64,000 nt of DNA from Alphaproteobacteria bacterium (lineage in GTDB: Bacteria > Pseudomonadota > Alphaproteobacteria > Rhizobiales > GCA-2746425): the NCBI GenBank assembly GCA_024743215.1, contig JANSWZ010000002.1, positions 248,001-312,000 of the forward strand, read 5' to 3'. This document shows, piece by piece, positions 1-64,000 of the stretch. A program made the position numbers and the translations under genes. The notes under the pieces are model-generated. The model did no database searches. It worked only from the letters and a program-made list of their open reading frames with translations, and was not told the origin of the DNA. Every line of letters begins with the position of its first letter. The first letter of the stretch is position 1.

Positions 1-1
1 A

Positions 2-373
2 ATGGCACATGTCGGCTTTACTGAAGAATCAGCCCGCAAAAAATATCGCGGCATCAAAGTTCTGCGCTGGCCCTATGCAGAAAACGACCGGGCGCAGGCC
101 GAAGGCAAGACCAGTGGTCTGATCAAGGTTATTGTAAACCGAAAAGGCAAAATCCTTGGCGCATCCATTGTCGGCTATCAGGCCGGTGAGATGATCAATA
201 TGTGGTCTCTGGCAATTTCACAAAAGATGAATATCAGCGCGATTTCCGGCTACATTTCGCCATACCCGACGATCACCGAAATCAGCAAACGTGCAGCTAT
301 CACCAATCTTTCGGGCGCCGCGCAGAACAAATGGGTTCAGCGGGTCATCAAATTCCTGCGCCGATTTGATTGA
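2..373 (+). CDS. C-terminal part of a pyridine nucleotide-disulfide oxidoreductase (5' partial)
   Basis: Only the dimerisation domain of an FAD/NAD(P)-dependent disulfide-reductase-fold enzyme is present. The opening AHVGFTEESAR matches the conserved start of that domain in mercuric reductase and dihydrolipoamide dehydrogenase relatives, GKILGASIVG is its central strand, and YPTITEISKRAA is the C-terminal region that usually carries the His-Pro active site (here S-P-Y-P-T). The ATG at position 2 is internal, so the gene begins upstream of the window. The tail NKWVQRVIKFLRRFD is typical of the membrane-associated mercuric-reductase-like branch often fused to or beside a TVP38/DedA protein. The substrate cannot be named without the N-terminal half. 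Confidence 0.8.
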   Translation: MAHVGFTEESARKKYRGIKVLRWPYAENDRAQAEGKTSGLIKVIVNRKGKILGASIVGYQAGEMINMWSLAISQKMNISAISGYISPYPTITEISKRAAITNLSGAAQNKWVQRVIKFLRRFD

Positions 374-686
374 TCACATTTTGATCTACAGTCAGCAGGG
401 TTACAGACAACAACTCTGCTGGCGAGGCATAATGCGTCCCGACAGCCCCACCCAAGGGTTTTGGCAACTGGCCATTCGAATAATCGTTCCGCAATATGCC
501 TCGGCTCCTATTGGAACTGATTGCAGTGGATTTGTGTGCCGTCAACTCGGCCGGTCCGGGACCCCTCTGGTCTGCCAGGGTCAGCTTAGGTTTAAAGTCA
601 CCAAGGCCTTTATCCACCAAGCCTGAAAAACGCAATGACCGGTTCAAGCCCATACCTGCTGACAGGCGGTGTGTTAAACTGTCAGA
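374..686. other. Intergenic stretch, no supported gene
   Basis: Short open frames exist on both strands, but none has a ribosome-binding site, a recognisable motif or coding-like composition. I see no clear terminator after the oxidoreductase. The promoter of the acetyltransferase gene presumably lies in the last 100 bases. Confidence 0.5.
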
Positions 687-1175
687 ATGAGGACTGCCAA
701 AAAGTATGAATTTCGCCAGGCGACGATGGATGATCTTGATTTGCTGATGAAGTGGCAAGCGCGTCCGCATGTTCGCGCGTGGTGGGGATCGGGTGAACCA
801 TACGATCAGGAAAGAATAAGCGATCCCCGTGTATCGCGTTGGATTGTCTCAACGAACAACAGCCCGTTTGCCTTCATGCAAGACTATACCGTGCATGGGT
901 GGGAAGATCACCATTTTGCCAAACTTCCCAAGGGGTCACGTGGAATTGACCAATATGTCGGAGACCCTGACATGATTGGTGTTGGGCATGGATCAGCGTT
1001 TATTGGTGCAAGGATGCGGGCTGTCTTTGATGAAGGTGCACCCATTATCGCGACCGATCCTCATCCTGACAACAAGCGGGCGATTTCAGTCTACAAGAAA
1101 CTGGGTTTCGAACCGTTTGGGCCACCTCAAGAAACTCGGTGGGGCTTGATCCTGCCAATGCTCGCTAGGCGGTAA
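687..1175 (+). CDS. GNAT acetyltransferase of the aminoglycoside 6'-N-acetyltransferase-like type
   Basis: The 162-aa protein transfers an acetyl group from acetyl-CoA to an amine, by family. The order of motifs follows AAC(6')-Ib-like and siderophore-type (Acetyltransf_8) GNAT proteins: an N-terminal FRQATMDDLDLLMKWQARPHVRAWW, then GSRGIDQYVGDPDMIGVGHG (acetyl-CoA loop, about 93-112), then DPHPDNKRAISVYKKLGFEPFG (about 128-149), the usual C-terminal GNAT signature. Length fits the family. It stands alone with no resistance-cassette features (no attC-like site seen), so it is probably chromosomal housekeeping rather than an acquired resistance gene. The substrate could be an aminoglycoside, a siderophore precursor or another small amine. 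Confidence 0.75.
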   Translation: MRTAKKYEFRQATMDDLDLLMKWQARPHVRAWWGSGEPYDQERISDPRVSRWIVSTNNSPFAFMQDYTVHGWEDHHFAKLPKGSRGIDQYVGDPDMIGVGHGSAFIGARMRAVFDEGAPIIATDPHPDNKRAISVYKKLGFEPFGPPQETRWGLILPMLARR

Positions 1176-1484
1176 GCGACGCACAGCAAACGGAAGCCTT
1201 GTCCGCTTGTCACCCGTTGGCCCAATGATTCAAATGTGGAGAGCCTCATCTGGATTGAGCCATACTTACCCAATTGAGAATGACGTCCGTTGCGCAGGCT
1301 GATACACACTGAGTTTGCGGCACTATTCCAAGGCGGTCAGCTGGCGCCCTTCCAAAGTGGAAAATCGACCTGCCACTAATGTCGGCAATCGGGACTTTTC
1401 TGCCTTTGGATTGCAACGCAGATGAGATACTGATTTACTCGGTTTTCACTTTTCTTTTGATCGAATCTGCGGGGCCAAATCAAT
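1176..1484. other. Intergenic stretch, nothing recognised
   Basis: About 310 bases between the acetyltransferase and the first GFA-family gene. No coding frame, RNA gene, long inverted repeat or terminator was found. Confidence 0.4.
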
Positions 1485-1928
1485 ATGGTGAAACGAATGG
1501 CGACGTGCCGATGCGGTCAGCTCTCAGCAACCTGTGAGGGTGAGCCAGTTCGCGTTTCGGCGTGCCATTGCCTTGAGTGTCAAAAGCGTTCCGGCAGCGC
1601 GTTTGCTACTCAGGCGCGGTGGCCGGAAGCCGATGTTAAAGTAATTGGAAAATTCAAGCTGTGGGAACGATTTGCAGACAGTGGTCATAAAGCGACATAT
1701 CAATTTTGTCCTGAGTGTGGCTCGACGCTGGCATATGTAATCGAAGGCTGGCCAGGCGTCGTAGCAATCCCTGTAGGTGCATTCGCAGATCTAAAATTCC
1801 CTGCGCCCTGTTTCTCCGTGTATGAGCACCGAAAGCATCCATGGGTGGAGATTCGAGGTGAGGATGTTGAACACTCATCGGACCCAAGCATCGCTCATTT
1901 GCAAGGCAGATTACCAGACTCGAAATAG
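1485..1928 (+). CDS. GFA-family zinc-binding protein (Mss4-like fold)
   Basis: The 147-aa protein has the zinc ligands of the glutathione-dependent formaldehyde-activating enzyme (Gfa) family: CRCG near residue 8, CHCLECQKRSGS near residue 28 and CPECGST near residue 72. Gfa itself speeds the condensation of glutathione and formaldehyde, but most family members have no assigned substrate, so no reaction is claimed. The gene may start at 1485 or at the in-frame ATG at 1497; neither has a strong Shine-Dalgarno sequence. A second divergent GFA gene lies 435 bases downstream on the same strand. The two are too different to be a recent tandem duplication. Confidence 0.82.
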   Translation: MVKRMATCRCGQLSATCEGEPVRVSACHCLECQKRSGSAFATQARWPEADVKVIGKFKLWERFADSGHKATYQFCPECGSTLAYVIEGWPGVVAIPVGAFADLKFPAPCFSVYEHRKHPWVEIRGEDVEHSSDPSIAHLQGRLPDSK

Positions 1929-2363
1929 TAATCGACATACCCTCGAAACAGTCACTTTGGGTTCAAATCCGACATTTGCCACTATTGCAAATCATGGCAA
2001 GTCACTGGAACCGATTATGGTAGCTTTGGGCATCAAGTTCCGGCGGCCAAAGCATCGCAGATCAGACAATCATCCAGAGCAGCAGTGGAGGTTTGTCTGC
2101 TCTGCTGACCTCAAATGGAATGCTGGCTCGCGTGATTTCAGGAACGGTGGCATCAAGTCTCTGGCCAATTTTGAGAGTGAACCAAAGTTTGCGGCTAAAG
2201 GGCCTGTAAAGGTTGCCACAATCTGCAGTTTTCCGATCATCATTGAGGCGCGAGTGTCGATCACTTGAATCTGGATACCGTTCATTGACCAGCATCAAGA
2301 CATCCAACCCGCAGGCGAAATAGCTTCCTTGTGACCCTCTTTAAGATGATGGGGAGCATCATC
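1929..2363. other. Intergenic stretch between two GFA genes
   Basis: Open frames on both strands lack motifs and start signals. A short piece at about 1960-1985 (GGGTTCAAATCC followed by TTTGCCACTA) looks like the T-arm and 3' end of a tRNA, but no matching 5' acceptor strand or anticodon arm lies upstream, so no tRNA is called. Confidence 0.4.
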
Positions 2364-2792
2364 ATGCCCGCAGAACGGAAACTAACTGGAAGCTGCCTGT
2401 GCGGTGCGGTCAAGATCACCGCGACGGCAGAAGAACCGACAATCACTGTGTGTCATTGTGACATGTGCCGCCGTTGGTCGTCAGGGCCATATATGGAGGT
2501 AACGTGTCAAAAAGTCAGCTTTGACGGCGCGGAAAACATCGGCCGGATACGATCGTCAGACTGGGCTGAAAGGGGCTTTTGCGCCAAGTGCGGCTCAAAC
2601 CTGTTTTATCACATTATCGACAGCCCAGAATACCAAATATCAGCAGGTCTGATTGATGACCCGTCAGATTTACAGATGTCGTTGCAGGTTTTCACTGACA
2701 GGAAACCGCAATTCTATGACTTTGCAAACAAGACCAAGATGATGACGGGAGTGGAGGTCTACGCCAAGTTCGCACCACCAACAGATGATTGA
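2364..2792 (+). CDS. GFA-family zinc-binding protein, second copy
   Basis: The protein has the same zinc-ligand pattern as its upstream neighbour: GSCLCGAVKITA near residue 8, CHCDMCRRWSSGP near residue 30 and CAKCGSNLFYH near residue 73. The open frame reaches back to a GTG at 2331, but the ATG at 2364 is preferred because GGGGAG sits a few bases upstream and the family usually starts about seven residues before the first Cys pair. The C-terminal part (FTDRKPQFYDFANKTKMMTG) matches the longer GFA branch. Substrate unknown. Confidence 0.82.
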   Translation: MPAERKLTGSCLCGAVKITATAEEPTITVCHCDMCRRWSSGPYMEVTCQKVSFDGAENIGRIRSSDWAERGFCAKCGSNLFYHIIDSPEYQISAGLIDDPSDLQMSLQVFTDRKPQFYDFANKTKMMTGVEVYAKFAPPTDD

Positions 2793-3094
2793 TCGGTGAT
2801 CCAGATTTGAAGGCGCAGACGTGACAGATTTGCCCCCTGCTTGCGCGCCCAAGCCAGACAAAGAACGGTCTCAAGGACATTGAGGCAACGGCCAATGAAG
2901 TGTCTGACATGCTTCCAGTTGAGGAGAGCCACCATGCCGCAAGGCAGTCAGCGCAGCGCCCAATCGCGTCGGGGGCGACGCATCGGGCAAGCTGGCTAAC
3001 GCAGCTGGCGGGCTGTTCCGGGTCACCGAAGACTGGACTTGCGCGGTCTCTGGTCATCGTTACAGCCCACTTGTGGTCGTAAAGTGCTGCCCGA
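2793..3094. other. Intergenic stretch, nothing recognised
   Basis: Convergent space between the second GFA gene and the cytochrome gene on the other strand. Short frames only, no motif, no clear hairpin with a T-run. Confidence 0.4.
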
Positions 3095-4150
3095 TTACTG
3101 ACTTTGCGTGTCGGCGAAACGGTCGGACAGATAGGCGATGATCTGGCCCAGTTCCGCGTCGCCAGCGGTCAAGCCATTTCCGACCATCCGTGTCACCAGC
3201 GCTACAGAATCTTCGCGACTGTCCAGTATGGTGCCCTCGACCAAATTCGGCGAATGACACTGAGAACACTTGGTCTGGAACAAACCTTCGGCCGCCGCCG
3301 CGTCATAATTCTGGGGCACTTCTATCTGGGATTGTCTGACCGCGTCCTGACTGGCTGCGGCCTCTCTGGATTCCAGGCGCCTCTCGCTGACGCTTTCACG
3401 CAAGGTTGGCGATATGGCGATCAGATAAGCCGTGACGCTCCATTGTTCGCTTTCGCTGATGGGGCTAAGCGTTGTCGACCGTGTGGCCATCCGTGTGACG
3501 GTGCTGCGCCAAGTCTCAGGCGTACGGGGTATCACCAGTATGGTCCGAAGATCATGGCACTGTGTGCATTTCCTTGTGAGCACGCTGCGACCCTCCGCAA
3601 GGCCCTCAGATGACGCCAGTTCCAGTAATGCGGCCTCATCTTCAAAGCCGATGAGTGGGAGGAACTTCGTGACCCGGTCAATCCGCTCTTGCGCGAAGTT
3701 CTCACCGTCCTGGGCCGTTGCGCGCAAATAGGCTTCGCGCGCGGCGTAAGGGAGCGCCAATCCGGTGAGCAGCAATGTACAAATCAGGAGCGATGTTCCA
3801 AGAATAGGCGCGAGCGTCGACTCCATGTGTTTGAAGAATCGAACGACCATGATTTTGATGATGAGGAGTGCACCTACGCAAAGTCCCAGCGTCAAATGCA
3901 CCACCGTCCGCGCTGGCAACTCAACTTGGTAGGACCAAAGGCGGGGCACCATGTCCCACATCAAAAATACATAAATGCCGACAAAGACGTAGCCCAACAG
4001 CCGATGCAGGTTCATCAAGGACCTTGGCGCCGAACTCCTGTGCCTTTTTTTGTCAAATGGAAACCCCCAGAGATAGTACATCAAAAAGGTCAGAAATAGC
4101 GCCAAGAGAAGGAATGCTCCTCCGAAGATGGCATTGAGGGACGCTCCCAT
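3095..4150 (-). CDS. Membrane cytochrome with two c-type haem motifs
   Basis: The 351-aa protein has an N-terminal membrane half with four hydrophobic segments (about 8-28, 47-68, 82-105 and 113-137) and a soluble half with two CXXCH haem-attachment motifs, CTQCH at 195-199 and CSQCH at 295-299. Histidines in the second and third segments (H49, H85) could ligate a b-type haem, as in di-haem membrane domains; this is inference. It should pass electrons between the quinone pool and a periplasmic partner, but no partner enzyme lies next to it. A perfect 18-bp palindrome 38 bases upstream of the start suggests repressor control. Confidence 0.7.
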   Translation of the reverse strand: MGASLNAIFGGAFLLLALFLTFLMYYLWGFPFDKKRHRSSAPRSLMNLHRLLGYVFVGIYVFLMWDMVPRLWSYQVELPARTVVHLTLGLCVGALLIIKIMVVRFFKHMESTLAPILGTSLLICTLLLTGLALPYAAREAYLRATAQDGENFAQERIDRVTKFLPLIGFEDEAALLELASSEGLAEGRSVLTRKCTQCHDLRTILVIPRTPETWRSTVTRMATRSTTLSPISESEQWSVTAYLIAISPTLRESVSERRLESREAAASQDAVRQSQIEVPQNYDAAAAEGLFQTKCSQCHSPNLVEGTILDSREDSVALVTRMVGNGLTAGDAELGQIIAYLSDRFADTQSQ

Positions 4151-4187
4151 TCGTTCTCCAATTCTCTACTTGCTTGATTGCTTCAAT

Positions 4188-4205
4188 ATTCTGACCGGTC
4201 AGAAT
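4188..4205. promoter_or_regulatory. Perfect 18-bp palindrome, probable repressor operator
   Basis: The sequence ATTCTGACCGGTCAGAAT is its own reverse complement over all 18 bases. It lies 38 bases upstream of the minus-strand cytochrome start. The GACCGGTC core is typical of TetR/AcrR-type operators, but no TetR gene is present in the window, so the regulator is unknown. Confidence 0.6.
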
Positions 4206-4310
4206 TTTCAAATTCGCCGAAAACCCGCTCCTTCAGGTCCTTCAGGGCGTAAAATTGTAAAAGATAGATACTGGGCTCGAAGCGGAAGTTTGGCACAACA
4301 CAGCGCGTCG

Positions 4311-4580
4311 TCAACACTTTCTGCGTTCACGGCCGTTTGCTTCCATTCGGCGAATGGCAATTTGGGACCTGTTGAGGCCGGTCGCCAATACCCCCAACTC
4401 GCCCGTCTCCCGCGCCGGCCAGATCACAAGGCGGGTTTCATATTCCTCCACCGTTACGCCGGTTTCTGTGGCGTTCTGACGATTGGCATCGGCTTCAATC
4501 AGGCTGGCATCAACAGCTAGACGTTGATCTCTGACCAGACCCTCGGAAATACAGCGAGCAACCACTGGAGCCTCGATTGC
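4311..4580 (-). pseudogene. Remnant of an IS1182-like transposase
   Basis: A minus-strand open frame encodes VARCISEGLVRDQRLAVDASLIEADANRQ near its start. This resembles the conserved stretch at the first catalytic Asp of IS1182/IS5-type DDE transposases (AVDASLI-ADANRQ). Neither the N-terminal DNA-binding part nor the later DDE residues follow, and the downstream residues do not resemble the family. No terminal inverted repeats were found. It is a decayed fragment beside the cytochrome operator. Confidence 0.5.
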
Positions 4581-4705
4581 ACTGCGATGGTCAACGCAAT
4601 CGGTGGAGGCGCGATATGGCTTGGGTCCGCACCCTAGGGCTGATAATCATTGATGTACTGGCTTCTGATGCTTGCGTCCTGATCGCACCGCAGCTCATCC
4701 CGCCA

Positions 4706-6733
4706 TCAGAACGCCATACCCATAGTCAGACGCCCATCGAAGCCCTGGGCAGTGTCGCCGACAAGATAGTTGGCGTCGAGTTCCAGGAAGCCTGTTTCAC
4801 CGATGTCACTGAGAAGCGTGGCGCTGACCATGACCGCGTTCAAGTCCTGATGGCCGGAGGCCACGCTCTGGGTCACACCGTTCAGGGTGATGCTGACATC
4901 ATCGTCACCACCACCCCAGCGACCCAGATAACCAATTCCACCTGTCAGGGTGCCCGTCCGACCACGAATGTCGAAGCTGCGTGTGACATCCAGACCGGCC
5001 CGTGCTTCCACGGTGCCGACAAAGCGATCCTCGACGGTGGCGTTGGCTGCCGGGCTGACAGCACCGGTTTCCGCATAACCACCCAGCCATTGCGCGGCGT
5101 AGCGCACGCCCGCATTGGGGGTCAGTGTCAGGCCATTTTCCAGAAGGATATCGGTGGAGAGTGCCAGTTCGGGGCTGACAAAGAACCCGCCATAATCAGC
5201 ACTGACCCAGCTTTCGCCAAGCGGTGCCAGATTGTCGTTGACGAAGCGGTTGTGATCAATCCAGCTATGGCCCGCCGTCAACCCGAATTGCACGGCAGCC
5301 CGGTTAAGCTGGTGTTCGCCATGCAGGCCAGCAAACAGTGTATGCGTGTCATGATCGAAGGACGGTGCCCAATTCGCATCAGCTTTATTGTTGCCTGCCA
5401 CATAACCGGCCATGGCATTGACGATGAGATCAGGTGCCTGCTGCCAGGTGTAGCCTGCGGCAATGCCGATATGGCCAATTGTGTTGTCGAGGGTGGTTCC
5501 ACCGCCCTCATGGTCCATTTGCCCACCCAGCGCAGTGGCCCAGGCCCGCCCCACGCGCTGCGTGGCGGTATCAGCTTCACCGTCAGCCACAGGCATGTAA
5601 CCGAGCGCGCTGAAGCCGGTATCCGGTCCGGGGCCGGGTTCAAAACCCTCCAACGCGCCCAGCCCAACATGCGACAGCATGGACGTCAGATCACCCAGCG
5701 CATCCGTTTCTGAGGCCAAAAGTGTCGGATCGAAGGTTGCCACGGTCTGTGCCGCCGCATTGTAGAACCATGGCACCGAACCGGAGATGTCGGGCGCGCC
5801 GCCGGTCCAATCGGTTGTATCACCTTCCAGCGTCCAGAAGATCGAGTGCGATTGACCAGTCAGAATGTTGATGACCGTTTCCGTGCCACCAATGTTTCTG
5901 GTCCCGAGATCGATAGTACCGCCGATGAAACCGGGCGCCAGCAGGTTGAAGGTATCGTCAGCGTCGCTGAAAGCACCAGCATCAATGGCCGGCCCCCGTT
6001 GCGAGATAATACGTCCTGAATTGGTTACAATCACGCCATCGCGCACCAACACGGCCTCACCATTCAGCCCCGTGGCCAAAATGGTACCGGTGTTTTCAAG
6101 GATCCCCCCGCCGGTCATTTCCACTGTCTCAGAGAAGCTACTGGATGCCATAATCGTGCCTGAATTGATAACCGTCCCTGCGCTTCTAAAAATGACAGCC
6201 TGAATGCCGTCATCCGTGGTCATGATCCTTCCGGTGTTGATCAGCGTGCTGTCCGTTGCAGCTGATAAAAAAAACATGGCTTGACTTTTGCGGGCAGTGA
6301 CGCTGCCATTGTTCACGACTGTCGTGTTAGCGCCTCGGATTTCGACGCCCTGCCCGCTGACGGTTGTGACAACGGAGCCATTGATGGTGATCTGAGCGTC
6401 GTCGCCCAACGATAAGATACCGTATGCGCTTCCGGTCCCCTCTGTGCGAATAGAGCCATCGACTTGGATAATATTGTCAGGTCCGTTGGCGGAAATGCCC
6501 TCCTCACCAACGCCGGAGGTCGTGATCGAACCGCTTTCGGTGACAATAATCTGATCGGCACCATCCAGAACATTGGCCGCATCGCCATTGGTGACAGTCG
6601 TGTCGGTGTCAACAATGAACACCGCCTGAGCGGCAGCAGGATTGGACGCCAGAGCCAGCAAGATGGCCGTTGACGCCGCCAACGCGCGCGCCAGTGTCGG
6701 ATTGAACCTTGGCAGAACGCAATGTGTCAGCAT
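4706..6733 (-). CDS. Autotransporter (type Va) with beta-helical passenger
   Basis: The 675-aa protein has a signal peptide ending near ASNPAAAQA (residue 36), a passenger of imperfect repeats rich in N-x-G-x-I (for example VNNGSVTARK, LINTGRIMTT, VINSGTIMAS, LENTGTILAT) at about 40-300 that should form a right-handed beta-helix, and a C-terminal beta-barrel from about 390 ending in RLTMGMAF with the terminal Phe needed for outer-membrane assembly. No protease or adhesin motif is seen in the passenger. It is a single gene; the AraC regulator further along on the same strand could control it, with 292 bases between them. Confidence 0.85.
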   Translation of the reverse strand: MLTHCVLPRFNPTLARALAASTAILLALASNPAAAQAVFIVDTDTTVTNGDAANVLDGADQIIVTESGSITTSGVGEEGISANGPDNIIQVDGSIRTEGTGSAYGILSLGDDAQITINGSVVTTVSGQGVEIRGANTTVVNNGSVTARKSQAMFFLSAATDSTLINTGRIMTTDDGIQAVIFRSAGTVINSGTIMASSSFSETVEMTGGGILENTGTILATGLNGEAVLVRDGVIVTNSGRIISQRGPAIDAGAFSDADDTFNLLAPGFIGGTIDLGTRNIGGTETVINILTGQSHSIFWTLEGDTTDWTGGAPDISGSVPWFYNAAAQTVATFDPTLLASETDALGDLTSMLSHVGLGALEGFEPGPGPDTGFSALGYMPVADGEADTATQRVGRAWATALGGQMDHEGGGTTLDNTIGHIGIAAGYTWQQAPDLIVNAMAGYVAGNNKADANWAPSFDHDTHTLFAGLHGEHQLNRAAVQFGLTAGHSWIDHNRFVNDNLAPLGESWVSADYGGFFVSPELALSTDILLENGLTLTPNAGVRYAAQWLGGYAETGAVSPAANATVEDRFVGTVEARAGLDVTRSFDIRGRTGTLTGGIGYLGRWGGGDDDVSITLNGVTQSVASGHQDLNAVMVSATLLSDIGETGFLELDANYLVGDTAQGFDGRLTMGMAF

Positions 6734-7025
6734 CGAAACCTCATAAATGGTGGCGCGTGCGTGACGTTACCCCGTTGCCACGGGCCGAAGCATACCTGGC
6801 CGTGCAACGCTGTGATATTCCACCACATTCTCAAGTTTGATGGCTATCTGTCTCACCGGACAGATGACTTGGCTGTTTATCTCAAAAACCTTGGCTGCCT
6901 GTCTCATGACTACGAATCGGGGGAACCGGCACAACCATGGTTGTGCTTTGCTCTGCCCATGCGGCAACCTCAGCGATTTGTTAATCTCTGAGCCTTGCAG
7001 CACCGCTGTTCAGATATTTTCAGGG
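6734..7025. other. Probable promoter region of the autotransporter
   Basis: About 290 bases with short spurious frames. Short repeats of the kind CTGTCTCACCGGACAG, partly inverted (about 6847-6862), could form a hairpin or operator upstream of the autotransporter. No terminator with a T-run was found after the AraC gene. Confidence 0.35.
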
Positions 7026-7994
7026 TTAAATGCGCCGGAACCGTTCAAGCCAGTGCTCAACAATGCGAATTTGATCCGATGGAGCACCCGAACCGGGGTG
7101 AACGCCCGTTGACAGTGACTCAGTTGGTGACAGGCCGAACCGTGCTCGAAATAGCCGATTGAAGTGCTTGGGATCCGTGAAATGCCATCGCCGTGCAATA
7201 GCTGAGACCTGACCACGTCCCGGTTGCGCACCGGCAAGTTCAAAAAAACAACGGTCGAGACGGCGATTGCGGATGGTGCGCGCCACACCGCCCTCTTGCT
7301 CGAAATGCCGGTAGAGCGTTGCCCGCGAGACCCCGAACGCGGTTGCGAGAGTTTCGACACCGAGGCTGGCGTCTTGAAGATTGGCCGCGATGTAATCCTG
7401 CAGAAGCAGCGCAATGGGAAGGTCACAATCGTCGGTCGGTGCATGGCCAGGTTTCGGCCCCAACATGAGCTGGCGCACCAGCCCGATAAAGGTCTGCGCG
7501 ATGAGCGCGATGTCCTGTGCAGTTCTGTCTGCCTGCGTGTTCAGCAATTCGGTATGCGCCGCCGCTAACAGACGGCCCTTGGGCGAGTTCAGCTCAACCG
7601 ATGTGAAGGCCGGCTCTTCGCCGCGTTGGTAACCGAGCAGTGCATGCGGAATGCAGATGCCGCGGCTGAAGCTGCGTTCCTTCATTGACACGTAACGCTG
7701 CGACATATCGATGAGGTGAAGACGCGACGGTGCAACCTGGAATCCGATGTCGCCAACTTCGGCCTGTCCGCCACCTTCAAAAAAGCGTTCGAACAACAGA
7801 TAATCGTGGCAAACGTTCTTGCGGATTGCGGGATCGTGAATGAGTATCTGGGCTGGCGTTGCGACCTTGGAGAGAAAAAGCCCTTCAGCTTCCCCGATCT
7901 CAATGTTCACGCCCGAGTTTTCGGTCGGCTCACGCGGATAGACCTCGTAGATCGGCGCGGCCAGCTCACGCCACTGTTCCAGATCAAGTCGCAT
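7026..7994 (-). CDS. AraC-family transcriptional regulator
   Basis: The C-terminal 100 residues carry the double helix-turn-helix of AraC proteins (LGVETLATAFGVSRATLYRHFEQEGG, then VSAIARRWHFTDPKHFNRLFRARFGLSPTE). The N-terminal half resembles the AraC_binding_2 domain (WRELAAPIYEV). The frame extends to 8147, but the ATG at 7994 is chosen because GGAG lies 8 bases upstream and the protein then begins at the usual place (MRLDLEQWRELA). It reads toward the autotransporter gene on the same strand, which is a candidate target. No effector can be named. Confidence 0.8.
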   Translation of the reverse strand: MRLDLEQWRELAAPIYEVYPREPTENSGVNIEIGEAEGLFLSKVATPAQILIHDPAIRKNVCHDYLLFERFFEGGGQAEVGDIGFQVAPSRLHLIDMSQRYVSMKERSFSRGICIPHALLGYQRGEEPAFTSVELNSPKGRLLAAAHTELLNTQADRTAQDIALIAQTFIGLVRQLMLGPKPGHAPTDDCDLPIALLLQDYIAANLQDASLGVETLATAFGVSRATLYRHFEQEGGVARTIRNRRLDRCFFELAGAQPGRGQVSAIARRWHFTDPKHFNRLFRARFGLSPTESLSTGVHPGSGAPSDQIRIVEHWLERFRRI

Positions 7995-8410
7995 GTTTGC
8001 GCTCCAATATTGCAAATCGTCAGCTATTCTATCTGGGCGTGAAACATTTCTCAAGAACAGGCAAAAGATGAGACTGCGCACAGTCACCAAGACCGTGCTG
8101 CTCCAAGTAATGTTTTTCGGGTATTTTCCGACCAATTTGGTTGCCAAGGGGCGAACAGGATCGAATTCAGCACCCGTTAAAGCATCGTTTCGTCTGGATA
8201 CTTGTCACCCACTCTGCAGATCTGTTGCCCTTCGCCTAATTGGTCATAGTTCAATGGGAGCAATGTCTGCATTGGCACCGTGACGCAGTCGAGACAAATG
8301 CATGGTTTATTTAATTACGCGACCACGCAAATTATTCTGCATTCCTGATGACTGTCATATTCAAATTGATTTCTGATAGTGCCTGTACTCACAGACCCCA
8401 TCGCCAAAAC
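7995..8410. other. Intergenic region between AraC regulator and flhA
   Basis: About 415 bases with an A+T-rich part near 8285-8400. It should hold the AraC promoter and the end of the flagellar transcript. No T-run terminator or RNA gene was identified. Confidence 0.4.
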
Positions 8411-10537
8411 TTAAACGGTCCCAACCGTCTTCAGCTTGCATTGCGAATGGACTTCGGCCTGCGACATGACCACCGTCTGCGTGCGGAAGCGTTCGACGAT
8501 GGAGCGGACATGAGGCCGGATGCTTGGAGACGTCAGCAGCACGGGCACTTCACCCAGTTTTGCAGCGCTCTCAAAGCGTTCCTGGAGCGTGGTGACAAAT
8601 TCCTGAAGTTTGGATGGGGCCATGGCCAATTGGCGCGCCTCGCCGTCTCCAATCATGGCTTCGGCAAAGGACTGCTCCCATTGCGGTGACATGGGCAAAA
8701 TGGGCAAGTAGCCGCCGGGCGCCTTGTTTACGTTGCACAATTGGCGGGCCAATCTGGCGCGTACCTGTTCTGACAGCCATTGCGGGTTGCGGTTGCTGCC
8801 AGCAGCTTCGGCCACACCTTCCAGAATGGCGGGTAAATCACGGATGGAAATGCGTTCAGCCAGCAGCATCTGCAGAACGCGCTGCAAGCCGCTCATGGAA
8901 ATCTGGGACGGGATGATGTCTTCAGCGAGTTTCTTATGCTCGCTTGGCAATTCATCCACCAGCTTTTGAACATGCGCATAGCTGAACAATTCGGCAATGT
9001 TGCTTTTGATGATCTCTGTCAGATGGGTGACGAGAACCGTGGCCGGATCAACCACCGTCAAGCCACGGGCTTCCGCCTCATCATGCAAAGCCCCTTCGAC
9101 CCAGGTTGCGGGAATACCGAATGTCGGCTCGGTTGTGTGATGACCGGGCAGGCTTATCTTGCCGCCTGCAGGGTCCATCACCATCAAATGATCCGGGTAC
9201 AATGTTCCGCTGCCAGCATCGATTTCGCGGATCTTTATTACGTAGTCCCCGCCTGTCAGCTGGATGTTATCCAGAATGCGTACCGACGGCATGATGAAGC
9301 CCAGATCAAGAGCCATCTGACGGCGCAGGGCCTTGATCTGTTCACTCAGCATGTCCTGTCCGGCAGGGCCATTGATGAGGGGAACAAGACCGTAGCCAAG
9401 CTCGACGCGCAGTTCATCCATTTTCAGCGCATCGGTGATCGGTTCTTCCTTGGGCACCGTTTCAGCCGTCGCAGCGATCTGGATGGCAGCGGCATTTTCA
9501 ACCTCTTCATCCTGCTTTCGTGATGATCGATGGGCAAAGAAAGCCGCCCCCAGACCCAGCGCCATAAACGGTATGAAAGGCAGGCCCGGCAGAAAGGCCA
9601 TGGCGATCATCACAAAGGCCGACAGGCCCATGGCTTTTGGATAGCCGGATAATTGTTTGATCAACGCCTGATCGGCGGCACCTTTGACGCCGGCTTTGGA
9701 CACCAGCAAGCCAGCCGCAATGGACACAATCAGCGACGGTATCTGACTGACCAGACCGTCGCCGACCGTCAGCAGCGTATAGGCGCGGGCCGCATCACCT
9801 GCGGACATATCCATCTGGGCCACACCGATGATCATGCCGCCAATGACATTGATGAAGGTGATCAGCAGACCGGCAATGGCATCACCACGTACGAATTTGG
9901 AAGCACCATCCATAGCGCCGAAAAAGGAACTCTCATCTTCCAGTTCGCGGCGGCGCGCCTTGGCTTCACTCTCGTCGATGAGGCCAGCTGACAAATCCGC
10001 GTCAATGGCCATCTGCTTGCCGGGCATCGCATCCAGGTTAAAGCGGGCGGCCACTTCAGCAATACGGCCAGACCCCTTGGTGATGACGACAAAATTCACG
10101 ATCACCAGAATGCCAAAGACAATAATTCCGATGACGAAATTGCCCTGCATGACAAAGTTGCCGAAGGCTTCAATCACCTTACCGGCAGCACCGGGTCCCT
10201 CGTGTCCATTCGATAGGATCAGCCGTGTTGATGCCAGATTGAGCGATAATCGCAACATGGTCGCAATTAGCAAAATAGCCGGGAATGACGAGAACTCAGT
10301 CGGCGATTGAATAAACAAAGCCGTCATCAAAATCAGGACAGAGAAGATGATTGACAGCGCAAGCAGAAAATCCAGTGCCCCAGAGGGCAAAGGCATGATC
10401 AAAACCAGAATGATGAAGATCACACAAAGGGCAAGCCCAAGATCAGCACGTTTTGCAATCTGATCGAGACCCGGAAACTTGAAACCAGCCCCCTGATTGG
10501 GTCCGGCTGCCGGTGTGTTTTGAGTGGTATCGCTCAC
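8411..10537 (-). CDS. flhA: Flagellar export apparatus protein FlhA
   Basis: The 708-aa protein is the large export-gate subunit of the flagellar type III secretion system. Eight hydrophobic segments fill roughly residues 30-330, and the signature of the FHIPEP family is clear: RLSLNLASTRLIL, then the FHIPEP loop (ITKGSGRIAEVAARFNLDAMPGKQMAIDADLSAG) between membrane segments. The C-terminal cytoplasmic domain follows, with ISLPGHHTTEPTFGIPATWV. It lies 10 bases downstream of flbD and is probably the last gene of the fliF transcript. Confidence 0.97.
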   Translation of the reverse strand: MSDTTQNTPAAGPNQGAGFKFPGLDQIAKRADLGLALCVIFIILVLIMPLPSGALDFLLALSIIFSVLILMTALFIQSPTEFSSFPAILLIATMLRLSLNLASTRLILSNGHEGPGAAGKVIEAFGNFVMQGNFVIGIIVFGILVIVNFVVITKGSGRIAEVAARFNLDAMPGKQMAIDADLSAGLIDESEAKARRRELEDESSFFGAMDGASKFVRGDAIAGLLITFINVIGGMIIGVAQMDMSAGDAARAYTLLTVGDGLVSQIPSLIVSIAAGLLVSKAGVKGAADQALIKQLSGYPKAMGLSAFVMIAMAFLPGLPFIPFMALGLGAAFFAHRSSRKQDEEVENAAAIQIAATAETVPKEEPITDALKMDELRVELGYGLVPLINGPAGQDMLSEQIKALRRQMALDLGFIMPSVRILDNIQLTGGDYVIKIREIDAGSGTLYPDHLMVMDPAGGKISLPGHHTTEPTFGIPATWVEGALHDEAEARGLTVVDPATVLVTHLTEIIKSNIAELFSYAHVQKLVDELPSEHKKLAEDIIPSQISMSGLQRVLQMLLAERISIRDLPAILEGVAEAAGSNRNPQWLSEQVRARLARQLCNVNKAPGGYLPILPMSPQWEQSFAEAMIGDGEARQLAMAPSKLQEFVTTLQERFESAAKLGEVPVLLTSPSIRPHVRSIVERFRTQTVVMSQAEVHSQCKLKTVGTV

Positions 10538-10547
10538 TGATCAGCTT

Positions 10548-11921
10548 TCACGACAGATAGGCAGGTGCGGTGCGCTGACCGCCAGGAGCCGTCACATCCA
10601 GGCCCTCATCAGTATATTGGTTGAGCTTGTTGCGCAGCGTGCGAATGGAGATACCCAGAATGTTTGAGGCATGGGTGCGGTTGCCAAGACAATGGTCCAG
10701 CGTTTCAAGGATCAGTTCGCGCTCCACATCCGCCACTGTGCGGCCCACCATATTCTGTGTGGTGGCTGCGGCCATGTGCGCTGCGTGGCTGCTGGCTGTA
10801 AGGCCGGGCGCTGATGTTGCGCCATTCAAAGGCAGGTTCAACACGGCCTCCGAAATCGGGGTCTCACCGGACAGGAGGACAGCTCGGTGCATCGCGTTTT
10901 CCAATTCGCGCACATTGCCCTGCCATGGTGCTGCCTTCAGCACCTCTTCAAGCTGTGGTGACAGCTCCTGTACGTTGAACCCATTGACCTGAGCGTATTT
11001 CTTGGCGAAATGTCTGGCCAGAACAACAATGTCGAGCGGCCGTTCACGCAATGGCGGAATGGCAAGGTTCACCACATTCAACCGGTAGTACAAATCTTCA
11101 CGGAAGCGGTTTTCGCCAACAGCTTTCATCAGATCCAGATTGCTGGTGGCCAATATGCGAATATCCACCGGAATTGACTTGTTGCCGCCAACACGGTCGA
11201 TGACGCGTTCCTGCAAAGCGCGCAGCAACTTGGCCTGAAGGCGCAAATCCATCTCACTGATTTCATCCAGCAGCAGCGTACCGCCATCGGCCTCTTCAAA
11301 TTTTCCGATGCGTCTCGACCCGGCGCCCGTAAACGCACCCTTCTCGTGACCGAATAATTCAGACTCCAGCAATTGTTCAGGAATAGCGGCACAGTTCAGT
11401 GAGATGAAGGGCGCTTTTGCGCGGCGGGATTTGGCGTGAATGTGTTTGGCGAACACTTCCTTGCCGACGCCGGATTCACCTGTAATCAGAACAGTCGCCT
11501 CAGAAGGCGCAATCTGCTCAGCCAGAGCAATCAGTGCCTGTGATTTGGGATCGGCATAGATAACGTCGGCACTTTCCTGAGATACGGCCTTCAAAATGGC
11601 TGCAATCAGTTCCGGCTCTGGCGGCAACGGAATATATTCCTTTGCGCCAGCCTTGATAGCTGCAACGGCCACATCGGCATCGGGATCAATGCCACAGGCC
11701 ACAACATCCAGATGAATGCGTGCGCGCGTTATGCCGTTCACCAGATCGGCCACCTGGAGCGTGACATCCACCATCACCAGATCAAAGCTCGTGCCGGCGT
11801 TCAGAACCTGCAGGGCTTGTGCAACCGTGTCAGCATGAACAACTTTAGCGCCCTCTGCCATTGCCATCTTTGTGGCGAGGGTCAGTTGTCCATTCAGGCT
11901 GCCGATGATCAATAAACGCAT
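10548..11921 (-). CDS. flbD: FlbD, sigma-54 activator of flagellar genes
   Basis: The 457-aa protein has a receiver-like N-terminal domain (1-115), a sigma-54-interacting AAA+ domain (about 135-360; Walker A GESGVGKE, GAFTGA loop, Walker B GGTLLLDEIS) and a C-terminal Fis-type helix-turn-helix (HCLGNRTHASNILGISIRTLRNKL). The start MRLLIIGSLNGQLTLATKMAM matches Caulobacter FlbD; as there, the acidic pair of a normal receiver is absent (LLIIGSL), although a VMVD Asp and an AGAKEYIPLP Lys remain. In Caulobacter FlbD activates late flagellar sigma-54 promoters and represses fliF. The fliK promoter in this window is a good local target. Confidence 0.93.
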   Translation of the reverse strand: MRLLIIGSLNGQLTLATKMAMAEGAKVVHADTVAQALQVLNAGTSFDLVMVDVTLQVADLVNGITRARIHLDVVACGIDPDADVAVAAIKAGAKEYIPLPPEPELIAAILKAVSQESADVIYADPKSQALIALAEQIAPSEATVLITGESGVGKEVFAKHIHAKSRRAKAPFISLNCAAIPEQLLESELFGHEKGAFTGAGSRRIGKFEEADGGTLLLDEISEMDLRLQAKLLRALQERVIDRVGGNKSIPVDIRILATSNLDLMKAVGENRFREDLYYRLNVVNLAIPPLRERPLDIVVLARHFAKKYAQVNGFNVQELSPQLEEVLKAAPWQGNVRELENAMHRAVLLSGETPISEAVLNLPLNGATSAPGLTASSHAAHMAAATTQNMVGRTVADVERELILETLDHCLGNRTHASNILGISIRTLRNKLNQYTDEGLDVTAPGGQRTAPAYLS

Positions 11922-11929
11922 GACGCTTC

Positions 11930-12274
11930 CTAGTTATCTGTCTTGATTATTTCTGTCATCGTAACGCCGAGCTTGCTGTCGACCAGCACAACTTCTCCGC
12001 GCGCGACAAGGCGATCATTGACATAAATATCAATGGCTTCGCCCACTTTTCGATCCAGTTCGATGACCGCACCCTCATCAAGCTTCAGCAGTTCAGCCAC
12101 AGGCATACGTGCCCGGCCAAGAATGGCAGAAACCTTGACCGGAACATCGAACAGCTTCTCAAGGTCAGCTGCCGTTTTGGGCGTGTCCGGGTCACTCAGT
12201 TCTGTTTTACCACTGGATGGTCCGTGGTCATCCAGTGGTAAAGAACCAACTGCATTGTCTGTGGTGTCACTCAT
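11930..12274 (-). CDS. fliN: Flagellar motor switch protein FliN
   Basis: The 114-aa protein is the C-ring switch component. After a variable acidic N-terminal part, the SpoA domain runs from about residue 38 (LFDVPVKVSAILGRARMPV) through GAVIELDRKVGEAIDIYVN to ARGEVVLVDSKLGVTMTEI, all conserved in FliN. Its ATG overlaps the fliH stop as TGATG, so translation is probably coupled. flbD starts 8 bases after its end. Confidence 0.95.
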   Translation of the reverse strand: MSDTTDNAVGSLPLDDHGPSSGKTELSDPDTPKTAADLEKLFDVPVKVSAILGRARMPVAELLKLDEGAVIELDRKVGEAIDIYVNDRLVARGEVVLVDSKLGVTMTEIIKTDN

Positions 12275-12912
12275 CAGGTGGCCTCAAAATATTGATTTAT
12301 CTTTTCGCGCAAAGCAGCTTTCGCCGCCTCCAGGTCGCGCACCAATTGTCCTTCTGACCATTCCAGGCGTACATCAGAGCTGGCAAATTCACGCTCGGCC
12401 TTGATGATCAGGCGTCCGGAAAATCCACTTTCATCCAAAAGCCGGGTCAATTGCGGCTTGATGTCATCTGCTGTCTGCAACGGCAGATACAGAACGAGAT
12501 GTGGTGTATCTGACAACACATCCATTGTTTCTTTCAGCATTGCTTCGATTTCCGCAAAGGGTGCCTTGGCCAGAGCGGTTTCGGCCAAATGCGTACCAAT
12601 GGTAAAAGCCAGTTCGCAGGCCTCGCGTTCCATTTTTTGTGCCGAGGCGTCTCTAGCGCTCAACAGTGCTGTTGCGCTTTTGACAAGTCTTGCCACGTCG
12701 TCGGCAGATTTCTTTGCTGCAACCGCTTCGGCGGATTCGCGCCCTTTTGCTTCACTGTCCTTCATAGCCTCAGCAAGTTCGGCGCTGTGCTTGTTTTCAA
12801 GAGCCACACGTTCGGTTTCGAGCGCGTTCAAACGCTCCTGAAGTGTCATCGCATTTTGTGACAGATCCAGATCAAATCGGAATGGTGTTGAGGCAACAAT
12901 TGTGTCGTCCAT
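12274..12912 (-). CDS. fliH: FliH-like flagellar export regulator (FlbE position)
   Basis: The 212-aa protein has a long charged coiled-coil-like N-terminal half (about 25-80, rich in Ala, Glu and Lys) and a C-terminal half with the FliH/HrpE pattern (YLPLQTADDIKPQLTRLLDESGF... IIKAEREFASSDVRLEW). FliH holds the export ATPase FliI at the base of the flagellum. Position between fliG and fliN matches Caulobacter flbE. Identity rests on position and general pattern more than on a sharp motif. No fliI gene is present in the window. Confidence 0.8.
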   Translation of the reverse strand: MDDTIVASTPFRFDLDLSQNAMTLQERLNALETERVALENKHSAELAEAMKDSEAKGRESAEAVAAKKSADDVARLVKSATALLSARDASAQKMEREACELAFTIGTHLAETALAKAPFAEIEAMLKETMDVLSDTPHLVLYLPLQTADDIKPQLTRLLDESGFSGRLIIKAEREFASSDVRLEWSEGQLVRDLEAAKAALREKINQYFEAT

Positions 12913-12929
12913 GATGCGCAGCGATTGGC

Positions 12930-13979
12930 TTAGTAAACCAACTCGTCCTCTCCCTGGTTACTGGAGATTGCGATTTCACCACGGTCGGCCATTTCCTTGG
13001 CCTTGTTGACCATCCCGCTTTGGGCTTCATCAACGTCTTTCAGCCTGACTGGGCCCAGTGCTTCCATATCATCCTTGAGCAATTTGGCAGCCCTTTGAGA
13101 CATGTTTTCGAAGAACATGTCCCGAATTCCATCACCAGCACCTTTCAGCGCCAAAGCCAGTTGGGGGCGCTCGATGAAGCGCAGCATGCTCTGGATTGCC
13201 ATGCCATCCAGTTTCGCCAGATCGTCGAATGTGAACATCAGATTCTTGATCTTCTCAGCCGAATCCTCATTCTCTTCTTCGAGCGATGACATGAAGCGTG
13301 TTTCGGTCTGGCGGTCAAAGCTGTTGAAGATGTCCGCCATATGTTCATGCGGATCACGTTTGCTGCCACGAGACAGATTGGCCATGAATTCCACGCGCAA
13401 GGTCTGTTCAATCTTGTCCAGAATTTCAGTCTGAACAGATTCCATCCGCAGCATCCGGTTGACAACTTCCAGAGAAAACTCTTCCGGCAACAGGCTGAGA
13501 ACGCGGGAGGCATGGTCGGACTTGATCTTGGACAGCACCACGGCAACGGTTTGAGGATATTCATTCTTCAGATAGTTGGCCAGCAGGGTTTCCTGCACAT
13601 TGGACAGCTTTTCCCACATGGTTCGGCCAGCAGGTCCGCGAATCTCTTCCATGATAGATTTGACCTGGTCGTCGGGCAGGAAGCATCCCAGCAACCTTTC
13701 GGTCGATTCAAAATTGCCCATCACCGCACCCTTGGCGGATAATTTGGCAACAAAATCAACCAACAGATCTTCCATCATGCCTGGAGATACGGGCCCCAGG
13801 CGGGCCATGGCCAATGAGATTTCCTTTATTTCAATTTCATCCAGGCGTTCCCAGACGCCAACGCCATTGTCACCACCCAGAGACAACAGCAGAACAGCAG
13901 CCCTGTCAGCTCCGGTCAGTTTCCGGTTCTGGGCACTTTCTGAAATTTGTAGCTCACCAATAGCTGCAAGATCATTCAT
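12930..13979 (-). CDS. fliG: Flagellar motor switch protein FliG
   Basis: The protein forms the torque-generating ring on FliF. Conserved parts are [19 protein letters not shown] near the start, the middle domain ([26 protein letters not shown], an EHPQ-like motif with Tyr for His), and the C-terminal charged helix region ([23 protein letters not shown]). The open frame continues to 14000, but the ATG at 13979 is chosen: it overlaps the fliF stop as TGATG and has AGGAGG 7 bases upstream. Length is about 349 aa, within the family range. Confidence 0.95.
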
Positions 13980-15583
13980 CACGCAGCCTCCTGGAGCCAA
14001 TTGCGCAGAATGGTCGCCGCATCATCGGGATTGGTTTTTACCAGTTCACTGACCTGACGCACCATGTCTGCACGGGCAGCACCAGCGGCCTGTGCCTGTT
14101 CAAGCCTTTGATCCGGTTCGCCAACTGCTGCACCCCCTTCAACACCCTCCTGGGTCATGATCGGGCTGATCGGCGCTGGCGCTTCAACCGGCTCTGGTGT
14201 CAGAACCTTTCGAACCAGCGGACGCATGACAAACAACACCAGCAGCAATGTCATCAAAAGCATGACACCCAATTCGGCAACCTGCATGATGTCGTCCATG
14301 GTGAAATCAAACAGACCGGGTTCCACCAGTGCATTTGCATCGGGTGCAGCGTTGGCCACAAACCGCATGTTCACCACTTCGACCTGATCACCGCGGCCTT
14401 CTTCAAAGCCGACAGCAGAACGAACCAGTGTTGCAATTTGCGCCAGTTGCTCTTCGGTTCGGGGCGCATAGATGAGTTCACCACCTGCTTCCTGAGTGTA
14501 AACCCCGTCAACCAGGACCGCGACAGACAATTTGCGAAGGCGTCCAGCCTCAGTCACTTCGGTGGTAGTGGTGCGGGAAATCTCGTAATTCACAACCTCT
14601 TCTGAAGTTTCACGTTGAGAATTTGAGCCTGTATCGCCGCCCTCTTCATCAGCGCCCGGCAATTGGTTGCCAACAGTGACACCACCGGCAGCAAGGTCTT
14701 CTGATGCGTTGCTGGCCTCGGAGCGGGATTGGGAAGATCTGACAACCTGTCCATCCGGGTCAAAGACATCGGCTGTCTGGGTAATGCGGTTGCGCTCCAG
14801 CTCCGCAGTGACCTGTACCCGCGCCCGGCCATCACCAACGACCTGGAAGACAATCTCTTCAACGGCGCGGCGCAAACGCGCTTCCTGCGCTTTGCGCTTT
14901 TCATCCAGCGCGCCCATCATGGCGCCGCCTGAAGCGCTGTCTTCGCCATTTGCCAGCAATTGACCGGCTTCATCAACAATTGAAACACGTGACGGCTTAA
15001 GGCCTGGAACAGCGGATGCTACCAGATGTCTGATTGCCTGAATCTGTCCATTGGTGAGTTCACCGCGGACTTTCACCGCTATGGAGGCAGTGGGCGATTC
15101 AGAGTCCCGCTGAAACAATTGCCGCTCGGGTATGACCAGATGAACTCTGGCCTGCACGACACGCTGCAGGGCACGAATTGTACGAGACAGTTCGCCTTCA
15201 AGCGCGCGTAAGCGATTGATATTCTGAACAAAACTTGTGGCGCCTAACGTGTCACCACGGTCAAATATCTCATAGCCGACGCTGCCCCCCGATGGCAAAC
15301 CGCTTTCGGCCAGGGACATGCGTAACCGCAAGACATTTTCCTTGGGCACCAGAATAACAGCACCTTCGCCGCGCACATCATATGGAACAGCCTGACTTTC
15401 AAGCTGCTCGATAATTGCGGATGAATCTTCAAAGGTGAGATCGGTGAATAGCGGCACCATGTAAGGCGACGTGACACGCGATACGATCAAAACAAAAAAG
15501 CCGATAAGGACAGCAGCGACCACGCCCATCGCAGACAAACGCGCAACGCCTATTGATTTGAAAAAACGTGTCAATTCCAGCAC
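13979..15583 (-). CDS. fliF: Flagellar MS-ring protein FliF
   Basis: The 534-aa inner-membrane ring protein has an N-terminal transmembrane segment (about 17-37), the YscJ/FliF domain ([21 protein letters not shown]... [50 protein letters not shown]) and a second membrane segment near 440-460 ([18 protein letters not shown]) before a cytoplasmic tail that binds FliG. It heads the fliF-fliG-fliH-fliN-flbD-flhA series. The first 90-120 bases upstream contain CtrA-like half sites. Confidence 0.96.
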
Positions 15584-15666
15584 GAAGGAACTCTATTCTC
15601 GAATTTGGTTGTGGTGTTGTTGGCTCAGATATTTGTGTTGCTAGGAAAAAATTACCTACCTATTGG

Positions 15667-15691
15667 TAAACAAGTTCTTAACAAGCCTTAA
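15667..15691 (-). promoter_or_regulatory. Possible CtrA-type sites upstream of fliF
   Basis: TAAA-N7-TTAA occurs at 15667-15681 (one mismatch to TTAA-N7-TTAA), overlapping a TTAA-N6-TTAA pair that ends at 15691. In Caulobacter fliF is a CtrA target. The spacing of the second pair is off by one, so this is suggestive only. Confidence 0.35.
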
Positions 15692-15812
15692 GAATTAGTG
15701 AATCAGCACCTGCAGCGCTTGCAGGAAGCGCGCCGCAACGGGCATGATTTTCAGCCCGTTTTGGGACCATTTTCAGAGATCGGTCGCACCGCAATATCTG
15801 GAATTTAGGCAT

Positions 15813-15841
15813 AAAAAAACCGGCGTTTCCGCCGGTTTTTT
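15813..15841. terminator. Rho-independent terminator after sciP
   Basis: CCGGCG and CGCCGG arms around a TTTC loop are flanked by an A-run on the left and TTTTTT on the right, so the hairpin can terminate in either direction. It lies 14 bases past the sciP stop and insulates sciP from the fliF promoter. Confidence 0.85.
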
Positions 15842-15854
15842 AGTTTTGTATCAT

Positions 15855-16127
15855 TCAGCGATACTGCTGAATGCGCGTCGTTCGTAAACCAGCCAACCCA
15901 TGGCTTTCTATTGACAATTGCCAGGATAAAAATTCTTCAACCGTTAACGTATAACGACTGCAGGCTTCTTCCAGGCTCAACAGACCACCACGAACAGCAG
16001 CTACAACTTCTGCTTTGCGGCGAATGACCCAACGACGAGTTGTCGCTGGAGGCAAATCAGCAATAGTTAGTGGCGACCCGTCAGGGCCGATCACGTATTT
16101 GACACGCGGCTTTATGCGATCGGTCAT
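15855..16127 (-). CDS. sciP: SciP (DUF1153), small CtrA inhibitory protein
   Basis: The roughly 90-aa protein has the almost invariant DUF1153 core: VKYVIGPDGSPLTIADLPP, then TRRWVIRRKAEVVAAVRGG, LLSLEEACSRYTLTVEEF and the terminal GLRTTRIQQYR. In Caulobacter SciP binds CtrA and blocks its activation of transcription, and it is itself CtrA-activated. The frame extends to 16172, but the ATG at 16127 is chosen because family members start about seven residues before the VKYVIGP motif and GAGAG lies just upstream. It sits between two flagellar transcription units on the same strand and has its own terminator and probable promoter. Confidence 0.93.
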   Translation of the reverse strand: MTDRIKPRVKYVIGPDGSPLTIADLPPATTRRWVIRRKAEVVAAVRGGLLSLEEACSRYTLTVEEFLSWQLSIESHGLAGLRTTRIQQYR

Positions 16128-16185
16128 CAGTACTCTCACACTCAAATCTGATGTGACCAGACTTGGAGACAATACCGCCGACGCC

Positions 16186-16222
16186 TTAAATTTTGCCTAA
16201 GGTGACTGTAAGGATTTGCTAA
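16186..16222 (-). promoter_or_regulatory. Two CtrA-like boxes upstream of sciP
   Basis: Read on the minus strand, TTAG-N7-TTAC lies at 16222-16208 and TTAG-N7-TTAA at 16200-16186. Their centres are 22 bases apart, two helical turns. Each differs from TTAA-N7-TTAA by one or two bases. The nearer box is about 60 bases from the sciP start. Confidence 0.5.
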
Positions 16223-16420
16223 GAATTTGAACGGATGCGAATGGCCCAGAGCAAAGTCTGATTAAACAGATTAATTTGACCGGATTCAGGTGTTTGCCAG
16301 CGGGCACAATCCATGCATCTGTCATTTACCACCACAGGTAGCCAGACCCTGTCCGGCAAGCCTCCACTGCGAGGCCAACCAGATCAATTCATAAAATGAT
16401 TTTAAGTCAGCAAAAAGACG

Positions 16421-17083
16421 CTAGGATCCGAGTTCCACAGCCGTCAAAGATGTGATTGGAACACGGGTATCGCCTACCAACAGCGCCGATGGGAAGGTCT
16501 TGAAGTCCACCCCGGTCACCTGCCCGGAAATGGCAGTTGAGACATCAACGACGTTACCATCTCCATCTCTGGCTTCAACGGTAATGCCATACAGTCCATC
16601 CGGGGCGGTGCCTCCGTCATTTGTTGTGCCATCCCAGACATAGCTGGTTTCACCCGGCTCCAGAGTGCCCTCATCTGTGTAGACGATCGACCCGGCAGCA
16701 TTTCGAATCGTTACCTGAGTGTCACTTGCATAGTCGGCAGCACTCAGCTGCCAGGTAGCTGCCCCATTTTGCAATGTGGTGGCCGCACCTTCCGCCGTAA
16801 TATTCTGTCCCAGATATCCAACCAGGCTGGTTGCCTCATTGGAAGCACTGAGTGCAATCAGGGATTCAAGCGAATCATTGGTCTTGATGGCCTGCTCCAC
16901 GGATGAGAATTGCACCAGTTGATTGGTGAATTCATTTGCATCCATAGGTTCCAGCGGGCTCTGGTTTTGCAATTGCGCCGTCAGAATCTGCAAAAATTGA
17001 TCATAACTCTGAATCAGATCCGACTGATCGGTGCTGGCTACGCTGGCTGTGCTGGTGATAGCGCTGAGTGCGGTCAGGTCCAT
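16421..17083 (-). CDS. flgD: Flagellar hook capping protein FlgD
   Basis: The 220-aa protein caps the growing hook. The N-terminal conserved block YDQFLQILTAQLQNQSPLEP, MDANEFTNQLVQFSSVEQ (about 28-66) is diagnostic. It is followed by a FlgD Ig-like/tudor part with YVWDGTTNDGGTAPDGLYGI, matching the usual W-D-G-x-D-x-x-G-x-x-x-P-x-G-x-Y pattern. It begins 16 bases after the fliK stop and is probably co-transcribed from the fliK promoter. Confidence 0.94.
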   Translation of the reverse strand: MDLTALSAITSTASVASTDQSDLIQSYDQFLQILTAQLQNQSPLEPMDANEFTNQLVQFSSVEQAIKTNDSLESLIALSASNEATSLVGYLGQNITAEGAATTLQNGAATWQLSAADYASDTQVTIRNAAGSIVYTDEGTLEPGETSYVWDGTTNDGGTAPDGLYGITVEARDGDGNVVDVSTAISGQVTGVDFKTFPSALLVGDTRVPITSLTAVELGS

Positions 17084-17099
17084 GTCATGTCTCCAAAAG

Positions 17100-18536
17100 T
17101 CATACGGACAGATCCAACTGGGTGGACATTCCGATTAGTAAACTGTTGCCGTGATAGGCATTTGCAATGAGGTCTGCGTGTTCCAACAAACCCAAATCCT
17201 GTTCGTCGGGCTCCGGTTGACCCTGTCCATTCGAGTTTTTCTCAAACCCTTCATGACCATGGGCACCTTGCTCATGATGAGACTGCTGGAAGCCCATATC
17301 ACCAGACGACAACATGCCGGGAGCCGGACGATCCATGCCACCCGTGGGGGTGGGATGAGACGGCGCTTGTTGTGCAGCAGTGCTTGATCCCTGATTTTGC
17401 GCATTGGTTTGACCCTGCGCCTGACTTTGGTTTTGGCCCGTGTTTTGATTGTGGCCAAAACGTTGGTCAGCACCAGAATTCATCGCAGCTTCGCCGCCAC
17501 GCACGCCAAGGCTGGACGTTTTCAACGCGATTGTCAGGTCTCCGTCACCAGTTGAAAATCCCTGCGCTTTCAGAGCTTTTTCCAGGCCAGCCATATCTTT
17601 TTGCAAAAGTGCCAGCGTTTCGGGTTTTTCAACCATCAACTGCGCCGTCAGATTCGCATTATTGGCTATGTTCAGCTTGACGGTGATGGTGCCCATGGAT
17701 TCCGGTGTCAGGCGGATTGTGAACTGATTGTTGCCATCTGCCTTGTTGCGCGCCATCTGCACCGCAATGTCCGGTGTATTTATCGTCGGATTGGGTCTGC
17801 CGGTGCCATCCTGACCCTGAGCTTGGGATTGCGTCAGACCACCTTGCGAAAGCTGTGACCGGAACCCGCTATCTGTTGATTGCGGCAAAGTCGCCAATTG
17901 TGTCTGGCTCTGCGGCAAACCATCGGAACTGACGCGTTGTGCGTTGCCGAATGGTTCTGCCGATGTGGATGAGAAAGCGGCAGAGCGTTTGGCCAATGGA
18001 TCCGTCAGTTCCTTTGCCATAGCGGGAACACCCAGCCGATTCAGCACTGTCTCGGCGGTTTCCGCATCGGACTGAGTTGTTGCTGCCGCTGCAGTTCCAG
18101 ATTTTGATCCTGATAGGAGATTGAGTTCTGCACCTTGTTGTGCAGAACCCTGTTGACCCGCCAAGGGGTTGGCGCTTTGGTTTGCCTGTACGTCACCCAC
18201 AGTCTGCGCAGCAGTATGCAGCAGCATGTTGGCTTGTGTGCCAGCGCCTTTTTGAAAGCCGGTAGAAGCTGAAACTTCAGTATTTGCCTGATTGGGGTGG
18301 CCAAGCATACCCGCCGCCATTTCCAGCCCAAATGGCGAGAACTTCGGTGGAGGCGTGGTCCCTTCTGCGCCTTGAAGAGCGGCTGCGCCTGTCGGCGTCT
18401 CGCCGCCTGGCTGCACACCACCAGATAACCACGCAGCAAAGCCCCCGCCAGTTCCGGCTTCTGCCGGAGCTGACGGACCGTTAGATCCGGTCTGGGCTGC
18501 ATCCGCAGATATTTGCGGAGGCGTGGAAACAAACAT
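17100..18536 (-). CDS. fliK: FliK-like flagellar hook-length control protein
   Basis: The 478-aa protein has a long low-complexity Gly/Gln/Ser/Ala N-terminal part and a C-terminal Flg_hook domain (about 260-345; FTIRLTPESMGTITVKLNIANN, then MVEKPETLALLQKDMAGLEKALKAQGF) as in FliK secreted rulers. A His/Gln/Asn-rich tail follows the domain. The ATG at 18536 has GGAG just upstream. flgD follows it. A -24/-12 promoter lies about 45 bases upstream of the start. FliK sequences diverge widely outside the domain, so only the C-terminal match is strong. Confidence 0.88.
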   Translation of the reverse strand: MFVSTPPQISADAAQTGSNGPSAPAEAGTGGGFAAWLSGGVQPGGETPTGAAALQGAEGTTPPPKFSPFGLEMAAGMLGHPNQANTEVSASTGFQKGAGTQANMLLHTAAQTVGDVQANQSANPLAGQQGSAQQGAELNLLSGSKSGTAAAATTQSDAETAETVLNRLGVPAMAKELTDPLAKRSAAFSSTSAEPFGNAQRVSSDGLPQSQTQLATLPQSTDSGFRSQLSQGGLTQSQAQGQDGTGRPNPTINTPDIAVQMARNKADGNNQFTIRLTPESMGTITVKLNIANNANLTAQLMVEKPETLALLQKDMAGLEKALKAQGFSTGDGDLTIALKTSSLGVRGGEAAMNSGADQRFGHNQNTGQNQSQAQGQTNAQNQGSSTAAQQAPSHPTPTGGMDRPAPGMLSSGDMGFQQSHHEQGAHGHEGFEKNSNGQGQPEPDEQDLGLLEHADLIANAYHGNSLLIGMSTQLDLSV

Positions 18537-18577
18537 GGCTTACTCCAAAGCGTCGACGAACGCCGACACTCCCTCTA

Positions 18578-18593
18578 TGCAAGCAAGAGGCCA
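18578..18593 (-). promoter_or_regulatory. Sigma-54 (-24/-12) promoter of fliK-flgD
   Basis: The minus-strand sequence TGGCCTCTTGCTTGCA has GG and GC separated by exactly ten bases, in the contexts TGGC and TTGCA. The predicted transcript would start about 30 bases before the fliK ATG. FlbD, encoded 6.7 kb away on the same strand, is the expected activator. Confidence 0.7.
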
Positions 18594-18878
18594 GTTTAGC
18601 ACCTCTATTTTATCTATATTTATCAGATACTTGATATCATCCGCTTGTTTTCATCCATGGAAAGGCGGCAAATTTTTCCGCCCAAAGCGGCAAATGCGAC
18701 CGCATCTTCGCCATATTGGAGGTGTCGGTATGGCGTGAAACCTTGCATGGGCCACGCGTTCGGCCTAAAACGCCGCGAAATGAATGGAACTGCTTGGGTT
18801 TTGTCATTGTCGGACTATATGCAAACCTTGCGATTGCTTTTACTGCAAACCATCTGAAGAACTATCTGGACCACTGTC
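18594..18878. other. Divergent region between fliK and mnmA
   Basis: About 285 bases that hold the fliK upstream activating sequence and the mnmA promoter. No gene or RNA was recognised. Short frames near 18650-18857 are not supported. Confidence 0.4.
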
Positions 18879-20084
18879 ATGCTGAACAGCCTTGATTTAC
18901 CGGAAAAGCCGGAGGACACGCGCATTGTCGTTGCGATGTCTGGCGGCGTCGATTCCTCTGTGACCGCCGCTATTTTGAAGCGCGAAGGCTATCAGGTCAT
19001 CGGTATGACCCTGCAACTCTATGACCACGGCGAAGCAACCCACAAAAAGGGCGCGTGTTGTGCCGGTCAGGACATTCACGATGCCCGTCGTGTGGCCGAT
19101 ATGCTGGATATACCGCATTATGTGCTGGATTATGAGCAGAAGTTCCGCGAGCAGGTGATCAACCCGTTCATGGAAAGCTATGTGGCAGGTGAAACACCAA
19201 TCCCGTGCGTGGCCTGTAACCAGACCGTCAAGTTTTCCGATCTTCTGGAAACCGCCAAAAGCCTGGGCGCCGCGGCGCTTGCGACCGGCCATTACATCGG
19301 CAGCCGAATGCGCGAAAATGGACACCGCGAGCTGTACCGCCCGGTCGACCATGACCGGGATCAGAGCTATTTTCTGTTTGCCACGACGCAAGAACAGCTC
19401 GACTTTATTCGCTTTCCGCTGGGCGGTCTCAGCAAGGCTGAAACCCGCCAGATTGCAGAAGATCTGAACCTGCATGTGGCACAAAAGCCAGACAGCCAGG
19501 ACATTTGTTTCGTGCCATCGGGGCGCTATGCCGATGTGATCTCGCGGCTGAAGCCGGACGCGGCAACCGGTGGTGACATTGTGCATGTGGATGGCACGGT
19601 GCTTGGCACCCATAAGGGCATTATTCACTACACTGTTGGCCAGCGCCGCGGCCTTGGCATATCGTCTGCCGACCCGCTTTATGTTGTGGATCTGGATGCA
19701 AAGACCCAGCAGGTTATCGTCGGCCCGCGTGAAGCGCTGGCAACTGCCATTGTGCATCTGCGTGACGTCAATTGGCTTGGCGCGACGCCGCTGACTGAGT
19801 TGCCTGAAGAGGGTCTGTCGATCTTTGCCCGCCTGCGCAGCACACGCCCGCCCATGCCCGCAACGCTCTTTGCTTCAGGAGATGATGTCTGGTGCGAATT
19901 GGCAAATCCGGAAGACGGCATTTCGCCCGGACAGGCCTGTGTGATCTATGAAGATGACAGTGCAAGCACCCGCGTTCTGGGCGGCGGCTGGATCGGCTCG
20001 ACCGAACGTCCGCAGATCAGTTCTGCAACTGCAACAGATGCGTCATCGACACCAAAAACCGTCTCAGACTTCCTGATTGCCTGA
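18879..20084 (+). CDS. mnmA: tRNA-specific 2-thiouridylase MnmA
   Basis: The 401-aa enzyme adds sulfur to position 2 of the wobble uridine in tRNA-Lys, -Glu and -Gln, using ATP and persulfide sulfur. The PP-loop SGGVDSS is at 21-27, the catalytic Cys is probably C113 in [11 protein letters not shown], and the second Cys is C210 in [11 protein letters not shown]. The GQRRGLGI motif of the middle domain is present near 250. The start [21 protein letters not shown] matches the extended alphaproteobacterial N-terminus. It is a single gene followed by tRNA-Met, a reasonable but possibly accidental pairing. Confidence 0.97.
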
Positions 20085-20247
20085 CGTGATTCCGGCGGTC
20101 AGCCCATGCGGACGTCATTCATCTGAAAACGCGGTACGACAGTGCTTGACACGACTGCGCCGCGCCCTTTATATGCGCGTCATTCGTTAGATAAATAACG
20201 ATTTCCAGACATCCCATGACTTCGTTCAATGTGGATGTCCCTTACGG

Positions 20248-20324
20248 GGCGGAGTAGCTCAGCTGGTTAGAGCAGCGGAATCATAATCCGCGTGTCGGGG
20301 GTTCGAGTCCCTCTTCCGCTACCA
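20248..20324 (+). tRNA. tRNA-Met (CAT), elongator type
   Basis: The 77 bases fold into a full cloverleaf. The acceptor stem pairs GGCGGAG with TTCCGCT, the anticodon loop is ATCATAA with CAT at 20282-20284, the T-arm is GGGGGTTCGAGTCCCTC, and CCA is encoded. The GGCGGAGTAGCTCAG start is the alphaproteobacterial elongator tRNA-Met type rather than tRNA-Ile2 or initiator. IS remnants begin about 85 bases downstream. Confidence 0.95.
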
Positions 20325-20408
20325 TTTTCATAATAGAATATATAGATTAGACGTTTTATGAGCTTTGGACTCCTGAGTCCGCGTTTGGCGAATAATCCGC
20401 TTGTAGTC

Positions 20409-20625
20409 TCATTCGATGTAATGGTGGACGTCTGTACGTGCCTGATCACGGATGCGGTAGACTTTGCGCTTCACCCGCTCGTTTTTCAGCGATGAGAAGA
20501 AGCTTTCCATTGCTGCATTGTTCGGGACGTTTCCGGATCGGCTCATGAAACATGTGATGCTGTTTTCTGCCATCAATCTTTGGAACTACTCGCTGGTATC
20601 GAGCTGCTGCCGGTTTCGTGGACAC
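20409..20625 (-). pseudogene. C-terminal remnant of an IS3-family transposase (OrfB)
   Basis: Read on the minus strand from 20573, a 54-codon stretch contains VPNNAAMESFFSSLKNERVK then RIRDQARTDVHHYIE and a stop. This is the end of the integrase core around the last catalytic Glu of IS3-family OrfB. Upstream the same frame continues to about 20625 as S-E-stop-F-Q-R-L-M (RGSQYTSEEFQRLM in intact copies), so an in-frame stop interrupts it. The normal C-terminal tail after YIE is missing. It is a decayed copy. Confidence 0.8.
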
Positions 20626-20659
20626 CCAGATAAGGTGTTTATGAGATTGTGGATCAGGA

Positions 20660-20725
20660 ATGACGAGAAGAATTTTTGGCCCTGAATTCAAGCGGAAGGT
20701 GGTCCATGTTGAGATGAAAATTTGA
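20660..20725 (+). pseudogene. N-terminal remnant of an IS3-type OrfA
   Basis: A 21-residue frame reads MTRRIFGPEFKRKVV and ends in TGA after HVEMKI. The pattern (R-x-F-x-P-E-F-K-x-K-V) is the start of the IS3/IS911 OrfA helix-turn-helix. It is on the opposite strand to the OrfB remnant 35 bases away, so the two are not parts of one intact element. Confidence 0.5.
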
Positions 20726-20987
20726 CCGTCTGGAGATTTATGCCATGACTCAAAATGGCGGAGAAGTTGCAACGGGAAGCGTTGTGGTCAAAGGTGCCCT
20801 TTGTCCAAGCCCAGTTTTTCATACTGGCCTCGCTGAGCAAATTGTTATAATTCCCAATCACCTTCACAGCCCAATTAATCTGCGAAAGATCAACGCTATT
20901 CCACTTTTCCATTATCTCTCAATAAATTTTTTTTGATCGCCAGAATTCCTCCATTTTCTCTCCACAATTACACTGAACAACAGCGGA
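20726..20987. other. Decayed DNA between IS remnants and the sensor kinase
   Basis: Frames on both strands are short and interrupted. No terminal inverted repeat, target duplication or intact gene could be read. The promoter of the sensor-kinase gene should be in the last 100 A+T-rich bases. Confidence 0.4.
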
Positions 20988-22460
20988 ATGCTTTGGAGAC
21001 GATTGTCGCTTACAAATAAAATACTTGTAACTATTTCGCTGACGGCAATGATAATAGTCGCAATGATGGCCGGTCTGGTCGCACTGAGCATGCGGGACGG
21101 GTTCGCCAAATATTTACTGCAAACCGAGATCAATCGGTTCGATGACTTGGAAGTCGCTCTAAGTGAGTTATATGATCCGGCCAGCAATGGTTGGCCGCAA
21201 TTGGTAAGCACTGAAGAAAGTTGGCTCACCTTTGTCGTCGAAAACTTCAACCCGCGCGCCGTTCCTCCTCTTGAGTCTCAAGAAAGTTTGAGTGAAACAG
21301 CCGGGCAAGCGAGACCGGAACAATTTTCTACTCTGCCTCCGCGCAGAGGAACCGCGCCACCTCTTCTTATCAAGCGTATCGGATTGCTCGACCAAAATGG
21401 TGGGGTTTTAGCCGGGTCACCACAAGTTGGCAGCCAAATGGTTACGCGCGCCATTTTTCTCCCCGGACGCCCATCAAATTCTGAACCGATTGGATGGATA
21501 AGCCTATCGGCACCACTTGGTGAACGGGCGGAATCTGAGGATCTATTTATCGAGAGTCAGTATCGATCATTGCTGATCGTTTCTCTTATGGCCTTGGTGT
21601 TGTCGTTCGGCATGGCTGTCATACTCGCCCGCCAGTTTCTTAATCCAATTCGCGAGTTGACGGAGGGAAGTAGCAGATTGGCTTCTGGAAATTTCACAAC
21701 TCTCATTTCTCATCGCCGCCATGATGAATTGGGGAAATTGATGGACGACTATAACATTCTGACAAAAAGTCTGGCTGCCTCTGAGGAGGCTGAGCGTAAA
21801 TGGATCACAGATACATCGCATGAATTGCAGACACCATTGGCAATCCTACGCGCTGAAATCGAGGCCTTGATAGATGGTGTCAGGACACCGACTGCTGAGA
21901 GACTTCAAAACCTGCAGACTTCTGTGATGCGTCTGTCTTCACTTGTCGCCGATATCAATACGCTTTCAAGAACACGCGAAGGCGGGCTTTCTCTTAATCT
22001 TGAAGAAGTTCAGCTGGCTTCTGTTATTGCGGAAGCGGTCTCCAGCGCCAGAAATGGCTTCAAGGCCGCAGGCATAGAAATCAACTTGGATGTTCAGTCA
22101 GACTTGGTACTCAGCTGTGATCGTTTTCGACTTCGCCAAGTGTTTGACAATTTATTGGAGAATAGCAAACGCTATACCAGCCCCAACGGCAAAGTTCATA
22201 TTCAAGCCAAGGAAACGAGTTCTCAGATTCATATTGTGATTGAGGATTCCGCACCAAGCCCGCCGGCTGAATCAATTCAGCACCTATTCAAGAGATTTTA
22301 TCGTGTAGAACAGTCACGTTCCCGCGCGCTGGGAGGCTCTGGATTGGGTCTTTCCATTTGTCAATCAATCATCAGTGCGCACGGGGGCAAGATCGAAGCG
22401 CAGTCGTCTGAATTCGGTGGGTTAAAAATTGCACTCAGTCTTCCAAAACAAGCCACATAG
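20988..22460 (+). CDS. baeS: BaeS-like sensor histidine kinase
   Basis: The 490-aa inner-membrane kinase has two membrane segments (about 10-34 and 191-215) flanking a periplasmic sensor domain, a HAMP linker (RQFLNPIRELTEGSSRLASGNF), the H-box ITDTSHELQTPLAILRAEIE with phospho-His near 277, an N-box FDNLLENSKRYT, and G boxes DSAPSPP and GGSGLGLSI. The ending follows E. coli BaeS closely. BaeSR senses envelope stress and induces drug efflux in enterobacteria. Here the downstream genes are exported proteins of unknown function, so the signal and regulon are unknown. The response regulator starts 2 bases after its stop. Confidence 0.88.
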   Translation: MLWRRLSLTNKILVTISLTAMIIVAMMAGLVALSMRDGFAKYLLQTEINRFDDLEVALSELYDPASNGWPQLVSTEESWLTFVVENFNPRAVPPLESQESLSETAGQARPEQFSTLPPRRGTAPPLLIKRIGLLDQNGGVLAGSPQVGSQMVTRAIFLPGRPSNSEPIGWISLSAPLGERAESEDLFIESQYRSLLIVSLMALVLSFGMAVILARQFLNPIRELTEGSSRLASGNFTTLISHRRHDELGKLMDDYNILTKSLAASEEAERKWITDTSHELQTPLAILRAEIEALIDGVRTPTAERLQNLQTSVMRLSSLVADINTLSRTREGGLSLNLEEVQLASVIAEAVSSARNGFKAAGIEINLDVQSDLVLSCDRFRLRQVFDNLLENSKRYTSPNGKVHIQAKETSSQIHIVIEDSAPSPPAESIQHLFKRFYRVEQSRSRALGGSGLGLSICQSIISAHGGKIEAQSSEFGGLKIALSLPKQAT

Positions 22461-22462
22461 CC

Positions 22463-23149
22463 ATGCATAAAGATACGCCAAAAAATATTCTGATTGTCGA
22501 AGACGAAGTGGCCATAGCTGATGTGGTCAAGGAGTACCTTGCAGAGGCACAAATGGAGGCGGTTCTGCTTTCAAGCGGGGTTGATGCTGCAACAACAATT
22601 TTGTCTGGCGCATTCGATTTGGTAATTCTAGACCTCATGTTGCCCGGAATCGATGGATTGACCATTTGTCAGGAAGTTCGCAAAACCAGCGAAATTCCGA
22701 TCATAATGGTCACTGCAAAAGTTGAAGAAATTGACCGTCTGGTTGGTCTGGAGACGGGTGCGGACGATTATCTTTGCAAGCCCTTTTCTCCAAGGGAACT
22801 TGTTGCGCGGGTGAAGGCTGTGCTGCGCCGAACTTCAAATCAAATGGTGCTCTCCAATGAGAGCAGCCAGCGCTTGGTCGTTGATCCAGAGCGTTGGATT
22901 GTAACCTTTAACGGCGTGAATATCAGTTTGACAAGACGGGAGTTTATACTCTTTGAAATACTACATTCAAAACCTGGCAGGGTATATTCACGTGCACAGT
23001 TGCTAGAGCTTGCGTATGATCATGACAGTGATGTTATTGACCGCGCAATCGATAGTCACATCAAGAATATTCGCATCAAATTTGAGGCGGTTTGTGAGTG
23101 GGACCCCATCCGTTCGGTCTATGGCATCGGTTATTCTTATGATGGCTAA
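22463..23149 (+). CDS. baeR: BaeR-like response regulator (OmpR family)
   Basis: The 228-aa regulator has a receiver domain with the acidic pair in IVEDE (13-14), phospho-Asp D57 in LVILDLMLPGIDG and Lys in MVTAKVEEIDRL, then a winged-helix output domain (LTRREFILFEILHSKPGRVYSRAQLLEL, IDSHIKNIRIKFE, YGIGYSY). The MVTAKVEEIDRLVGLETGAD stretch is very close to BaeR. It is cotranscribed with the kinase gene. A weak hairpin (TCCCGT-GAGATA-ACGGGA) lies about 80 bases downstream. Confidence 0.9.
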   Translation: MHKDTPKNILIVEDEVAIADVVKEYLAEAQMEAVLLSSGVDAATTILSGAFDLVILDLMLPGIDGLTICQEVRKTSEIPIIMVTAKVEEIDRLVGLETGADDYLCKPFSPRELVARVKAVLRRTSNQMVLSNESSQRLVVDPERWIVTFNGVNISLTRREFILFEILHSKPGRVYSRAQLLELAYDHDSDVIDRAIDSHIKNIRIKFEAVCEWDPIRSVYGIGYSYDG

Positions 23150-23689
23150 TTCGATCATTGTGCCAGCGCTGGCCATTGCGGATTACACAAATGATACCAT
23201 TGAGAACCCGTTTGTTTTCAACCCGCGTAATCCCGTGAGATAACGGGACATACGGCTCAATCCACTTCATCTGCCTGTCAGCAAGCTAAAACAATTATAC
23301 ATGCCAAGCATCAGTCTGGCATCAGTGAAACAGTCCGCAAGCCGTCCCGTAGCCAATTTTCTGGGTCCCAAGTCTAGCTTGAATGATGACTGCGTTGTTG
23401 ATGTCTGCTTCCCAGCGGAAAATCTGAGAATTTTCCCTATCGAGTAAACGGCGCGCTCAGTTTCAAGTTTGATTTTTGCAGTTGAAGCGAAGGGCGTGAC
23501 AGCTCTGCAAATTGCCAAAGAGTATCGCGGTAACAACACAATCAATTTCATTCTTTCACACGGCACCGCAATTTAATTTGCCGATGGTCAGCGCGTAAAT
23601 CAACATCTTACCGCCACATTTTCTACAAACCAGGCTCACGATCAACAGGCAGTTAGGGCGTATTCGAAATCTAATTGAAAAGTAAAAAA
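23150..23689. other. Non-coding stretch with a possible transposase trace
   Basis: About 540 bases. A plus-strand frame ending near 23575 reads FAVEAKGVTALQIAKEYRG, faintly like the conserved middle of IS1595-type transposases (K-G-x-S-A-L-x-L). It has no start, is preceded by a stop at about 23447, and is too short to call. No RNA gene was recognised. Confidence 0.3.
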
Positions 23690-24028
23690 ATGAAAATGAA
23701 AACGGATTTTCGCCCGGTTGTGAGCAGGTATTCTCTCGTCATCCTTGCTGCTGCAACCTTTGTTTTTTATTCCTTAGTTACAAGCAACGTTTTTGCTGAC
23801 GATACGCTTCAATCCCGCGGTGCAATGATCATGGCTCAGAACGGCGCGCGAAGCCAAAATGGAAATCGTCCCAGTCCACCTTCCCCAGAGGCAATAAACG
23901 CATGCGAAGCAAAAGCAGAAAATTCTAGATGTAGTTTCAACGATGTGCGTAGTGGCGTGGCAGTAAAAGGTACATGTATTACAACGCCTCGGGGCGAGGC
24001 CGCTTGTGCTGCCAATAGTGCAAAATAA
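23690..24028 (+). CDS. Small exported Cys-containing protein, function unknown
   Basis: The roughly 112-aa protein has a signal peptide (hydrophobic YSLVILAAATFVFYSLV, cleavage probably after NVFA). The mature part is proline-rich (NGNRPSPPSPEAINACE) and then has four Cys in the pattern C-x6-C-x14-C-x8-C (INACEAKAENSRCSF, GTCITTPRGEAACAA), likely two disulfides in the periplasm. The frame opens at a TTG at 23675, but the ATG at 23690 is a more likely start. I do not recognise a named family. Its position after baeSR and before the DUF6152 gene makes it a candidate member of an envelope-associated group. Confidence 0.6.
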   Translation: MKMKTDFRPVVSRYSLVILAAATFVFYSLVTSNVFADDTLQSRGAMIMAQNGARSQNGNRPSPPSPEAINACEAKAENSRCSFNDVRSGVAVKGTCITTPRGEAACAANSAK

Positions 24029-24048
24029 TTTCAAGACCATTTGACGAT

Positions 24049-24073
24049 CTCCCTGCGCGCAAGCGCCAGGGAG
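24049..24073 (+). terminator. Hairpin after the small exported protein
   Basis: CTCCCTG and CAGGGAG arms, extended by GCG/CGC, form a stable stem 21 bases after the stop. There is no T-run, so it may be a pause or mRNA 3'-end hairpin rather than an intrinsic terminator. Confidence 0.35.
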
Positions 24074-24279
24074 GCCTCATCGCGTGGGATCTGAAAGATT
24101 TTTAGCGCCCGTGAAAGCAATAGACCAAAAATAAGAGCGCCCATTGTGAAGTCCGGCGCGTAGAATTTCGGGATGAGTTGCGGACATAAAAGTGTCGGCA
24201 GTTCCGCCCGTGCCCATCAAAAACGGGATGGAACTTGCTGCGCGCTGCTAGTTGACCATCCATAAATAGAGTTGAGAAC

Positions 24280-25380
24280 ATGGTACCCTTACGAACCATC
24301 GCAATTGTTATAGCACTCATAGTTTGGCCAATAAACTCAATGGCTCACCACGGTGTCAGTGGTCAATTTGATTTGAGCCAAACATTTGAAGCCTCGGGCA
24401 AAATAACGCGGATAAGACTCGTGAACCCGCATGCCTATGTTTACTTTGATGTCACCGACGACGCGGGCGTCGTGACAAATATGCGCTGCGCAATGGAGTC
24501 TGGATCGTCTATGAAGCGCAGCGGCTGGACCGAAGAGATGTTTGAGATCGGCAGCGAAATCACCATCAGCGGTTCACCTGACCGTAACGATCCGACGACC
24601 TGCCTTATGAGCCAGATCACCTTTGCAAATGGTGTGACGGCGGACCGCGATAGTACCTTTGGCGAAGATGGTTCGATCATTGCTGCGGAACGTCAGATCG
24701 CACGCGAAGATGGCACGCCCAACATTGACGGCAACTGGGCGATGGCAAACCCGCAGGAACGCAGCGGCGGGCGGCCAACCGTGACCCAGACCGAAGCCGG
24801 CTTGGCTGCGGTTGCCGATGCAAGCCCGGACCAGAACCCGCGGTTCAATTGTCTCGCAACCAATATCGCGATGGATTGGGTCTTTAACGGGATGGTGAAT
24901 GCCATCGACCAGTCAGACACCGAAATAACAATAACATATGGCTTTATGGATTTGGTCCGCACGATCCATTTGGATGGCAGTGAGATGCCCGATGATTTTG
25001 TGCCAAGCCGTGCAGGATATTCTGTAGGCGAATGGGACGGTGACACCTTGGTCGTTACCACGACCGGTTTTGATGAAGGCTGGATCATGGCTCCGGTCGG
25101 CGGGGGCGCTCGCCTTGTTGTAGACGGCGAGGAAGAGGCTGATCGTCCGAAACGCCCTGAAGGTCGCGGTGGTCCGCAAGCTGTCAAGAACAGTGAGGAG
25201 TTGACCGTAACCGAGAGGTTCACGCTGAACGACGATGGTACTGTGCTGATGCGGGAATATGCGTTTTTCGATCCGATCTATCTCGAAGCGCCCTTTGTGG
25301 GAACGGATGAAGTTACGCTCACTGCGGATGCCTATGAGCCCTATGCTTGTGAAGACCTCACAAACGAGCGGACTGAGTAG
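24280..25380 (+). CDS. Exported DUF6152-domain protein
   Basis: The 366-aa protein has a signal peptide ending at MAHHG (cleavage near residue 21). It then shows the DUF6152 pattern: AHHGVSGQFDLSQTFEASGK, VNPHAYVYFDVTDD and GSEITISGSPDRNDPTTC. The region from about 150 is a separate domain with WDGDTLVVTTTGFDEGW and LTVTERFTLNDDGTVLMREY, seen in many exported proteins annotated as hypothetical. The reaction, if any, is unknown. A strong hairpin (GCCCCGCG arms, 25409-25433) follows the gene. The next frame downstream is the DUF6644-like fragment, its usual type of neighbour as I recall the family. Confidence 0.65.
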   Translation: MVPLRTIAIVIALIVWPINSMAHHGVSGQFDLSQTFEASGKITRIRLVNPHAYVYFDVTDDAGVVTNMRCAMESGSSMKRSGWTEEMFEIGSEITISGSPDRNDPTTCLMSQITFANGVTADRDSTFGEDGSIIAAERQIAREDGTPNIDGNWAMANPQERSGGRPTVTQTEAGLAAVADASPDQNPRFNCLATNIAMDWVFNGMVNAIDQSDTEITITYGFMDLVRTIHLDGSEMPDDFVPSRAGYSVGEWDGDTLVVTTTGFDEGWIMAPVGGGARLVVDGEEEADRPKRPEGRGGPQAVKNSEELTVTERFTLNDDGTVLMREYAFFDPIYLEAPFVGTDEVTLTADAYEPYACEDLTNERTE

Positions 25381-25408
25381 CCAAAACTATTTCTCACTCA
25401 GCCATAAT

Positions 25409-25433
25409 GCCCCGCGTTCAACAGGCGCGGGGC
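25409..25433 (+). repeat. GC-rich hairpin downstream of the DUF6152 gene
   Basis: GCCCCGCG and CGCGGGGC are perfect 8-base arms around a 9-base loop. No T-run follows, so it may attenuate rather than stop transcription into the next gene, whose ATG is 29 bases further on. Confidence 0.45.
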
Positions 25434-25461
25434 AGGATCGACACAGCAGAAAGTTCACTAG

Positions 25462-25660
25462 ATGGAAACTCTATTCTGGCTCGAAGATTCTTTCCTTGGA
25501 AAGATAGTCTCCAGCACGTTGTGGGGCTATCCCATCGTGTTGTCCTTGCACGCGAACGGCATGGCCACGATGGTTGGCGTGACCATGATGCTCACGGTCA
25601 GTGTATTGGGGTTTGCCCCGAAAATCCCTGTCACTGCAATGGCCCCTTATTGGCGCGTAG
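25462..25660 (+). pseudogene. 5' fragment of a DUF6644-like membrane protein gene
   Basis: The ATG at 25462 opens a frame whose first 60-65 residues resemble DUF6644-type proteins: LEDSFLGKIVSSTLWGYPIV, LSLHANGMATMVGVTMMLTV, LGFAPKIPVTAM. The similarity stops near residue 65. The frame runs on to 25866 but reads as nonsense there, while a different frame (from 25661) takes up a HupE/UreJ-like sequence. The simplest reading is a deletion that joined the front of this gene to the back of the next one out of frame. The promoter side of the gene looks intact. Confidence 0.55.
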
Positions 25661-26026
25661 CTGTTGGCGGGTGTGTCCTCTATCGGTTTGTCCGTTTGCG
25701 ACAATGCACTCGAGAACCTTCAGATTATACGGCCGATCAATCCCAAATTGGCCGTGTTCGGATTTGGCTTGGTGCATGGGCTGGGCCTGTCCACCAAACT
25801 GCAAGACCTGCCCCTTTCACGCGATGGCTTGATCGTCAATATGCTGGTGTTCGACATTGGCGTTGAGCTTGGGCAGATCGCGGCCCTGACGATATCGTTT
25901 GGCGGCTTGGCCTGGCTGCGACAGCGATTTGATTTCACACTTATAGCGACAAACGCAAATGTCCTTTTGTTCGCCGCTGGATCGGCCCTGTTCGCAATGC
26001 AATCGGTCGGATATTTCACAACATGA
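25661..26026 (+). pseudogene. C-terminal part of a HupE/UreJ-2-like membrane protein
   Basis: The frame starts right after a stop at 25658-25660 and could begin at the TTG at 25664. It encodes about 120 residues with FGFGLVHGLGLSTKLQDLPL and LVFDIGVELGQIAALTISFG, the last conserved half of HupE/UreJ-like proteins with their His-Gly and Glu-x-Gly-Gln motifs. The first membrane helices and the His-rich N-terminal metal motif are missing. It may still be translated from TTG with the downstream gene, but is more likely the 3' end left by a deletion. Its stop is followed by a ribosome site for the next gene. Confidence 0.55.
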
Positions 26027-26039
26027 TGGAGACGAAACA

Positions 26040-26681
26040 ATGAAGCTTATGAAAAAAATAATCGCGGCAGCGATAGCCGGTGTTGCCTTGTCGGTGGTGG
26101 CCCTTCTACCCGCGGAATATAGTATCGATTCAAACGGTTTGGGCGGCAAGCTAGGTTTTACCGCCTTGGCACAAGAACCCGAAACGGCGGCCCCCTTTGA
26201 CGGGGTGCTCGAATTCAACATCGGCGACTATGACCCGACTGCAGATAGGATCGACAGATCCGTGCAAGGTCTGATTCATCAAGAAGATGCACCATTTCAC
26301 AGCGCGATCATCGATATTGAAATCGAAGATTTTGGCGAAATTGAACACAAATTCATCATGCCAGCGGACACCACCTTCGTCTATTCTTGGAAGGTGTTGG
26401 ACGCCCTTGGTGACGGGGTCTACTACGATTTTCATGGGCATCCATCGAGTGCTGACGCAGTCAACTACCCCGACGGCTTTGAAATGGCCTATGCAAAAGG
26501 CGAAGGTACAGAGCAGCACGGCTCCTTCACCGCTCCGTTCTCAGGCTACCACGGGTTCTACTTTATGAATATCGAGCAAGGGCCCATAACGGTTCGCCTG
26601 ACGGTCAGTGGATATTGGGAAGAACATAAGGAAATGTACCGTGCCGTTAAAGGAGAGGTGCTGAAAAATGAGTCGTTTTGA
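26040..26681 (+). CDS. Exported transmembrane-anchor-type protein of the HupE-associated group
   Basis: The roughly 213-aa protein has an N-terminal signal or anchor segment (KKIIAAAIAGVALSVVALLP) and a C-terminal domain with FIMPADTTFVYSWKVLDALG, VYYDFHGHPSSAD, GSFTAPFSGYHGFYFMNIEQ and GPITVRLTVSGYWEE. The same order (K-x-G-x-x-x-x-Y-x-W, D-x-H-G-x-P, F-x-G-x-H-G-W/F) is seen in short exported proteins that accompany HupE/UreJ-like genes. The frame opens at 25959, but the ATG at 26040 has GGAG 9 bases upstream. Function unknown; a metal-related envelope role is only a guess from the gene association. Confidence 0.55.
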   Translation: MKLMKKIIAAAIAGVALSVVALLPAEYSIDSNGLGGKLGFTALAQEPETAAPFDGVLEFNIGDYDPTADRIDRSVQGLIHQEDAPFHSAIIDIEIEDFGEIEHKFIMPADTTFVYSWKVLDALGDGVYYDFHGHPSSADAVNYPDGFEMAYAKGEGTEQHGSFTAPFSGYHGFYFMNIEQGPITVRLTVSGYWEEHKEMYRAVKGEVLKNESF

Positions 26682-27136
26682 CGTCGTACCAAACTCCTGG
26701 ATCGAACGGCCACCACTTAGGTGCGGCATGCGATTTTCTGACTAGGGTTAGTGAAGGGCTGGAAGCGGTTTTGCTGCTTCAGCGAAGGCCTAGAACCTTC
26801 GATGTGCTGTGCATTTTCAAGCAAGTTGGGCTAAGAGCGTCCAACTCGACCTATGATTTCGACGTGGATGCATAGTCGACTTTGCGCCGTGCATGCTGGG
26901 TGGCTGGTGCAGATGAGGGTTCTGTCCTGCGGCCTATAAAAGCAACCTGGATTTGAAGAGACTCCAACGGTCATGTGTTTTGAACCGCCTCACATGGCTT
27001 CGCTTTTCCAAGACATTTGCGCCAATTTTCGGCCAGCGCATCGCCACGTCATAGAACACCTGATAAACACGGTACGGAGGTCAAAACACGACCGGCCAAG
27101 TTCCGATCGCAAGCGATCCTCAAAGGGGAATGAGCC
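26682..27136. other. Intergenic stretch, nothing recognised
   Basis: About 455 bases with short frames on both strands and no motif. The last 60 bases include the ribosome-binding site GGGGAA of the decarboxylase gene. Confidence 0.4.
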
Positions 27137-28534
27137 ATGAACTGGGACGAGTTTGCGAGCTGGAGCAAGGAGATCGCCGATTGGGGCGCACGATATCACA
27201 AAACCCTGCGCGACCGGCCGGTGCGTGCGCAAACCAAGCCCGGAGAAATCGCAGCACAGTTACCCAAATCTCCGCCTCACCAGCCAGAAGATATGGCGAC
27301 TATCCTGCGTGATTTTGATGCCATCGTCATGCCCGGCATGACCCATTGGCAACACCCGAGGTTTTTTGCCTATTTCCCGGCCAATGCCGCGCCACCGTCG
27401 ATGCTGGCTGAGCAGCTTGTGACCACGGTCGCCGCACAATGCATGCTGTGGCAGACCTCTCCCGCTGCGACCGAGCTCGAGGAGGTCATGGTCGATTGGT
27501 TGCGACAGGCACTTGGTCTGCCTGATGGCATGACCGGTGTGATACAGGACAGCGCATCGTCTGCCACACTCTCCGCGGTTCTGACAATGCGGGAAAGAGC
27601 CACCGAATATGCGAGCAACCGGACGGGTCTTGCAGGCGCAGGACGCTTGCGCGTCTATTGTTCCGATCAGGTTCATTCCTCCATTGATCGGGCCTGCTGG
27701 GTGTCCGGTATCGGTCAGGACAACCTCATCAAAATCACCGGCACCAGTCCGCGATACGGAATGGCCGCGCCGGCGCTTGATGCGGCGATCAAGGCGGATT
27801 TGGCCGAGGGGCATATCCCAGCCGGGATTATCGCCATTACCGGGGGAACGGGCGTCGGGGGCTGTGACGATCTTGCCGCGACCCTTGAGGTAGCGCGCGC
27901 TCATGACCTCTACACGCACCTTGATGCCGCGTGGGCCGGAGCCGCAATGATCTGCCCCGAATTTCGGGAGCGTTTTTGGCAAGGCGTCGAAGGGTTCGAC
28001 AGCATCGTTTTTAACCCGCACAAATGGCTGGGCGCGCAGTTCGATTGTTCCGTCCAGTTCCTGCGCGATGCGACGCCGCAGCTTAACACACTGAAAATCG
28101 AGCCTGAATACCTTAAGACCAGCGGCGATGTGGTGACCAACTATTCGGAATGGACCATCCCGCTTGGCCGTCGCTTTCGCGCGCTCAAACTGTGGTTCCT
28201 GATCCGCTCCTATGGGTTGGACGGCTTGCAAGCCCGCATCCGCAATCACGTGTCCTGGGCCGAGGCGCTGGCCGAGGACATCCGCGCGATCGATGGTTTT
28301 GAGATCGTGACGGAACCGATCCTCAGCCTGTTTTCCTTCCGCTGTCCCGGCGATGATGCGATCCAGCAAAGACTGGTGGATGCGATTAACGATGATGGGC
28401 GCATCTACCTGACCCAGGGTTTGTTTGAAGGTCGCAAGATCATCCGTGTTCAAGTGGGGCAGTTCGATACCACACGTGAGGATGTCATGATGGTTCGATC
28501 CGTGGTTGAAGAAGTTTGGCAAGCTGTCCAATGA
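27137..28534 (+). CDS. Group II PLP-dependent amino-acid decarboxylase (aromatic type)
   Basis: The 465-aa enzyme belongs to the glutamate/aromatic-L-amino-acid decarboxylase fold. The PLP-binding Lys is K296 in FNPHKWLG, the Asp that contacts the PLP nitrogen is in LDAAWAGAA, and HPRFFAYFPAN, PAATELEEVMVDWL and DSASSATLSAVL follow plant and bacterial aromatic decarboxylases. It should release CO2 from an L-amino acid such as Trp, Tyr, DOPA or Phe; the exact substrate cannot be read. A ribosome site precedes the ATG. An alanine-dehydrogenase/carboxyethylornithine-synthase-like gene follows after a hairpin. Confidence 0.88.
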   Translation: MNWDEFASWSKEIADWGARYHKTLRDRPVRAQTKPGEIAAQLPKSPPHQPEDMATILRDFDAIVMPGMTHWQHPRFFAYFPANAAPPSMLAEQLVTTVAAQCMLWQTSPAATELEEVMVDWLRQALGLPDGMTGVIQDSASSATLSAVLTMRERATEYASNRTGLAGAGRLRVYCSDQVHSSIDRACWVSGIGQDNLIKITGTSPRYGMAAPALDAAIKADLAEGHIPAGIIAITGGTGVGGCDDLAATLEVARAHDLYTHLDAAWAGAAMICPEFRERFWQGVEGFDSIVFNPHKWLGAQFDCSVQFLRDATPQLNTLKIEPEYLKTSGDVVTNYSEWTIPLGRRFRALKLWFLIRSYGLDGLQARIRNHVSWAEALAEDIRAIDGFEIVTEPILSLFSFRCPGDDAIQQRLVDAINDDGRIYLTQGLFEGRKIIRVQVGQFDTTREDVMMVRSVVEEVWQAVQ

Positions 28535-28613
28535 GGTTTGCAGTCGACGCAAAACGATCTTTCTTAAAAGGCTGTTTCTATTGGATAATTTCCAGGCAAT
28601 CAGCTACTGCATG

Positions 28614-28651
28614 AAACCTGCAGTAAAAGCTGCAGGTTTGGCTGCTTTTTT
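28614..28651 (+). terminator. Terminator after the decarboxylase gene
   Basis: AAACCTGCAG and CTGCAGGTTT are perfect 10-base arms around TAAAAG, with a T-run at 28646-28651 six bases beyond. It would separate the decarboxylase from the dehydrogenase gene or attenuate transcription between them. Confidence 0.6.
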
Positions 28652-28740
28652 CAACGACAAGTCGGGCTACCCAAGTGGACTGTCCCCAGACATTTCCCCC
28701 TGCTGTCGGCTTACACCGCGATCAAAAAATCGACATAGAC

Positions 28741-28776
28741 CTCAATACCGATAAAAAACTCAATACCGATAAAAAA
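28741..28776 (+). repeat. Two tandem copies of an 18-bp repeat
   Basis: CTCAATACCGATAAAAAA occurs twice head to tail, ending 31 bases before the dehydrogenase start. It may be a slippage product in the leader or a binding site for a dimeric regulator. Confidence 0.7.
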
Positions 28777-28807
28777 CTCAGGGGCAAGCCCCGGAAATGG
28801 AACCAGA

Positions 28808-29953
28808 ATGAGCAAGCTAACCTTCGGAGTCATCGGGACATCCAAGAAAAAATACGAACGGCGCGTTCCAATTCATCCCGAACACTTGCCCAGACTGACC
28901 GAAGAGTATCGCAAAAAACTGATTTTTGAAGAAGGTTATGGAGAGCCGTTTGGGTTCTCAGATTCTGACATCGCCGCACAAACCGGAGGCGTCGCGTCGC
29001 GAAGTTCTCTTCTGTCTGACCTTGGAAATGTGATTATCGCCAAGCCCATGGTGTCCGATCTCATGGAGCTTAAGGAGGGTGGGATTCTTTGGGGCTACCC
29101 GCATTGCGCGCAACAGCGCGCCATCACTCAGGCTGCGATCGACCGCAAGCTGACCCTCATTGCCTTTGAGGATATGTTTGTCTGGAGTCCGTCCGGACAG
29201 GTCGGGCGCCATACATTTTATAAGAACAATGAAATGGCAGGCTATTGTGCCATCTTGCATGCCATGCGGGTCAAGGGCATTGATGGGCATTATGGCAACC
29301 AGCGCAAGACGATCATATTCAGTTTTGGGGCGGTGAGCCGAGGGGCGATCTACGCGCTCAAGGCCCATGGGTTCAGAGACATTACCATTTGCATCCAGCG
29401 CCCTGATCATGAAGTCCGCGAAGAGGTTCTGGATTGTCACTATGTTCGTTTGCGCGAAGGCGGTGAAGGTGAAGCGCGCATGCTGGTCGTCGAGCATGAT
29501 GGCAGCGAACGACCGCTGTCCGACCTGATTTCCGAGTCCGACATTATCGTCAACGGGACCTATCAGGACCCGGATCATCCCATGGATTTTGTCACGGAAG
29601 CCGAAAAATCCTGTCTGAAACCGGGCAGCCTGATTGTGGATGTGAGCTGCGATGAGGGCATGGGGTTCTATTTCGCCAAGCCAACAAATTTCAAAGAACC
29701 GATGTTCAGGGTTGAAAAGACCGATTATTATGCTGTCGATCACACCCCGAATTATCTTTGGGAAAGCGCGTCACGGTCCATTTCTGCAGCACTGCTTGTG
29801 CATTTGCCAACAGTTGTCGATGGACGCGCCGCCTGGCAGGAAAATGAAACCATTCGCCGGGCCATCAATCTTGATGCCGGAGTCATCGTAAACCCGGTCG
29901 TTTTGTCCTTCCAAAAACGCCAAAAGGCGTATCCGCATCTGCCACTTGACTGA
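28808..29953 (+). CDS. Alanine-dehydrogenase/PNT-family oxidoreductase, N5-(carboxyethyl)ornithine synthase-like
   Basis: The 381-aa protein begins FGVIGTSKKKYERRVPIHPE, the ERR-x-P-x-x-P start of the AlaDH/PNT N-terminal domain, and has a nucleotide-binding segment around IIFSFGAVSRGAIYALKAHG. Other landmarks are GYPHCAQQ, IVNGTYQDPDHPMDF and DVSCDEGMGF. Similar proteins are annotated as N5-(carboxyethyl)ornithine synthase, which joins pyruvate to the side-chain amine of ornithine with NADPH. A plain alanine or saccharopine-type dehydrogenase is the alternative. Next to an amino-acid decarboxylase it may act on an amine or basic amino acid; this is inference. Confidence 0.65.
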   Translation: MSKLTFGVIGTSKKKYERRVPIHPEHLPRLTEEYRKKLIFEEGYGEPFGFSDSDIAAQTGGVASRSSLLSDLGNVIIAKPMVSDLMELKEGGILWGYPHCAQQRAITQAAIDRKLTLIAFEDMFVWSPSGQVGRHTFYKNNEMAGYCAILHAMRVKGIDGHYGNQRKTIIFSFGAVSRGAIYALKAHGFRDITICIQRPDHEVREEVLDCHYVRLREGGEGEARMLVVEHDGSERPLSDLISESDIIVNGTYQDPDHPMDFVTEAEKSCLKPGSLIVDVSCDEGMGFYFAKPTNFKEPMFRVEKTDYYAVDHTPNYLWESASRSISAALLVHLPTVVDGRAAWQENETIRRAINLDAGVIVNPVVLSFQKRQKAYPHLPLD

Positions 29954-30058
29954 GTTGAGTTTCGAGAAGCCAACCAGATAAATCAAATTGTTAGCGGGGG
30001 GATGTTTTGGTGTAATCTACCTCCGCTACCAGGACTTCGAATAACGAACCGAATTCGC

Positions 30059-30805
30059 TTATACCGGGTGAGACAACCCATTTGTCACATTGCTCGGCCG
30101 CACCCCAAACTCCTTCATAAACGCGCGTGAAAACGCGTCCGGAGCGGTGTAGCCATAGCGGTGAGCCACGCGTTCTACGCGGTCGCCTTTTTGCAGATCC
30201 ATGCGTGCCAACACCATGCGCCAGCGGCGCAGATAGCTGCCTGGCGTTGTGCCGACGGCGCTGGCGAAGAGTTCCTTGAAGCGGCTTTGGGACAGGCCTG
30301 CAACGCCGGCCAGCGCTGCATTGCTCCATGTTTTTTCCGGATTGTCATGTATGGCGACAATCACCGGGCTGATGCGGGGGTGGGCAAGACCGGCCAACAG
30401 GCCGGAATTTGTGGCACCGCGCTCCAATTGCAGACGCAGAATGCGGACCACCAGAACTTCTCCCAGACGGCCCAGCACGGCAGGTGCGCCACAGCGGGCA
30501 TTTTGCTGCTCGGACGCCAGCAACGAGACCAGGCTGGACAGATCACTGCCAGGCTCAGCTATCTCGACGACCATCTCAGGCAGAGCGGTTTGCAGCGGAT
30601 TGGTCAGATTGTCAAAGTCAACATGCAATGCGAACAAAAGCGCGCCCTCATGGCCTGAAATTCCGATTTCCCGAGGTTGAAACACAAGATGATCCTGCCC
30701 TGTTTCAACATTTCGAAAGGCGGCCAGGTTTGCGCCCTCCAGCGTAGTGGGCTGTACAATCAGGCGAAAGCGGTTCAACAGGGCCGTCAGGCGATCAATT
30801 TTCAT
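30059..30805 (-). CDS. AraC-family regulator with cupin-type sensor
   Basis: The 248-aa protein has an N-terminal cupin_6-like half (IGISGHEGALLFALHVDFDN) and a C-terminal double helix-turn-helix (WSNAALAGVAGLSQSRFKEL, then VERVAHRYGYTAPDAFSRAF, MKEFGVRPS). It is divergent from the peroxiredoxin-like gene 89 bases away, and members of this branch commonly control an adjacent redox or dehydrogenase gene, so autoregulated control of that gene is likely. No cysteine-based sensor is evident. Confidence 0.82.
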   Translation of the reverse strand: MKIDRLTALLNRFRLIVQPTTLEGANLAAFRNVETGQDHLVFQPREIGISGHEGALLFALHVDFDNLTNPLQTALPEMVVEIAEPGSDLSSLVSLLASEQQNARCGAPAVLGRLGEVLVVRILRLQLERGATNSGLLAGLAHPRISPVIVAIHDNPEKTWSNAALAGVAGLSQSRFKELFASAVGTTPGSYLRRWRMVLARMDLQKGDRVERVAHRYGYTAPDAFSRAFMKEFGVRPSNVTNGLSHPV

Positions 30806-30894
30806 TTTCGTCTTTAAAGTTGGTTATTCAGGATTTTTCCAATCATAGAGACTGATATTCCCTTTGCAACAAAAATTCCAAAGGAGATTTATTC

Positions 30895-31431
30895 ATGTTG
30901 ATGCCACGTCGTAAGACCCCTGATCTTGCCGTTCCCACCCTTGATCAGGGGGCGTTCAATCTGTCAGACGAACAATCTGAACGCGGCACCGTTGTGTGTT
31001 TTTATCGGGGGTTGCACTGCCCGATCTGCGCAAATTATCTGTCTGAACTCGACAAGCGCGTCAGCGAGTTTGCCGAGCGTGGTGTGACGGTCATTGCGCT
31101 CAGTGCCGACACTGAAGAACGCACGCGGGCCATGGCTGACAAGATCGAGAACAAAAATATCCGCTTCGGTCACAGCCTGCCGCTGTCTGTCGCACGCGCA
31201 TGGGGTCTTTATATCTCAACCTCACGCGGCAAGACGTCCATTGGCATAGAGGAACCTGCCCTGTTTTCAGAGCCCGGCCTCTTCATGGTTTCACCGGATC
31301 AGAGCCTTTATTATGGCTCCACGCAGACCATGCCGTTTGTGCGCCCGCATTTCTCCGAGCTCGTTGGCGCGCTGGATTTTGCAATCAAGAACAACTACCC
31401 GGCACGCGGCGAATATGATGGTGAAGTCTGA
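30895..31431 (+). CDS. Peroxiredoxin-like (AhpC/TSA) protein
   Basis: The 178-aa protein has a thioredoxin fold with VVCFYRGLHCPICANYL near 33-49, where the peroxidatic Cys of peroxiredoxins becomes part of a CPIC motif. Downstream landmarks are VIALSADTEE and FSEPGLFMVSPDQSLYYGS. The CPxC version is found in a peroxiredoxin-like group whose substrate is not settled; reduction of peroxides or disulfides is expected. AAGGAG lies 8 bases before the ATG at 30895. The divergent AraC gene probably regulates it. Confidence 0.82.
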   Translation: MLMPRRKTPDLAVPTLDQGAFNLSDEQSERGTVVCFYRGLHCPICANYLSELDKRVSEFAERGVTVIALSADTEERTRAMADKIENKNIRFGHSLPLSVARAWGLYISTSRGKTSIGIEEPALFSEPGLFMVSPDQSLYYGSTQTMPFVRPHFSELVGALDFAIKNNYPARGEYDGEV

Positions 31432-31447
31432 TCCGTCAGTCCGATAT

Positions 31448-31468
31448 GGGGGCGCAGATTGCGCTCCC
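31448..31468. terminator. Hairpin between convergent peroxiredoxin and sitD genes
   Basis: GGGGCGCA and TGCGCTCC pair over 7 of 8 positions with a GAT loop, 17 bases after the peroxiredoxin stop. The tail is CGTTT on the plus strand, so termination would be weak. Confidence 0.4.
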
Positions 31469-31494
31469 GTTTCCGTAAGCTGAACGCATTTGCC

Positions 31495-32367
31495 TCAGGC
31501 CGTGCTTGACTGGTCTGGGGCCTCAGTTGCTGCCGTGATCTGCATGAGCGAGGTTTTGCGGGAGATGGCAAGCCGGCGCACAAAGGCAACGATAAAGACA
31601 GCGGTTTGGACGAGCACAATGGTGGGCGCGGAAGCGCTATCCAGAAAGAAACTTGCATAGGTGCCGACAAGCATGGTGACCATGTTGACCAGAACCGCGA
31701 CCCAGAGCATGGCAGAAAACTTCCGCACCAGCAGAAAGGCTGTGGCACCGGGCGCAATCAACAGACCAATTGCCAGTATCAGCCCAGCGGCACTGAGGGT
31801 CGCGACAATCGTCAAGGACAAGGCCGCCAACAATCCGTAATGCAACCAGCCGACATGCAGGCCCGACCCGCGCGCCTGTGTTGGATCGAATGCATGGAGC
31901 AGCAAATCTTTCCACTTCAGTAAAATGGCCAGTGAAACGAACAGCGAAATCAGCCCTGATGTCAGCAATTCATGAGGTTCGACACCCAGCATGTTGCCAA
32001 AGAGAATGTGGTCCAGATGCATGTTGGTGTCGATGGACACATACATCACAATGCCAACAGCAAACATGCCGGAAAACACGACGCCCATTACGGTGTCCTG
32101 CTTGACCCTGGAATTGTTTGACAGATAACCGGTCGCGACTGCGCAAAACATACCTGCGGCAAATGCACCAATGAGCAATGGAATACCCAGAACATAGGCC
32201 AGCACAATGCCCGGCAGTACTGCATGGCTAACTGCGTCACCCATAAGAGCCCAGCCTTTCAACACAAGAAAACAGGACAACAAAGCCGTCGGGATTGCCA
32301 CTATCATGCAGATGAAAAACGCATTCTGCATGAAAGGAAACTGAAAAGGCAGCAACAGGTTTTCCAT
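31495..32367 (-). CDS. sitD: Manganese/iron ABC transporter permease SitD
   Basis: The 290-aa protein is an ABC-3 family permease with about eight hydrophobic segments. Characteristic pieces are MGDAVSHAVLPGIVLAYVLG in the first third and IGLLIAPGATAFLLVRKF in the last third. The genes upstream on the same strand are the second permease, the ATPase and the binding protein, in the order sitA-sitB-sitC-sitD. sitC stops where sitD starts. Mn(II) is the likely substrate given the divergent Mur regulator. Confidence 0.88.
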   Translation of the reverse strand: MENLLLPFQFPFMQNAFFICMIVAIPTALLSCFLVLKGWALMGDAVSHAVLPGIVLAYVLGIPLLIGAFAAGMFCAVATGYLSNNSRVKQDTVMGVVFSGMFAVGIVMYVSIDTNMHLDHILFGNMLGVEPHELLTSGLISLFVSLAILLKWKDLLLHAFDPTQARGSGLHVGWLHYGLLAALSLTIVATLSAAGLILAIGLLIAPGATAFLLVRKFSAMLWVAVLVNMVTMLVGTYASFFLDSASAPTIVLVQTAVFIVAFVRRLAISRKTSLMQITAATEAPDQSSTA

Positions 32368-33266
32368 TATGCCGTTTCCCTGATGGCCGCGGCGTCAGGA
32401 GGTTCCTGATCAAACTGTTCCAATGCCATGCGCGATTTACGGCGGGAGGCCAGAATGCCGTGTTTGGGCGCAAGCACGAAGGCCATCAGAAACACCAGCG
32501 TTTGCAGCGTCACGATAATGCCGCCGGTGGCACCATCCAGAAAGTAGCTGGCATAGGCCCCAACAAAACTTGTGAGGCTGCCGATGGCAACTGATGTGGC
32601 TATCAGCCGGGGAAACCGATCACACAGAAGATAGGCTGTAGCGCCCGGCGTAACGACCATGGCAATCACCAACAAGGCACCGACAGTTTGCATGGCGGCA
32701 ACCACAGATGCTGCCAAAAGGGCAAAGAAAACAGCTTTTAGAAGCCCTGGCCGCAGACCGATGGACCGGGCGTGGTTTTCATCAAAGAAGGTGACCATCA
32801 AATCTTTCCACTTGGCCAACAACACGACCAGTGACACCAAACCAATGATCACGAGTTGCAGCGTGTCTTCCGGCGTGATGGCCAGAATATTGCCCATGGT
32901 GATGGTCTGGATGCTGACCGACACCGGGCTGATTGACACGATGAAAAGACCGAGGCCAAAAAACGACGTAAAGATCAGACCGATAATGACATCGACCTTG
33001 AGACCGGACCGCTCGGACAGAAACAGCATTGCTCCGGCAGCCAAACCGCCAGCGACAAAGGCACCCAGCGCAAATGGCAGGCCCAGCATATACGCCACGG
33101 CTACGCCGGGCACGACCGAATGGGACAGCGCATCGCCGATCAGAGACCAGCCCTTGAGCATCAGAAAGGCAGACAGAAATGCGCAAACACCGCCAACGAG
33201 CGCGGAAACCCACATGGCGTTGGTCATGTAGTTGTACCCAAACGGCTCCAGCAAATAGCTGATCAT
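32367..33266 (-). CDS. sitC: Manganese/iron ABC transporter permease SitC
   Basis: The 299-aa ABC-3 permease has the same hydrophobic layout as its neighbour, with [20 protein letters not shown] and [19 protein letters not shown]. Its stop overlaps the sitD start, and its own start overlaps the end of sitB by 4 bases, so the three genes are translated together. Two permeases of this family form the membrane heterodimer. Confidence 0.88.
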
Positions 33267-34174
33267 TCTTCGTTATCCTGCTCGCCGCGTACGGTAATAT
33301 CGCCATATTGCACGAAGGGGCGCTCATCATCTGTCATAATCGTAACTTGTCTGGCGTCAGCATCATCATGCAGCGCATCGCCGCCAATGGTGACATGGCG
33401 CAGCACCCCGCCAAAGGCGCGTTCCAGATTGTCGCGGGTGAAAACATTTTCGGTCCGACCGTGCGCCAGCACGGTGCCCTTTACCAGAATGGTCCGGTCG
33501 CAAAATTCAGGCACAGACCCCAGATTGTGTGTCGAGACCAGCATGACACGGCCTTCGTCACGTAATTCTCGTAACAGCGCCACAATCTGATCTTCGGTTT
33601 TGACGTCGACACCGGTGAATGGCTCATCCAACAGGATGATCTGGCCTTCCTGCGCCAAGGCGCGTGCCAGAAAGACACGTTTGCGCTGCCCGCCGGACAG
33701 TTCACCAATCTGGCGATCACGAAATTCGCTCATGCTGACACGGGCCAGCGCTTCGGTTACAGCCTCGTAGTCTTTTGCCGAAGGTCGGCGCAACCAACCC
33801 ATATGGCCGTAGCGGCCCATCATCACGACATCTTCCACCAGAACCGGAAAGGCCCAATCAACCTCTTCGGACTGCGGGACATAAGCGACAAGATTACTGC
33901 GCAGCGCCTCGGAGATTGATTTTCCAAGCAGGCGGATTTCACCTTTGGCGACCGGTACAAACCCCATAATGGCCTTGAAGATGGTCGACTTCCCGGCCCC
34001 GTTCACGCCGACCAATGCGGTTACGGTGCCGCGCGGAATTTCAAAACTGGCATTATAAAGCGCCGTGTGACCGTTACGATATGTAACGGTCACATCTTTT
34101 GCTGTGATGCCATCGGCAGCGGCAACGGCGTTCTGTCCGGAGCCGGATTTGTTCGGTGTTACTGTATCGAGCAT
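33263..34174 (-). CDS. sitB: Manganese/iron ABC transporter ATP-binding protein SitB
   Basis: The 303-aa ATPase has Walker [10 protein letters not shown], the Q-loop in [10 protein letters not shown], the signature LSGGQRKR and Walker B IILLDEPF, followed by the H-loop in VSTHNLG. The YVPQ-x-x-x-VDW-x-F-P stretch is typical of ABC-3 (Mn/Zn/Fe) importers. The C-terminal extension after residue 260 is charged and not conserved. Confidence 0.92.
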
Positions 34175-34238
34175 CTGTGCATCACATTTCAGCTTCTGTT
34201 TTTATTGTGGTCGCCTGCATCCTTATGGCATGAGGCGT

Positions 34239-35135
34239 TCAGTTAGTGCCTACCAGACCATTGGCAACCGTCTGAGAGGTAACCATTAAAAGATCAAGGT
34301 AGGTTGGAACCGGGCCATTGGCTTCTGACAAAGAGTCCACATAAAGCTCACCGCCATAGGCGGCACCTGTTTCGCGGGCGACCTGTTTTGCGGGTGCAGT
34401 GTTGACTGTCGACTCGCAAAACACGACCGGAATGTCATTGTCCCGCACGCCATCAATAACGGCGCGAACCTGCTGTGGTGTGCCAACCTGATCGGCGTTC
34501 ATGGGCCACAGATACAATTCCTTCATGCCAAAATCCCGAGCCAGATAACTGAAAGCTCCTTCACAGGTTACGAGCCAGCGCTCAGCCTCCGGAATCTTGC
34601 TCACCTGCTCGCGCAAAGGCTCAATGGTGGCGCGCAACTTGTCCTTATAGGCGGCCGCGTTTTTTACATAGATTGCGGCGTTGTCCGGATCATGCTCGGC
34701 AAATGCTTCAACAATATTGTCAATATAGATCAAAGCATTATCGAGACCCATCCAGGCATGGGGATTGGGCTTGCCTTTGTAAGACCCGGCACCAATCGGG
34801 ATCGGGTTGATACCATTCGTCAATGTCGCCGCGGGAATGTCTTTCAGGTTAGAGAGAAACTGTTCGAACCACAGTTCCAGATTCATGCCATTCCAGAGGA
34901 TAAGGTCTGCATCTGAGGCACGCACAATGTCTTGCGGAGTGGGCTCATAGCCGTGAATTTCTGCACCCGGCTTTGTCACCGAAACAACTTCTGCTGCATC
35001 GCCTGCAACATTTGCTGCCATATCAGCAATGACTGTGAAGGTGGTCACAACTTTCATCTTGTCATCAGCGAGGGCGCCGGATGCAGTGATTGCAATAGCC
35101 GCAGTTGCCAAGAGGACTCGTTTAACGAAACGCAT
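34239..35135 (-). CDS. sitA: Manganese-binding lipoprotein-like substrate-binding protein SitA
   Basis: The roughly 298-aa periplasmic protein belongs to cluster A-I (ZnuA/SitA/TroA) binding proteins. The metal ligands can be read as His in GAEIHGYEPTPQDI, His in NPHAWMGLDNA, Glu in CEGAFSYLARDFGM and a C-terminal Asp in LYVDSLS, the His-His-Glu-Asp set of Mn/Fe-type proteins. MNADQVGTPQQVRAVID is close to SitA. The frame opens at 35159, but the ATG at 35135 has GGAG 6 bases upstream and starts a good signal peptide ending SGALA. The promoter with a Mur-box-like palindrome lies just upstream. Confidence 0.9.
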   Translation of the reverse strand: MRFVKRVLLATAAIAITASGALADDKMKVVTTFTVIADMAANVAGDAAEVVSVTKPGAEIHGYEPTPQDIVRASDADLILWNGMNLELWFEQFLSNLKDIPAATLTNGINPIPIGAGSYKGKPNPHAWMGLDNALIYIDNIVEAFAEHDPDNAAIYVKNAAAYKDKLRATIEPLREQVSKIPEAERWLVTCEGAFSYLARDFGMKELYLWPMNADQVGTPQQVRAVIDGVRDNDIPVVFCESTVNTAPAKQVARETGAAYGGELYVDSLSEANGPVPTYLDLLMVTSQTVANGLVGTN

Positions 35136-35222
35136 TGTTTGCTCCATGTTCAAATTCATAATCTACCGATTGCGCGCTTTCTGCAAATGATTATGACAAC
35201 AATTCGCAACTAGTCAATGCAC

Positions 35223-35239
35223 TTGCGAATTATTTGCAA
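35223..35239. promoter_or_regulatory. Mur/Fur-type box shared by sitA and mur
   Basis: TTGCGAATTATTTGCAA is a 17-base palindrome with one mismatch. A further half, ATTCGCAA, occurs about 20 bases nearer sitA. The A+T-rich TTGC-GCAA form resembles the Mn-responsive sites described upstream of rhizobial sitA. The palindrome is 88 bases from the sitA ATG and 42 from the mur ATG. Confidence 0.65.
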
Positions 35240-35280
35240 CAAGGTTTGAACAAATGAATCTATCGTGCTAATGATTTGGT

Positions 35281-35715
35281 ATGAGCGAAACAGACACACC
35301 CATGGTCGAAAACCTAGAGCATGAATTGCGCGCCGAGGGCGTGCGTATCACGCGCCAGCGTGTTGCCATTCTATCGGCGCTCGCTAATTCCAGCGACCAT
35401 CCAAGTGCTGAAGAAGTTCTGGAGCGGTCTCGAAAGCAGGATTCTTCGGTGTCGCTGGCAACGGTTTACCGCACCCTTTCAATTCTTGAAGGACGTGGAA
35501 CGATCCTGCGCAATGAGTTTGATGGCACGGGCGCGAGATTTGAATTGGCCAACAAACCGCATCACGATCACCTCATTGATGTTGATACAGGCGATGTGAT
35601 TGAATTCACCTCCCCCCGAATTGAAGAACTGCAAGCGGAAATTGCCCGTGAACTGGGATATGACATTGTCCATCACCGTCTGGAACTCTACGGAAAAGTG
35701 AGACATCAGGACTGA
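35281..35715 (+). CDS. mur: Fur-family manganese regulator Mur
   Basis: The 144-aa protein has the Fur-family winged helix (RITRQRVAILSALANSSDHPSAEEVLERS, VSLATVYRTLSILEGRG) and the metal-binding dimer domain with ANKPHHDHLIDVDTGDVIEF. It lacks the CxxC structural-zinc motif of classical Fur and Zur, as alphaproteobacterial Mur proteins do. It is divergent from sitABCD, which it should repress when Mn(II) is abundant. An iron-responsive role is the alternative, since some alphaproteobacterial Fur proteins are mixed. Confidence 0.85.
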   Translation: MSETDTPMVENLEHELRAEGVRITRQRVAILSALANSSDHPSAEEVLERSRKQDSSVSLATVYRTLSILEGRGTILRNEFDGTGARFELANKPHHDHLIDVDTGDVIEFTSPRIEELQAEIARELGYDIVHHRLELYGKVRHQD

Positions 35716-35744
35716 GCTAAATGCTCCCCTGTTGCCCTACGCGC

Positions 35745-36596
35745 CTATCCCTTGACCGCGCCTCCGGTCAGACCGGATATGATGTATTTCTGAGCCGCCA
35801 GGAAAAACGCAACCGCCGGAATAATGGTGAGCGTCAGATAGGCCAGGATTTTGGTCCAGTCAGTGCCGTATTCGCCCCGATATTGCATGATACCAAGTGG
35901 CCAGGTGTATTTTTCTGGTGTGTTGAGCATGACAAGCGGCAACAGGAAATTGTTCCAACTCGTGACAAATGCAAAAACGCTGACCGTTGCGATAATGGGC
36001 AGAGATAGCGGCAATGTAATATGCCAGTAAATCTGGATGTAACCGCAATTGTCCATTCGTGCGGCATCGATCAGTTCTTTCGGCAAATCCTTGAAAAAAT
36101 TATGGAACAGCAGAATAGAAAAACTCAGGCTAAAGGCTGTCTGCGCCAGAATGATACCGAGATGAGAGTCAAGAAGGCCTAAATCTCGCAGCGTAATAAA
36201 CAATGGCAAAACGGCTGTTGCTGCCGGAAACAGCAAGCCGACCATGAGAAAACTGGTCAACATGCGCTGGCCAAAAAACCTGATATGCGCCAGTGCAAAT
36301 GCTGTCATGGAAGACAGGACGACGGTCAGCGCCACCGTTGCCACGGACACATACAGGGAATTCCAAAGCGACCTGAAAAATGTGCTTTCAGTTATAATGC
36401 CAATGAAGTTCTGCGGGTTCCAGCTTTGAGGCAAATCAAACGGGCTGCTGCGCAACTCTCCAAGGGTTTTGAAGCCACCCAATGCTGTTGCATAAAGAGG
36501 GATAATGACAAACAGCGCGATAATGCACAGACCTACGCATTGACCGATTGACAGCCCCGAAGGCCGATAAAACCGTCTTTTTCCGATAGCTGCCAT
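35745..36596 (-). CDS. Sugar ABC transporter permease (MalG-like)
   Basis: The roughly 283-aa permease has six hydrophobic segments and the EAA loop LPKELIDAARMDNCGYIQIY with LPLSLPIIATVSVFAF. Its ATG at 36596 overlaps the stop of the other permease gene as TGATG, which is preferred over the upstream ATG at 36605. It completes a CUT1-type carbohydrate importer with its two upstream neighbours, though no ATPase gene accompanies them. The stop is close to that of the convergent mur gene (29 bases). Confidence 0.9.
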   Translation of the reverse strand: MAAIGKRRFYRPSGLSIGQCVGLCIIALFVIIPLYATALGGFKTLGELRSSPFDLPQSWNPQNFIGIITESTFFRSLWNSLYVSVATVALTVVLSSMTAFALAHIRFFGQRMLTSFLMVGLLFPAATAVLPLFITLRDLGLLDSHLGIILAQTAFSLSFSILLFHNFFKDLPKELIDAARMDNCGYIQIYWHITLPLSLPIIATVSVFAFVTSWNNFLLPLVMLNTPEKYTWPLGIMQYRGEYGTDWTKILAYLTLTIIPAVAFFLAAQKYIISGLTGGAVKG

Positions 36597-37480
36597 CAGT
36601 CCCATTTCCGTGCCAATAAAAAGTGCCGATAAGCCAATGTGATGATCACACAGACTGCAAACAGGATCATGCTGACAGCTCCACCAAAGCCAAATTTCGT
36701 GCGGGTAATGCCAAATTGATACAGAAAGCTGACGATGGTGTTGCTGGAATTACTCGGGCCCCCACCGCTGAGCGGAATGATCAGATCAAACAATTGCAGG
36801 GCTCCGATTATTGCGAAAAACACAGAGATCAGGATGGCGGAGCGGATCATCGGAATTCTGATATGACGGGTGATTTTCCACCGGCTAACGCCATCAAGAC
36901 GGGCTGCTTCGATGACTTCACGCGGTATGGATTGCAGCGCGGCAATATATATCATCATGTGAAAACCAAAATATTTCCAGACAATCACCAGCATGATGGC
37001 AGGCATGACCCAGAACTTGTCGCCAAGGACAAAAGGTGTGTCGATGCCCAGCGTTTCCCCAACCGCAGGAACCAGACCATAATCGCCGTCATAGACAAAC
37101 CGCCACATGAGGCCTGCTGCGATTTCTGCAAGCATATATGGCAGGAAGAACAATGTACGGATCATGCTGATGCCCCAATTGTTCGCAACGAGAGCAAGAG
37201 CGGCCCAAAGGGCCAGCGGCAGTTGAACCAGGAGTGAAACAGCAATTACGAAAAAGCTGTTTTTAACTGCGGTGAAGAAGTGCCGATGGGTCAGAACATC
37301 ATCGTAGTTGCGCAGCCCGACAAAGTCAGTTGGCGGACCAAAGCCGTTCCATTTGTAAAACGAAAAGTTTGCCGCTTCGAACATTGGCATGACGACCAGC
37401 AGGGTGAACAATCCCAACGTCAGTGGAAGAAACAACATCAAAGCGACCCAACGTCTGGTCAGCAAACGACGCTTTAGCAT
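36596..37480 (-). CDS. Sugar ABC transporter permease (MalF-like)
   Basis: The 294-aa permease has six hydrophobic segments and the EAA loop SIPREVIEAARLDGVSRWKI, with PMIRSAILISVFFAIIGALQ. It resembles UgpA/MalF-type CUT1 permeases. It follows the binding-protein gene after a strong hairpin that may adjust the ratio of binding protein to permease. The start codon at 37480 is the first in-frame ATG. Confidence 0.9.
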   Translation of the reverse strand: MLKRRLLTRRWVALMLFLPLTLGLFTLLVVMPMFEAANFSFYKWNGFGPPTDFVGLRNYDDVLTHRHFFTAVKNSFFVIAVSLLVQLPLALWAALALVANNWGISMIRTLFFLPYMLAEIAAGLMWRFVYDGDYGLVPAVGETLGIDTPFVLGDKFWVMPAIMLVIVWKYFGFHMMIYIAALQSIPREVIEAARLDGVSRWKITRHIRIPMIRSAILISVFFAIIGALQLFDLIIPLSGGGPSNSSNTIVSFLYQFGITRTKFGFGGAVSMILFAVCVIITLAYRHFLLARKWD

Positions 37481-37559
37481 TGCGGCATTCCTATCGACAA
37501 CATTGTGGCATCTTCATAGGTCCGATACGGCTTGAAATGGCAGTACAAAACACCAGCGA

Positions 37560-37586
37560 ACCGGCTGCAATCTGATTGCAGCCGGT
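37560..37586 (-). repeat. Perfect 12-bp hairpin between binding protein and permease genes
   Basis: ACCGGCTGCAAT and ATTGCAGCCGGT are perfect arms around CTG, 16 bases past the binding-protein stop. There is no T-run in the direction of transcription. Such structures often protect the binding-protein mRNA or lower expression of the permeases. Confidence 0.75.
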
Positions 37587-37602
37587 ATGTTAAGGCAGAG
37601 CA

Positions 37603-38856
37603 CTAGAGGGAGTCGTCAACAGCCTCTTTTACCAATTCTGCGGCTTCTTCTGCTGAAATCGCATTGTCGGAGAGTTCAGCAGAGATATCATTCACGACAC
37701 CGCCAACGTCCTTGCCCAATTCCTGATCAAAGAAGATGGCGTGCCATTTCGCCTTGTTGATATTGTCGGAAATCTCCTTGAAATACGGATTGGCAAGGCT
37801 GTCTGCGGAACCTGCCACAATCGGAATGTAAACGCTGGCAGCGGCAAAGCGGGATTGCACTTCGTTGGATGTATACCATTCCATGAACTTCACCGCTTCA
37901 TCCGGCGCGTCGCGATGGAATATCCAGCCATTGATCCCGCCAAGCGTGTCTGCAGGGTCGCCTGCGCCACCTTCGACCGTTGGAAATGGAAAGATCGCAA
38001 GCTGATCGTCAGACAAGCCATTGCCGCTCGCCGAATTGTCACGTTGAACCGTGTAATCCCAGTTTCCCATCAGATGCAATGCTGCCTTTCCGTCACCAAA
38101 ACTTCCCGAAGCCGAACTAAAATTGGCTGCCAGGAAGCCGTCCTGGAAGGGCTCCATAGCCACGAGATCCAGGAACATCTGGCCTGCCTTAACAAAGGGG
38201 GCACCTGCAAAGCCGTCGCCCTCGCCGGCACGTGCCGCGTCGAACGCCGCCTGGCCAGCCTGCCGCACAACAAGATATGACCAGTAAAAATGCGCTGGCC
38301 ACTTGTCCTGAGCGCCCACAGTAATGGGCGTGATGCCTGCATCCTTGATCTTTTTGACAGAGGCCAGGAATCCATCCCAGGTCTTCATGTCATCGGCACC
38401 AACACCGGCCTGATCGAGCAAGTCCTTGTTGCCCCAGAAGACAACTTGGCTGACATTTTGCGCCAAACCATAAAGGCTGTTATCGCGTGTGAAGGCACTG
38501 ATACCGGCTTCACCAATGGCGGCACGCGCTTCTGCAGACAGCACATCACCAATCGGACGCAGGACACCAGCTTCCACCTGCTCACTCATGACACCACCGC
38601 CCCAACTGTAAAAAATGTCCGGAGCAGCGTCCGACTGCAGCAGGGTCGTCAATTTTGCCTTGTATGCTTCGTTCTCCAGAAACTGCACATTGATTTTTAC
38701 ATCAGGATGAGCCGCTTCATATTCCTTGGCCGCTGCTTCCATGATGGCAGCGGTGCCTTCCACAGCCTCGATATGAAGCCAGTCAACCGTCGTTTCGGCC
38801 TGTGCGGGAACCGCAGCGAATGCGAGAAGTCCTGCACCTATAGCTAATCTAATCAT
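37603..38856 (-). CDS. Extracellular sugar-binding protein (family 1)
   Basis: The roughly 417-aa protein is a CUT1-type substrate-binding protein. The ATG at 38856 is preferred over 38895 because GGGAGGAAG lies just upstream and a good signal peptide follows (cleavage near AVPAQA). Features are EAAAKEYEAAHPDVKINVQF near 35-55, APDIFYSWGGG, GAQDKWPAHFYWSYL and AALHLMGNWDY. The sugar is unknown. ThuA- and MocA-like genes across the intergenic region suggest a disaccharide or polyol. Confidence 0.9.
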   Translation of the reverse strand: MIRLAIGAGLLAFAAVPAQAETTVDWLHIEAVEGTAAIMEAAAKEYEAAHPDVKINVQFLENEAYKAKLTTLLQSDAAPDIFYSWGGGVMSEQVEAGVLRPIGDVLSAEARAAIGEAGISAFTRDNSLYGLAQNVSQVVFWGNKDLLDQAGVGADDMKTWDGFLASVKKIKDAGITPITVGAQDKWPAHFYWSYLVVRQAGQAAFDAARAGEGDGFAGAPFVKAGQMFLDLVAMEPFQDGFLAANFSSASGSFGDGKAALHLMGNWDYTVQRDNSASGNGLSDDQLAIFPFPTVEGGAGDPADTLGGINGWIFHRDAPDEAVKFMEWYTSNEVQSRFAAASVYIPIVAGSADSLANPYFKEISDNINKAKWHAIFFDQELGKDVGGVVNDISAELSDNAISAEEAAELVKEAVDDSL

Positions 38857-38938
38857 TGTCTTCCTCCCAAAAAATCCCTGTTTCCAGATAGCCATGCACC
38901 TGGATTCGCCTCGCAGCCTTTACCAGAGCAAGGTATTC

Positions 38939-38951
38939 TTTATTTAATAAA
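38939..38951. promoter_or_regulatory. Inverted repeat, possible ROK operator 1
   Basis: TTTATT and AATAAA arms are separated by one base. The spacing to a second copy of the same arms (39006-39020) is about 68 bases between centres, which would allow looping by a dimeric or tetrameric repressor. ROK repressors such as NagC and Mlc use A+T-rich sites of this general kind. It lies about 85 bases upstream of the binding-protein gene. Confidence 0.45.
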
Positions 38952-39005
38952 CAATCCGGTTTTAATTGGCAAGCCACGCTCTGAACGTTGCGTAAAACCA
39001 TTTAA

Positions 39006-39020
39006 TTTATTGAAAATAAA
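39006..39020. promoter_or_regulatory. Inverted repeat, possible ROK operator 2
   Basis: The same TTTATT and AATAAA arms as the first site, here with GAA between them. The different spacer lengths (one and three bases) weaken the case that one protein reads both. Confidence 0.4.
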
Positions 39021-39502
39021 CAAAAAAATTGGATACTTCTCGATTGCATCCCATAATTTTGGTCCCGTGACTCTGCGAAAAACGATCCTCTAGTGTTTGA
39101 GCAAGCGCAACAAGAAGCTTCGTGACGGCGCCACAATTCCGTAAGTTAGAGCCGGATCGAAGCGCGTTTCACCGACAGGATAGTTGCGGCCTTCATGTAC
39201 GAAACAATGTCAGGTCGCTGTGGCTGCAAATTATCCGAGTGAGGACAAACACCGGACACCAATGAAACACTCAAGTCACCGCCGGGCACAAGGCTAATTA
39301 AGTTATATATATCAATTATCTAGTAAATTTCTTTCCCATTCCAGCACAATTCTGCCTATCTCTGGCCACCCGATTTCACCGGCTCGCCAATTCAGTTTGA
39401 CGACTTCAATCCGCATATTCCATCCACTTTTCCCACCTGCCAGAGGCCTTGCAGCGGCCCTGTGCTGAGGGGACACGGCCTGGTGAGACAGATTGACCTT
39501 AT

Positions 39503-40819
39503 ATGCATTTTCGCGAAAAAACGGGTTTCGCGCGGCCTCAACTTGATTTACATAAAGAACACGAATTAAATACAAAGACGAGTTTGGGAGCCTGCCGTTT
39601 GGCCGTAAAAATTGCCGATCCTCTGCTGATGCGGGAGATCAATAAGTATCATGTTCTTGAGACAATCCGTTGTAACAGCCGCATCTCCCGCGTTGAGATA
39701 TCGGAACGGACATTGCTGAGCGGAACAACTGTATCGGCGATTACCGGGGCGTTGATTGAAGAAGGCCTTGTCCAGGCAATCCATATGAAACGTCTGGAGG
39801 ATGGAAGACGCGGCCGCCCGCGCGTTTTGCTCGATCTGATCCCGGATGCAGCCCATGTCATCGGTGTAAAGATTTCATCCGAGCAAATCACAACGACAAT
39901 TGCGAACTTCAAAGGTGAAGCCGTTTACTCCATGCAGATGCCAGTGAAAGTTGCCAGCAGGAGTACCGACGCGATTGTCGATGTGATTGAAAACAGCATT
40001 CACGTCTGCGTTGCCGCACATGGCATTGACCGAAGCAAAATCAAGGGCATCGGGATTGGTGTCCCTGACCGGTTTGACCTGGAAGCCAGCCAAAAACATT
40101 CCAGATCGATCTTTGCCGATGATGACTTTCCGCTTGCGCAATTGCTGGAAGAGCGACTGGGACTGCGGACCAGAATGGCCAAGCCAGCAGATCTTGTTGC
40201 GCTGGCTGAGAGCTGGTTTGGCTACGCTCAGAACAATCATTCATTTGCCGCGATTACAGTTGATCAGGCTGTTGGTTTGGCGTTGTGGATCGACGATGAC
40301 CTCCACAAGGGCGCAACAACTTTCGGATCCGCTTTCGGCCATATCAAGACAGGTCAGGAGGGCAGGCACTGCCGCTGCGGTCAGAGGGATTGCCTCGACG
40401 CTTACATGGAAGTGGATGTGGTGCGGTTGCGCAAGGAACAGGCTGAGACCGTTCAATCGGAGCATCGCAACTCTGATAACGCTACATCGCATTTGATCAC
40501 ACTTGCCGCAGCGGAAAATCCGTGGGCGCTTGAGCAGATCAGGCTGCAGGGCAAGATGCTTGGAGTTGGCGTTTCTCACATCATCAACCTTATAAATCCG
40601 GAAAAAATCGTGATGGTTACGGAAGACGACAGATATGAAAGTGTGATCAGAAAATCCTTTCATGAAAGCGTGCGGGACAACAGTTTTTCCGCCCACTTCG
40701 AAGCCACCGAAATCATCTTCCACACCATCAACGAACAATTATGGGCACGCGGTGCGGCAGCATTGATGCTGCGCGATATCTACAGAGCGCCGTGGAACGA
40801 CGTTGCAAAGGATACATAG
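39503..40819 (+). CDS. ROK-family transcriptional repressor
   Basis: The protein has an N-terminal winged helix (INKYHVLETIRCNSRISRVE, then LLSGTTVSAITGALIEEGLV) and a ROK sugar-kinase-like domain. The zinc motif is complete: GHIKTGQEGRHCRCGQRDCL (about 280-299). The ATP-binding residues of true kinases are only partly kept, as in repressors. The long frame begins at 39503, but the conserved part starts near residue 41, so the real start may be internal (ATG 39629 or a nearby alternative codon). It is divergent from the sugar importer and cotranscribed with the MocA and ThuA genes. Confidence 0.85.
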   Translation: MHFREKTGFARPQLDLHKEHELNTKTSLGACRLAVKIADPLLMREINKYHVLETIRCNSRISRVEISERTLLSGTTVSAITGALIEEGLVQAIHMKRLEDGRRGRPRVLLDLIPDAAHVIGVKISSEQITTTIANFKGEAVYSMQMPVKVASRSTDAIVDVIENSIHVCVAAHGIDRSKIKGIGIGVPDRFDLEASQKHSRSIFADDDFPLAQLLEERLGLRTRMAKPADLVALAESWFGYAQNNHSFAAITVDQAVGLALWIDDDLHKGATTFGSAFGHIKTGQEGRHCRCGQRDCLDAYMEVDVVRLRKEQAETVQSEHRNSDNATSHLITLAAAENPWALEQIRLQGKMLGVGVSHIINLINPEKIVMVTEDDRYESVIRKSFHESVRDNSFSAHFEATEIIFHTINEQLWARGAAALMLRDIYRAPWNDVAKDT

Positions 40820-40822
40820 ATT

Positions 40823-41923
40823 ATGCGCTCACTGGGTATAGGACTGGTCGGATGTGGTGTCATTTCGGATGCCTATTTAGGCAGAGCCGAGCAATTTCCC
40901 TTCATCAACATGATTGCCTGCTCTGATATCAATGAGGCGGCGGCAAAGGAGAAGGCTGACAAATACGGATTGGAAGCGATGACCGTCGACGCACTGCTTG
41001 CTGATGACCGGATTGATATCGTTTTGAACCTGACAACGCCGCAATATCATGTGGATGTAAATCTTGCCGCACTCAACGCGGGCAAGCATGCCTATTGCGA
41101 AAAGCCACTTGGCACCTCATTGGCAGAAGCTGAAAAACTACTGGAAGCCACGTCACGCACCGGGCTGCGAATTGGCTGTGCACCGGATACATTTCTCGGT
41201 GGAGCGCACCAGACCGCGCGTCGGATCATCGATTCCGGCGCGATTGGAGACGCGGTTGCGGGAACAGGTTTCATGATGGTTCCCGGCCATGAACGCTGGC
41301 ATCCAAATCCGGATTTTTACTACCAGGAGGGCGGCGGCCCTTTGATGGATATGGGACCATATTACATCACCAGCATGATTAATATGCTGGGCCCGGTCTC
41401 ATCTGTTTACGGCACGGCAAAAATTACAAGACCGACACGCACCATCGGCTCCGGTCCACGCGAAGGTGAGACCATTGCGGTAGATGTCGCGACCCATATC
41501 TCGGCTATTCTAACTTTTGTAAATGGCGCTTCCATTACACTGGTCACAAGCTTCGACGTGCACAAGCACGATCACAGCCCAATTGAAATCTACGGCAGCA
41601 ACGGCTCCATGGTTGTTGCAGACCCGAACAATTTTGACGGCGACATTCTTGTTTCCGTCGGGTCTGGCGACTGGAGCAAAGCCGAACAGACCCATCTATA
41701 TGGTGACGGCAATTACAGGGTCATCGGCCTGGCCGATATGGCCGAAGCCATCGTCAAAGACCAGAGCCACCGTGCCAGTCTGGACCTGTCATTGCATGTT
41801 CTGGAAATCATGGAATCCATTCTGATCTCGGCGGACACCGGACAAGCCATCACGCTGAAACACCAATGTAAGCAAGCTCTGCCATTGCAGAGCACCCTGC
41901 CCGCCGGGCAGCTTTACAATTAA
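40823..41923 (+). CDS. Gfo/Idh/MocA-family oxidoreductase
   Basis: The 366-aa enzyme has an N-terminal Rossmann domain (LGIGLVGCGVISDAYLG) and the family's EKP motif in HAYCEKPLGTSLAEAE with the catalytic Lys. The C-terminal domain contains EGGGPLMDMGPYYITSMINM, with the Asp and the position of the conserved His occupied by Tyr. It should oxidise or reduce a sugar or polyol with NAD(P). ThuB of Sinorhizobium, paired with ThuA in trehalose use, belongs to this family. It begins 3 bases after the ROK gene. Confidence 0.87.
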   Translation: MRSLGIGLVGCGVISDAYLGRAEQFPFINMIACSDINEAAAKEKADKYGLEAMTVDALLADDRIDIVLNLTTPQYHVDVNLAALNAGKHAYCEKPLGTSLAEAEKLLEATSRTGLRIGCAPDTFLGGAHQTARRIIDSGAIGDAVAGTGFMMVPGHERWHPNPDFYYQEGGGPLMDMGPYYITSMINMLGPVSSVYGTAKITRPTRTIGSGPREGETIAVDVATHISAILTFVNGASITLVTSFDVHKHDHSPIEIYGSNGSMVVADPNNFDGDILVSVGSGDWSKAEQTHLYGDGNYRVIGLADMAEAIVKDQSHRASLDLSLHVLEIMESILISADTGQAITLKHQCKQALPLQSTLPAGQLYN

Positions 41924-41937
41924 AGGGACACCAAATC

Positions 41938-42585
41938 ATGAGTAACAAGAAAGCGATTATCGTGTGGGGCGGGTGGGAAGGCCACACTCCGGAGGCCAGT
42001 GCCAATGTTGTCAAAGACATGTTGGAAGCTCAGAATTTTGACGTTGTTCTGGACAGTTCAACAGAAGCATTCGCCGACCCCAAACTTGGCGAATTTGATT
42101 TGATCATTCCTGCCGTCACCATGTCGCGCATTGAGAAAGAGGAACTGCAAAACCTTCTGGCCTGCATTCGCGCTGGAAGCGGCATTGCCGGGTTCCACGG
42201 GCTGATGTGCGACTCCTTTCGCAACGAGCCGGACTATCAGTTCATGACCGGAGGCCAATGGGTGGCGCATCCCGGCGACATTATCGATTACCGGGTTGAG
42301 ATCACCAAGTCGGAGGATCCCATTGTCGCCGGTATCGGCGACTTCGACTATCGATCGGAACAGTATTACATGCATTTCGACCCCAGCATTGAAGTGCTGG
42401 CAACAACGCGTTTCGATGGTACCTATTTTGAGGAGATCGACAATGTTGTCATGCCTGTTGTCTGGAAACGAACTTACGGCAAAGGCCGCGTTTTCTACAG
42501 TTCACTTGGCCACGTAGCCGACGAGTTCAAGGTGTCACAGATGAGAAGCATCTTTGAGCGCGGAGCCTTGTGGGCCACACGGTAA
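41938..42585 (+). CDS. ThuA-like protein of sugar catabolism
   Basis: The 215-aa protein has the ThuA fold, related to class I glutamine amidotransferases: IIVWGGWEGHTPEASANVVK at the start, FDLIIPAVTM, GSGIAGFHGLMCDSFRNEPD, GGQWVAHPG and the ending WKRTYGKGRVFYSSLGH. No catalytic Cys sits at the amidotransferase position. ThuA with a MocA-family partner acts on trehalose-like disaccharides in Sinorhizobium; 3-keto sugar formation is the proposed route. It is the last gene of the ROK operon. Confidence 0.85.
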   Translation: MSNKKAIIVWGGWEGHTPEASANVVKDMLEAQNFDVVLDSSTEAFADPKLGEFDLIIPAVTMSRIEKEELQNLLACIRAGSGIAGFHGLMCDSFRNEPDYQFMTGGQWVAHPGDIIDYRVEITKSEDPIVAGIGDFDYRSEQYYMHFDPSIEVLATTRFDGTYFEEIDNVVMPVVWKRTYGKGRVFYSSLGHVADEFKVSQMRSIFERGALWATR

Positions 42586-42625
42586 TGGCAGTGTGCAAAT
42601 CTTACAGACACTGGCCAGGTCTAGT

Positions 42626-42652
42626 GATCATCCCAACGGCATTGGGATGATT
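42626..42652. terminator. Bidirectional hairpin between thuA-like and dctM genes
   Basis: TCATCCCAA and TTGGGATGA are perfect 9-base arms with a CGGCA loop, extended by an A-T pair. It overlaps the dctM stop at its right edge and sits 40 bases past the ThuA-like stop. The T-run is short (TTT), so termination is likely but not textbook. Confidence 0.6.
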
Positions 42653-43917
42653 TACAGCAAAACCAGCGACAAATAGGGCACGAATGTCAGCAACAAAAGC
42701 ACGCCCACGAGTGCCACTACAAAGGGGGCCACTCCGATGGAGACTTCTTTCATTGTAGTGCCCGAAATCCCGGTAATCACAAACAAATTCAAGCCGATGG
42801 GTGGTGTGACCGCTGCAATTTCGATGTTGAGAACAAGCACAATGGCGAAGTGAATCGGATCAATTCCAAGCGCACTGACCGTAGGTAGCAACAAAGGCCC
42901 AACAACGGTCAGCAATGTGAACCCGTCCAAGAAGCAGCCAAGCAGGATAAGGACCACATTGGCCAGGAGCAGAAATGCAATTGGAGAGAGGTTCAGCGCC
43001 TCGATTGTTGCAACAATGGATTGCGGAATGCCGACCAGGGTCGCAAGCATGCCAATGAATAATGCGCCTGACAGGATAAAGAGTATGGATCCGGTTCCGC
43101 GTGCACTTTCGACAAAGATGGCTGGCAGATCCGGCAGACCGATTGAACGATAGACAAATATTCCGATGAACATACCGTAGACAACAGACAGTGCCGCGGC
43201 CTCTGTGGGGGTTGTGAAGCCGGAATAGATGCCGCCCAGAACGATGGCTGGCATGGCAAGGGCGGGCCCGGCTTTTACAAAGCAATTCCATACTGCACGC
43301 AGGGAAAAAGCTTCCGTACGCAAACCATAGCCGTGCCGAAACGCGATGGTGAAAGCGACGATACCAATTGCTGTTGCTGATATGAGACCGGGAACGACGC
43401 CCGCCAGAAACAGGCTTTTGACGGATTGCTGAGACAGTTCAGCAAAAATAACCATGGCTACGCTGGGCGGGATCAAAATGCCAAGCGTACCACCAGCGGC
43501 CATCAGACCAGCCGTGTATTGGCGTGGGTAACCAAGCGCTTCCATTGTCGGGATCATCGTCCGCCCAAGGGCTGCTGCTGATGCAACGGAAGACCCAGTC
43601 ATGGCTCCGAAGATTGCTGACGCGCCACTTGCCCCGATAGAGGCGCCGCCGGGAACGCTGCCAACGAGGCTTTGCATGAAAGCAAACAAATGCCTGGCAA
43701 AGCCTGATCGCAGCATGATGTTTCCAGCCAGTATGAAAAATGGCACAGCCAGAAGCACAAAGCTGTCCAGTGATGAGTAAATGGATTGGGCGACCTGCGT
43801 GAGAGATGTTGCCCCGGTTATCAGAACAAACACCAGCCCGGAGATCCACAATGCAAAACCGACAGGAACACCAAAGGCAAGTAGAAACAGAATGAGGCCC
43901 ACTAGGAGAAGAGACAT
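42652..43917 (-). CDS. dctM: TRAP transporter large permease DctM
   Basis: The 421-aa protein has about 12 hydrophobic segments and the DctM landmarks PFFILAGNIMLRSGFARHLF, GASGASAIFGAMTGSSVASA, GYPRQYTAGLMAAGGTLGIL and IPPSVAMVIF. It forms the ion-coupled transport channel of a TRAP importer with DctQ and DctP. The gene is the last of dctP-dctQ-dctM. Confidence 0.95.
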   Translation of the reverse strand: MSLLLVGLILFLLAFGVPVGFALWISGLVFVLITGATSLTQVAQSIYSSLDSFVLLAVPFFILAGNIMLRSGFARHLFAFMQSLVGSVPGGASIGASGASAIFGAMTGSSVASAAALGRTMIPTMEALGYPRQYTAGLMAAGGTLGILIPPSVAMVIFAELSQQSVKSLFLAGVVPGLISATAIGIVAFTIAFRHGYGLRTEAFSLRAVWNCFVKAGPALAMPAIVLGGIYSGFTTPTEAAALSVVYGMFIGIFVYRSIGLPDLPAIFVESARGTGSILFILSGALFIGMLATLVGIPQSIVATIEALNLSPIAFLLLANVVLILLGCFLDGFTLLTVVGPLLLPTVSALGIDPIHFAIVLVLNIEIAAVTPPIGLNLFVITGISGTTMKEVSIGVAPFVVALVGVLLLLTFVPYLSLVLL

Positions 43918-43935
43918 GGCGTGCTGGATACTCTT

Positions 43936-44421
43936 TTAGTTGGATGTGGCGCGGTTTGCGTCGATCAAGCGCAACGCAAGTCGCAGACTGATCAATGAAA
44001 AGCCGACCGGAACGATCAACTGCGCAACCCACACAGGGAACGGCAAATCCGAATGAGCAAAGCTCAGATTAAAGCGAATGGACTCCTGCACAAAAATAAC
44101 TCCCAGCCATGTGGCAGCCAGGGAAAATGCGAGGCAGAGAAGGTCAGACATGCGGACCAGCAACATCTGTGCGCGCTCGCCAAACATACCAACCACAAAT
44201 TCAATGCGAATGTGACCATCTGTGCGGGTCAGACCAATAGCGCTGAAATAGACCAGTGTAATCAGCAAAACTCTGGAGAACTCTTCAGCCCAGGGAAGTG
44301 ATGTTCCAAACAGTGATCGGGCCATCATCTCGTAAGTAACGAGCAGGAATACAATCGCCAGATTGAGGGCGGCAATGCCGTCCTCAATCCTTGCCAGAAA
44401 ATGACTGAATCTACGCAGCAT
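43936..44421 (-). CDS. dctQ: TRAP transporter small permease DctQ
   Basis: The 161-aa protein has four hydrophobic segments and the family pattern MARSLFGTSLPWAEEFSRVL, then LTRTDGHIRIEFV. Its ATG overlaps the dctP stop codon as TAATG. It joins the large subunit in the membrane. Confidence 0.9.
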   Translation of the reverse strand: MLRRFSHFLARIEDGIAALNLAIVFLLVTYEMMARSLFGTSLPWAEEFSRVLLITLVYFSAIGLTRTDGHIRIEFVVGMFGERAQMLLVRMSDLLCLAFSLAATWLGVIFVQESIRFNLSFAHSDLPFPVWVAQLIVPVGFSLISLRLALRLIDANRATSN

Positions 44422-45398
44422 TATTCGCTGTAGGTTTTAAGTTCTGCGATCAGGTCAGACCCGATCTGAGCTTCAAACTGTTCCCACACCGGCTGAGTTG
44501 CCTCCATCCACACTTTGCGTTCTTCGGCTGTCTGGATGTGTACATCGACACCGGCGTTTTTGAGATCTTCGATCGCTTGATCTGAAGCATCTTCAGCGCG
44601 CTTGCGATGGCTCTTTGCAACTTCGGTTGCGGTGTCCTGAAGAATTTGACGAAGCTCAGGATCAAGGCCTTCCCACCATTTTGTATTCACCGTCCACGGA
44701 TAGAATGCAATGTAGTACGGAGCATAGGTGATATTGCGGATGCTCTCCTGCCATTTATAAACCATGTAGCTGTCTGTCGGGACATTCAGAGCATCAATGA
44801 CGCCCTGCTGAATGGCCGGTGAGATTTCGCCGAAATTTATCGATACAGGTGTCGCGTTCAGCAATTGAAGCATCGCCAGGTTTACTTTACCGAGGCCGCG
44901 AAATTTCAAACCCGAAAGATCTTCGGGCTTGCGGATCGCCGTCTCCCGGCTGCCAGGAATCAGATAATCAAATGGAAGAACCGCAATGACGGTAGCGCCC
45001 TTTTCTGCCGTTTCAGAATAGACCCTTTCAAAGAAACCATCGTCGATTGCCTTATAGAAGGCCTGCTTGGTGGGGAAGGCATAGGGCAGTTCGGAGACAG
45101 CGCTTTTGGGTGTTAGTGCGCTCCAATAGGCAGAAATCAGTGTGGTCATCTCCGCATCGCCACGCAAAACAGCCTGAACGAGATCAAGGCCACGATAGAG
45201 ACTGCCACTTGGAAAGAACGTCACTTCAATGCGGCCATCGGAGCGTTCCTCAACAAGTTTCTTGAACTCCTTGTTTGCCGCGCCCGGTGTGATTTCCAGT
45301 GAGTATTCAACCGGGAATCTGACTTTAACTTCCTGTGCAAACGCAGTTGTTGCCAACAATGCAAACCCTGCGGCAATTGATACCAATAGGCGTTTCAT
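44421..45398 (-). CDS. dctP: TRAP transporter substrate-binding protein DctP
   Basis: The roughly 325-aa periplasmic protein has a signal peptide (cleavage near AFAQE) and the DctP pattern: KLVEERSDGRIEVTFFPSGS, the signature Arg in LKFRGLG-x-VNLAMLQLLN and INFGEISPAIQQGVIDALNV. The ATG at 45398 with GGAGG upstream is preferred over 45413. Substrate not readable; C4-dicarboxylates or sugar acids are typical. It is divergent from a GntR gene. Confidence 0.92.
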   Translation of the reverse strand: MKRLLVSIAAGFALLATTAFAQEVKVRFPVEYSLEITPGAANKEFKKLVEERSDGRIEVTFFPSGSLYRGLDLVQAVLRGDAEMTTLISAYWSALTPKSAVSELPYAFPTKQAFYKAIDDGFFERVYSETAEKGATVIAVLPFDYLIPGSRETAIRKPEDLSGLKFRGLGKVNLAMLQLLNATPVSINFGEISPAIQQGVIDALNVPTDSYMVYKWQESIRNITYAPYYIAFYPWTVNTKWWEGLDPELRQILQDTATEVAKSHRKRAEDASDQAIEDLKNAGVDVHIQTAEERKVWMEATQPVWEQFEAQIGSDLIAELKTYSE

Positions 45399-45466
45399 AT
45401 GTCCTCCATCCAATTTGTTGTTGCATAATTGAGTTCAAGACTGTCATGATTTTCAATAAAGCGCAA

Positions 45467-45480
45467 TATTTTCGAAAATA
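45467..45480. promoter_or_regulatory. Perfect 14-bp palindrome, probable GntR operator
   Basis: TATTTTCGAAAATA is self-complementary throughout. It lies 16 bases before the GntR start and 68 bases from dctP, in the 98-base divergent promoter region, so the GntR protein could control both directions. Confidence 0.6.
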
Positions 45481-45496
45481 ATATGGATTGTAGATA

Positions 45497-46159
45497 ATGA
45501 GCAGAAGTGAACAAGCCTGGCAGATTATGCGGGACGCCATTCTGTCCGGTCGTCTTGGTCCGGGCACGGCGTTAAAAACATCCGATCTTCAGGATCTGTG
45601 TGGCATGAGTGTTTCACCGGTCAGGGAAGCTCTGGCGCGCTTGGTTGCAACAGGGTTGGTCACCGCTGAACACAACCGTGGCTACCATGTTGCGTCACTC
45701 AGCGCGGACGATCTGAACGATCTTGTTGCAACACGTATCAGAGAAGAATCTTGGGCCTTGCAGCGTTCGATCGAACTTGGCGATGAAATGTGGGAGGCAC
45801 GCATAATATCAAGTCTGCATATCATACAGCGCCTTCCCAGAGAAAAACCGACCGACCCAATTCTGTATGACAGGCAATGGGAATTGCGCCATGCGGACTT
45901 TCACCAGGCATTGATTTCCGAATGTGGTTCAAAAGTTACATTGGCATTCTGCCATACATTGCGCGATCAGAACGATCACTATCGCCGGCTGTCGCTAACC
46001 GTCGAAAATGGACGGCGCAATGCTGGAGAGGAGCACAATGATATCGCCCAGGCAGCGATCAACCGAGATGCAAAGAAAGCCGTGGATGCATTGGCGCAGC
46101 ACTACAATGAAACAGCACGGTATCTTCTGGAGACAGCCAATGAAGGCTTGTTGCGGTAA
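45497..46159 (+). CDS. GntR-family regulator (FadR/FCD subgroup)
   Basis: The 220-aa protein has a winged helix (AWQIMRDAILSGRLGPGTAL, MSVSPVREALARLVATGLVT) and an all-helical FCD effector domain with metal-ligand His (HADFHQALIS, FCHTLRDQNDHYR, ALAQHYNETARYLL). It is divergent from the TRAP operon dctPQM and most likely regulates it in response to the imported acid or sugar acid. Confidence 0.88.
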   Translation: MSRSEQAWQIMRDAILSGRLGPGTALKTSDLQDLCGMSVSPVREALARLVATGLVTAEHNRGYHVASLSADDLNDLVATRIREESWALQRSIELGDEMWEARIISSLHIIQRLPREKPTDPILYDRQWELRHADFHQALISECGSKVTLAFCHTLRDQNDHYRRLSLTVENGRRNAGEEHNDIAQAAINRDAKKAVDALAQHYNETARYLLETANEGLLR

Positions 46160-46196
46160 GGCTTGGCAAGCGATCAATGTCACCACCAGGTTTTGT

Positions 46197-47708
46197 TCAT
46201 GCAGGATCCTCTTGCTTGCTGTCAGGTGATCTGATTTTACGAATTGTGCTCCAGGCAACCCACGATAAAAGAAGCGCATTGACTACCAGCAGGACGGCCG
46301 AGACCGGTCGATCAAGGAATATCCAATAGCCTTCATCTGACAAGAGCAGAGAGCGTCGGAGATTGTTTTCCAGCAATGGCCCAAGAATGGTTCCAATAAC
46401 AATGGGCGCCAAAGGATAGTTGACGATGCGTAGTATGATCCCGACCAGCCCAAACCCCAGCATTGCCCACAGATCAAAGATTGAGGATTGAAGAGCAAAA
46501 GTGCCAACAACGCACAACACCAGAATTGCGGGGATCAATCTGGATTTGCGAATTCTCAACGCATAAACAAAAAGCGGGGTCAGCAAGACACCCAATATCA
46601 GCAAAGCGACATTCGACGCCAGATAGACAATAAAGATGGCTCCAACGATTTCGGGCTGATCCTCGAAAAGTGTTGGCCCGGGATAGAAACCGAATATGAG
46701 AAGCGTAGCGACCAATAAGGCCGCGATGGGGTCGCCTGGGATGCCCAACGCCAAAGACGGTACCAGTGCACCTCCGCAGGTGGCATTGTTGGCGCTTTCG
46801 GTTGCAATTACACCGCCAACTTCACCTTCTCCATATTTTTCGTGAGGTTTGGCGGAATTCTTGGCAACTGCATATGCCGCAAATGAACTGATGACGCCGC
46901 CCGCCCCGGGCAGGATGCCAAAGAATGTTCCGATCAAGGATGATCTGATCAGATTTTTCCAGTTTTTGAGAACCGACAGGACCGATTTGAACTCGGCGCG
47001 CACAATTGGAATGTTCGGTTTGGCGGTCAGATTTTTGCCCATCATCTGAAAAACCATCTCCGAGATGGCGAACATCCCGACAACGATGGAAACCAGATGA
47101 AAACCGTTGAGCATGTGATGGCTGTCAAATGTAAAGCGATAGCCCATCGAAATCTGATCGGTTCCGATGGTTGCCAGTATCAAGCCCAAACACCCAGACA
47201 GAATGCCTTTGAGGAATGAGCCCTCGGAAACGGATGCAATCGCGACCAGCCCGGTAATCGCAAGCATTGTGAACTCAGGTGGACTGAACTGCCGTGCAAA
47301 AATCGCAAGGATTGGTGCCGACGTAATCAGAATGACACCGCCGATAAGGCCACCGAGGGCAGAAGAAGAAATGGCAACGCCAACGGCTTCGGCGGCGCGC
47401 CCTTTTTGCGCAAGCGGATAACCATCGAACAAGGTGGCTGCCGCGAGGGGGGTTCCAGGAATTCTCAGCAAAATTGCAGAAATCGACCCTCCGCAGGAGC
47501 CGCCGACATAAATACCCAGCAAAAGAGCCATGGCGGTAATGGGCTGCAGGTTGATTGCAACAGGCAATATCAGAACAATTCCCATGAGCGGTCCCAGGCC
47601 CGGAACCGCCCCCACCAGCAATCCAAATACGATGCCGAGTATGATGAGTATGACAACGAGCGGCGTTGCGAATAGCGCAAAGCCTTGGGTGATAGATTCA
47701 ATCAGCAT
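46197..47708 (-). CDS. tctA: Tripartite tricarboxylate transporter large permease TctA
   Basis: The 503-aa protein has about 11-12 hydrophobic segments and TctA landmarks: GAVPGLGPLMGIVLILPVAI, GIYVGGSCGGSISAILLRIP (glycine-rich motif), GVIATESANNATCGGALVP and LALGIPGDPIAALL. It is the membrane channel of a TTT importer for citrate-like or other carboxylates. tctB ends 6 bases upstream. Confidence 0.94.
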   Translation of the reverse strand: MLIESITQGFALFATPLVVILIILGIVFGLLVGAVPGLGPLMGIVLILPVAINLQPITAMALLLGIYVGGSCGGSISAILLRIPGTPLAAATLFDGYPLAQKGRAAEAVGVAISSSALGGLIGGVILITSAPILAIFARQFSPPEFTMLAITGLVAIASVSEGSFLKGILSGCLGLILATIGTDQISMGYRFTFDSHHMLNGFHLVSIVVGMFAISEMVFQMMGKNLTAKPNIPIVRAEFKSVLSVLKNWKNLIRSSLIGTFFGILPGAGGVISSFAAYAVAKNSAKPHEKYGEGEVGGVIATESANNATCGGALVPSLALGIPGDPIAALLVATLLIFGFYPGPTLFEDQPEIVGAIFIVYLASNVALLILGVLLTPLFVYALRIRKSRLIPAILVLCVVGTFALQSSIFDLWAMLGFGLVGIILRIVNYPLAPIVIGTILGPLLENNLRRSLLLSDEGYWIFLDRPVSAVLLVVNALLLSWVAWSTIRKIRSPDSKQEDPA

Positions 47709-47714
47709 GAAACG

Positions 47715-48212
47715 TCACCACGGTATATTGATAGCGAACATGCCGCCGGGCAGCACGATCTTCAGATATTTTTCAAACAGAAACGCTATGAGCAACGCAA
47801 CGGCGACAGAATAGAGGATTGTCGGGATCGGCTTCTTATCCCCGCAAATGATCATGGCAATGGCAATGAACGGTGCGGTTGCCAGATGGTAGCCCAGCAA
47901 GTCCAGAAACAGTAAATACAAACCGAACAGGCAGACCAGCATAAAGGGCCAGCGCAAATCTTTCGCAGCAACGGAATCGCCGACAATTGTCTCTTGTCTC
48001 ATTTGCAGCGTTAGCGTCACCACACGGATCAGGACAGCTGCGATTATAAGGATGCAAACCGCACGCGGAAAGAAGGCCGCGTTGTGGAATGGGTCGCCTT
48101 CAGCAATGCCCTGTTTCACCAGGTCTGTACTGATCTGTTGGAAGACGATTGCTACAATTGCCAGGAACAGGATCAGGGAAAGCCATTCCACGTGTTGCCG
48201 GGTGAATGTCAT
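47715..48212 (-). CDS. tctB: Tripartite tricarboxylate transporter small permease TctB
   Basis: The 165-aa protein has four hydrophobic segments and belongs to the DUF1468/TctB family by position and length (FYPRAVC-like FFPRAVCILIIAAVL near 48-62; LLGYHLATAPFIAIAM). It sits between tctC and tctA as usual. Confidence 0.83.
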   Translation of the reverse strand: MTFTRQHVEWLSLILFLAIVAIVFQQISTDLVKQGIAEGDPFHNAAFFPRAVCILIIAAVLIRVVTLTLQMRQETIVGDSVAAKDLRWPFMLVCLFGLYLLFLDLLGYHLATAPFIAIAMIICGDKKPIPTILYSVAVALLIAFLFEKYLKIVLPGGMFAINIPW

Positions 48213-48332
48213 CTTGTGCTGCCTGTCGCCTGCCTCAAAAGTGTGTCGTCTGCAGAAGTGGAGTTGTCTGCCGCACGATGGGAAATGGCTTGATCAAGCT
48301 TTAGAAAAGCCATCTCCCGAAGAACAGCAACG

Positions 48333-49340
48333 CTATTGGGCGCGCAGCTTTTTGATCTGTTCTTCTTCCCAAAGCAGACCGTCGCCCATACCGGAAATCT
48401 GCGTCGATACCGAACCAACGATTTCAGCATATTGCTGATGATCCCATTCAAGCGGTGTCCAGCCAATGGCGCTCAGTTTTGCTTTGACAGCATCGTTTTT
48501 CATGGCTTTGCTCATGGCACTTTGCAACACCTCAACCTGTTCAGTTGGTGTGTCTTTATGGACCAACCACCATGTCCAACCCAGTGGGCCGAGCCCCGTC
48601 AGTCCGATGTCTATGCCCATGTCTTCGACGGTATCTGCCCCGTCGAACAATGCTTTGACGGCAGGTAATTCTGACAGAACAAGGCCAATTGTGTAGCCAT
48701 CCTTGTCAGCCATATAGGCTCCCGGATTGACAAAAACGAAGTCCAACACACCTGACTGGAGGTCCTTGCGGGCTTCGCCGTCGGTCTTGTAGGGCACGAC
48801 CTGTGCAACAACACCAAAGGCTTTCAGAGCCTTAGCCATGACTTTATGCGGCAGGTTCCCTGCAGTCCCAGATGAATAACGCAGTTTTCCAGGGTTGGCC
48901 TTTCCATAATCCATCATTTCCTGGAAATTGGCGAAGCGGTCATCATCAACCCGCGTGGCGATGGCAAAAGCAGCTGCCACGCCAGAGTGGAGCGGCGTAA
49001 AGTCCTCGTAAGTCCAATCGGCCTTGCCACTTGCTGGCGCACTGACCAATGGAGCGACCCAGCCTGAAATCATGGTGTATCCGTCTGCGGGGCGTGCCAT
49101 TGCGGTTTTGAATGCTTTTGTGCCCCCGGCGCCCGGTGTGGAAACAAGTGTCACTGCGACGCCCAGTTCATTGCCAATCGCATCGGCAATAATCTGATCC
49201 GCAGCCATCGCTGTGCCCGGGCCCCATGGAAATATTGTCTGCACGGGCCGTTGCGGAAAATCCGCAGCTACAGCCGCTGTCTGGATTGACACGACACCTG
49301 TCAGCAAAGCCATGGCCGTTAAAATTGATGCAAATTTCAT
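48333..49340 (-). CDS. tctC: Tripartite tricarboxylate transporter binding protein TctC (Bug)
   Basis: The 335-aa protein has a signal peptide (cleavage near AAVAADFP) and the Bug-family pattern: FPQRPVQTIFPWGPGTAMA, VTLVSTPGAGGTKAFKTAMA, PADGYTMISG, GLTGLGPLGW. Bug proteins bind carboxylates in a closed cleft. Its promoter lies in the A+T-rich sequence just upstream. The GntR gene further upstream reads the same direction. Confidence 0.9.
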   Translation of the reverse strand: MKFASILTAMALLTGVVSIQTAAVAADFPQRPVQTIFPWGPGTAMAADQIIADAIGNELGVAVTLVSTPGAGGTKAFKTAMARPADGYTMISGWVAPLVSAPASGKADWTYEDFTPLHSGVAAAFAIATRVDDDRFANFQEMMDYGKANPGKLRYSSGTAGNLPHKVMAKALKAFGVVAQVVPYKTDGEARKDLQSGVLDFVFVNPGAYMADKDGYTIGLVLSELPAVKALFDGADTVEDMGIDIGLTGLGPLGWTWWLVHKDTPTEQVEVLQSAMSKAMKNDAVKAKLSAIGWTPLEWDHQQYAEIVGSVSTQISGMGDGLLWEEEQIKKLRAQ

Positions 49341-49551
49341 TTCTTCCTCCTTGATGGAACTGATGCGTTCCCGAGCCGCAAATTCTTATAAATTTTTCTT
49401 ACATTTTACATATATATAACAGAATTTGTCCGGCAATCAACGGAAATGAAATCGAGCTTGTCGCCTGAAATCCCATTGTCTTGGGAATTCAACGCTACCG
49501 GGAAATCACAATGGGTTCAGGCAGTCAGAACTCATTCGGAGTTTTGGGGGG

Positions 49552-50190
49552 CTAGCAGCCGTCTAATGCACGGCGTTGGGAAAGCTGCAGGTGGCGTTCC
49601 AGAAGCGCCGTTGCCAGGGAGACATCACGCTCACTACAGGCGGTCAGAATGTCGACGTGCTCCCGCATGGCAGGTATCTTCCGATCACCTGTACTTTGAT
49701 TGCCCATACGGATCAGGCGAATACGCGCCTGATTTATCTGGTATGTCTGCGACAGAATTTCATTATCCAGATATTCGACGATGGTGTTGTGGAAGGAGTC
49801 ATCTACTGTGTCAATTTCGAGGACTTCGTCTGCTGTCAGTTCTCTCTTTTCCAGTCGGCTCAGCACTTCTTTGGACCTCTCCAGCATCGCTTCAATGTCG
49901 GCAATCGGAGCTTTTTCGAGATAGATCCGCAGTCCTTCCTTCTCCATAAGTACGCGAACCTGGTAAGCGTTTCGGATGAGCTTCGGACTGACACCGGATA
50001 TCTGGATACCGCGCTTTGGATACACTTTTAACAGTGTTTCATGCTCAAGACGCTGGATAGCCTCTCTGGCAGGCGCTATTGGAACATCAATCAACTCACA
50101 AAGCTCTTTTTGCGTCACAAACTGCCCTGGGCGAAGTTGACCGGATAAAATGCAGTCTTTGAATTTGATGTAGGCATCGATTTTTTTCAT
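49552..50190 (-). CDS. GntR-family regulator (FCD type) upstream of tct
   Basis: The 212-aa protein has a winged helix (AYIKFKDCILSGQLRPGQFV, IPAREAIQRL-like PIAPAREAIQRLEHETLLKV) and a helical FCD-type effector half (DDSFHNTIVEYLDNEILSQT, REHVDILTACSERDVSLAT). It precedes tctCBA on the same strand with a 211-base gap, so it probably regulates that importer and itself. Both its own leader and the tctC leader contain TATATA-rich inverted elements. Confidence 0.83.
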   Translation of the reverse strand: MKKIDAYIKFKDCILSGQLRPGQFVTQKELCELIDVPIAPAREAIQRLEHETLLKVYPKRGIQISGVSPKLIRNAYQVRVLMEKEGLRIYLEKAPIADIEAMLERSKEVLSRLEKRELTADEVLEIDTVDDSFHNTIVEYLDNEILSQTYQINQARIRLIRMGNQSTGDRKIPAMREHVDILTACSERDVSLATALLERHLQLSQRRALDGC

Positions 50191-50344
50191 AAAGATGGCG
50201 GCGCGGCCTTTGCTGGAAGCAGGTTCTGGCGTGCCCCGTTATATAGGACATATAGATTATGTAGCAACGGCTGCTCCAAGACCCGCTGACCGGTGTGGGT
50301 AACCATATCGAACAAATTCAATGCGTTAAAGTTGGGAATCAATC

Positions 50345-51031
50345 CTAAGCCGGTAACGGCGCCCGTTCTGAATTGGCGAATGTGGCCGGCGTCAGCCATG
50401 CCTGGATATTCCGGGTCAGGGCCACATCACCCTGAACAGACAGATCACCGCTTTTCATGGCGTCCTTATAAGTGCGGTCTCCCATCCAGACATCATGCAT
50501 GGTGCGCACCGAACAGTCGAAATAGACATTGATGTCCTTGCCCGGATCTTTCAGACAGACTTGCGTGTTGTCACTTTCAACCAAAAGCCACCAGTCACGC
50601 TGTTCCGTCAGATCGGAAAAGCGGAATTTGATCACCGTTTCGGTGCCAATGAGTTTTGACGGATCAACGGCGCGCTCCAGATAGAACATCAAGAACTCGA
50701 CATCAAAGTCTGAGTCCAGAATGGTGTGGCGGGCCCAGACCAGTCCCCATTCGCCCAGAGAGATCAGAAGTGGCAAAAGCGCCTTGCAGGCTTCTGTCGG
50801 GAAATATTCATACCCCTTCTGAGCGGGAATCTTCCGCCTGACCACCATGCCCTGTTGTTCAAGTGACTTAAGACGGTTTGTCAGCAGCGCCGGAGAAATA
50901 TCTCCCAGACCACGCTGCAATTCGTTGAACCGACATCCACCCATCAGAATTTCACGGACGATAAGAATGGTCCATTTTTCTCCGAGAATCTCGGTTGCCT
51001 TGGCAATGGGGCAAAACTGATTGTAACGCAT
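50345..51031 (-). CDS. HxlR-family transcriptional regulator with C-terminal extension
   Basis: The N-terminal 100 residues form the HxlR winged helix: CPIAKATEILGEKWTILIVR, FNELQRGLGDISPALLTNRL, KSLEQQGMVVRRKIP, GYEYFPTEAC. The Cys in FCPIAKA is at the usual position for the redox-active HxlR cysteine. Residues about 115-228 are an extension with an SCP2-like pattern (VIKFRFSDLTEQRDWWLLVE) found in a subset of HxlR proteins. It is divergent from the methyltransferase/OsmC/flavoprotein operon and is its likely regulator. Confidence 0.85.
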   Translation of the reverse strand: MRYNQFCPIAKATEILGEKWTILIVREILMGGCRFNELQRGLGDISPALLTNRLKSLEQQGMVVRRKIPAQKGYEYFPTEACKALLPLLISLGEWGLVWARHTILDSDFDVEFLMFYLERAVDPSKLIGTETVIKFRFSDLTEQRDWWLLVESDNTQVCLKDPGKDINVYFDCSVRTMHDVWMGDRTYKDAMKSGDLSVQGDVALTRNIQAWLTPATFANSERAPLPA

Positions 51032-51060
51032 TTCGGGCCTCCCAAAGGGATTTTAACACG

Positions 51061-51126
51061 GTAACTTCATTTCGTGTAGTGCGTAACTTTCATTTCTGTA
51101 GTGGGTTACTTCATTCCGCGAAGTAT
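51061..51126 (+). repeat. Three 22-bp tandem direct repeats, probable HxlR operator array
   Basis: Copies begin at 51061, 51083 and 51105 with an exact 22-base period. The first begins GTAACTTCATTTCGTGTAG, the second GTAACTTTCATTTCTGTAG, and the third is more diverged (GTTACTTCATTCCGCGAAG). The spacing is two helical turns, so three proteins or dimers would lie on one face of the DNA, between the hxlR start and the operon start. Confidence 0.75.
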
Positions 51127-51224
51127 CTGCACAGCTTCTCTCCGTCTATTGGTCTGTTCATCGGCAAGCAACAAAACGTATTTGCCATAAACAACTGAAA
51201 CCATTGATAAAACGGAGAAACATC

Positions 51225-52052
51225 ATGAACATTCACAACACGATCATCGAAACAGATTTTGAGGCCATCAAGTCGAAACAGAACGCTGCATGGGCGTCTG
51301 GCAATTATGCAGTCGTTGGAATAACACTGCAGATCGTCGGCGAAACGCTGGCAGAAACAATGGACAACAAAGCCGGTGCGCAGATCCTTGATGTGGCTGC
51401 AGGCAATGGCAATGCCACCCTCGCCTTTGCCCGCCGGTGGCACAATGTAACCTCAACCGATTATGTGGCGTCACTGCTGGAAAGCGGCAAGGCCCGCGCC
51501 GAGGCTGAAGGCCACGAGGTAGATTTCAAGGTCGCTGATGCCGAAGCATTGCCCTTTGATGACAATTCATACGATGCGGTTGTTTCCACATTCGGCGTGA
51601 TGTTTACGCCAAATCAGGAACAGGCAGCCCGTGAGTTGGTTCGGGTCTGCAAGCCCCGTGGACAGATCGGCATGGCCAACTGGACACCGTCCAGCTTCAT
51701 CGGACGCCTGTTCAAAACCCTTGGCAGGCATGTCGCACCGCCAGCGGGTGTTCAATCCCCTGCCCTGTGGGGTGATCAGGCCTGGCTGGATGAGACATTT
51801 GCCCCGATGGCATCAATCATCCGGGTCACAAAGCGGCATTTCAATTTCCGTTACCGCTCACCTGCGCATTTTGTCGATGTGTTCCGGACACTCTACGGCC
51901 CCGTGCACAAAGCGTTTCTGGCGCTGGATGCAAACGGTCAGACAGCTTTGGAAGCGGACATTCTGGCTCTGATAGCAGAATTCAATGTCGCCACGGACGG
52001 ATCGATGAACGCGCCGGCGGAATATGCCGAAATCATCATCACCAAAGCCTGA
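51225..52052 (+). CDS. SAM-dependent methyltransferase (class I), first of operon
   Basis: The roughly 275-aa protein has the class I methyltransferase motif I AQILDVAAGNGNATLAFARR, motif II-like VDFKVADAEALPFDDNSYDA and VVSTFGVMFTPNQEQAARELVRVCKPRG. It is a UbiE/Methyltransf_11 type. The frame starts at 51204, but the ATG at 51225 with GGAG upstream is preferred. The substrate is unknown. Stop and next start are 36 bases apart, with a GGGAGA ribosome site. Confidence 0.85.
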   Translation: MNIHNTIIETDFEAIKSKQNAAWASGNYAVVGITLQIVGETLAETMDNKAGAQILDVAAGNGNATLAFARRWHNVTSTDYVASLLESGKARAEAEGHEVDFKVADAEALPFDDNSYDAVVSTFGVMFTPNQEQAARELVRVCKPRGQIGMANWTPSSFIGRLFKTLGRHVAPPAGVQSPALWGDQAWLDETFAPMASIIRVTKRHFNFRYRSPAHFVDVFRTLYGPVHKAFLALDANGQTALEADILALIAEFNVATDGSMNAPAEYAEIIITKA

Positions 52053-52087
52053 TTGCCCTCACAGCTGATCGGAAGGGAGATAAGAAA

Positions 52088-52978
52088 ATGAATGCACACA
52101 CACCAAACATTGCGGCGCTTGAAGCGTCGCCTCTTGTGGAGTTCTGGAACGAAATCCTGGCTCCCAAATTCATCCGCTATCGCCATATTCTGGTAGATGG
52201 GCTGTCTCGGCACAGTGCCGAAACCCTTCCCGCGCTGGATGTGAGGCACGGTGATCGAATTCTGGATGTCGGTTGCGGCTTTGGCGATACAGCGGTTGCG
52301 CTGGCCAAACGGGTTGCACTATCGGGTGATGTCGTCGGCATTGATTGCTGCCAGGCGTTTCTGGATTATGCCGAAGCACATGCTGCGTATAGTCGATCTG
52401 GTAATATCCGGTTTGTTTCAGGCGATGTGGAAGCGGGACTGGATGAAGGTCAGTTTGACTTCGTATTTGCCCGCTTTGGCACCATGTTCTTTGCTAATCC
52501 TGTCGGCGGATTGCGCGCTATGCGGAACGCCATGAAACCTGGTGGCCGGATGGCACATATCGTATGGCGGCAGCGTACAGATAATCCATGGCTGATTGCG
52601 GCTTGTGATGTCGTGCAAAGCATCTTGCCAAAACCTGGTGAAGACGCTCGGACTTGCGGACCCGGCCCATTTTCCATGGCCGATGAAGAAACCACCCGGG
52701 CACAGATGAAATCTGCTGGCTTTACCGATGTTGCCTTTCAGCGCATTGACGCCAAAGTCATGGTGGGCCGCACAATTGAGGAGGCCATTGCCTTTCAATT
52801 GGCGATCGGTCCTGCCGGAGAAACCTTTCGCGAGGCCGGTGCGCTTGGCGAAGAACGACGTGCAGATGTTGAAGCTGCACTCACCGAACTGTTCCGAACA
52901 GTTGAAACCAATGCGGAAGGGCTGTGGATGGACAGTTCTTCATGGCTGATCACGGCTCGTAACCCAGTGGCTGATTAA
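52088..52978 (+). CDS. SAM-dependent methyltransferase (class I), second of operon
   Basis: The 296-aa protein has motif I DRILDVGCGFGDTAVALAKR, then GDVEAGLDEGQFDFVFARFG, MFFANPVGGLRAMRNAMKPG and GRMAHIVWRQRTDNPW. This last part (W-R-x-x-x-x-N-P-W) marks a branch of small-molecule methyltransferases. It is not a close copy of the first methyltransferase, so two different acceptors or two steps are likely. It is followed by the first OsmC gene. Confidence 0.85.
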   Translation: MNAHTPNIAALEASPLVEFWNEILAPKFIRYRHILVDGLSRHSAETLPALDVRHGDRILDVGCGFGDTAVALAKRVALSGDVVGIDCCQAFLDYAEAHAAYSRSGNIRFVSGDVEAGLDEGQFDFVFARFGTMFFANPVGGLRAMRNAMKPGGRMAHIVWRQRTDNPWLIAACDVVQSILPKPGEDARTCGPGPFSMADEETTRAQMKSAGFTDVAFQRIDAKVMVGRTIEEAIAFQLAIGPAGETFREAGALGEERRADVEAALTELFRTVETNAEGLWMDSSSWLITARNPVAD

Positions 52979-53037
52979 GCTGCCATCCAAACGAAACCAA
53001 ATGACAAAACAAACCAATCCCAAAAGGAAACGATAAC

Positions 53038-53607
53038 ATGACACACGCAAACACAAATGAAGGCGTCATCGACAATGGCGTAAACACAGAAGCTCTTATT
53101 GGCGCACGGTGCGCCTTTGCCGAAACGCCAGAGGCTGCTGCCTTTACCTTCCGCAGTACCTGCGACTGGGTGGATGGGACCGAAAGCATCAACAGCATCA
53201 ATGGTTACTTCGGTCTTGGCCAGGATCATGAGCGCAAACAGACCTTCAAAATCGCGTCTGACCACCCAGAGGTTTTTGCCGCCAAAGACAGTGCGCCAAC
53301 CCCGCCAGAAATCGTGCTTGCAGCACTGGCAAGCTGCCTGACAGGCGGTGTTGCAGCTGTTGCTCAGCATCGCGGCATTCAACTGCGCGGCGTCAAGGCC
53401 ATTGTTGAAGGGGATGTGGATGTTCGAGGCATTCTGGGAATGGACCCGGACATTCGCAATGGTTTTGGTGCTGTACGTGTACGGTTTGAGATCGATGCGG
53501 ATGCCAGCGATGCCGATATACGCGCACTGGTTGCCCAGTCGCAAAAGCGCTCCGCTGTGTTCGACCTCATCACAAACCCAACCAATGTTCATGTGGACGT
53601 AGCCTGA
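53038..53607 (+). CDS. OsmC-family protein, single Cys, first of pair
   Basis: The 189-aa protein has an OsmC/Ohr fold with the peroxidatic Cys at C100 in PPEIVLAALASCLTGGVAAV and the family's HRGIQLRGVKAIVEGDVDVRG. The second Cys of OsmC/Ohr (in a C-P motif) is replaced near SQKRSAVFDLI, so the usual Cys pair for organic hydroperoxide reduction is absent. It may use an outside thiol or bind a different electrophile. Ribosome site AAGGA precedes the ATG. Confidence 0.8.
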   Translation: MTHANTNEGVIDNGVNTEALIGARCAFAETPEAAAFTFRSTCDWVDGTESINSINGYFGLGQDHERKQTFKIASDHPEVFAAKDSAPTPPEIVLAALASCLTGGVAAVAQHRGIQLRGVKAIVEGDVDVRGILGMDPDIRNGFGAVRVRFEIDADASDADIRALVAQSQKRSAVFDLITNPTNVHVDVA

Positions 53608-53634
53608 TCCGGGCTGCCTGAGGGAGCGAGTGTC

Positions 53635-54870
53635 GTGAAACAGATTTCGACCGTCATTGTTGGCGCCGGTCAAGCCGGGCTCGCCATGAGCAAATGCCTT
53701 GCCGACCGCTCGATTGCCCATGTGGTGATCGAGCGAGGCGAAGTGGCAAATTCCTGGTCCCATGAACGCTGGGACAGTCTCAAATTACTAACACCCAACT
53801 GGCAGACCCGCCTCCCCGGCTTTGCCTATGCCGGATCAGATTCAGATGGCTTCATGTCAATGCCGCAGATCGTCAGTCATTTGCAATTCTATGCACAGAA
53901 GATCACGGCACCCATAGAAGAGCGCACTACAGTGCTATCCGCTACCGCGCACGGCACCGGCTATTGCGTGCAGACATCACGGGGCAATTGGTATTGCGAC
54001 AATCTGGTGATTGCGAGCGGAGCATGTGCGCAGGTTCGCCAGCCACAATTTGCGCAGAGCATTCCCAACCATATCACGCAGCTGACCCCGCTCAATTATC
54101 GCAATCCCAGCCAGCTAGGACCCGGCGGCGTATTGGTGGTTGGCGCATCAGCAACGGGTGTCCAACTGGCGTTGGAAATGAACGCAGCGGGCCATAAGGT
54201 CATACTGGCCGCCGGGCAACACATTCGAGTGCCACGGCAGTATCGCGGATTCGACATTCAATGGTGGATGGACCGGACCGGCGTTCTGGATATGGGCCTG
54301 GATGAAGTGGATGATCCGAACCGCGCAAGACGGGTGCCGTCCCTTCAACTGATCGGCTCCAAAGCCCGTCCGATCATGGATTTGAATGCGCTTCAAGCTG
54401 ACGGTGTGGAGATTGTCGGCAGGCTTGCCGGCATCCGGGATGGACGTGCCTTGTTTTCCGGGTCACTGACAAATCACTGTGCGCTTTCTGATTTGAAAAT
54501 GAACCGCCTCCTCGATGGGTTTGATGATTGGGCGGCCGCTCACAAGCTCGAAAATATTGCCGCGCCTCATCGCCATGCAGCGACCAGCGTCAGCAGCAAT
54601 CCAAGACTGCAATATGACCTTAACACAGGATCGATTGGCACCATTGTCTGGGCCACAGGATATCAGCCGAATTTCAGTTGGTTGCAGCTTCCTGTGTTCG
54701 ATTCAAAAGGCCGGTTGCAACATGACAGCGGTGTAGTCGCTCCAGGCCTCTATGTTCTTGGCCTGCCATTTCTGAGACGCAGAAAATCCGCGTTGCTTGA
54801 TGGAGTGGGCGGAGACGCAGAGGCATTGGCCGATCACCTGACCCTACACGCCACAACACACGCAGCCTGA
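53635..54870 (+). CDS. FAD/NAD(P)-dependent flavin monooxygenase-like protein
   Basis: The 411-aa protein starts with GTG at 53635 after GAGGGAG. It has the FAD motif VIVGAGQAGLAMSKCL near 7-22, an NAD(P) motif VLVVGASATGVQLALEM near 166-182, and TIVWATGYQPNFSW near the end (ATG motif). The pattern is that of CzcO-like and flavin-containing monooxygenase-type oxidoreductases. A disulfide-reductase-type CxxC is not present. Such enzymes oxidise S, N or other soft centres. Its neighbours suggest a sulfur or electrophile substrate. Confidence 0.83.
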   Translation: MKQISTVIVGAGQAGLAMSKCLADRSIAHVVIERGEVANSWSHERWDSLKLLTPNWQTRLPGFAYAGSDSDGFMSMPQIVSHLQFYAQKITAPIEERTTVLSATAHGTGYCVQTSRGNWYCDNLVIASGACAQVRQPQFAQSIPNHITQLTPLNYRNPSQLGPGGVLVVGASATGVQLALEMNAAGHKVILAAGQHIRVPRQYRGFDIQWWMDRTGVLDMGLDEVDDPNRARRVPSLQLIGSKARPIMDLNALQADGVEIVGRLAGIRDGRALFSGSLTNHCALSDLKMNRLLDGFDDWAAAHKLENIAAPHRHAATSVSSNPRLQYDLNTGSIGTIVWATGYQPNFSWLQLPVFDSKGRLQHDSGVVAPGLYVLGLPFLRRRKSALLDGVGGDAEALADHLTLHATTHAA

Positions 54871-54884
54871 AAGGACAGATAGTT

Positions 54885-55409
54885 ATGAATACCCAGACGA
54901 CTCAAGAAGCAGATAACGCGGTCCAACAGGCCCAAAGGAAAGTTATCAAACGCATGCTTTCAGACCCTTCTGCTGCCACCAGCAAAATAACAACACAGGG
55001 CCGAGTGAAAACCGGGCTGACATGCACCGTGCGGGAAGGAAAATTTACCGCTGTAACTGATTTGGGTTATGGCATGGGCGGCGCAGCCGCAGGGCCTTCA
55101 CCCGGATTTTACGCCAGAACTGCGATCGCGGGCTGTGTGGCCATAGGCGTAAAGATGGCCGCTGCGCGTGAAGGCATTTCATTGCGCATGGTTGATGTAA
55201 CGGTCTCGACGGATTTTGACGATCTCGCCATTTTCGGTTTGGGAGATTCAACGGCAGCGCCTGTCGAAACACAGATACTCATTCGCGTTGATACAGACGC
55301 CAGCCGTCAAACCGTGTCAGATTTGGTTGAACGTGTGCTGGAAATGGATCCATGGTTTTTGGCTTTACGGGATCCTCAGACAGTTGTGACCCGACTTGAA
55401 CTTGGCTGA
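54885..55409 (+). CDS. OsmC-family protein, single Cys, second of pair
   Basis: The 174-aa protein has an OsmC-like core with Cys at C84 in YARTAIAGCVAIGVKMAAAR and EGISLRMVDVTVSTDFDD after it. No second Cys is seen at the Ohr position (SDLVERVLEMDPWF). It differs from the first OsmC protein across its length, so the pair is not a recent duplication. It is the last gene of the operon and ends convergent with the AAA+ ATPase gene. Confidence 0.75.
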   Translation: MNTQTTQEADNAVQQAQRKVIKRMLSDPSAATSKITTQGRVKTGLTCTVREGKFTAVTDLGYGMGGAAAGPSPGFYARTAIAGCVAIGVKMAAAREGISLRMVDVTVSTDFDDLAIFGLGDSTAAPVETQILIRVDTDASRQTVSDLVERVLEMDPWFLALRDPQTVVTRLELG

Positions 55410-55435
55410 TCGACAAGATGACCGATCAACACTTG

Positions 55436-56698
55436 TCAATTCACAGTCAGATTGCCCCAGCCGCCATCCAGCAATTCGGCATCCATGCGCAGTTCTTCGT
55501 CTTTAAAGCGGCAAACGGATGTGATGAAATCAATGATGTATTTGGGATGGTGACCTGCTGGCGTTGCCTTTCCATTGGCATAATGTCGTTCAAAAAATGC
55601 TTCAAACGCAGCACTGTCGTAAGGAAGGCCAGCTTTTTTTGCGGCATCGCGGAAGATTGCCCGGAAATCATCTGCGGAAGGGGTTGGAATTTTGATCTTG
55701 TAATGTAACCGCCTCAAAGCACCTGCATCCGCGAGTTCTTCAGGGGGTAAATTGGTTGAAAACACTGCTAACTGATCAAAAGGAACCGCGAATTTCTTGC
55801 CGGTATGAAGGGTCAAAAAGTCGTAGCGGCGTTCCAGCGGCACAATCCACCGATTCAAAACCGCCTGCGGGTCAGTTCGCTGCCGCCCGAAATCATCGAC
55901 CACAAACACGCCTCCAATCGCTTTGAGATGGATGGGTGCTTCATAATAGCGGGATACCGGATTATAGGATAAATCCAGCATATCAAGTGTGAGCTCGCCG
56001 CCAGTCAGTGCTAATGGCCTGCGGCAAAGGCGCCAGCGGCGGTCAAATGTCGGACGGGCTTTTGGCTGATATTCTTCATCTTCTGGCGTATGCAATGTCG
56101 GATCAAAGACATTGATGATCTGACCGCCCACTTCCACGCAGTAGGGCACATAAATCAGATCCTTGAATGCTTTTCCCATTGCCTCAGCAATACTGGTTTT
56201 ACCATTCCCTGGCTCACCATATAGCAGAACCGATTTGGTTGAGTTGATGGCTGGCCCAATGACCGAAACAATGTTTTCTGGCAGAACGAGATGAGACAAA
56301 GCATCTTGCAAAACCTCCTGCGTGACACGTTCATTTTCGATGGATTGTTGGCGAATTTGAGCAATCCAGGCCTCAAGACTAACCGGAGCCGGACCTATGT
56401 ATTGCGACAATGCATTGGCTCGATTGGCATAATGCACCCCACCACCGCCCAGAGAAAAACGCACCTCTGAGCGCATTTCAAAGCCTTCAAGACCCCGAGA
56501 TTCCACATATTGCAACCTTTGCAGTTCTTTCAGCACTTCAACAACAACGCCTGGTGACAGGCGCGTCTCCGCAGCAATCTGCGACGGGGCCAAGGCTCCG
56601 TGCGCCTGCAGGGTTTTGGCAATGAGCTTCATTAATGAATCTCTATTGATCCCCGTATCTCGAACGGTGGTCGGCACTACTGGCTCAGTTATTGCCAT
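55436..56698 (-). CDS. Winged-helix AAA+ ATPase beside the tad locus
   Basis: The roughly 420-aa protein has an N-terminal winged helix of about 60 residues (LQAHGALAPSQIAAETRLSP, VVEVLKELQRLQYVES) and an AAA+ domain with Walker A YGEPGNGKTS, Walker B GGVFVVDDFGRQ, sensor 1 AVFSTNLPPEEL and a C-terminal lid. The ATG at 56698 (MAITEPVVP) is chosen over the more distant 56725. It is divergent from the TadD-like gene. I recall similar proteins annotated only as ATP-binding near Flp-pilus genes. It could be an assembly chaperone or a regulator; no direct evidence. Confidence 0.72.
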   Translation of the reverse strand: MAITEPVVPTTVRDTGINRDSLMKLIAKTLQAHGALAPSQIAAETRLSPGVVVEVLKELQRLQYVESRGLEGFEMRSEVRFSLGGGGVHYANRANALSQYIGPAPVSLEAWIAQIRQQSIENERVTQEVLQDALSHLVLPENIVSVIGPAINSTKSVLLYGEPGNGKTSIAEAMGKAFKDLIYVPYCVEVGGQIINVFDPTLHTPEDEEYQPKARPTFDRRWRLCRRPLALTGGELTLDMLDLSYNPVSRYYEAPIHLKAIGGVFVVDDFGRQRTDPQAVLNRWIVPLERRYDFLTLHTGKKFAVPFDQLAVFSTNLPPEELADAGALRRLHYKIKIPTPSADDFRAIFRDAAKKAGLPYDSAAFEAFFERHYANGKATPAGHHPKYIIDFITSVCRFKDEELRMDAELLDGGWGNLTVN

Positions 56699-56894
56699 AG
56701 TCAATACTCCTGCAAGGTCTCGCACGGTTGGTTGTACCGAATTATTCCTTAAGCCTAAGTAAGCCTGCAGTTTAGGGACTGTTAAGGACTATCGTGCATT
56801 ATGAAGGGGTTAGAGGCGTTTCTTGTATTTTGTACCCTCGTAATCTGTAGGCCACTGGGGATATTCCCAACCATACTTGTATGGTTTGCGCCTT

Positions 56895-57416
56895 ATGAAA
56901 ATGGTACAAGACATGGTTGCGAAATTTTTCATTACAGTCTCAATTGTAAGCCTGCTTGCGGGATGCGCGTCAGTGACCCGTGAATTATCATCATTTGGTG
57001 ACAGCTCAGTCTCCTCTGATGACCTCGCCTATGCGTCCTATTACTCAAATGACCAGTTGGTTAAAGAAGGCAAGGTGCAGTTCCGGGAGCGCAATTACGG
57101 AAAATCCTACTCGCTTTTCAAGAAGGCCGCTTCGGTTTACCCGAATGATCCAATGGCGTGGCTTGGTTATGCGGCGTCTTCGGATCATCTGGCCCGCTTT
57201 GACAATTCAGACCAAGCCTATCAGCGCTTGTCATCCATGATTCCGAACCGGCCGGAATACCTCAACAATGTTGGCTATTCGTATTTGCTGCGCGGAAATC
57301 TGGTTCAGGCGCGTCGCTATTTTCTGAAGGCCTATGAGATCGATCCGGCGAACGAAACAACCGCCAACAATCTGGAGTTGCTGCGCAACAGCACCACATC
57401 TATACAACGCGGTTGA
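56895..57416 (+). CDS. TadD-like TPR lipoprotein
   Basis: The roughly 173-aa protein has a lipoprotein signal peptide (FFITVSIVSLLAGCAS, lipid on the Cys) and at least three tetratricopeptide-like repeats (YGKSYSLFKKAASVYPNDPM, FDNSDQAYQRLSSMIPNRPE, LVQARRYFLKAYEIDPANET). TadD proteins are TPR lipoproteins of Flp pilus assembly. The ATG at 56895 is chosen; other in-frame ATGs at 56901 and 56913 remain possible, with no clear ribosome site for any of them. It converges with cpaA. Confidence 0.78.
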   Translation: MKMVQDMVAKFFITVSIVSLLAGCASVTRELSSFGDSSVSSDDLAYASYYSNDQLVKEGKVQFRERNYGKSYSLFKKAASVYPNDPMAWLGYAASSDHLARFDNSDQAYQRLSSMIPNRPEYLNNVGYSYLLRGNLVQARRYFLKAYEIDPANETTANNLELLRNSTTSIQRG

Positions 57417-57441
57417 TACAAGTGTTCTGAATACATTTTTT

Positions 57442-57957
57442 TCAAATTGTAAGTTTATAGTTAACATACAGTATAGCGAAAAACGCGGCCACCATCACGA
57501 CGCCGTATGGCACTTTACCGGTCCTTCTGATTTCATTCAAACGCATGCCCGGCCAGGTTTTGGAAATTCCATAAGGCAAGGGCATGCGCAGCAACAGCAT
57601 TGTGAGCAGCGCAAAGCCGATCAGAAACAAGGCGTAAGTCATCAGATTGCTCCACCCCAAAAACAGGCCTATTGGGAACATCAATTTTGCGTCACCCGCT
57701 CCTAACAATTTGAATTGCCACAATAAAAACCCTGTCACGAACAACAACGCGCCGGCACCCAACGCTGTGGCCAGGTGAACTGACGGGAACCATGTCAGGG
57801 CTATATAAGGCTCGCAGGCAGCGTATATTGCAAAGAGCAAAATGAGTGCCAGAACCGTCTGATTGTGTATTTTCCAGGATCGAAAATCGGTGAATGCTGC
57901 GTATAAAAAACACAGCCCGGTCGCTATCAGAACCAGGGTCGCAAGTGCTTCAATCAT
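57442..57957 (-). CDS. cpaA: Flp prepilin peptidase CpaA/TadV
   Basis: The 171-aa inner-membrane aspartic protease of the A24 family has about six hydrophobic segments. The two catalytic Asp are in AAFTDFRSWKIHN (D24) and LLGAGDAKLMFPIG. It cleaves the short leader of the Flp pilin and of TadE-like pseudopilins; sites of the G|xxxxE type occur in those proteins in this window. It is on the opposite strand to flp, 305 bases from it. Confidence 0.92.
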   Translation of the reverse strand: MIEALATLVLIATGLCFLYAAFTDFRSWKIHNQTVLALILLFAIYAACEPYIALTWFPSVHLATALGAGALLFVTGFLLWQFKLLGAGDAKLMFPIGLFLGWSNLMTYALFLIGFALLTMLLLRMPLPYGISKTWPGMRLNEIRRTGKVPYGVVMVAAFFAILYVNYKLTI

Positions 57958-58262
57958 GAGATAGCTAAAATTTTATCTAACTGGATCACGACTAATATAC
58001 CTCTCCTGATTATCGTTTTGGCGATGGAAACAACGTCCATGCCCAATGGCATAAATGAATTCTTATGTCTTTGGAAATAATCGATCCTTAGGGTTCGAAC
58101 CTGAAGGGATACTAGTCGAATAGGTAGAAACCGACAAAATACGTTCTCAGGGGGTTGGCTTTCAACGTTCCAGCGTTGTGAGCCATCTCGGGCAGAAAGC
58201 ACTGAACAAAGACGTATCCAGTCGCCCTAATGTTTGAGTACAACAGAATTATAAGGTGTAAC
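57958..58262. other. Divergent promoter region of cpaA and flp
   Basis: About 305 bases. No full CtrA site or sigma-54 element was found. The pilin leader carries AAGG a few bases before the ATG at 58263. Confidence 0.4.
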
Positions 58263-58484
58263 ATGAATAACATTTTGAAAAATCTCCGTGCATTTGCTGC
58301 AGACGAAGAAGGCATTGCATTGACCGAATATCTGATCCTTCTGGGTCTGTTGGTTGGTGGTGTTATCGCAACCGTCGGCATTGCCGGGACAAGCCTTGAT
58401 GGTGCATGGACGGCGTGGTCAACATTCTGGGATGGTATGGGTCCCGACGGTGGCGGCGAAGAAGAAGAAGAAGAAGAAGGTTAA
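58263..58484 (+). CDS. flp: Flp/Fap major pilin with poly-Glu tail
   Basis: The 73-aa prepilin has a short leader ending DEEG and a mature start IALTEYLILLGLLVGGVIAT. Cleavage after Gly puts Glu at +5 and Tyr at +6, the Flp signature. A hydrophobic helix follows, then an unusual ending of three Gly and seven Glu (from GAA x7 at 58458-58478) and a final Gly. The ATG at 58263 follows AAGG. It begins the flp-cpaB-cpaC series. Confidence 0.93.
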   Translation: MNNILKNLRAFAADEEGIALTEYLILLGLLVGGVIATVGIAGTSLDGAWTAWSTFWDGMGPDGGGEEEEEEEG

Positions 58485-58598
58485 TCCTTCAAAGCATTCT
58501 CAATATTGTGACTGCAGATGCACGTGGTGGCATCTGCAGCCACAGCTTCTTGAAAATCATGGCAGCCGGTTTCATCGGCTGCTCTTTGGATAGGCGTC

Positions 58599-59483
58599 AT
58601 GAACAGATCTTCTTTGGTTAGTCTATTGGTCGCATTTGTGTTGGCTGTTCTGGCAGTCGTGGGCGTGCAATCCTATCTACGCGGTCAGCAAGCAGCGCTT
58701 ATTGCTGAAAATACTGTAGAGCCCGAGGCTCCTGATAACACGATCGTTGTAGCTGCTGTCCCACTTCGGTTTGGAATGACTGTTGATACCGGCAGTCTGC
58801 GCAGCATTGCATGGCAATCCGACGACATTCCCGAAGGGGCATTTCGTACCGTTGAAGAAGTCATCGGTGAAACCGGTAAACCTCGCTATGTCATGTCGGC
58901 CATCGAAATTGGTGAACCGTTGCTCGCCAACAAGATTACCGGGCCTGGACAGCGCGCCACTTTGTCCGCGGCCCTCGCACCCGGCATGAAAGCAGTTTCT
59001 ATCCGCATCAATGACGTGCTTGGTGTGGCCGGATTTGTGCTACCCGGTGACCGGGTCGACGTTATGCTGACGCGCAGCAGCGGCAGCTCCAATATTTCAG
59101 CTTCAAATGCGTCAACCGATGTTCTGCTGCAGGGCATAAAGGTGCTCGCAATTGACCAAATGGCCGATGAGCGTGCCAACAAAGCGGCTGTCGTCAAGAC
59201 GATAACATTTGAAGTTTCAACGCCCGAGGCACAAAAGCTGACGCTTGCTCAGTCAATCGGAACGCTTTCCCTCGCTCTGCGTAATGTCGCGTCTTCTGAG
59301 TTTGAGACAATTGAACCGGTGAATGTAGGTGATCTGGGCGGTGGTTTTGGGCAGCAACCGGTTGCAGCAACAGGCTATGCCCCTCAGCCTGAAGTGGTTA
59401 TCAAGCGGCCATCGACAGCCAAAGTAGCTGTCTATCGGGACTCAAAGAAAACCGAATACAACGTCCTCAATGAGGTTAAGTGA
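58599..59483 (+). CDS. cpaB: Flp pilus assembly protein CpaB/RcpC
   Basis: The 294-aa protein has an N-terminal membrane segment (SLLVAFVLAVLAVVGVQSYL) followed by an SAF/CpaB domain: VVAAVPLRFGMTVDTGSL, AIEIGEPLLANKI, MKAVSIRINDVLGVAGFVLP, GDRVDVMLTRSSGS and LSLALRN. CpaB links the secretin with the inner-membrane complex in tad systems. It is 115 bases after the pilin gene and 64 bases before cpaC. Confidence 0.92.
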   Translation: MNRSSLVSLLVAFVLAVLAVVGVQSYLRGQQAALIAENTVEPEAPDNTIVVAAVPLRFGMTVDTGSLRSIAWQSDDIPEGAFRTVEEVIGETGKPRYVMSAIEIGEPLLANKITGPGQRATLSAALAPGMKAVSIRINDVLGVAGFVLPGDRVDVMLTRSSGSSNISASNASTDVLLQGIKVLAIDQMADERANKAAVVKTITFEVSTPEAQKLTLAQSIGTLSLALRNVASSEFETIEPVNVGDLGGGFGQQPVAATGYAPQPEVVIKRPSTAKVAVYRDSKKTEYNVLNEVK

Positions 59484-59546
59484 TTATTAACCATGAAATG
59501 CGAATTGTTTAACAGCGTGTAAAGGATTCGGAGCTGTTAGAACAAG

Positions 59547-61061
59547 ATGCCGTGGATGGGGGAAGATTGCGTCATTGGATGCCATATAGGCAAACGTGTT
59601 CGCAAAATTTTTATTGCCGGTGGGCTTGGCCTGCTGCTGTCCGGTGCTGTTACAACCGGCCCCGCTTTAGCGCAGGATTTGCGCATCACACTTAATGATC
59701 GGGAGCGCTCGACAACAAGCGCCACAATCCAGCCCGGTTCCTCGACAACCGTCAATACAAACAAGAGTTTTTCGGATCTGGTTATTGGCGATTCCTCGAT
59801 TGCCGATGCGGTTCCCTTGTCGAATGTGTCCTTTTACATTCAAGGCAAGAAGACCGGATTCACCAACGTATCCATCTACGACAGCAACAAAAACCTTCTC
59901 GGCGTCGTTGATGTGCGGGTCGAGCGAGATGCCGGCAATATCGAAAGTGCTGTCAGGGCTGTTGTGCCTTACTCAGATATACGCGTTATAAATCTCGGCA
60001 ATCAGGTCCAATTGTCCGGCGTTGTTGCCAACGTTACTGATATGAAACAGGCTTTGGCGGCCGCGCAACAATTCTCAGATAAACCCATTCTCAACGCTCT
60101 CAGCATTTCCGATGTTCAACAGGTCTCTCTGGAAGTGCGGGTGCTGGAAGCAAAACGCTCAGTCGGACGTGATCTGGGTGTCAAGGTTTCCGGGAGCAAG
60201 GGCAACAGCACACTCTTCGGCAGCGGAACCGGACTTGCGGTGAACGCGACTGACGAAGGGGGAGTTGCAAGTTTTCTGTCTGACAATTCCTCTGGTTCCA
60301 ATCGAATTCTTTCCGGCAATTCGGCCTTCGGCACTCTAGTCGCAAATGTGCTGGGAACCGCAGGCGTGCGGGTAGATGTCATCATTGATGCGCTTGAACA
60401 AAAAGGGCTGGTCCGCCGTCTTGCGCAACCGAACATCACGACCGTGAGCGGAGAATCTGCCAGTTTTCATGCAGGCGGAGAGATTCCTGTTCCCACCAGC
60501 ATTAATGATGGCGATGTATCTTACAGCTACCACCCCTATGGTGTGGTCCTGAAGTTTGTGCCAACTGTTCTGGAAGATCAGAAAATCAATATTCGCGTCA
60601 TGACGCAGGTCAGCGAACTGGACGGCACCTTGGAAGTAAATGGCTTCCCGGCCTTTACCTCCCGCAAGGCTGAAGCTGTGATGGAACTACGCAGTGGCCA
60701 GAGTTTTGCAATGGCGGGCCTTCTGCAAGTCGTTAATCAAAGAGACATTGAGCAGCTTCCCTGGCTTGGAAACATTCCGGTTCTGGGCGCTTTGTTTCGC
60801 TCCACAAGCTATCAGAAGCAAGAAACAGATCTTGTGATTGTGGTCACACCGCGTCTTGTCCGCCCGGCGGCCTCGAACGAACAATTGTTTTCACCCCTCG
60901 ATCAGACCCGCCCATCGAATGATCCGGAACTGTTCCTGTTGGGACTTATGGAAGTGGACAAGGACATGATCCGGCAATTCAGATCCGGCGCGGGTGTTGT
61001 CGGACCCTATGGCCATCGCCTCGACCTTGAATTTGAGGACACATATGTTCTCAGAAAATAA
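59547..61061 (+). CDS. cpaC: Tad/Flp pilus outer-membrane secretin CpaC/RcpA
   Basis: The 504-aa protein has a signal sequence (cleavage near PALAQD), an N-terminal BON/N0-like domain (FSDLVIGDSSIADAVPLSNV, VQLSGVVANVTDMKQALAAA) and a secretin domain (VDVIIDALEQKGLVRRLAQP, NITTVSGESASFHAGGEIPV, GVVLKFVPTVLE, DLVIVVTPRLVRP). It forms the pilus exit pore. The start could also be an internal codon nearer IGKRVRKIF, because the first twelve residues do not look like a signal peptide. Confidence 0.93.
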   Translation: MPWMGEDCVIGCHIGKRVRKIFIAGGLGLLLSGAVTTGPALAQDLRITLNDRERSTTSATIQPGSSTTVNTNKSFSDLVIGDSSIADAVPLSNVSFYIQGKKTGFTNVSIYDSNKNLLGVVDVRVERDAGNIESAVRAVVPYSDIRVINLGNQVQLSGVVANVTDMKQALAAAQQFSDKPILNALSISDVQQVSLEVRVLEAKRSVGRDLGVKVSGSKGNSTLFGSGTGLAVNATDEGGVASFLSDNSSGSNRILSGNSAFGTLVANVLGTAGVRVDVIIDALEQKGLVRRLAQPNITTVSGESASFHAGGEIPVPTSINDGDVSYSYHPYGVVLKFVPTVLEDQKINIRVMTQVSELDGTLEVNGFPAFTSRKAEAVMELRSGQSFAMAGLLQVVNQRDIEQLPWLGNIPVLGALFRSTSYQKQETDLVIVVTPRLVRPAASNEQLFSPLDQTRPSNDPELFLLGLMEVDKDMIRQFRSGAGVVGPYGHRLDLEFEDTYVLRK

Positions 61062-61353
61062 AGCTTTCCGTGCGGCGGCATTGATCAGCCTGTTCAGCCT
61101 GTCGGCCTGTGCCGATCACATGAACAATCGCGACAGCATTACACTTGGTGCCGGGAACGCGACTGAAGCCAATATGGGTATCCACACAGTGGACCCTTTT
61201 CCAGCAACCGCACTGGACACGACCATTTACTCATCTCCGGAAAAAGTTGCACAGGCACATGCGCGCTACGTGGAGCCGTGTGATCCTGATGTGGTGACCT
61301 GCGGTGGTTCCGGCGACGCGGAAAGTGACGATTCAGTAACCAAATCCGAATAA
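61045..61353 (+). CDS. Small lipoprotein in the tad operon
   Basis: The roughly 102-aa protein begins at an ATG inside the last codons of cpaC and has a lipoprotein signal peptide (AALISLFSLSAC, lipid on the Cys). The mature part ends in an acidic Ser/Asp/Glu tail after DPDVVTCGGSGD. It is much shorter than CpaD and shows no CpaD motif. A role in the outer-membrane part of the pilus is inferred from position only. Confidence 0.62.
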   Translation: MFSENKAFRAAALISLFSLSACADHMNNRDSITLGAGNATEANMGIHTVDPFPATALDTTIYSSPEKVAQAHARYVEPCDPDVVTCGGSGDAESDDSVTKSE

Positions 61354-61470
61354 TTCCGGCTGATTTCCCCAAAAAACAGGGGTCTATCAAGACACATTAA
61401 GCAATCCAAGACGACCTGCCTCTATTTTTTAGAGAACCGGCAACGGAGCCGGAAACAGGATTGATACGTG

Positions 61471-63126
61471 ATGGATATTGCAACAAAACTCAAAATTCGA
61501 AATTTCAAGAGTCCGTTCTCGACATTTACTCGGGAACAGGATGGCTACGCCCTAGCGATGACACTTGTTGCCCTTCCCCTTGTGGTGGGCCTGTCAGCTT
61601 TTGTTATTGATGGCTCGCGCGTCGCCAATCTTCACACAGATGTTCAAAACGCAGTGGACGCCATGGCACTTGCCGGGGCTCGCGAGCTGGACGGAGAAGA
61701 TGACGCAATCGAGCGCGCCGAGGCCGCTATCAGTGCCATGAGCGGCAATGAAGTCTGGTTTGGCGATAATGGAAACGCCATGGGAATGGGATCAAAGACG
61801 AGAATCACTTACACAACGGCCGATGGCGCGCAAAGTGATGTGACGGTTACCTTTCTTGGTGCCATTCCTGATTCCGATGACACGCCTATCGGAGATGGTG
61901 CGTGTGACGCCAGTTCCGCCAATGAAAGTAATTGTGAGGTCAAAGGCAATTCAGCTGCGCAACGGTCAAACAACGCAGCCTTTGTTCAGGTCACTGCGGT
62001 ACCGCGTGCGCTCCGGACGATTTTTCGTATCCCCGGCATTGGGAACGATACTGTATCTGTCAGCGCTGAAGCCGTTGCTACTTATTCGGCTGTTGTCTGT
62101 GATGTAACGCCGATTTTTATCTGCAACCCGTATGAAAGCTACAATGGAAACTGGATGGCAAACGGAATGAGTTTTGCCAAGAACTTCGGTCAGGGAAACC
62201 TTTATGGCCGGCAGATAAATCTGAGCTATGGCAAGAATGGTAAAGCAGGCCCCGGGAATTTCGGGTTCCTCAGAGTTAACGGCAATGGTGCAAATGATCT
62301 GGCGGAGGCTCTGGCGACTGGATCAGGGTCCTGCCATCGCAAAACCGGACTTGATACCAAGCCAGGGGCAAATGTTGGCCCTGTGACCACCGGTCTCAAT
62401 ACACGGTTTGGCTTTTATTCAGGCTCGTTCTCTGCTTCCAATCAATCCTATGCGCCAGACATCAATGTCCGCTCTGGAAATTCACAGGGATATAATGAAA
62501 GTCGCGGCCGAAACAGTCGATGCAACCCGGGATGCTCCTCGTATGATCCCGAAAGCAATTGGTCCTATTATGATGCACTCGCGTTTCCAGATGGAGATAG
62601 CACCTATTATATCGGCGGCGGAACGATTGCCGCCTCCAGCGATTGGGATATCGAGACCTATTGGGACATCACCCATGGGGATTATTCCTACGCGCCCAAA
62701 AAGAAGAAATACAATGCGCCTCCCCTTGCCGTCAGCATACCGAAAAGCTTTCCGGGTCTGCCAGCGGGGACGACTCCATCTCGGTTTGATGTCTACAATT
62801 ACGAAATCGACAACGATCTCGTCGGTGATGCAGCGCCAAATGGCGAAACAGGACATTCCCTGTGTGTTGGGCCATCGGTCATACCGCAACCAAAGCGCAG
62901 AGAAATATTCATTGCCGTCATCAATTGCAAAGAACACGCAAACGATTTGAAGGGTGCAGGGACAGACATTCCAGCCGAAGCTTTTGCAAAGGCCTTTCTT
63001 ACCAAGCCTGCCATTGGATGGGGCAATTACCGTGAAATCTCGATGGAGATTATTGACGTTGCTGGCTCAGAAGGCATCGGCACAGCGGATACGAATTTCC
63101 GCGAAGAAGCGGAGTTGGTACGATGA
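61471..63126 (+). CDS. TadG-like pilus assembly protein
   Basis: The roughly 551-aa protein has an N-terminal hydrophobic pseudopilin-like segment (QDGYALAMTLVALPLVVGLS, then AFVIDGSRVANLHTDVQNAVD) typical of TadG, with MALAGARELDG after it. The mature part is long and Gly/Ser/Asn/Tyr-rich. The two Cys-rich spots (VVCDVTPIFICNPY; NSRCNPGCSS) may be disulfides. A von Willebrand A domain of other TadG proteins is not evident. The next gene overlaps by 4 bases (ATGA). Confidence 0.8.
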   Translation: MDIATKLKIRNFKSPFSTFTREQDGYALAMTLVALPLVVGLSAFVIDGSRVANLHTDVQNAVDAMALAGARELDGEDDAIERAEAAISAMSGNEVWFGDNGNAMGMGSKTRITYTTADGAQSDVTVTFLGAIPDSDDTPIGDGACDASSANESNCEVKGNSAAQRSNNAAFVQVTAVPRALRTIFRIPGIGNDTVSVSAEAVATYSAVVCDVTPIFICNPYESYNGNWMANGMSFAKNFGQGNLYGRQINLSYGKNGKAGPGNFGFLRVNGNGANDLAEALATGSGSCHRKTGLDTKPGANVGPVTTGLNTRFGFYSGSFSASNQSYAPDINVRSGNSQGYNESRGRNSRCNPGCSSYDPESNWSYYDALAFPDGDSTYYIGGGTIAASSDWDIETYWDITHGDYSYAPKKKKYNAPPLAVSIPKSFPGLPAGTTPSRFDVYNYEIDNDLVGDAAPNGETGHSLCVGPSVIPQPKRREIFIAVINCKEHANDLKGAGTDIPAEAFAKAFLTKPAIGWGNYREISMEIIDVAGSEGIGTADTNFREEAELVR

Positions 63127-63584
63127 GACCTACAAATTTTCTGCAAACTCAATTTGCGCGTTTTCGCAGGGAAAACGAGGGCGGAGCCATGGTTGAGGCC
63201 CTTCTGGCCCTGCCGGTCCTGACAATGCTTGCATTCGGCATGCTGGAATTCGGCTCCATGTTCTGGCAGCGCGAACAAATTGAAACCGGTCTGCGCGATG
63301 CAGCCCGCTATATGGCGCGCTGTCGGCACGAGAGCGACACGTGTGAAGCGACGGCCAGAAACCTTGCCTATTACGGGTCCGTGGCTGCGCAACCGCAACC
63401 GCGCGTGCCGAATTGGGTGCCAGCTGAATCGCCAATTACCTTTCAGGAAAGCTCCGGAGAGATACAGACGGTTGTGACAGCAACGACAACACATCAACTG
63501 GTGCATTCACCATTGTTTGGCTTCCTGGGAATTGACGAAATCACAATCACTTCCTGGCATGATCAACGCGTGATCGGGTGGTAG
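63123..63584 (+). CDS. TadE-like pseudopilin
   Basis: The 153-aa protein has the TadE/TadF pattern ENEGGAMVEALLALPVLTML with Glu at +5 after a Gly cleavage site for CpaA, then LEFGSMFWQREQIETGLRDA ARYMARC. TadE pseudopilins are processed by the prepilin peptidase. Its start overlaps the TadG stop as ATGA, and another TadE-like gene follows 2 bases after. Confidence 0.85.
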   Translation: MRPTNFLQTQFARFRRENEGGAMVEALLALPVLTMLAFGMLEFGSMFWQREQIETGLRDAARYMARCRHESDTCEATARNLAYYGSVAAQPQPRVPNWVPAESPITFQESSGEIQTVVTATTTHQLVHSPLFGFLGIDEITITSWHDQRVIGW

Positions 63585-63586
63585 AC

Positions 63587-64000
63587 ATGTTAAATTTGAA
63601 GAAGTTCTGGAAACAGCAAAACGGAAGTGCCCTGACCGAAGGTCTGATGGTTTTTCCAATTATGGTTCTGGCAGTCGCGGCCTGCGTTGAGTTTGGATTT
63701 CTACTTCACCAATGGAATTCCGGGGCCAAGGCCATGCAAATGGGTGTCCGAAAATTGATCGTCACAGAGCCTGTTACATCTGATTTTTACGATGTCTTTC
63801 AGTTCAATGGCAACGAAACCGGTGAGCTTATTAATGCCAGTGCCGGCGTTGCGTCCACATGTGGCGCAGGTACTGGTAATGTCTGCAATGCAACGATCAT
63901 GGAACGTATTGTGGAAGGCAATGGCTCATGGAAGGGCTTGCAGGCCTATTTCCCCGCCCTTGCGATAGAAGATATTCGCGTGACCTACGAGCGCAACGGT
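63587..64000 (+). CDS. TadE-like pseudopilin, runs off the window
   Basis: The ATG at 63587 opens 138 codons without a stop to the right edge. It has NGSALTEGLMVFPIMVLAVA with Glu at +5 after a Gly cleavage site, then CVEFGFLLHQWNSGAKAMQM, as in TadE/TadF. Two Cys in ASTCGAGTGNVCNATI could form a disulfide. It is the third pseudopilin-like gene in a row and the operon likely goes on past the edge. Confidence 0.82.
   Translation, partial: MLNLKKFWKQQNGSALTEGLMVFPIMVLAVAACVEFGFLLHQWNSGAKAMQMGVRKLIVTEPVTSDFYDVFQFNGNETGELINASAGVASTCGAGTGNVCNATIMERIVEGNGSWKGLQAYFPALAIEDIRVTYERNG

Follow-up and report, generated by a model that had tools for sequence, protein, structure and literature searches.

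What happened between positions 25462 and 26026 of this alphaproteobacterial contig, where the front of a DUF6644-like gene runs into the back of a HupE/UreJ-like gene and neither is complete? We analysed this junction within a window of 64,000 nucleotides (the whole stretch of DNA considered here), together with the flanking genes and with related clusters in the same genome and elsewhere. The window very probably carries a diverged second copy of a cluster of five genes (DUF6152, two DUF6644-like genes termed A and B, HupE/UreJ and a partner gene) that has been hit by one internal deletion of about 1.1 kb. The features on which this reading is built are collected in Table 1.

Table 1. Features of the window copy and of the two intact reference clusters (window coordinates unless a locus is named).
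Feature	Location	Strand	Basis
DUF6152 protein, 366 aa, intact, first cluster gene	24280..25380	+	PF19649, E 3.4e-16; 43-48% identical to DUF6152 proteins of the intact clusters
5' remnant of DUF6644-like gene A	25462..25677	+	some 72 codons left out of about 152; 62.5% identical (72 aa) to gene A in both L018 and L019
Deletion junction	25675..25682	.	alignment to L018 and L019 changes diagonal here; 1096 bp absent
3' remnant of HupE/UreJ_2 gene	25682..26026	+	out of frame with the gene A remnant; starts at the equivalent of residue 120 in the L018 protein (233 residues; alignment A1)
Partner protein, 213 aa, intact, after HupE	26040..26681	+	61-63% identity to the same-position gene in L018 and L019
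Intact cluster, own genome, contig C18	L018 5722-9403	-	DUF6152, A, B, HupE, partner
Intact cluster, congener G002	L019 6958-10602	-	DUF6152, A, B, HupE, partner

Two intact clusters serve as references, and both encode, in this order, a DUF6152 protein of 386 aa, A of 152 aa, B of 161 aa, HupE of 233 or 254 aa and a partner protein of 224 aa; the Pfam assignment of these proteins was made on L018 only. L018 and L019 are syntenic (88% identical in DNA across 10.7 kb) and so do not testify independently to the gene order. Each of the four pieces of the window cluster has its closest match in these two loci among the loci compared, which include the best 80 of 584 confirmed contig matches.

On the 5' side of the junction, the gene A remnant starts with an ATG and its match to the intact relatives begins at residue 1, so the start of the gene looks intact, as had been supposed from the sequence alone. 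The first 64 residues of this frame are 64% identical to the protein on C18 (E 6.5e-24) and 66% identical to the DUF6644-like protein of the congener G002 (E 6.3e-23); of the 61 genomes searched, one more, G033, matched, but only marginally (33%, E 9.3e-4). Among the four congeners searched, matches to the DUF6644-like and partner proteins occur in G002 only, and the other three yielded only distant HupE-family matches (28-35%). The sequence-only reading had this frame encode about 65 residues of a DUF6644-like protein up to about 25655; it is indeed an N-terminal remnant, but alignment to L018 and L019 extends it to about 72 residues, ending at about 25677. The family label itself is weak. 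The remnant matched no Pfam profile, PF20349 (DUF6644) included, and the intact A and B proteins of L018 score 15.9 and 25.3 bits against PF20349, below its curated cut-off of 27, so that "DUF6644-like" is a loose term for both by profile. A and B are related to one another (26% identity, E 7.0e-13).

On the 3' side, the second frame had been taken for the C-terminal half only of a HupE/UreJ-like protein, and this is borne out. The remnant, which ends at the stop codon 26024-26026, matches PF13795 (HupE_UreJ_2) only over positions 67-154 of the profile's 156 (E 8.6e-20), while the intact L018 protein covers positions 1-154, and it is 60-61% identical to its longer HupE counterparts from C18 and G002. 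The HX5DH motif of HupE/UreJ proteins, which has a role in nickel transport, belongs to the missing first half and is gone from the remnant. The motif occurs in every one (112 of 112) of the distinct HupE frames that score at least 200 bits, a limit that biases the count toward complete HupE proteins, among loci from relatives and the best 80 of 584 confirmed contig matches; the set was obtained from 138 HupE-profile matches by removing those below 200 bits, the window itself and identical repeats.

The nature of the junction emerges from an alignment that the same earlier reading had proposed, with relatives carrying the DUF6152-DUF6644-HupE gene order. Run without gaps against L018 and L019, it keeps to one diagonal as far as about 25677 and to a second one starting at about 25682, with an offset of 1096 bp in both. 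In steps of 20 bases, identity on the left diagonal is 0.55-0.75 at step starts 25600-25660 and falls to 0.25-0.45 at 25680-25720, and on the right diagonal it rises from 0.25-0.30 at 25650 and 25660 to 0.85-0.90 at 25680. Against L018, the left diagonal gives 0.60-0.75 at starts 25600-25660 (0.55 and 0.45 in the two preceding steps) and 0.30-0.45 at 25680-25720, and the right diagonal 0.30 at 25660, 0.60 at 25670, 0.85 at 25680, 0.40 at 25720 and 0.70-0.80 at 25740 and 25750, the dip at 25720 being in line with a protein of 60% identity that includes a poorly conserved stretch. The junction thus lies near the place first given for it, about 25655, but some 20-27 bases to its right. What is missing comprises the end of A (residues 73-152), gene B in its entirety and the first part of HupE (residues 1-119), and as 1096 leaves a remainder of 1 on division by 3, the two halves are out of frame, the remnant frames being offset by one base. 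The window copy is therefore separated from its same-order relatives, which are paralogs and mutually syntenic, by a single gap of 1096 bp. The idea of a single internal deletion across two neighbouring genes is supported as to the number of events but not as to its extent, since three genes are crossed and gene B is lost whole.

How the breakpoints were joined was also considered. A deletion between TTGTCCG direct repeats, which lie near both breakpoints in L018, was not accepted: the left copy is shifted by one base against the window, and the window bases immediately upstream (ATCGG) already agree with the right-hand partner. Scanning the window itself for repeats around the junction returned only short imperfect pairs, and no short direct repeat was demonstrable at the breakpoints. 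A single-base error within one long gene was rejected, as each half comes from a gene of its own and both genes are separate and intact in L018 and L019.

Both remnants retain the substitution pattern of coding sequence. Identity to L018 at codon positions 1, 2 and 3 is 0.69, 0.85 and 0.51 for the A remnant and 0.67, 0.80 and 0.44 for the HupE remnant, compared with 0.61, 0.69 and 0.37 for the intact DUF6152 gene and 0.69, 0.81 and 0.38 for the intact partner gene. With 61-62.5% amino-acid identity and the same ranking of position 2 over 1 over 3, the remnants are no more decayed than their intact neighbours, which means that the deletion is young relative to the divergence of the copies or else that selection is still at work. 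A rival reading is a functional junction, with frameshifting producing a single protein from the N-terminal part of A and the HupE half, or an internal start producing the HupE half by itself; in its favour, both frames are free of stops across the remnants and keep coding-type patterns. We nevertheless regard such a junction as highly improbable, because the first frame, displaced by one base, continues past the junction outside the HupE frame to a stop at 25864-25866, because the half of HupE bearing HX5DH is absent, and because open frames are also expected after a recent deletion. It is just as hard to credit that the remnant still gives rise to a small membrane protein, or to the C-terminal half of HupE, acting together with the intact partner protein or modulating the C18 system.

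An assembly or sequencing artefact, in which the assembler dropped about 1.1 kb from a genome that has the genes intact, is somewhat less remote but still improbable. With one assembly standing for the organism among the genomes compared, there is room for such an error; against it, the junction lies some 272-274 kb into a contig of 735,814 bases, far from the contig ends, and only the short imperfect repeats already described surround it. The missing pieces are also not stranded elsewhere: searches of the own genome with B, HupE residues 1-118 and the end of A, each taken in its L018 version, matched the C18 cluster, with a 26% cross-match between A and B on C18 and a weak HupE-family match on contig C5 (27%, E 1.3e-4) as the other matches, and found the missing part of the window copy on no other contig. 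A chimera with the C18 copy was considered and rejected, given that the aligned DNA is just about 68-71% alike. A real and ordinary deletion pseudogene in a redundant cluster is the most likely explanation.

The genes around the remnants give the setting of this probable deletion pseudogene. The partner protein has one N-terminal hydrophobic stretch, as judged by eye, and matched no Pfam family above cut-off. The promoter scan returned 0 promoter-like sites against a shuffle mean of 2.9, and the terminator scan returned 5 terminator-like sites against 3.6 in shuffles (sd 1.9), which is not clearly above them. Upstream of the DUF6152 gene lie genes for a histidine kinase (20988-22460) and then a response regulator (22463-23149), and just upstream of it a small protein of 117 aa (23675-24028) with an apparent signal peptide by eye and no Pfam match. 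A pyridoxal-dependent decarboxylase gene (27137-28534) is 76-77% identical in DNA to genes in plasmid records of Phaeobacter porticola and Ruegeria sp. The sole tRNA reported in the window, a tRNA-Met gene with CAT anticodon (20248-20324), falls where plasmid records of Rhizobium and Sphingomonas match the window at 95-96%.

The generality of the cluster bears on the ancestral state proposed for the window copy. A contig scan with the window fragment as query confirmed no relative, and the scan with alignment A1 as query supplied the best 80 of its 584 confirmed matches. Among the resulting loci, these 80 included, 136 records have a HupE match (overlapping loci counted apart), 134 matches are to partner-like genes, which are thus much commoner than the complete cluster, and 21 listed records have a DUF6152 or DUF6644-like match, with or without HupE and leaving out four copies of the window region. 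The complete five-gene order occurs in this set only in L018, L019 and overlapping pieces of them, and the majority of HupE loci lack it within the DNA examined. Parts of the cluster set are found near HupE in other loci (e.g., L053, L063, L064, L068 and L121), and in L033 near a partner-like gene, without HupE in the DNA examined. The small number of five-gene loci limits the argument for the ancestral order, which would rest on paralogs about 60% identical in protein; the A remnant adjoining a HupE remnant is itself the evidence that the window copy belonged to the same kind of cluster.

No ortholog of the window copy was found in the order sample (397 genomes) or the class sample (385 genomes), which held only the known paralogs and distant relatives with at most 42% identity (short stretches up to 54%). 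Partner-protein matches occur in 33 of the 397 and 26 of the 385 genomes, each count including the own genome; leaving the window itself aside, the best are C18 (63%, both samples) and G002 (62%, order sample). The second copy may have originated by duplication or by transfer from a near relative.

The course of events would then begin with a diverged second copy of the cluster in its presumed ancestral order DUF6152, A, B, HupE/UreJ and partner. One event would have deleted about 1.1 kb inside it, joining codons 1-72 of A to HupE from codon 120 onward in a different frame and removing B whole, and leaving the three membrane proteins of this copy non-functional or absent. With both DUF6644-like proteins and the first half of HupE lost, the window copy has most likely been left without membrane function. 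The C18 cluster would cover that function, which by family resemblance may be the handling of divalent metals (Ni/Co). Because both remnants stay open with coding-type substitution patterns, the loss would be young relative to the divergence between the copies.

In practice, the frames of 134 and 120 aa may be taken for real genes by automatic annotation, and the strain is to be credited with one complete copy of the cluster rather than two. Beyond annotation the deletion is of little import, apart from a side result, the association of DUF6152, two tandem DUF6644-like genes, HupE/UreJ and the partner gene, which we put forward as a candidate uncharacterised membrane system; a literature search by the two DUF names found no paper naming DUF6152 or DUF6644.

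Compared with known systems, the A remnant can be placed beside the DUF6644 family (PF20349) in that it is homologous to the intact gene A, itself a weak match to that profile, but less than half of the protein is left in the window and the intact relatives too fall under the Pfam cut-off. The C-terminal half of HupE fits PF13795, the profile of the HupE/UreJ secondary metal transporters, as well as intact proteins at 60-61% identity, whereas without the N-terminal half carrying HX5DH it is an incomplete member. Passages of PMC2667541 and PMC4284471 describe HupE/UreJ proteins as secondary Ni/Co transporters, some of them shown to carry nickel, and ascribe a cobalt role to HupE of Synechocystis. 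Nothing notable in the window copy sets it apart from ordinary bacterial deletion pseudogenes, with which it shares two truncated genes abutting out of frame, intact flanks and a diverged intact copy elsewhere.
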